Below are positions 1-13,003 of a stretch of 13,003 bases of DNA, one piece after another. Position 1 is the stretch's first letter; every line of letters begins with the position of its first letter. This DNA is from an uncultured bacterium (GTDB lineage Bacteria > Cyanobacteriota > Vampirovibrionia > Gastranaerophilales > Gastranaerophilaceae). The position numbers and the translations under genes are program-made. The notes under the pieces are model-generated. The model was not told the DNA's origin. It ran no database searches and saw only the letters and a program-made list of their open reading frames with translations. The DNA lies in contig USJT01000006.1 of NCBI GenBank assembly GCA_900555175.1, positions 1 through 13,003 on the forward strand. Reading direction: 5' to 3'.

Positions 1-507
1 GTTAATAAACAATTTAGAAAATTACAACTTATATCTTCTGGATTGATGGCATTAAGCCACGGTTCAAACGATGCACAAAAAACTATGGGTATTATTACTC
101 TTGCTCTTTTGGCAGGTGGCGTTTTGCATAAAAGCCCTTCAGGGGAATTTGAAATTCCTCTTTTTGTAATTGTTGCTTGTGCGCTTACTATGGCGGCAGG
201 TACTATGAACGGCGGTTGGAAAATTATCAAAACAATGGGACATAAAATTATCAAATTAAAACCTATACACGGGTTTGCGGCTGAAACTTCTGCTGCAGGT
301 TTGATTTTGACAGCTTCTCATTTCGGTATTACGTTGAGTACAACCCATGTTATTTCAACAGCTATTATGGGTGTTGGTTCAACATTCCACGCTCACGCCG
401 TTAAGTGGAGAATCGTTGGAAATATCGTTATAGCGTGGATTGTGACTATTCCTGCTTGTATGATTATTTCTTCAATAATTTATTATTTAATCTATAAAAT
501 AGTTTAA
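1..507 (+). CDS. Inorganic phosphate transporter, PiT family (C-terminal part)
   Basis: The reading frame is open from the first base, so the gene starts left of the window and only the last 168 residues are seen. The stretch SSGLMALSHGSNDAQKTMG holds the PiT signature GSNDAQKTMG, normally found in the second half of these permeases. Hydrophobic segments follow (LITLALLAGG-like, FVIVACALTMAAGT, the region around AAGLILTASHFGI, and IVGNIVIAWIVTIPACMIISSIIYYL), as expected for an inner-membrane protein importing phosphate with protons or sodium. The STTHVIS motif before the last segments is also typical. The C-terminus ends directly after the last helix. A hairpin with a T-run at 526-568 may terminate transcription. 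The family call is firm; the ion and substrate follow from family knowledge. Confidence 0.93.
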   Translation, partial: VNKQFRKLQLISSGLMALSHGSNDAQKTMGIITLALLAGGVLHKSPSGEFEIPLFVIVACALTMAAGTMNGGWKIIKTMGHKIIKLKPIHGFAAETSAAGLILTASHFGITLSTTHVISTAIMGVGSTFHAHAVKWRIVGNIVIAWIVTIPACMIISSIIYYLIYKIV

Positions 508-511
508 TAAT

Positions 512-540
512 TTGACAAATATGATAAAATCACTTATAGT
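512..540 (+). promoter_or_regulatory. Sigma-70 promoter of the hxlR-family gene
   Basis: A perfect -35 box TTGACA (512-517), a 17-base spacer and TATAGT (535-540) form the best promoter in the window. Transcription should begin near 547, about 27 bases before the ATG at 574. The -10 box lies in the left arm of the inverted repeat at 526-566. Confidence 0.8.
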
Positions 541-566
541 ATCGTTTATATACTATAGGTGATTTT
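526..566. repeat. 17-bp inverted repeat: operator and/or terminator
   Basis: AAAATCACTTATAGTAT (526-542) pairs with 550-566 around a 7-base loop, with one G-U pair (534/558). Read as RNA from the phosphate permease gene it is a hairpin whose right arm runs into six T (563-568), so it can terminate that transcript. Read as DNA it covers the -10 box of the next gene, the expected place for autoregulation by a dimeric HxlR protein. Both roles are inferred. Confidence 0.7.
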
Positions 567-573
567 TTATATT

Positions 574-915
574 ATGGAACTAAAAGAACTGCCAAAATGT
601 CCTGTCGAAACAACTTTGAAACTGATTGGCGAAAAGTGGAAAATTTTAATAATCAGAGATTTGTTGAACGGAACTAAACGTTTTGGAGAATTAAAAAAAG
701 CTTGTAGTGGAATATCTCAAAAAGTTTTGACAACAAACCTTCGTGCTATGGAAGATGACGGACTTGTTTGCAGAAAAGTTTTTCCGCAAGTGCCACCGCG
801 TGTTGAATACACTTTGACAGATGTCGGATACAGCCTTGCTCCTGTGCTTAACGCTATGGCAAGTTGGGGAACGGATTACAAAACTTTCTTGAAACTTTTA
901 CAAAAAAGAGGTTAA
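574..915 (+). CDS. HxlR-family winged-helix transcriptional regulator
   Basis: A 113-residue protein matching the HxlR family, small dimeric winged-helix regulators often responding to thiol, aldehyde or redox stress. CPVETTLKLIGEKWKILIIR near the N-terminus carries the usual family cysteine (Cys9 here) and the LIGxKWK motif. RFGELKKACSGISQKVLTTN is the recognition-helix region, and PRVEYTLTDVGYSL is the wing. A GTG at 559 would add five residues, but the ATG at 574 is preferred because AGGTGA (557-562) lies 11 bases before it and the protein then starts as family members do. The gene stands alone between the permease and an unknown gene. The promoter embedded in an inverted repeat suggests autoregulation. 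The ligand is unknown. Confidence 0.9.
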   Translation: MELKELPKCPVETTLKLIGEKWKILIIRDLLNGTKRFGELKKACSGISQKVLTTNLRAMEDDGLVCRKVFPQVPPRVEYTLTDVGYSLAPVLNAMASWGTDYKTFLKLLQKRG

Positions 916-965
916 TATATTATTATTATACCTGACAGGGTAATATGTTGAATATGCGAATTGTG

Positions 966-971
966 TATAAT
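966..971 (+). promoter_or_regulatory. Candidate -10 box for the YD-repeat gene
   Basis: TATAAT preceded by TG lies 60 bases before the ATG at 1031. No good -35 sits at 16-18 bases upstream; TTGAAT at 948-953 is too close. Tentative. Confidence 0.35.
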
Positions 972-1030
972 ACTTTACATAAAATAGTAAAAATTATTTT
1001 ATCATGTATTATATATGTAGGAGAAATTAT

Positions 1031-1732
1031 ATGAATTTATTAGCAGCCATTCACCAAGCGTTTCCTGAAGAAAAAGAAGACAAACCAATGAAGCTTCTTT
1101 ACTCTGATATGCGTCCTGAAACAAGAGAAGAAATAATTTATCGTAAAAATGGTACATCAATTGATAGGGTTGTTGAAATTGATATTATTACAGGTTCAAG
1201 AGTGAAAACTACTCATTACGATTATTTTAACGATAAAAAAATACGTTCAATTGACGAATATGACAGAAAATCAGGTAGAAAAATCAGAACTATTAATTAT
1301 GTTTTGTATAAATCTATCGATGAATATGATGTAAATTCCGGTAATAAAATTCGTACAATAAACTTTAATATAAAAGATGATACCAAAATTTCATCAATTC
1401 TCGAATATGATGTGAATACAGGCAATATTGTAACTATTTCTATTTATAAACGTGACGGTAAGACTGTCAGCATAATTAAAAAAATTGATCCGGAAACTAA
1501 AAAGGTTACAAGTTGGATTAATAATAGTAATAGTAGTAATAATATTAATAGTAGCAAAAGCAATAAGATTTCTAATAGTAAGCATATTGAATACAAGCAG
1601 GTAGAAACGCCTAAAGTTGTACAACCTGTTTATAATAATATAAAATTCACTGAAAGAAGAAATAAAGAAGATATTGCAAGGTTAATCGACAGCCTGTATA
1701 GTAATAAGGTAAAATTTGAAAATATAAGATAG
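1031..1732 (+). CDS. Unknown protein with YD..G repeats (DUF2963-like)
   Basis: Not recognised by function. The start at 1031 is chosen over an in-frame ATG at 1004 because AGGAG (1019-1023) sits 7 bases upstream; this gives 233 residues. From about residue 40 to 165 it consists of four to five degenerate units of about 25 residues, each with an EYD or EID turn, a T/SG pair and a basic or beta-rich tail (EIDIITGSRVKT, SIDEYDRKSGRKIRT, SIDEYDVNSGNKIRT, SILEYDVNTGNIVT, KIDPETKKVTS). I recall similar units in the DUF2963 family, best known from phytoplasmas; this is memory, not a search. A Ser/Asn linker follows (about 168-190), then a charged, probably helical tail. No signal peptide or membrane segment is seen, so it is probably cytoplasmic. 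It is convergent with the minus-strand TPR pair. Confidence 0.75.
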   Translation: MNLLAAIHQAFPEEKEDKPMKLLYSDMRPETREEIIYRKNGTSIDRVVEIDIITGSRVKTTHYDYFNDKKIRSIDEYDRKSGRKIRTINYVLYKSIDEYDVNSGNKIRTINFNIKDDTKISSILEYDVNTGNIVTISIYKRDGKTVSIIKKIDPETKKVTSWINNSNSSNNINSSKSNKISNSKHIEYKQVETPKVVQPVYNNIKFTERRNKEDIARLIDSLYSNKVKFENIR

Positions 1733-1753
1733 TTAAATGCTTTTATTACAAAA

Positions 1754-2017
1754 TTATGAATTTTTGCTGACTATCTTTTCCTTTTGTTCTTTTAAGCGTT
1801 GTTTAAATAAAACTTTTTGGAACAAATTGTACATCTTATCGCTGTTAACAACAGTAATTTGCGTCTTTTTATTTACAAAATCTACGTTAACATAAGGTTT
1901 TTGGGCAAATATGTTGTTTTCGATATTTACAAGTTGAAACAGCCCTTCAGTTAATACACTGATGGGCTCTCTCAAAAATGTTTCAAATGTTTTTCTAATA
2001 TCAAATTTCTTTTTCAT
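1754..2017 (-). CDS. Hypothetical 87-residue protein downstream of the TPR gene
   Basis: Not recognised. A small basic protein: MKKKFDIRKTFETFLREP, then a short hydrophobic patch (ISVLTEGLFQLVNIENN), a beta-like stretch (YVNVDFVNKKTQITVVNS) and a strongly charged C-terminal helix (KQRLKEQKEKIV). No signal peptide or convincing membrane helix. The start lies 10 bases after the stop codon of the TPR gene and no other promoter is evident, so the two are probably one transcript. No strong Shine-Dalgarno sequence precedes the ATG, so translation may be coupled to the upstream gene. It ends 21 bases from the convergent YD-repeat gene. The open frame and operon position make it probably real; no function can be proposed. 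Confidence 0.65.
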   Translation of the reverse strand: MKKKFDIRKTFETFLREPISVLTEGLFQLVNIENNIFAQKPYVNVDFVNKKTQITVVNSDKMYNLFQKVLFKQRLKEQKEKIVSKNS

Positions 2018-2027
2018 GTCTGGTTAA

Positions 2028-3881
2028 TTATTGTGCTTTGTCTTTGAATTTTTCAATTTTCTTATTGATATCAATTTTATCGGCTGCGTTAGGGTTCATT
2101 GCAAGATACTGTTGATAGTATTTGATTGCACCTCTGTAATTCAATTCTTTTTCATAAGACATAGCTTTCAACTTAGCAATTTGTGCACTGTTATGATAGA
2201 AGTCTATTGCGCGGTTGCAATATTCAATTGCTGAAGCGTAGTTATTTTGTTGATATTCTCTTTGTGCAATATCAAAGAATTCGTTTGATTTAGTTTCACA
2301 AAGATTGATGTATGCAATACCGTTTTTCGCAATAATGTTATCAGGATCTTTTGTTAAAGCTTTTTGCAGAGCAAGTCTTGCTGTTCTGAACTGTTTGTTA
2401 TGAACAAGAATTTCTGCGAGATATAAATCATCATCAACTGAATTTGAGAAATTGATTGCGTTTTCAAATGTATAAACTGCATCTTTTTCTCTACCCATTG
2501 CAAGATAAGCTTCACCTTTAATTACGCTATCCATAAGGTTGTTACCTGCTGCTTGAATAATATAATTCAAGCTGTCTCTTGATAACGGTTCTTGGTGAAT
2601 TAGTCTTGCAAGTTTTAATTTTGCAAGGTGAAGTTTCAAATCTTGCGGACATTTTTCAATTGCTTGATTTATGTAGTCATAAGCAAGATAAACTTCTCTA
2701 TTTGTTGTTATACCTTCGTTGTTGCCGCGTTCTTTGGCCATTTCATAATATGTGTTTGCAAGTCCGACGATTGCTTCATCATTGTAGTCTGAATCGCCTA
2801 CAAGTTTTGAATAATAATCAAGGGCTTGATCATATTTTCTAATATGAAGTGCCATATTTGCAATTCTCAATTTCCCTTCTTTGTAGTTAGGATTAATTGC
2901 GATTGCGGTTTTCAACTGTTCCATTGCAAATTCTTCATCAGCACGATTTTCGTAAATTGTTGCAAGGTTCAAATAAGGTCTTGAGTTTTCAGGTTTTACG
3001 ATTTGTGCTTTTTTGAAAGAATTTATTGCAGCAGCTTGGTTACCTTGTTTCAAATACAACTCACCTTGTAAAGTCAATGCAGGTGATGAATTTGGATTTA
3101 CGTGTACTGAGTGGTTTACCCAAGTCAATGCTTTTGAATAGTTACCTCTGCGAGTTTCAACCTGAGCCATGTGATACCAGGCTGTCGGGTTGTGAGTGTT
3201 ATATTTCATGGCTTTCATGAAATAATTTTCTGCTGAATCAAGGTTTCCGTTCATCATTTCTACAATACCGATGTTATCGTAAGCGGTTGCGAATGACGGA
3301 TTGATTTTTAATGCTGTGTTAAACAAATCTACTGCATCACTTTTATTCCCCAATTTTAATGTTGCAACGCCCATTGCATTGTATGCTTCATAATATTTGC
3401 TGTTTAAATTTACAGCGTTTACAAATTCTCTTATTGAATTGTTGATTAAGCCTTGAGTATTTTTAATATATGCAACATCTGATGATGTGGTTCTTTGTAA
3501 ATAAACAAGACCTTGAGCATAATGTAAGGTTGGGTTTTTAGGGTATTGTTTTAATAGTTTATCTAATTCTTTTTGTGCAGGATCAAGTTTATGTTGTTTA
3601 GCCATAGAAACTGTTCTCAAGGCTAACAAATTAATATCATTAGGTTTTAAATTTAAAAGTTGTCTTATTTGTTCATCTGCTTCTTCGCAATGATTGTATT
3701 CAATTAATTTTGAAATTGCCGGGTAAACTTGTGTTGATGATTTTACTGATGCAGATTGAACAGTCTTTGCCTTATTTGCTGTGCTTTTTTGAACTTGTGC
3801 TTGCAATTCTTTTGCATTCACTTGCATAGACAAGGCTGCTATAACGACAATAGATGATGCTATTAATTTTTTATAATTCAT
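2028..3881 (-). CDS. Exported tetratricopeptide-repeat protein
   Basis: 617 residues. The N-terminus MNYKKLIASSIVVIAALSMQVNA is a clear Sec signal peptide (Lys-Lys, hydrophobic core, VNA before the probable cut near residue 23), followed by a Ser/Thr/Lys/Gln-rich stretch to about residue 50. The rest is a long series of TPR units; typical ones are YYEAYNAMGVATLKLGNKSD, ATAYDNIGIVEMMNGNLDSA and TAWYHMAQVETRRGNYSKA, each closing with a proline-containing turn such as INPSF, VNPNS or MNPNA. TPR solenoids bind partner proteins, and this one should act outside the cytoplasmic membrane, perhaps in envelope assembly; that role is inferred. AGGAG (complement of 3887-3891) precedes the ATG closely, supporting the start. 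It leads a probable two-gene unit with the 87-residue gene. Confidence 0.88.
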   Translation of the reverse strand: MNYKKLIASSIVVIAALSMQVNAKELQAQVQKSTANKAKTVQSASVKSSTQVYPAISKLIEYNHCEEADEQIRQLLNLKPNDINLLALRTVSMAKQHKLDPAQKELDKLLKQYPKNPTLHYAQGLVYLQRTTSSDVAYIKNTQGLINNSIREFVNAVNLNSKYYEAYNAMGVATLKLGNKSDAVDLFNTALKINPSFATAYDNIGIVEMMNGNLDSAENYFMKAMKYNTHNPTAWYHMAQVETRRGNYSKALTWVNHSVHVNPNSSPALTLQGELYLKQGNQAAAINSFKKAQIVKPENSRPYLNLATIYENRADEEFAMEQLKTAIAINPNYKEGKLRIANMALHIRKYDQALDYYSKLVGDSDYNDEAIVGLANTYYEMAKERGNNEGITTNREVYLAYDYINQAIEKCPQDLKLHLAKLKLARLIHQEPLSRDSLNYIIQAAGNNLMDSVIKGEAYLAMGREKDAVYTFENAINFSNSVDDDLYLAEILVHNKQFRTARLALQKALTKDPDNIIAKNGIAYINLCETKSNEFFDIAQREYQQNNYASAIEYCNRAIDFYHNSAQIAKLKAMSYEKELNYRGAIKYYQQYLAMNPNAADKIDINKKIEKFKDKAQ

Positions 3882-3940
3882 AATTTCTCCTGCAGGATTT
3901 GATATTTTTAATAATTAATTATTTTAATTCTTTTATAAAT

Positions 3941-3969
3941 ATTGTATAATAGTCTTTATAAAAAAGCAA
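3941..3969 (-). promoter_or_regulatory. Promoter of the TPR gene
   Basis: On the minus strand TTGCTT (complement of 3964-3969), 17 bases, then TACAAT (complement of 3941-3946). This gives a leader of about 50 bases containing the palindrome AATAATTAATTATT (3910-3923). It faces the candidate xer -10 box at 3945-3950, so the two -10 boxes overlap on opposite strands. Confidence 0.5.
3945..3950 (+). promoter_or_regulatory. Candidate -10 box of the xer gene
   Basis: TATAAT preceded by TG, 68 bases before the ATG at 4019. The -35 region is weak (TTTTAA at 17 bases). Confidence 0.4.
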
Positions 3970-4018
3970 TAATATAAATGCAGTAGAAAAAGTATATAAA
4001 AAGGCGATAAGAAACTTT

Positions 4019-4933
4019 ATGGGTATTAATGATAATTCAAAACAGGATTTGGAAGATTTTAAATCGTATATTATAGCTGAGAAGAACTTTTCAAAGCATA
4101 CGGCAAAGGCTTATTGTTCTGATATTTTGAGTTTTCTTATTTGGATGGATGGCGAATCCTGTGAAGATGTTACTTTCCAAAAGGTTAGGGAATACTTGCA
4201 TTTTATACAAAAATTTAATTACAAAAAAACGACTATTGCACGTAAAATCGCTTCATTAAGAACATTTTACAAATATTTGTACAGAGAAAGAAGGGTTGAT
4301 TCAAACCCCGCTATAAATCTAAATACTCCTAAAAGACCGAAATCTTTACCTAAATTTTTAACTCCTGATGAAGTTGAACAGATTTTGAATAACATAAAAA
4401 TAGACACCCCATCAGGTTACAGAAACAGAACAATTCTTGAACTTTTGTGGGCTACTGGTATGCGTATTTCAGAACTTTCGGGACTAAATTTTGGAGATTT
4501 GAACCTTGAACATAATGAAATAAGAGTTTTTGGTAAAGGCGCAAAGGAAAGAATAATTCTTGTGACAGACAGGGCAAAACATTTTCTGGAACGTTATATC
4601 GAAACTGCAAGAGCGCTTATCCCAAAAGGTTTTCCTGTACCTGATACAAGTGAAGATTCTCCTGTATTCATAAATAATACGGGTTACAGACTGCAGACAA
4701 AGACTGTAAGAAATGTTATTAATGATGTTGTCGAAAAAATAAATTTGCCAAAACATGTTACACCTCACGTTTTTCGACACAGTTTTGCAACACATTTGAT
4801 TGAAAACGGTGCGGATTTAAGGGTTGTGCAAGAGCTTTTGGGGCATGCAAGCATTTCAAACACCCAAATTTACACCCATGTTTCCACACAGCATTTGAAA
4901 GATGTTTATAACGAAACTCATCCCCGCGCTTAA
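4019..4933 (+). CDS. xerC: Tyrosine recombinase XerC/XerD
   Basis: 304 residues, the usual size for Xer recombinases, which resolve chromosome dimers at dif together with FtsK. The N-terminal SAM-like core-binding domain (about 10-95) includes KNFSKHTAKAYCSDILSFL. The catalytic domain holds the complete active set: Arg149 (ATGMRISELSG), Lys173 (FGKGAKER), His250 and Arg253 (TPHVFRHSFATH), His276 (ELLGHAS) and the nucleophile Tyr285 (NTQIYTHVS). It ends in HPRA, as Xer proteins do. The PKRPKSLPKFLT linker and QELLGHAS with LKDVYNETHPRA look slightly more like XerC, but XerD cannot be excluded; if no second copy exists in the genome it may act alone like XerH or XerS. There is no integron-integrase insertion. 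The ribosome binding site is weak. A tandem non-coding repeat follows the stop. Confidence 0.9.
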   Translation: MGINDNSKQDLEDFKSYIIAEKNFSKHTAKAYCSDILSFLIWMDGESCEDVTFQKVREYLHFIQKFNYKKTTIARKIASLRTFYKYLYRERRVDSNPAINLNTPKRPKSLPKFLTPDEVEQILNNIKIDTPSGYRNRTILELLWATGMRISELSGLNFGDLNLEHNEIRVFGKGAKERIILVTDRAKHFLERYIETARALIPKGFPVPDTSEDSPVFINNTGYRLQTKTVRNVINDVVEKINLPKHVTPHVFRHSFATHLIENGADLRVVQELLGHASISNTQIYTHVSTQHLKDVYNETHPRA

Positions 4934-4936
4934 TAC

Positions 4937-5062
4937 ACCACGCCTACGACTATTTACAAGTCGCTTTTAAAGACAGTCGAAACATCTTTTCCGCATTCCC
5001 TTATAGTCGCTTTACTCGACTAATGCACTCGGGTATTGTCATTTTGAACTTGTTTCAAAATC
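4937..5062. repeat. Structured intergenic repeat, copy 1 (126 bp)
   Basis: First of two ungapped copies 152 bases apart, about 86% identical by hand alignment (17 differences). It contains the hairpin CGACT(4947-4951)/AGTCG(4959-4963), the hairpin AGTCG(5005-5009)/CGACT(5017-5021), and a final palindrome ATTTTGAA/TTCAAAAT (5041-5048/5054-5061). It has no open frame of useful length. Together with copy 2 it fills the 357-base gap after xer. Confidence 0.85.
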
Positions 5063-5088
5063 CCAAAGCCTTATCCCTCGCATCTGTT

Positions 5089-5214
5089 ACCACGCCTATG
5101 ACTGTTTACAAGTCGCTTTTAACGATAATCGAAACATCTTTCCCACATTCCCTTGCAGTCGCTTTATATGACTAATGTATTTCGGTGTTGTCATTTTGAA
5201 CTTGTTTCAAAATC
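5089..5214. repeat. Structured intergenic repeat, copy 2 (126 bp)
   Basis: Second copy, after a 26-base non-repeated spacer (5063-5088). In both GTCG hairpins the first base of the CGACT arm has become T (TGACT at 5099-5103 and 5169-5173), which keeps a G-U pair if transcribed on plus. The terminal 24 bases, with the palindrome at 5193-5213, are identical to copy 1 while the middle has diverged. Confidence 0.85.
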
Positions 5215-5255
5215 TAATTTCTTATTTTTACAATTCCGCTTTTGTGTGACAAAAC

Positions 5256-5284
5256 TTGCCTAAAATCCAAAATTCGGCTAAACT
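5256..5284 (+). promoter_or_regulatory. Promoter giving a probable leaderless mRNA for the TrmB-like gene
   Basis: TTGCCT (5256-5261), exactly 17 bases, TAAACT (5279-5284). The expected start of transcription falls at 5290-5292, that is at the ATG (5291). No Shine-Dalgarno sequence is visible, which agrees with a leaderless message. Confidence 0.5.
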
Positions 5285-5290
5285 CATTTT

Positions 5291-6088
5291 ATGGACGAAA
5301 TCGTTGAAAAACTTAAAGAAATAGGGCTTAATGAGTATCAAGCAAAGGTTTATATTGCGTTATTGAAAAAATTCCCTGCAACTGGTTATGAAATCGCAAA
5401 ATTAGCTAATATTCCACAATCAAGAGCTTATGATACTTTAAAAGTGCTTGAGAGTATGCATATTGCAATCCCTTCAAATACAAAGCCCATAACTTATACT
5501 CCTATAAAGCCCAAAGAGCTTACCAAACGTTATAAAAGAAAAATAGATTCAACAATAAATTTTCTTGAAAAAAAACTTCCTGATATAAAGGAAGAAAATT
5601 ACACGGAGCCGATACTTTCGATTAGTGGAAGAACAAAAATTATTGATAAAATTGAAGAAATTATAAAAAGTGCGCAAAATAATATATTTATTGCCTTATT
5701 TTCGCAGGATTTCAAGTATTTGGAACCTCATTTGCTTGATGCTTATAACAGAGGGTTAGATGTAAAAATTGTAAAATATGACAATTTTATATGTAATTTT
5801 GGAAAATCCTTTCAGCACTTGGGTATCCGTATGTTAGAACATTATTTTAACGGAAAATTCTTGTTTTTATGTGTAGATAATTCTGAAGGGCTTTTTGGAT
5901 TGACAATTCCTTCAAAAAACGAGATGCCTGAAGTAATTTGGACTAAAAACCCTGAAGTTTTATTTTTGATAAAGGCATTTATAGCTCATGATATGTATAT
6001 GATTGATATTCAAGAGAATTTCCCTGAGCAGTTAAGATATTTTTATGGGGCAGGATTGAAAAAATTACGGGATAAAATTTTACATTAA
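5291..6088 (+). CDS. TrmB-family transcriptional regulator
   Basis: 265 residues with the layout of TrmB regulators. The N-terminal winged helix (about 1-80) reads EKLKEIGLNEYQAKVYIALL, then the recognition region ATGYEIAKLANIPQSRAYDTLKVLES. A Lys-rich coiled segment (about 88-105, KELTKRYKRKIDSTINFLEKK) links to a C-terminal PLD-like or ligand domain (about 110-230) beginning PILSISGRTKIIDKIEEIIKSAQNNIFIA. Members sense sugars in archaea; bacterial members are mostly uncharacterised, so no effector is proposed. Its position just before thymidine kinase and lepA, with 83 bases in between, does not reveal a target. A promoter at 5256-5284 would start transcription at the ATG. The domain call is firm, the role open. 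Confidence 0.85.
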   Translation: MDEIVEKLKEIGLNEYQAKVYIALLKKFPATGYEIAKLANIPQSRAYDTLKVLESMHIAIPSNTKPITYTPIKPKELTKRYKRKIDSTINFLEKKLPDIKEENYTEPILSISGRTKIIDKIEEIIKSAQNNIFIALFSQDFKYLEPHLLDAYNRGLDVKIVKYDNFICNFGKSFQHLGIRMLEHYFNGKFLFLCVDNSEGLFGLTIPSKNEMPEVIWTKNPEVLFLIKAFIAHDMYMIDIQENFPEQLRYFYGAGLKKLRDKILH

Positions 6089-6116
6089 TTTACTTTCAAA
6101 AATTTTTTCAAAGATG

Positions 6117-6133
6117 TATAATTAACTTGTTAA
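6117..6133 (+). promoter_or_regulatory. Candidate -10 box and operator-like palindrome before tdk
   Basis: TATAAT (6117-6122, preceded by TG) runs into the perfect palindrome TTAACTTGTTAA (6122-6133), where the start of transcription would fall. The -35 (TTTCAA at 6094-6099) is weak. An operator role is inferred from position only. Confidence 0.4.
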
Positions 6134-6171
6134 AAATAATATAATAATAGTTTTGGGAAGATAGTAAAATT

Positions 6172-6792
6172 ATGGATTTTGGATATTCGTTTGAATTAAT
6201 AACAGGGCCAATGAGCTGTGGCAAAACGGAAGAACTTTTAAGACGTATCAGACGTTGTATTATTGCAAAAAGGAAGGTAAAAGTTATTTCTCCTGATTTG
6301 GATACTCGTTCAAAGGGTGATTATATTGAATCAAGAAACGGACTTTGGCTTGATGCGATAAAGGTTAAGCATGCTATACAGATTATGAGTATCGTAAAGC
6401 CTGAAGATGAAGTTATTGCGATTGACGAACTCCAATTTTTTGACAGCAATATTGTTAAAGTTATTTCAAAGCTTATGGACGAAGGGAAAAAGGTTATCGG
6501 AACAGGCTTGGAGCTTGATTTTAAAGCAGAACCTTTCGGAAGTATGCCTGAATTAATGTGTATTGCAACAAAGGTTGATAAATTGCATGCCGTATGTATG
6601 AAATGCGGTTGTGAGCATGCTACTCGTACACAAAGATTAATTGACGGCAAACCTGCGGATAAACATTCTCCACTCATTATGATTGGCGGGGATGAAACTT
6701 ATGAAGCACGTTGTATAAAGTGTTATGAATTGCCTGATATCGAATTGGAAAAGAAAAAACGCGGGTTTAAGGTTTTAAATTTTGTAAAATAA
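6172..6792 (+). CDS. tdk: Thymidine kinase (type II)
   Basis: 206 residues, close to the family length. It phosphorylates thymidine to dTMP with ATP in the pyrimidine salvage pathway, in the cytoplasm. The P-loop GPMSCGKT is at residues 12-19; here SC replaces the usual FS, but the GxxxxGKT core is intact. DELQFF at 85-90 gives the Mg-binding Asp and the catalytic Glu86. The four zinc cysteines are Cys142 and Cys145 (VCMKCG) and Cys181 and Cys184 (ARCIKC), with the substrate lasso between them (about 147-180, including the GGDETYEARC stretch that contacts the base). GGAAG lies about 11 bases before the ATG and supports this start. The 57-base gap to lepA contains a separate lepA promoter. Confidence 0.95.
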   Translation: MDFGYSFELITGPMSCGKTEELLRRIRRCIIAKRKVKVISPDLDTRSKGDYIESRNGLWLDAIKVKHAIQIMSIVKPEDEVIAIDELQFFDSNIVKVISKLMDEGKKVIGTGLELDFKAEPFGSMPELMCIATKVDKLHAVCMKCGCEHATRTQRLIDGKPADKHSPLIMIGGDETYEARCIKCYELPDIELEKKKRGFKVLNFVK

Positions 6793-6813
6793 ATTGTTTT
6801 ATACCCTTTTGTG

Positions 6814-6842
6814 TTGTAACTTACATGTGTTTCTAATATAAT
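6814..6842 (+). promoter_or_regulatory. Promoter giving a probable leaderless lepA mRNA
   Basis: TTGTAA (6814-6819), 17 bases, TATAAT (6837-6842). Only seven bases separate the -10 box from the ATG at 6850, so the transcript should begin at or just before the start codon, and no Shine-Dalgarno sequence could be included. Confidence 0.6.
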
Positions 6843-6849
6843 AAAGATT

Positions 6850-8652
6850 ATGAAATACAGAGATAATGTAAGAAATTTTTGTATAATTGCCCACATTGAC
6901 CATGGCAAATCTACACTTGCAGACAGATTGCTTGAAAAAACAGGTACTGTTGCAGAGCGTGATATGCAGAATCAGATTATGGATTCTATGGATATTGAAC
7001 GTGAACGCGGGATTACGATTAAGTTAAACTCAGCAAGAATGAATTATAAAGCCAAAAATGGCAAAAATTACGAGCTTAACCTTATCGATACTCCGGGGCA
7101 CGTTGATTTTTCTTACGAAGTATCACGTTCTTTGGCCGCTTGTGAAGGTGCATTGTTGATTGTTGACGCTACTCAAGGGGTTGAAGCTCAGACGCTTGCA
7201 AATGTTTACATGGCAATTGAGCAGAATTTGGAAATTATCCCTGTAATTAACAAAATTGATTTACCTTCAGCAGATGTTGAGCGTGTAAAAGAAGAAATTG
7301 AAGAAGTTTTGGGACTTGATGCTTCTTTGGCAATTCCTGTCAGTGCAAAGGCAGGAATTGGTATTGATGAAGTTTTGGAGGCTATTGTTGATTTAATTCC
7401 TCCGCCTGTTGATAATTCGGACAAACCATTGAGAGCTCTTGTGTTTGATAGCGCTTATGACCAATATTTAGGAACACTTTGCTTTTTCAAGATTATGGAC
7501 GGGAAAATTAAACTCGGTGAAAAAGTTAAATTTATGGCATCTGGTAAAGAATATGAGGTTGTTGAGCTTGGTTATCAAACTCCTTCAAGAGTTCAGGTTA
7601 ATGAACTTGTTTGCGGTGATGTAGGATATTTTGCAGGCTCTATAAAAGAATTGACTCGTTTTGTCGGTGATACGCTTACATCTGTTGAAAACCCCGCAAA
7701 AGAACCGTTACCAGGTTATAAAGAAGCTTTGCCTATGGTATTTTCAGGCTTGTACCCAGTTGATAATGATGATTATGCAGATTTGAAAGAAGCTTTGGAA
7801 AAATTGAAGCTTAATGACAGCAGTATTACTTTTGAACCTGAAACATCAACTGCTTTAGGATTTGGTTTCAGATGCGGATTTTTGGGAATGCTGCACATGG
7901 AAATTGCTCAGGAACGTTTGGAACGTGAATATGGACTTTCTATCGTAACGACAGCCCCATCTGTTGTATATCACGTTTACAAAACAAACGGTGAAATGGT
8001 TGAAATCGATAACCCTGCAAATCTTCCGCCTGCTCAGCTTAGAGATTATATTGAAGAACCTTATGTAAAAGTTCAAATTATCGCCCCGAATGATTATGTC
8101 GGAACTTTGATGGATTTAGCGCAAACTAAACGCGGAATTTTCAAAAATATGTCTTATATTGATAAAGTCCGTGCCAGTTTGGAATATGAAATTCCTTTGA
8201 GTGAAGTAATTACTGATTTTTATGACCAGCTGAAATCAAGAACAAAAGGTTATGCAAGCATGGATTATGAATTTAAGGATTACAAACGCTCAAAACTTGT
8301 AAAACTTGATATTATGCTTGCAGGTGAAGTTGTTGACGCGCTTTCTGTAATATGCCATGAAGATAGTGCATTTTACATAGGTCAAAAACTTACATCAAAA
8401 TTAAAAGATATAATTCCACGTCAATTGTTTGAAGTACCTATTCAGGCTGCAATCGGCGGTCGTGTTATTGCAAGAACTAACATTAAGGCTTTGCGTAAAA
8501 ACGTATTAGATAAATGTTACGGCGGAGATATTTCGCGTAAGAGAAAGCTTTTGGAAAAGCAAAAGAAAGGTAAAAAACGTATGAAGTCTGTCGGGCGTGT
8601 AGAAGTTCCTCAAGAAGCTTTTATGGCTGTTCTGAGTCTTGAGGAGGAATAA
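6850..8652 (+). CDS. lepA: Elongation factor 4 (LepA), ribosomal GTPase
   Basis: 600 residues, the standard LepA length. It is a translational GTPase, homologous to EF-G, that acts on stalled or assembling ribosomes. The GTPase motifs are all present: AHIDHGKST (14-22), RGITIK (53-58), DTPGH (80-84), NKID (134-137) and the SAKAG motif. The EF-G-like domains follow, with [13 protein letters not shown] typical of LepA, and the diagnostic C-terminal domain carries [24 protein letters not shown]. It ends with [15 protein letters not shown]. No in-frame upstream ATG exists, and the N-terminus [21 protein letters not shown] fits the family. Its last 32 bases overlap a convergent LuxR-type gene on the other strand. 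Confidence 0.97.
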
Positions 8653-8851
8653 TATTATTATCTTTTGCTTTAATCGCTGCAGCAGTTCTGTTTGTAACCC
8701 CTAATTTCTTATATATTTGGGTTAGATGAGCTTTTACCGTGTGATTTGTAATGAATAATTTTTTCCCAATTGTTTTGTTGTTGTAGCCGAGAATAACAAA
8801 TTTTAAAACATCAATTTCTCTTTCGGTCAACCCCTTTGTTTTATGTTTCAT
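8621..8851 (-). CDS. LuxR/GerE-type HTH protein, DNA-binding domain only
   Basis: 76 residues, nearly all one GerE helix-turn-helix (about 8-62). [26 protein letters not shown] holds the LTxRE start, [16 protein letters not shown] the recognition helix, and [13 protein letters not shown] the C-terminal helix. There is no receiver or sensor domain, so it resembles stand-alone regulators such as GerE. AGGAA lies only a few bases before the ATG. The C-terminal tail ([14 protein letters not shown]) is encoded antisense to the end of lepA, a 32-base overlap. A minus-strand TATAAT (complement of 8897-8902) is a candidate -10 box, with a weak -35. It could be a remnant of a longer regulator, but the start codon, the ribosome site and the undamaged domain argue for a working gene. 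Target genes are unknown. Confidence 0.8.
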
Positions 8852-9107
8852 ATTTCCTGAGTTATTTAATCTTTTTTAAAATTGCTCTCTTCTACTATTA
8901 TATTAGCAAATCGACACATTTTTACTACTAGCCATTAGTATATATTTCAGGCGTTTTTATTAAATTTTGAAAAGTATAACAGACAAGATTTGTAAACTTA
9001 TGTAACATAATATGTAAAAATTATATATTGTTTACGCAATTTTTAAATACAAAAATACTTTATATAAATATGGAAATCAATTAAACAGGAAAACAAATTA
9101 AGAGATA
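8852..9107. other. AT-rich divergent intergenic region
   Basis: Holds the start regions of the minus-strand LuxR-type gene and the plus-strand gene at 9136. Visible elements are the small inverted repeat TACTA-gccat-TAGTA (8926-8940), the palindrome TTATGTAACATAA (8998-9010), the inverted pair AAAAATT/AATTTTT (9016-9022/9038-9044), and a plus-strand TATAAA (9063-9068) that may be the -10 box of the downstream gene. No gene or RNA was recognised. Confidence 0.45.
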
Positions 9108-9117
9108 GTGAGTAAAA
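9108..9117 (+). promoter_or_regulatory. 5' UTR half of an end-to-end pairing element, gene 1
   Basis: GTGAGTAAAA lies 18 bases before the ATG at 9136. Its exact complement TTTTACTCAC is at 9615-9624, after the stop of the same gene. The same 9-base core recurs at 9736-9744 before the next gene. Confidence 0.6.
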
Positions 9118-9135
9118 CAAACGGAGAATGGAATT

Positions 9136-9591
9136 ATGACAGGAATTAACGGAAATTTCGGATTATTTGGTAACAACAACAACAGAAGAATTGAAACAAA
9201 TGCTGCAAATAACAAAAAAGAAGTAAAAACTAATATACCTATTAACAACCAAAAAGCAGCAGAACATGTTGAAAATAAAGAACTTGGTGACGAATTATTA
9301 ACAGGTACAAATTTTTATCCTGGTTTAAACTTACATACATCAAAAAAAGTTGCTAAAGCTCAAACAGCAGATTTAGATGATTTGACAAAAACTGTACAAA
9401 CTATGAATTTGTCAAACGTAACAAGAGCAGATAGAAAAGAAGCTTTTAATCTTGCTCAAGATCCGTTAGTAAAAGCATATATGTATGGCAATATTAATAA
9501 CAGCACTATGTCTGTATTATCACAACTTGATGGCGAAGGCTTCCCTCCTGCTATGGCTGATGATTTGTTAGCTGAAGTTGAAATTGCTTAA
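9136..9591 (+). CDS. Small unknown protein, NGNxG N-terminus (151 aa)
   Basis: Not recognised. GGAG (9123-9126) lies 9 bases before the ATG, a good start. The N-terminus MTGINGNFGLFGNNNN leads into an Asn/Lys-rich, low-complexity stretch to about residue 50. The remainder is mixed and probably mostly helical (LDDLTKTVQTMNL, RADRKEAFNLAQDPLVKAYM, MADDLLAEVEIA). No signal peptide, membrane helix or cysteine is seen. The next gene encodes a protein of similar size with NGNxG at the same position, also asparagine- and lysine-rich at the start, helical and acidic at the end, so the two may be distant paralogues or partners. It has its own terminator (9634-9665) and matching elements in both UTRs. 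Function unknown. Confidence 0.8.
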   Translation: MTGINGNFGLFGNNNNRRIETNAANNKKEVKTNIPINNQKAAEHVENKELGDELLTGTNFYPGLNLHTSKKVAKAQTADLDDLTKTVQTMNLSNVTRADRKEAFNLAQDPLVKAYMYGNINNSTMSVLSQLDGEGFPPAMADDLLAEVEIA

Positions 9592-9614
9592 TATGTTCTA
9601 TTATCAATCAAAGT

Positions 9615-9624
9615 TTTTACTCAC
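9615..9624 (+). promoter_or_regulatory. 3' UTR half of an end-to-end pairing element, gene 1
   Basis: TTTTACTCAC begins 23 bases after the stop codon and 10 bases before the terminator stem. It complements 9108-9117 exactly over 10 bases. It also belongs to a 14-bp perfect inverted repeat with 9731-9744. Confidence 0.6.
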
Positions 9625-9633
9625 AAAATTTTT

Positions 9634-9665
9634 AAGAACCGATTTAAAAAGTCGGTTCTTTTTTT
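9634..9665 (+). terminator. Rho-independent terminator of gene 1
   Basis: The stem AAGAACCGA (9634-9642) with TCGGTTCTT (9652-9660) has a 9-base loop and a run of seven T at 9659-9665. Confidence 0.9.
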
Positions 9666-9734
9666 ATTGTTAAAATTTGTTACAAATGTAGACTTTTCCT
9701 TAAAGATTATTAAATAAAATACCGTTATACATTT

Positions 9735-9745
9735 TGTGAGTAAAT
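9735..9745 (+). promoter_or_regulatory. 5' UTR half of an end-to-end pairing element, gene 2
   Basis: TGTGAGTAAAT lies 32 bases before the ATG at 9778. Its exact 11-base complement ATTTACTCACA is at 10234-10244. TAAAAT at 9715-9720 is a possible -10 box, which would put this element near the 5' end of the mRNA. Confidence 0.6.
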
Positions 9746-9777
9746 TAAATAACCTGTTTTGGTTAAGGAGAACGGAA

Positions 9778-10215
9778 ATGAACAAAGTTAACGGAAACGG
9801 CGGCAAAAAACAAAATGTAGAAGCTTTAAAAGCATATTATGACGCATTAAGTGCAAGAAAAGCTGCTAAGGAAGAAAAAGCAGATAATGCTAAACCGGTT
9901 ATTAATTTTAAAGGTTCAGAAGGTATTGAGGTAAGTGCTTTAGATGCAACAGCTGCTCAGATTTGGGGAGTTCAATTATCAAAAGTTGATAAATCTGATG
10001 CTGCAACACAAAGAAGAATTGAACAATATTTTAATACACCGTTTATGGAAAAATTAGATGAATTGCAAGGTATTGAAGCTGAAGATAACTTTGTAGCTTA
10101 TGCAATGGCAAATGTTAAAGGTGTTGATCACGACAAACTTACAAAATATATGAGCAAACCGTTAAGTGAAGAAACAGCCGCAGGTGTAACAGAATTTTTG
10201 GATGCGATAGTTTAA
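9778..10215 (+). CDS. Small unknown protein, NGNxG N-terminus (145 aa)
   Basis: Not recognised. The ATG at 9778 follows AAGGAG (9765-9770) by 7 bases. An in-frame GTG at 9736 would add 14 residues but has no ribosome site and lies in the repeated UTR element, so it is rejected. The N-terminus MNKVNGNGGKKQ mirrors the NGNxG of the preceding protein. A charged Ala/Lys helix follows (about 14-40), then KPVINFKGSEG; short INFKG or SFKG motifs near the N-terminus are, as far as I recall, frequent in small unknown proteins of gut Melainabacteria. A helical, acidic domain ends in EETAAGVTEFLDAIV. No signal peptide, cysteine or membrane helix. It has its own terminator at 10253-10292 and paired UTR elements like those of its neighbour. 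Function unknown. Confidence 0.82.
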   Translation: MNKVNGNGGKKQNVEALKAYYDALSARKAAKEEKADNAKPVINFKGSEGIEVSALDATAAQIWGVQLSKVDKSDAATQRRIEQYFNTPFMEKLDELQGIEAEDNFVAYAMANVKGVDHDKLTKYMSKPLSEETAAGVTEFLDAIV

Positions 10216-10233
10216 CTACTTATAAATATACAC

Positions 10234-10244
10234 ATTTACTCACA
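10234..10244 (+). promoter_or_regulatory. 3' UTR half of an end-to-end pairing element, gene 2
   Basis: ATTTACTCACA starts 19 bases after the stop codon and 9 bases before the terminator stem, matching the layout of gene 1. It is the complement of 9735-9745. Confidence 0.6.
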
Positions 10245-10252
10245 CTTTATTT

Positions 10253-10292
10253 AAAGACTGATTAATAACAAAAATCAGTCTTTTTATTTTTT
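10253..10292 (+). terminator. Rho-independent terminator of gene 2
   Basis: The stem AAAGACTGAT (10253-10262) with ATCAGTCTTT (10274-10283) has an 11-base loop and a T-rich tract after it. Confidence 0.88.
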
Positions 10293-10302
10293 ACAAACTA
10301 TT

Positions 10303-10334
10303 AAAAAAGCTCTCAAAATCTTGAGAGCTTTTTT
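10303..10334 (-). terminator. Terminator of the dnaG-rpoD unit (works in both directions)
   Basis: AAAAAAGCTCTCAA pairs with TTGAGAGCTTTTTT around a 4-base loop, so a T-run follows the stem on either strand. It lies 7 bases past the rpoD stop and is the main terminator for the minus-strand unit; on plus it backs up the terminator at 10253-10292. Confidence 0.92.
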
Positions 10335-10340
10335 ATAAAT

Positions 10341-11438
10341 TTATGATTCTACATATTCTCTTAAACGTTTGCTTCTGTTCGGGTGACGAAGCTTTCTGAG
10401 AGCTTTAGCTTCAATTTGTCTGATACGTTCACGAGTAACGCCGAACAATTGACCAACTTCTTCCAATGTTCTTTGACGTCCGTCATCCATACCGAAACGC
10501 AATCTTAATACATCACGTTCTCTTGGTGATAAAGTGCAAAGAACTTCTGCCAAGTCTTCTCTCAAAAGTTCTGATGCTACTGTTTTAATCGGTGCATCTG
10601 CTTCTTTATCTTCGATAAAATCACCTAAACGAGAATCTTCTTCTTTACCTATCGGAGTTTCCAACGATAAAGGTTCTTGAGCGATTTTAATTATTTCACG
10701 AAGTTTTGGAATTGAAACATTCATTTCAATAGCAAGTTCATCTTCGGTCGGTTTTCTTGAAAGTTCTTGAGCCAAACGTCTTGTAACTTTTTTCAATTTA
10801 TTAATTGTTTCAACCATGTGAACAGGAATACGAATTGTTCTTGCCTGATCAGCGATAGCTCTTGTAATAGCTTGTCTAATCCACCAAGTTGCATAAGTAG
10901 AGAATTTGAAACCTCTTTCATGGTCAAATTTTTCTGCTGCACGGATTAAACCTAAGTTACCTTCTTGAATAAGGTCTAAGAAAAGCATTCCACGTCCGAC
11001 ATATTTTTTAGCGATACTTACAACCAAACGAAGGTTTGCTTGAACAAGTTTTCTTTTAGCGATAGCACCGGGTGTGCCGCCTTCAAGAATTTTTCTTGCA
11101 AGTTCAATTTCTTCATTTGCTGATAATAATTTAATTCTTCCGATTTCTCTCAAATATAATCTAACAGGGTCATCAACAGCTATACCTTTTGTGATTTCCA
11201 TATCATTTTCAGGAGAATCTTCATTTCTGTTGATCATGTATATATCTTCAAGCGCTGCTTTATTTTCAATCTTTTCGGTTACAATATCTTCAATATTGTC
11301 TGTGCTAATATCCATGTTCATATAATTAACGCTGTCTGAGTCAGCGGATAGGGTATCATCTTCGATATCATGCAAGTCCAGATTTTCATCATCCATAATA
11401 CTTACAATAGAGGAGCTGTTTTGTCTTTTTTTACTCAT
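10341..11438 (-). CDS. rpoD: RNA polymerase primary sigma factor RpoD (SigA)
   Basis: 365 residues. An acidic N-terminal region (1-85) without conserved region 1.1 precedes region 1.2 ([17 protein letters not shown], from about 89). Region 2 covers about 128-200 ([55 protein letters not shown]), the part that melts and reads the -10 box. Region 3 runs about 205-285 and region 4 about 300-358, with the -35-reading helix-turn-helix [39 protein letters not shown] resembles cyanobacterial SigA. GGAG sits 7 bases before the ATG. The gene starts inside the end of dnaG (8-base overlap), which suggests translational coupling. As the primary sigma it should serve the -10 and -35 boxes described in this window. 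Confidence 0.96.
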
Positions 11439-13003
11439 TCATTTTCTCCAATTTTAATCTGTTATTTATCTTATCTCTAAGCTGCATTTGAATTTTCAGG
11501 GCTTCTGTGTCATTATCATTTGCGCTTTTATATAAATTTCTGATTTTTTCCTGTTCTTTTTTAGTTTGACATTCGTTGATTTTGTTTATATTTTCCCTTA
11601 TTACGGTTACAAAATCATCATCGTCAAGGTTTTGGAATGTTTCCGCAATACTTATCAAATCTGTTATAATTTTTTGAGTATCCGGTTGGTCAGCGTAAGC
11701 TGTATATAATTTTTCGATTAATTCTTTCACATTATTTACGGTACATGTTAATTTGTCAATTGTAGATTTTACATTTATTAACGTTTCGTTCGTAAATGCC
11801 GTGCCATCTATCATTTGCCTGATTTCTTCAAATGAGAAGTGATTGTCGATTACAAGAAAAACGCTCAATAAATTTTTTTGCGCTTTTTCTGAAATTGATA
11901 CATTTTTCTTAACAATTCGCTCTACATCAGGTTTTTTAAGCTCTTGAGATTGTTGGGTGGCTTTTAATTCACTGAACAATGCATTTTCATCTATTTGCAG
12001 GGTATCTGCTATCATTTTTACATATTCTGATTGAATAATTGTGTTTTTTATTTCCAATAAAAGCGGAATTATTTCTTTAACAGTTTTTGTTTTTTCAATC
12101 GGAGTTACGGGTTTTTCTTTCAAAATTGCGTTGAGTTGAAAATCTATCAGCAAAGGAGCATGCTTCATATACTCTTTGTAGCTGTCAGCACCGACAGAGC
12201 GGATAAATTCATCGGGATCTTTGCCTTCAGGCGGTGCTATAACTCTTATTTCGCAGGAATATTTGTCATCTGTCGTTGAAATATAACTTTCGTCAAATTG
12301 TTTTATGTTGCCAAGACCTGCAAATGCTTCTTTTATAAGCTCTGCATTTCTTTTTGTAGCTTTTTGTCCTGCCAAATCAGTATCAAAAGAAAGATAAATT
12401 CTTCTTGATGGAGTGTATCTTGAAAGTAATTTGATGTGATCGGCTGTTAATGATGTTCCGCAAGAGGCAACGGCATTTTCAATTCCATGCGCCTGAGCTG
12501 AAATTACATCAAAATAACCTTCCATCAAAATTACGCTGTCTTCATTTTTTATTGCGTCTTTGGCTGGATAAAGCCCGTAAAGAAGCTTACTCTTGTTATA
12601 AATTAGTGAATCAGAGGAGTTTAAATATTTTGGAGCTTGGTCTTTTTCAATAGCTCTGGCACCGAAGGCTACGTATTCTCCAAATTCGTTTTGAATCGGA
12701 ATAATTACACGGTGTCTGAAGCGGTCGATATATTCATCTCCTTCTCTGGTTTTGACAATCAGGCCGGCTTTTTCCATAACATTTTCAGAAAATTCATTTC
12801 TGAACTTTTTATAAAACATGGCATAAGCTTTTGGGGCAAGTCCTATATGGTATTTTTCAATTATATCTTTTGTAATTCCGCGTCCGCTTAAGTAATCTAA
12901 AACAGCAGTTGTTTCAGGTTCTTTGTCTTTCAAAAGTCGCAAATTATAAAATTCTGCAGCTTTTGTGCAGGCTTTAATCATTTCTTCTTTAAGTTCTTTA
13001 GAT
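11431..13003 (-). CDS. dnaG: DNA primase DnaG (5' end outside the window)
   Basis: The frame stays open to the right edge (S K E L K E E precedes the first in-window Met at 12981), so the start and the N-terminal CHC2 zinc-finger domain lie outside; about 523 residues are seen. The fragment begins in the RNA polymerase core ([50 protein letters not shown]). The TOPRIM domain follows, with the catalytic Glu in [19 protein letters not shown], and the metal-binding DTD in [23 protein letters not shown] closes it. The divergent C-terminal third should be the DnaB helicase-binding domain. It makes RNA primers at the replication fork. The order dnaG-rpoD with an 8-base overlap is the conserved macromolecular-synthesis arrangement. 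Confidence 0.95.

Follow-up and report, generated by a model that had tools for sequence, protein, structure and literature searches.

Complementary ends on predicted sigma28-type transcripts of a Gastranaerophilales protein family: a probable closed-loop mRNA

A bacterial mRNA is commonly pictured as an open string; the locus described here raises the question of whether some bacterial mRNAs are tied together at their ends. In the window, by which we mean the whole stretch of 13,003 nucleotides that was analysed, each of two small genes carries a 9-mer, GTGAGTAAA, upstream of its ATG (the 5' word) and the reverse complement of that 9-mer, TTTACTCAC, between its stop codon and its terminator (the 3' word). 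The exact 9-mer is found at only four places in the window, which are both ends of genes 1 and 2 (Table 1). The first-pass annotation had proposed that these segments join the two ends of each mRNA as a panhandle, and the helices that it described proved to be exact reverse complements, 10 bp long for gene 1 and 11 bp for gene 2, with spacing that is indeed alike: 18 and 32 nt to the ATG, 23 and 18 nt past the stop codon, and 8-9 nt to the terminator stem. When 60-nt leaders and trailers were shuffled 1000 times with dinucleotides preserved, an equally long perfect complement arose in 24/1000 shuffles for gene 1 and in 4/1000 for gene 2; although either gene alone would thus be weak evidence, the same word occurs twice here and again in relatives, and chance is therefore not the explanation. 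No Rfam model matched the window above its gathering score.

Table 1. Positions of the two small genes and of the features around them in the window
Feature	Position	Strand	Remarks
Gene 1 degenerate -10-like box TTAAGAG	9098..9104	+	same box in 34/131 units
Gene 1 5' pairing element GTGAGTAAAA	9108..9117	+	core 9108-9116
Gene 1	9136..9591	+	151 aa, begins MTGINGNFGLFG; ORF, homologues and family linkage
Gene 1 3' pairing element TTTTACTCAC	9615..9624	+	core 9616-9624; between stop and terminator
Gene 1 intrinsic-terminator-like stem AAGAACCGA...TCGGTTCTT and T run	9634..9667	+	by eye
Gene 2 predicted sigma28-type promoter	9701..9728	+	TAAAGATT (9701-9708), 12 nt, ACCGTTAT (9721-9728)
Gene 2 predicted transcript start	~9734-9735	+	aligned promoters and distance rule of PMC2859248
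Gene 2 5' pairing element TGTGAGTAAAT	9735..9745	+	core 9736-9744
Gene 2 possible small leader hairpin TAACC/GGTTA	9750..9765	+	between element and ribosome-binding site; similar in relatives by eye
Gene 2	9778..10215	+	145 aa, begins MNKVNGNGGKKQ; in-frame ATG within 159-aa ORF; homologues
Gene 2 3' pairing element ATTTACTCACA	10234..10244	+	core 10235-10243; between stop and terminator
Gene 2 intrinsic-terminator-like stem AAAGACTGATT...AATCAGTCTT and T run	10253..10289	+	by eye

By sequence linkage, genes 1 and 2 are members of one fast-evolving family of ~140-aa proteins in the Gastranaerophilales, which are non-photosynthetic cyanobacteria living in the gut. Database homologues at E <= 0.001 number 18 for gene 1 and 72 for gene 2. 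BLAST found no similarity between the two window proteins themselves; with low-complexity filters off, 55 of 56 ORFs flanked by the pair fell into one linkage group, partly via a shared N-terminal NGN motif. The flanked ORFs that we read are of one kind, though many are very divergent, and identity to gene 2 is only 12-34% in 27 of 28 diverse family members. Pfam contained no domain scoring above its cut-off for either protein, and an AlphaFold model of the gene 2 protein was poor (mean pLDDT 53.6, pTM 0.19). The 5' word GTGAGTAAA of gene 2 doubles as the in-frame GTG start of a 159-aa ORF (window 9736-10215), and some database relatives of gene 2 are listed at 158-162 aa, which are possibly start-site over-calls. 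Elsewhere in the window, positions 1004-1732 encode a protein with four stretches matching DUF2963.

The annotation had suggested looking in related genomes for the two words around single small genes, and they are there. Both exact 9-mers were found at 106 of 150 distinct family units, the 5' word only at 25, the 3' word only at one, and neither at 18; a looser score (at least 9 of the 10 letters of TGTGAGTAAA on the 5' side and of TTTACTCACA on the 3' side) gave 123, 13, 2, and 12 units, respectively. The units come from 224 family ORF hits, with DNA fetched around many of the matches and with duplicates and units with cut flanks excluded; 106/150 is not an unbiased frequency, since the set was partly gathered via the paired pattern itself. 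In the 106 units, 13-50 nt (median 17) separate the 5' core from the ATG, and 5-70 nt (median 19) separate the stop codon from the 3' core. One unit (L144), scored as having lost its 3' word within 110 nt, has the word 585 nt past the 5' word, and two others (L181 and L217) have a 3' site by score that looks lost by eye. Some trailers (L058, L059, L060, L172, and L184) contain two full or near 3' words, with a possible hairpin between them.

A profile built from 29 diverse members (A3) detected the family in at least 126 of the 383 genomes of the order. The paired pattern was present in 51/383 (reversed control, 0/383), a lower bound because the pattern covers spacings of 444-474 nt only, and the window pairs and that of L133 fall outside this range. 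A sample of the phylum gave 28 matching genomes among 292 (reversed control, 1/292), 27 of which were known from the order search; the 161 newly drawn phylum genomes yielded a single pattern match (G468), which lacks an ORF of the family kind. Fifteen loci lie in named genomes, ten of them titled Gastranaerophilales, two Melainabacteria, two uncultured bacterium, and one Fusobacterium sp. CAG:439; the last (L011, FR900439.1) carries a Gastranaerophilales-type locus, and its title is probably a mislabel. Of the 15 relatives examined first, 12 (L001-L012) have the gene 2 pair, and both sides are absent in L013-L015, which retain a pair at a neighbouring gene-1-like ORF. In four genomes, the exact 9-mer occurs 6-13 times per genome, and pairs pointing inward and no more than 600 nt apart were found solely at family genes; in 25 further genomes, pairs occurred among the matches listed also where the gene 2 profile found nothing (G013 and G014). 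A viral source was dismissed, as none of the three matches in the viral collection had a family-type ORF or promoter by eye, and the idea that the words are the terminal inverted repeats of a mobile cassette was set aside because their positions with respect to promoter and terminator are fixed.

A fixed distance to a promoter-like box appears when 131 units are aligned on the 5' word. The motif [CT]CG[AT] lies at exactly -14 from the core in 80 of these units and never elsewhere in the last 18 nt, and TAAAG lies at -34/-35 in 95; a TTAAGAG box stands near the core instead in 34 units, and 17 have neither box. A T precedes the 5' word in 96% of the 131 units, although gene 1 of the window lacks it. 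The sigma28 consensus is given as TAAAGTTT-n11-GCCGATAA, with the E. coli aer transcript starting 6 bp past the -10 octamer, in the cited part of PMC2859248; gene 2 has a predicted sigma28 (FliA) consensus-like promoter at the right distance, with a spacer of n12. Given the fixed distance to the sigma28-type box and the aer rule, the transcripts are predicted to start 1-2 nt upstream of GTGAGTAAA. The FliA family scored above cut-off in 74/80 relatives' genomes.

That the word is a mere part of the promoter was rejected. A strict sigma28 promoter pattern matched in 28 of 30 genomes (the reversed control gave three single matches), and the 5' word followed only 2 of 67 distinct promoter places, 65/67 being without it, although this strict pattern misses many family promoters. 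The two word-bearing places precede a family gene (L097) and a family-looking ORF with a matching 3' word (L133). Conversely, the promoter is still there in several units from which both words have gone (L013-L015, L201, L208, L210, and L213), so the word is not simply a promoter component.

If the words pair as RNA, the two sites of one gene should fit each other better than those of different genes, and this was found in the units that depart from the canonical words. With sites anchored, the cognate duplex energy of 44 non-canonical units averaged -9.19, against -7.56 for swapped partners, and 0/5000 permutations were as good, a result that is partly an effect of joint loss and is uncorrected for kinship. 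Similarly uncorrected, the 34 units in which both sites scored >=7 gave -10.86 versus -9.21, and the 27 that remain once lost sites are left out (units with 5' GAG and 3' CTCA retained) gave -12.46 versus -11.09, again with 0/5000 permutations as good; the permutation outcome for these 27 was unchanged without L218. Using unanchored flanks, and still without correction for kinship, p was 0.0005 for the 44 units and 0.0025 for the 19 with a changed 5' word; the 25 with an intact 5' and a changed 3' word paired no better than swapped ones (p 0.26). In L218 the helix has been remade, ATGTTGAGTAAGTG on the 5' side and CATTTACTCAATAT on the 3' side forming 14 pairs, two of them G.U; six units related to it carry the same 3' change, ACTCAA, yet have the canonical 5' word. 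In three units (L044, L188, and L207) each strand of the helix has gained one base, at matching positions, and in L067 a pair is altered to G.U.

The two sites are also lost together. In the 13 units whose 3' site is gone (score <=7/10), the 5' 10-mer was changed in 12, versus 12 of the 137 others (Fisher p 2e-10, kinship uncorrected). On a rough tree of 298 branches, built on a poor protein alignment, there are 14 changes on the 5' side and six on the 3' side, and four of the six fall on a branch that also bears a 5' change. Pairing, and not sequence alone, thus appears to be under selection, as judged from these comparisons. The first-pass annotation had named relatives lacking the elements, or changing one side without the other, as evidence against its panhandle. 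Such relatives make up part of the set: 18/150 are without both exact words, the 5' side alone is changed in L193 and the 3' side alone in L182, the ninth pair is lost on the 3' side where the word reads CTTACTCAC (nine units, related to each other), GTTACTCAC (one), or ATTACTCAC (three), and L198 (two genes) and L202 have an extra A on the 3' side but not on the 5' side. The annotation had further read the A-T pair of gene 1 and the T-A pair of gene 2 next to the core as compensatory. As letters this is true, but taken alone it is modest evidence, given that the first inner position in 56 non-redundant units is T-A in 22, A-T in 14, A.A in 15, and other in five; it is Watson-Crick in 36/56, against 44% expected by swapping (kinship uncorrected). 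Beyond this first inner pair, the positions adjoining the core gave no clear cognate signal in the 56 units.

The core sequence itself is nearly invariant between distant members. If the helix were all that mattered, its two strands should drift in compensating steps, and as this core hardly varies, something else also holds its letters. The near-invariance of the nine letters leaves room for a sequence-specific partner, or for pairing between sister mRNAs; a word shared across members would follow if members also paired with each other. We presume that GTGAGTAA occurs in 16S rRNA too.

Folding of predicted transcripts speaks to whether such a loop can close. The 56 units were kept from 64 sense units after removal of near-identical proteins, and ViennaRNA placed the core helix in the minimum free energy structure of all 56 (mean probability 0.95, lowest 0.42), with probabilities of 0.93 and 0.99 for the two window genes. 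Any end complement of 9-10 bp would be expected to fold in silico, so this is a statement of feasibility only: the models show that a loop of ~500 nt does not forbid the helix, and they are no evidence of selection.

The reading that we prefer, with a probability of roughly 0.6, is that mRNAs made from sigma28-type promoters have complementary ends, are closed by them into a loop, and are likely shielded in this way from decay at the 5' end. Genes 1 and 2 would both be transcribed from promoters of the flagellar-sigma (sigma28/FliA) type; about ten nucleotides at the predicted start of each mRNA, (U)GUGAGUAAA, would be complementary to the segment just upstream of the terminator; and the helix, which we take to be intramolecular and to form in the cell, would tie both mRNA ends together. 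The most likely role of such a 5'-terminal helix would be to hide the 5' end from RNase E-type decay. Base pairing at the 5' terminus hinders RNase E in E. coli. RNase E/G was found in 16/16 relatives, whereas RNase J was above the cut-off of its model in 0/16 (weak partial matches in 12) and Hfq was detected in 0/16 (five control genomes were positive); this combination fits shielding from RNase E better than it does an Hfq-dependent small RNA. Since transcription reaches the 3' word last, closure would be limited to complete transcripts, and the distances from core to ATG and from stop to 3' word in the 106 units mean that a closed loop need not block translation. The panhandle of the first-pass annotation is upheld to this extent: promoter distance, cognate pairing that exceeds swapped pairing, the remade helix of L218 and the other remade variants, and the correlated loss of the two sites make it probable that the mRNA is a closed loop.

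The same helix could be intermolecular: an mRNA of the family might use its 3' end, or a piece cut from it that comprises the 3' word and the terminator, to regulate the 5' ends of the same or sister mRNAs, in the manner of the Vibrio small RNAs OppZ and CarZ. The order of 3' word and then terminator resembles a seed-region layout, and members of one genome share the word, which would help to explain its near-invariance; it may also fit that the genomes of four units with a changed 5' word and kept pairing (L044, L188, L207, and L218) have no second canonical member among the matches listed. We nevertheless consider regulation in trans unlikely, because Hfq was not found in the 16 relatives, because the ribosome-binding site is downstream of the paired segment, and because genomes with one detected member, e.g., G026, keep the canonical word too. 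Equally doubtful in our estimation is a more general scheme in which the ends are sticky across the family, any member's 5' end matching any 3' end, with self-closure or head-to-tail joining as the outcome; were it true, only complete transcripts would be stable and the output of the regulon would be linked at the RNA level.

Much less probable still is that the words act as an operator pair, bound by a protein in double-stranded DNA, rather than as RNA ends. A near-invariant core across distant members is what a protein site would give, but in the units read the words lie at the predicted transcript ends and point inward, pairing that tolerates G.U is kept in some variants (L067 and L218), the 5' word changes upon loss of the 3' word while the promoter stays in several units, and 65/67 sigma28-type promoter places have no word. 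We hold it to be just as improbable that loop closure mainly serves translation, by placing a terminating ribosome near its own start site for reinitiation. The short median distances in the 106 units, 17 nt from core to ATG and 19 nt from stop codon to 3' word, would suit this, and predicted access to the ribosome-binding site was not lower in closed transcripts than in opened ones (mean 0.56 versus 0.49, 27/56 transcripts); however, the difference is small and model-based, and its sign varies between transcripts. Sequestration of the ribosome-binding site is not supported, as opening the 5' end did not raise its predicted access.

The closest described case that we found is the icaR mRNA of Staphylococcus aureus, whose 3'UTR pairs with the Shine-Dalgarno region, hinders translation initiation, and makes a substrate for RNase III (PMC3868564). 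As in icaR, complementary segments lie in the 5'UTR and 3'UTR of one transcript, the ends being predicted here, and the cited part of that work, as here, leaves open whether the pairing is in cis or in trans. The partner segment of icaR is the Shine-Dalgarno region, whereas here the 3' word faces the predicted 5' terminus, which precedes the ribosome-binding site, and icaR is one gene, whereas the same word is used here by a gene family across an order. In RNAIII of S. aureus, A24-G30 pairs with U452-458 (PMC7821165), so that there, too, a long-range helix spans a coding RNA that is short and of comparable size; RNAIII is a single RNA, and the cited part of that source mentions no sharing of the kind seen here, where the word is common to many genes. 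Stem-loops of the ompA type stabilize an mRNA via a base-paired 5' end, but they are local hairpins, and the partner strand here is at the far end of the mRNA. The small RNAs OppZ and CarZ of Vibrio are released by RNase E and depend on Hfq, which was not found in the 16 relatives. They are described as autoregulatory, derived from the 3'UTR, and acting on their own transcript (PMC7398697). In the loop proposed here, too, the 3' end of a transcript would act on that transcript, without the small RNA through which it does so there. Among the open-licence papers listed for Gastranaerophilales/Melainabacteria, UTR pairing, and 3'UTR-derived small RNAs, titles and abstract starts mention nothing on these elements. 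The 5'-3' pairings met in this comparison are single cases, whereas end-to-end pairing here seems to have been retained by many members of a gut-bacterial order, in a family with strong protein drift, and is tied to the predicted transcript start; the family thus offers a natural set of more than 100 sequences for asking whether closed-loop mRNAs serve stability or translation in bacteria.

In the same genomes, promoters of the sigma28 type also stand before genes outside the family (L076-L143), among them a recurrent MG(M/L)AASQAR protein and several small proteins, and these other promoters could possibly mark a flagellar or export regulon. Several Gastranaerophilales were reported to have only partial flagellar gene sets (PMC4040986). 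FlhA was present in 16/16 relatives, and besides the full FlhA, all 16 (G001 and the others) have a second ORF of ~490-505 aa, whose match to the FlhA profile is confined to the C-terminal half of that profile, about residues 304-656.
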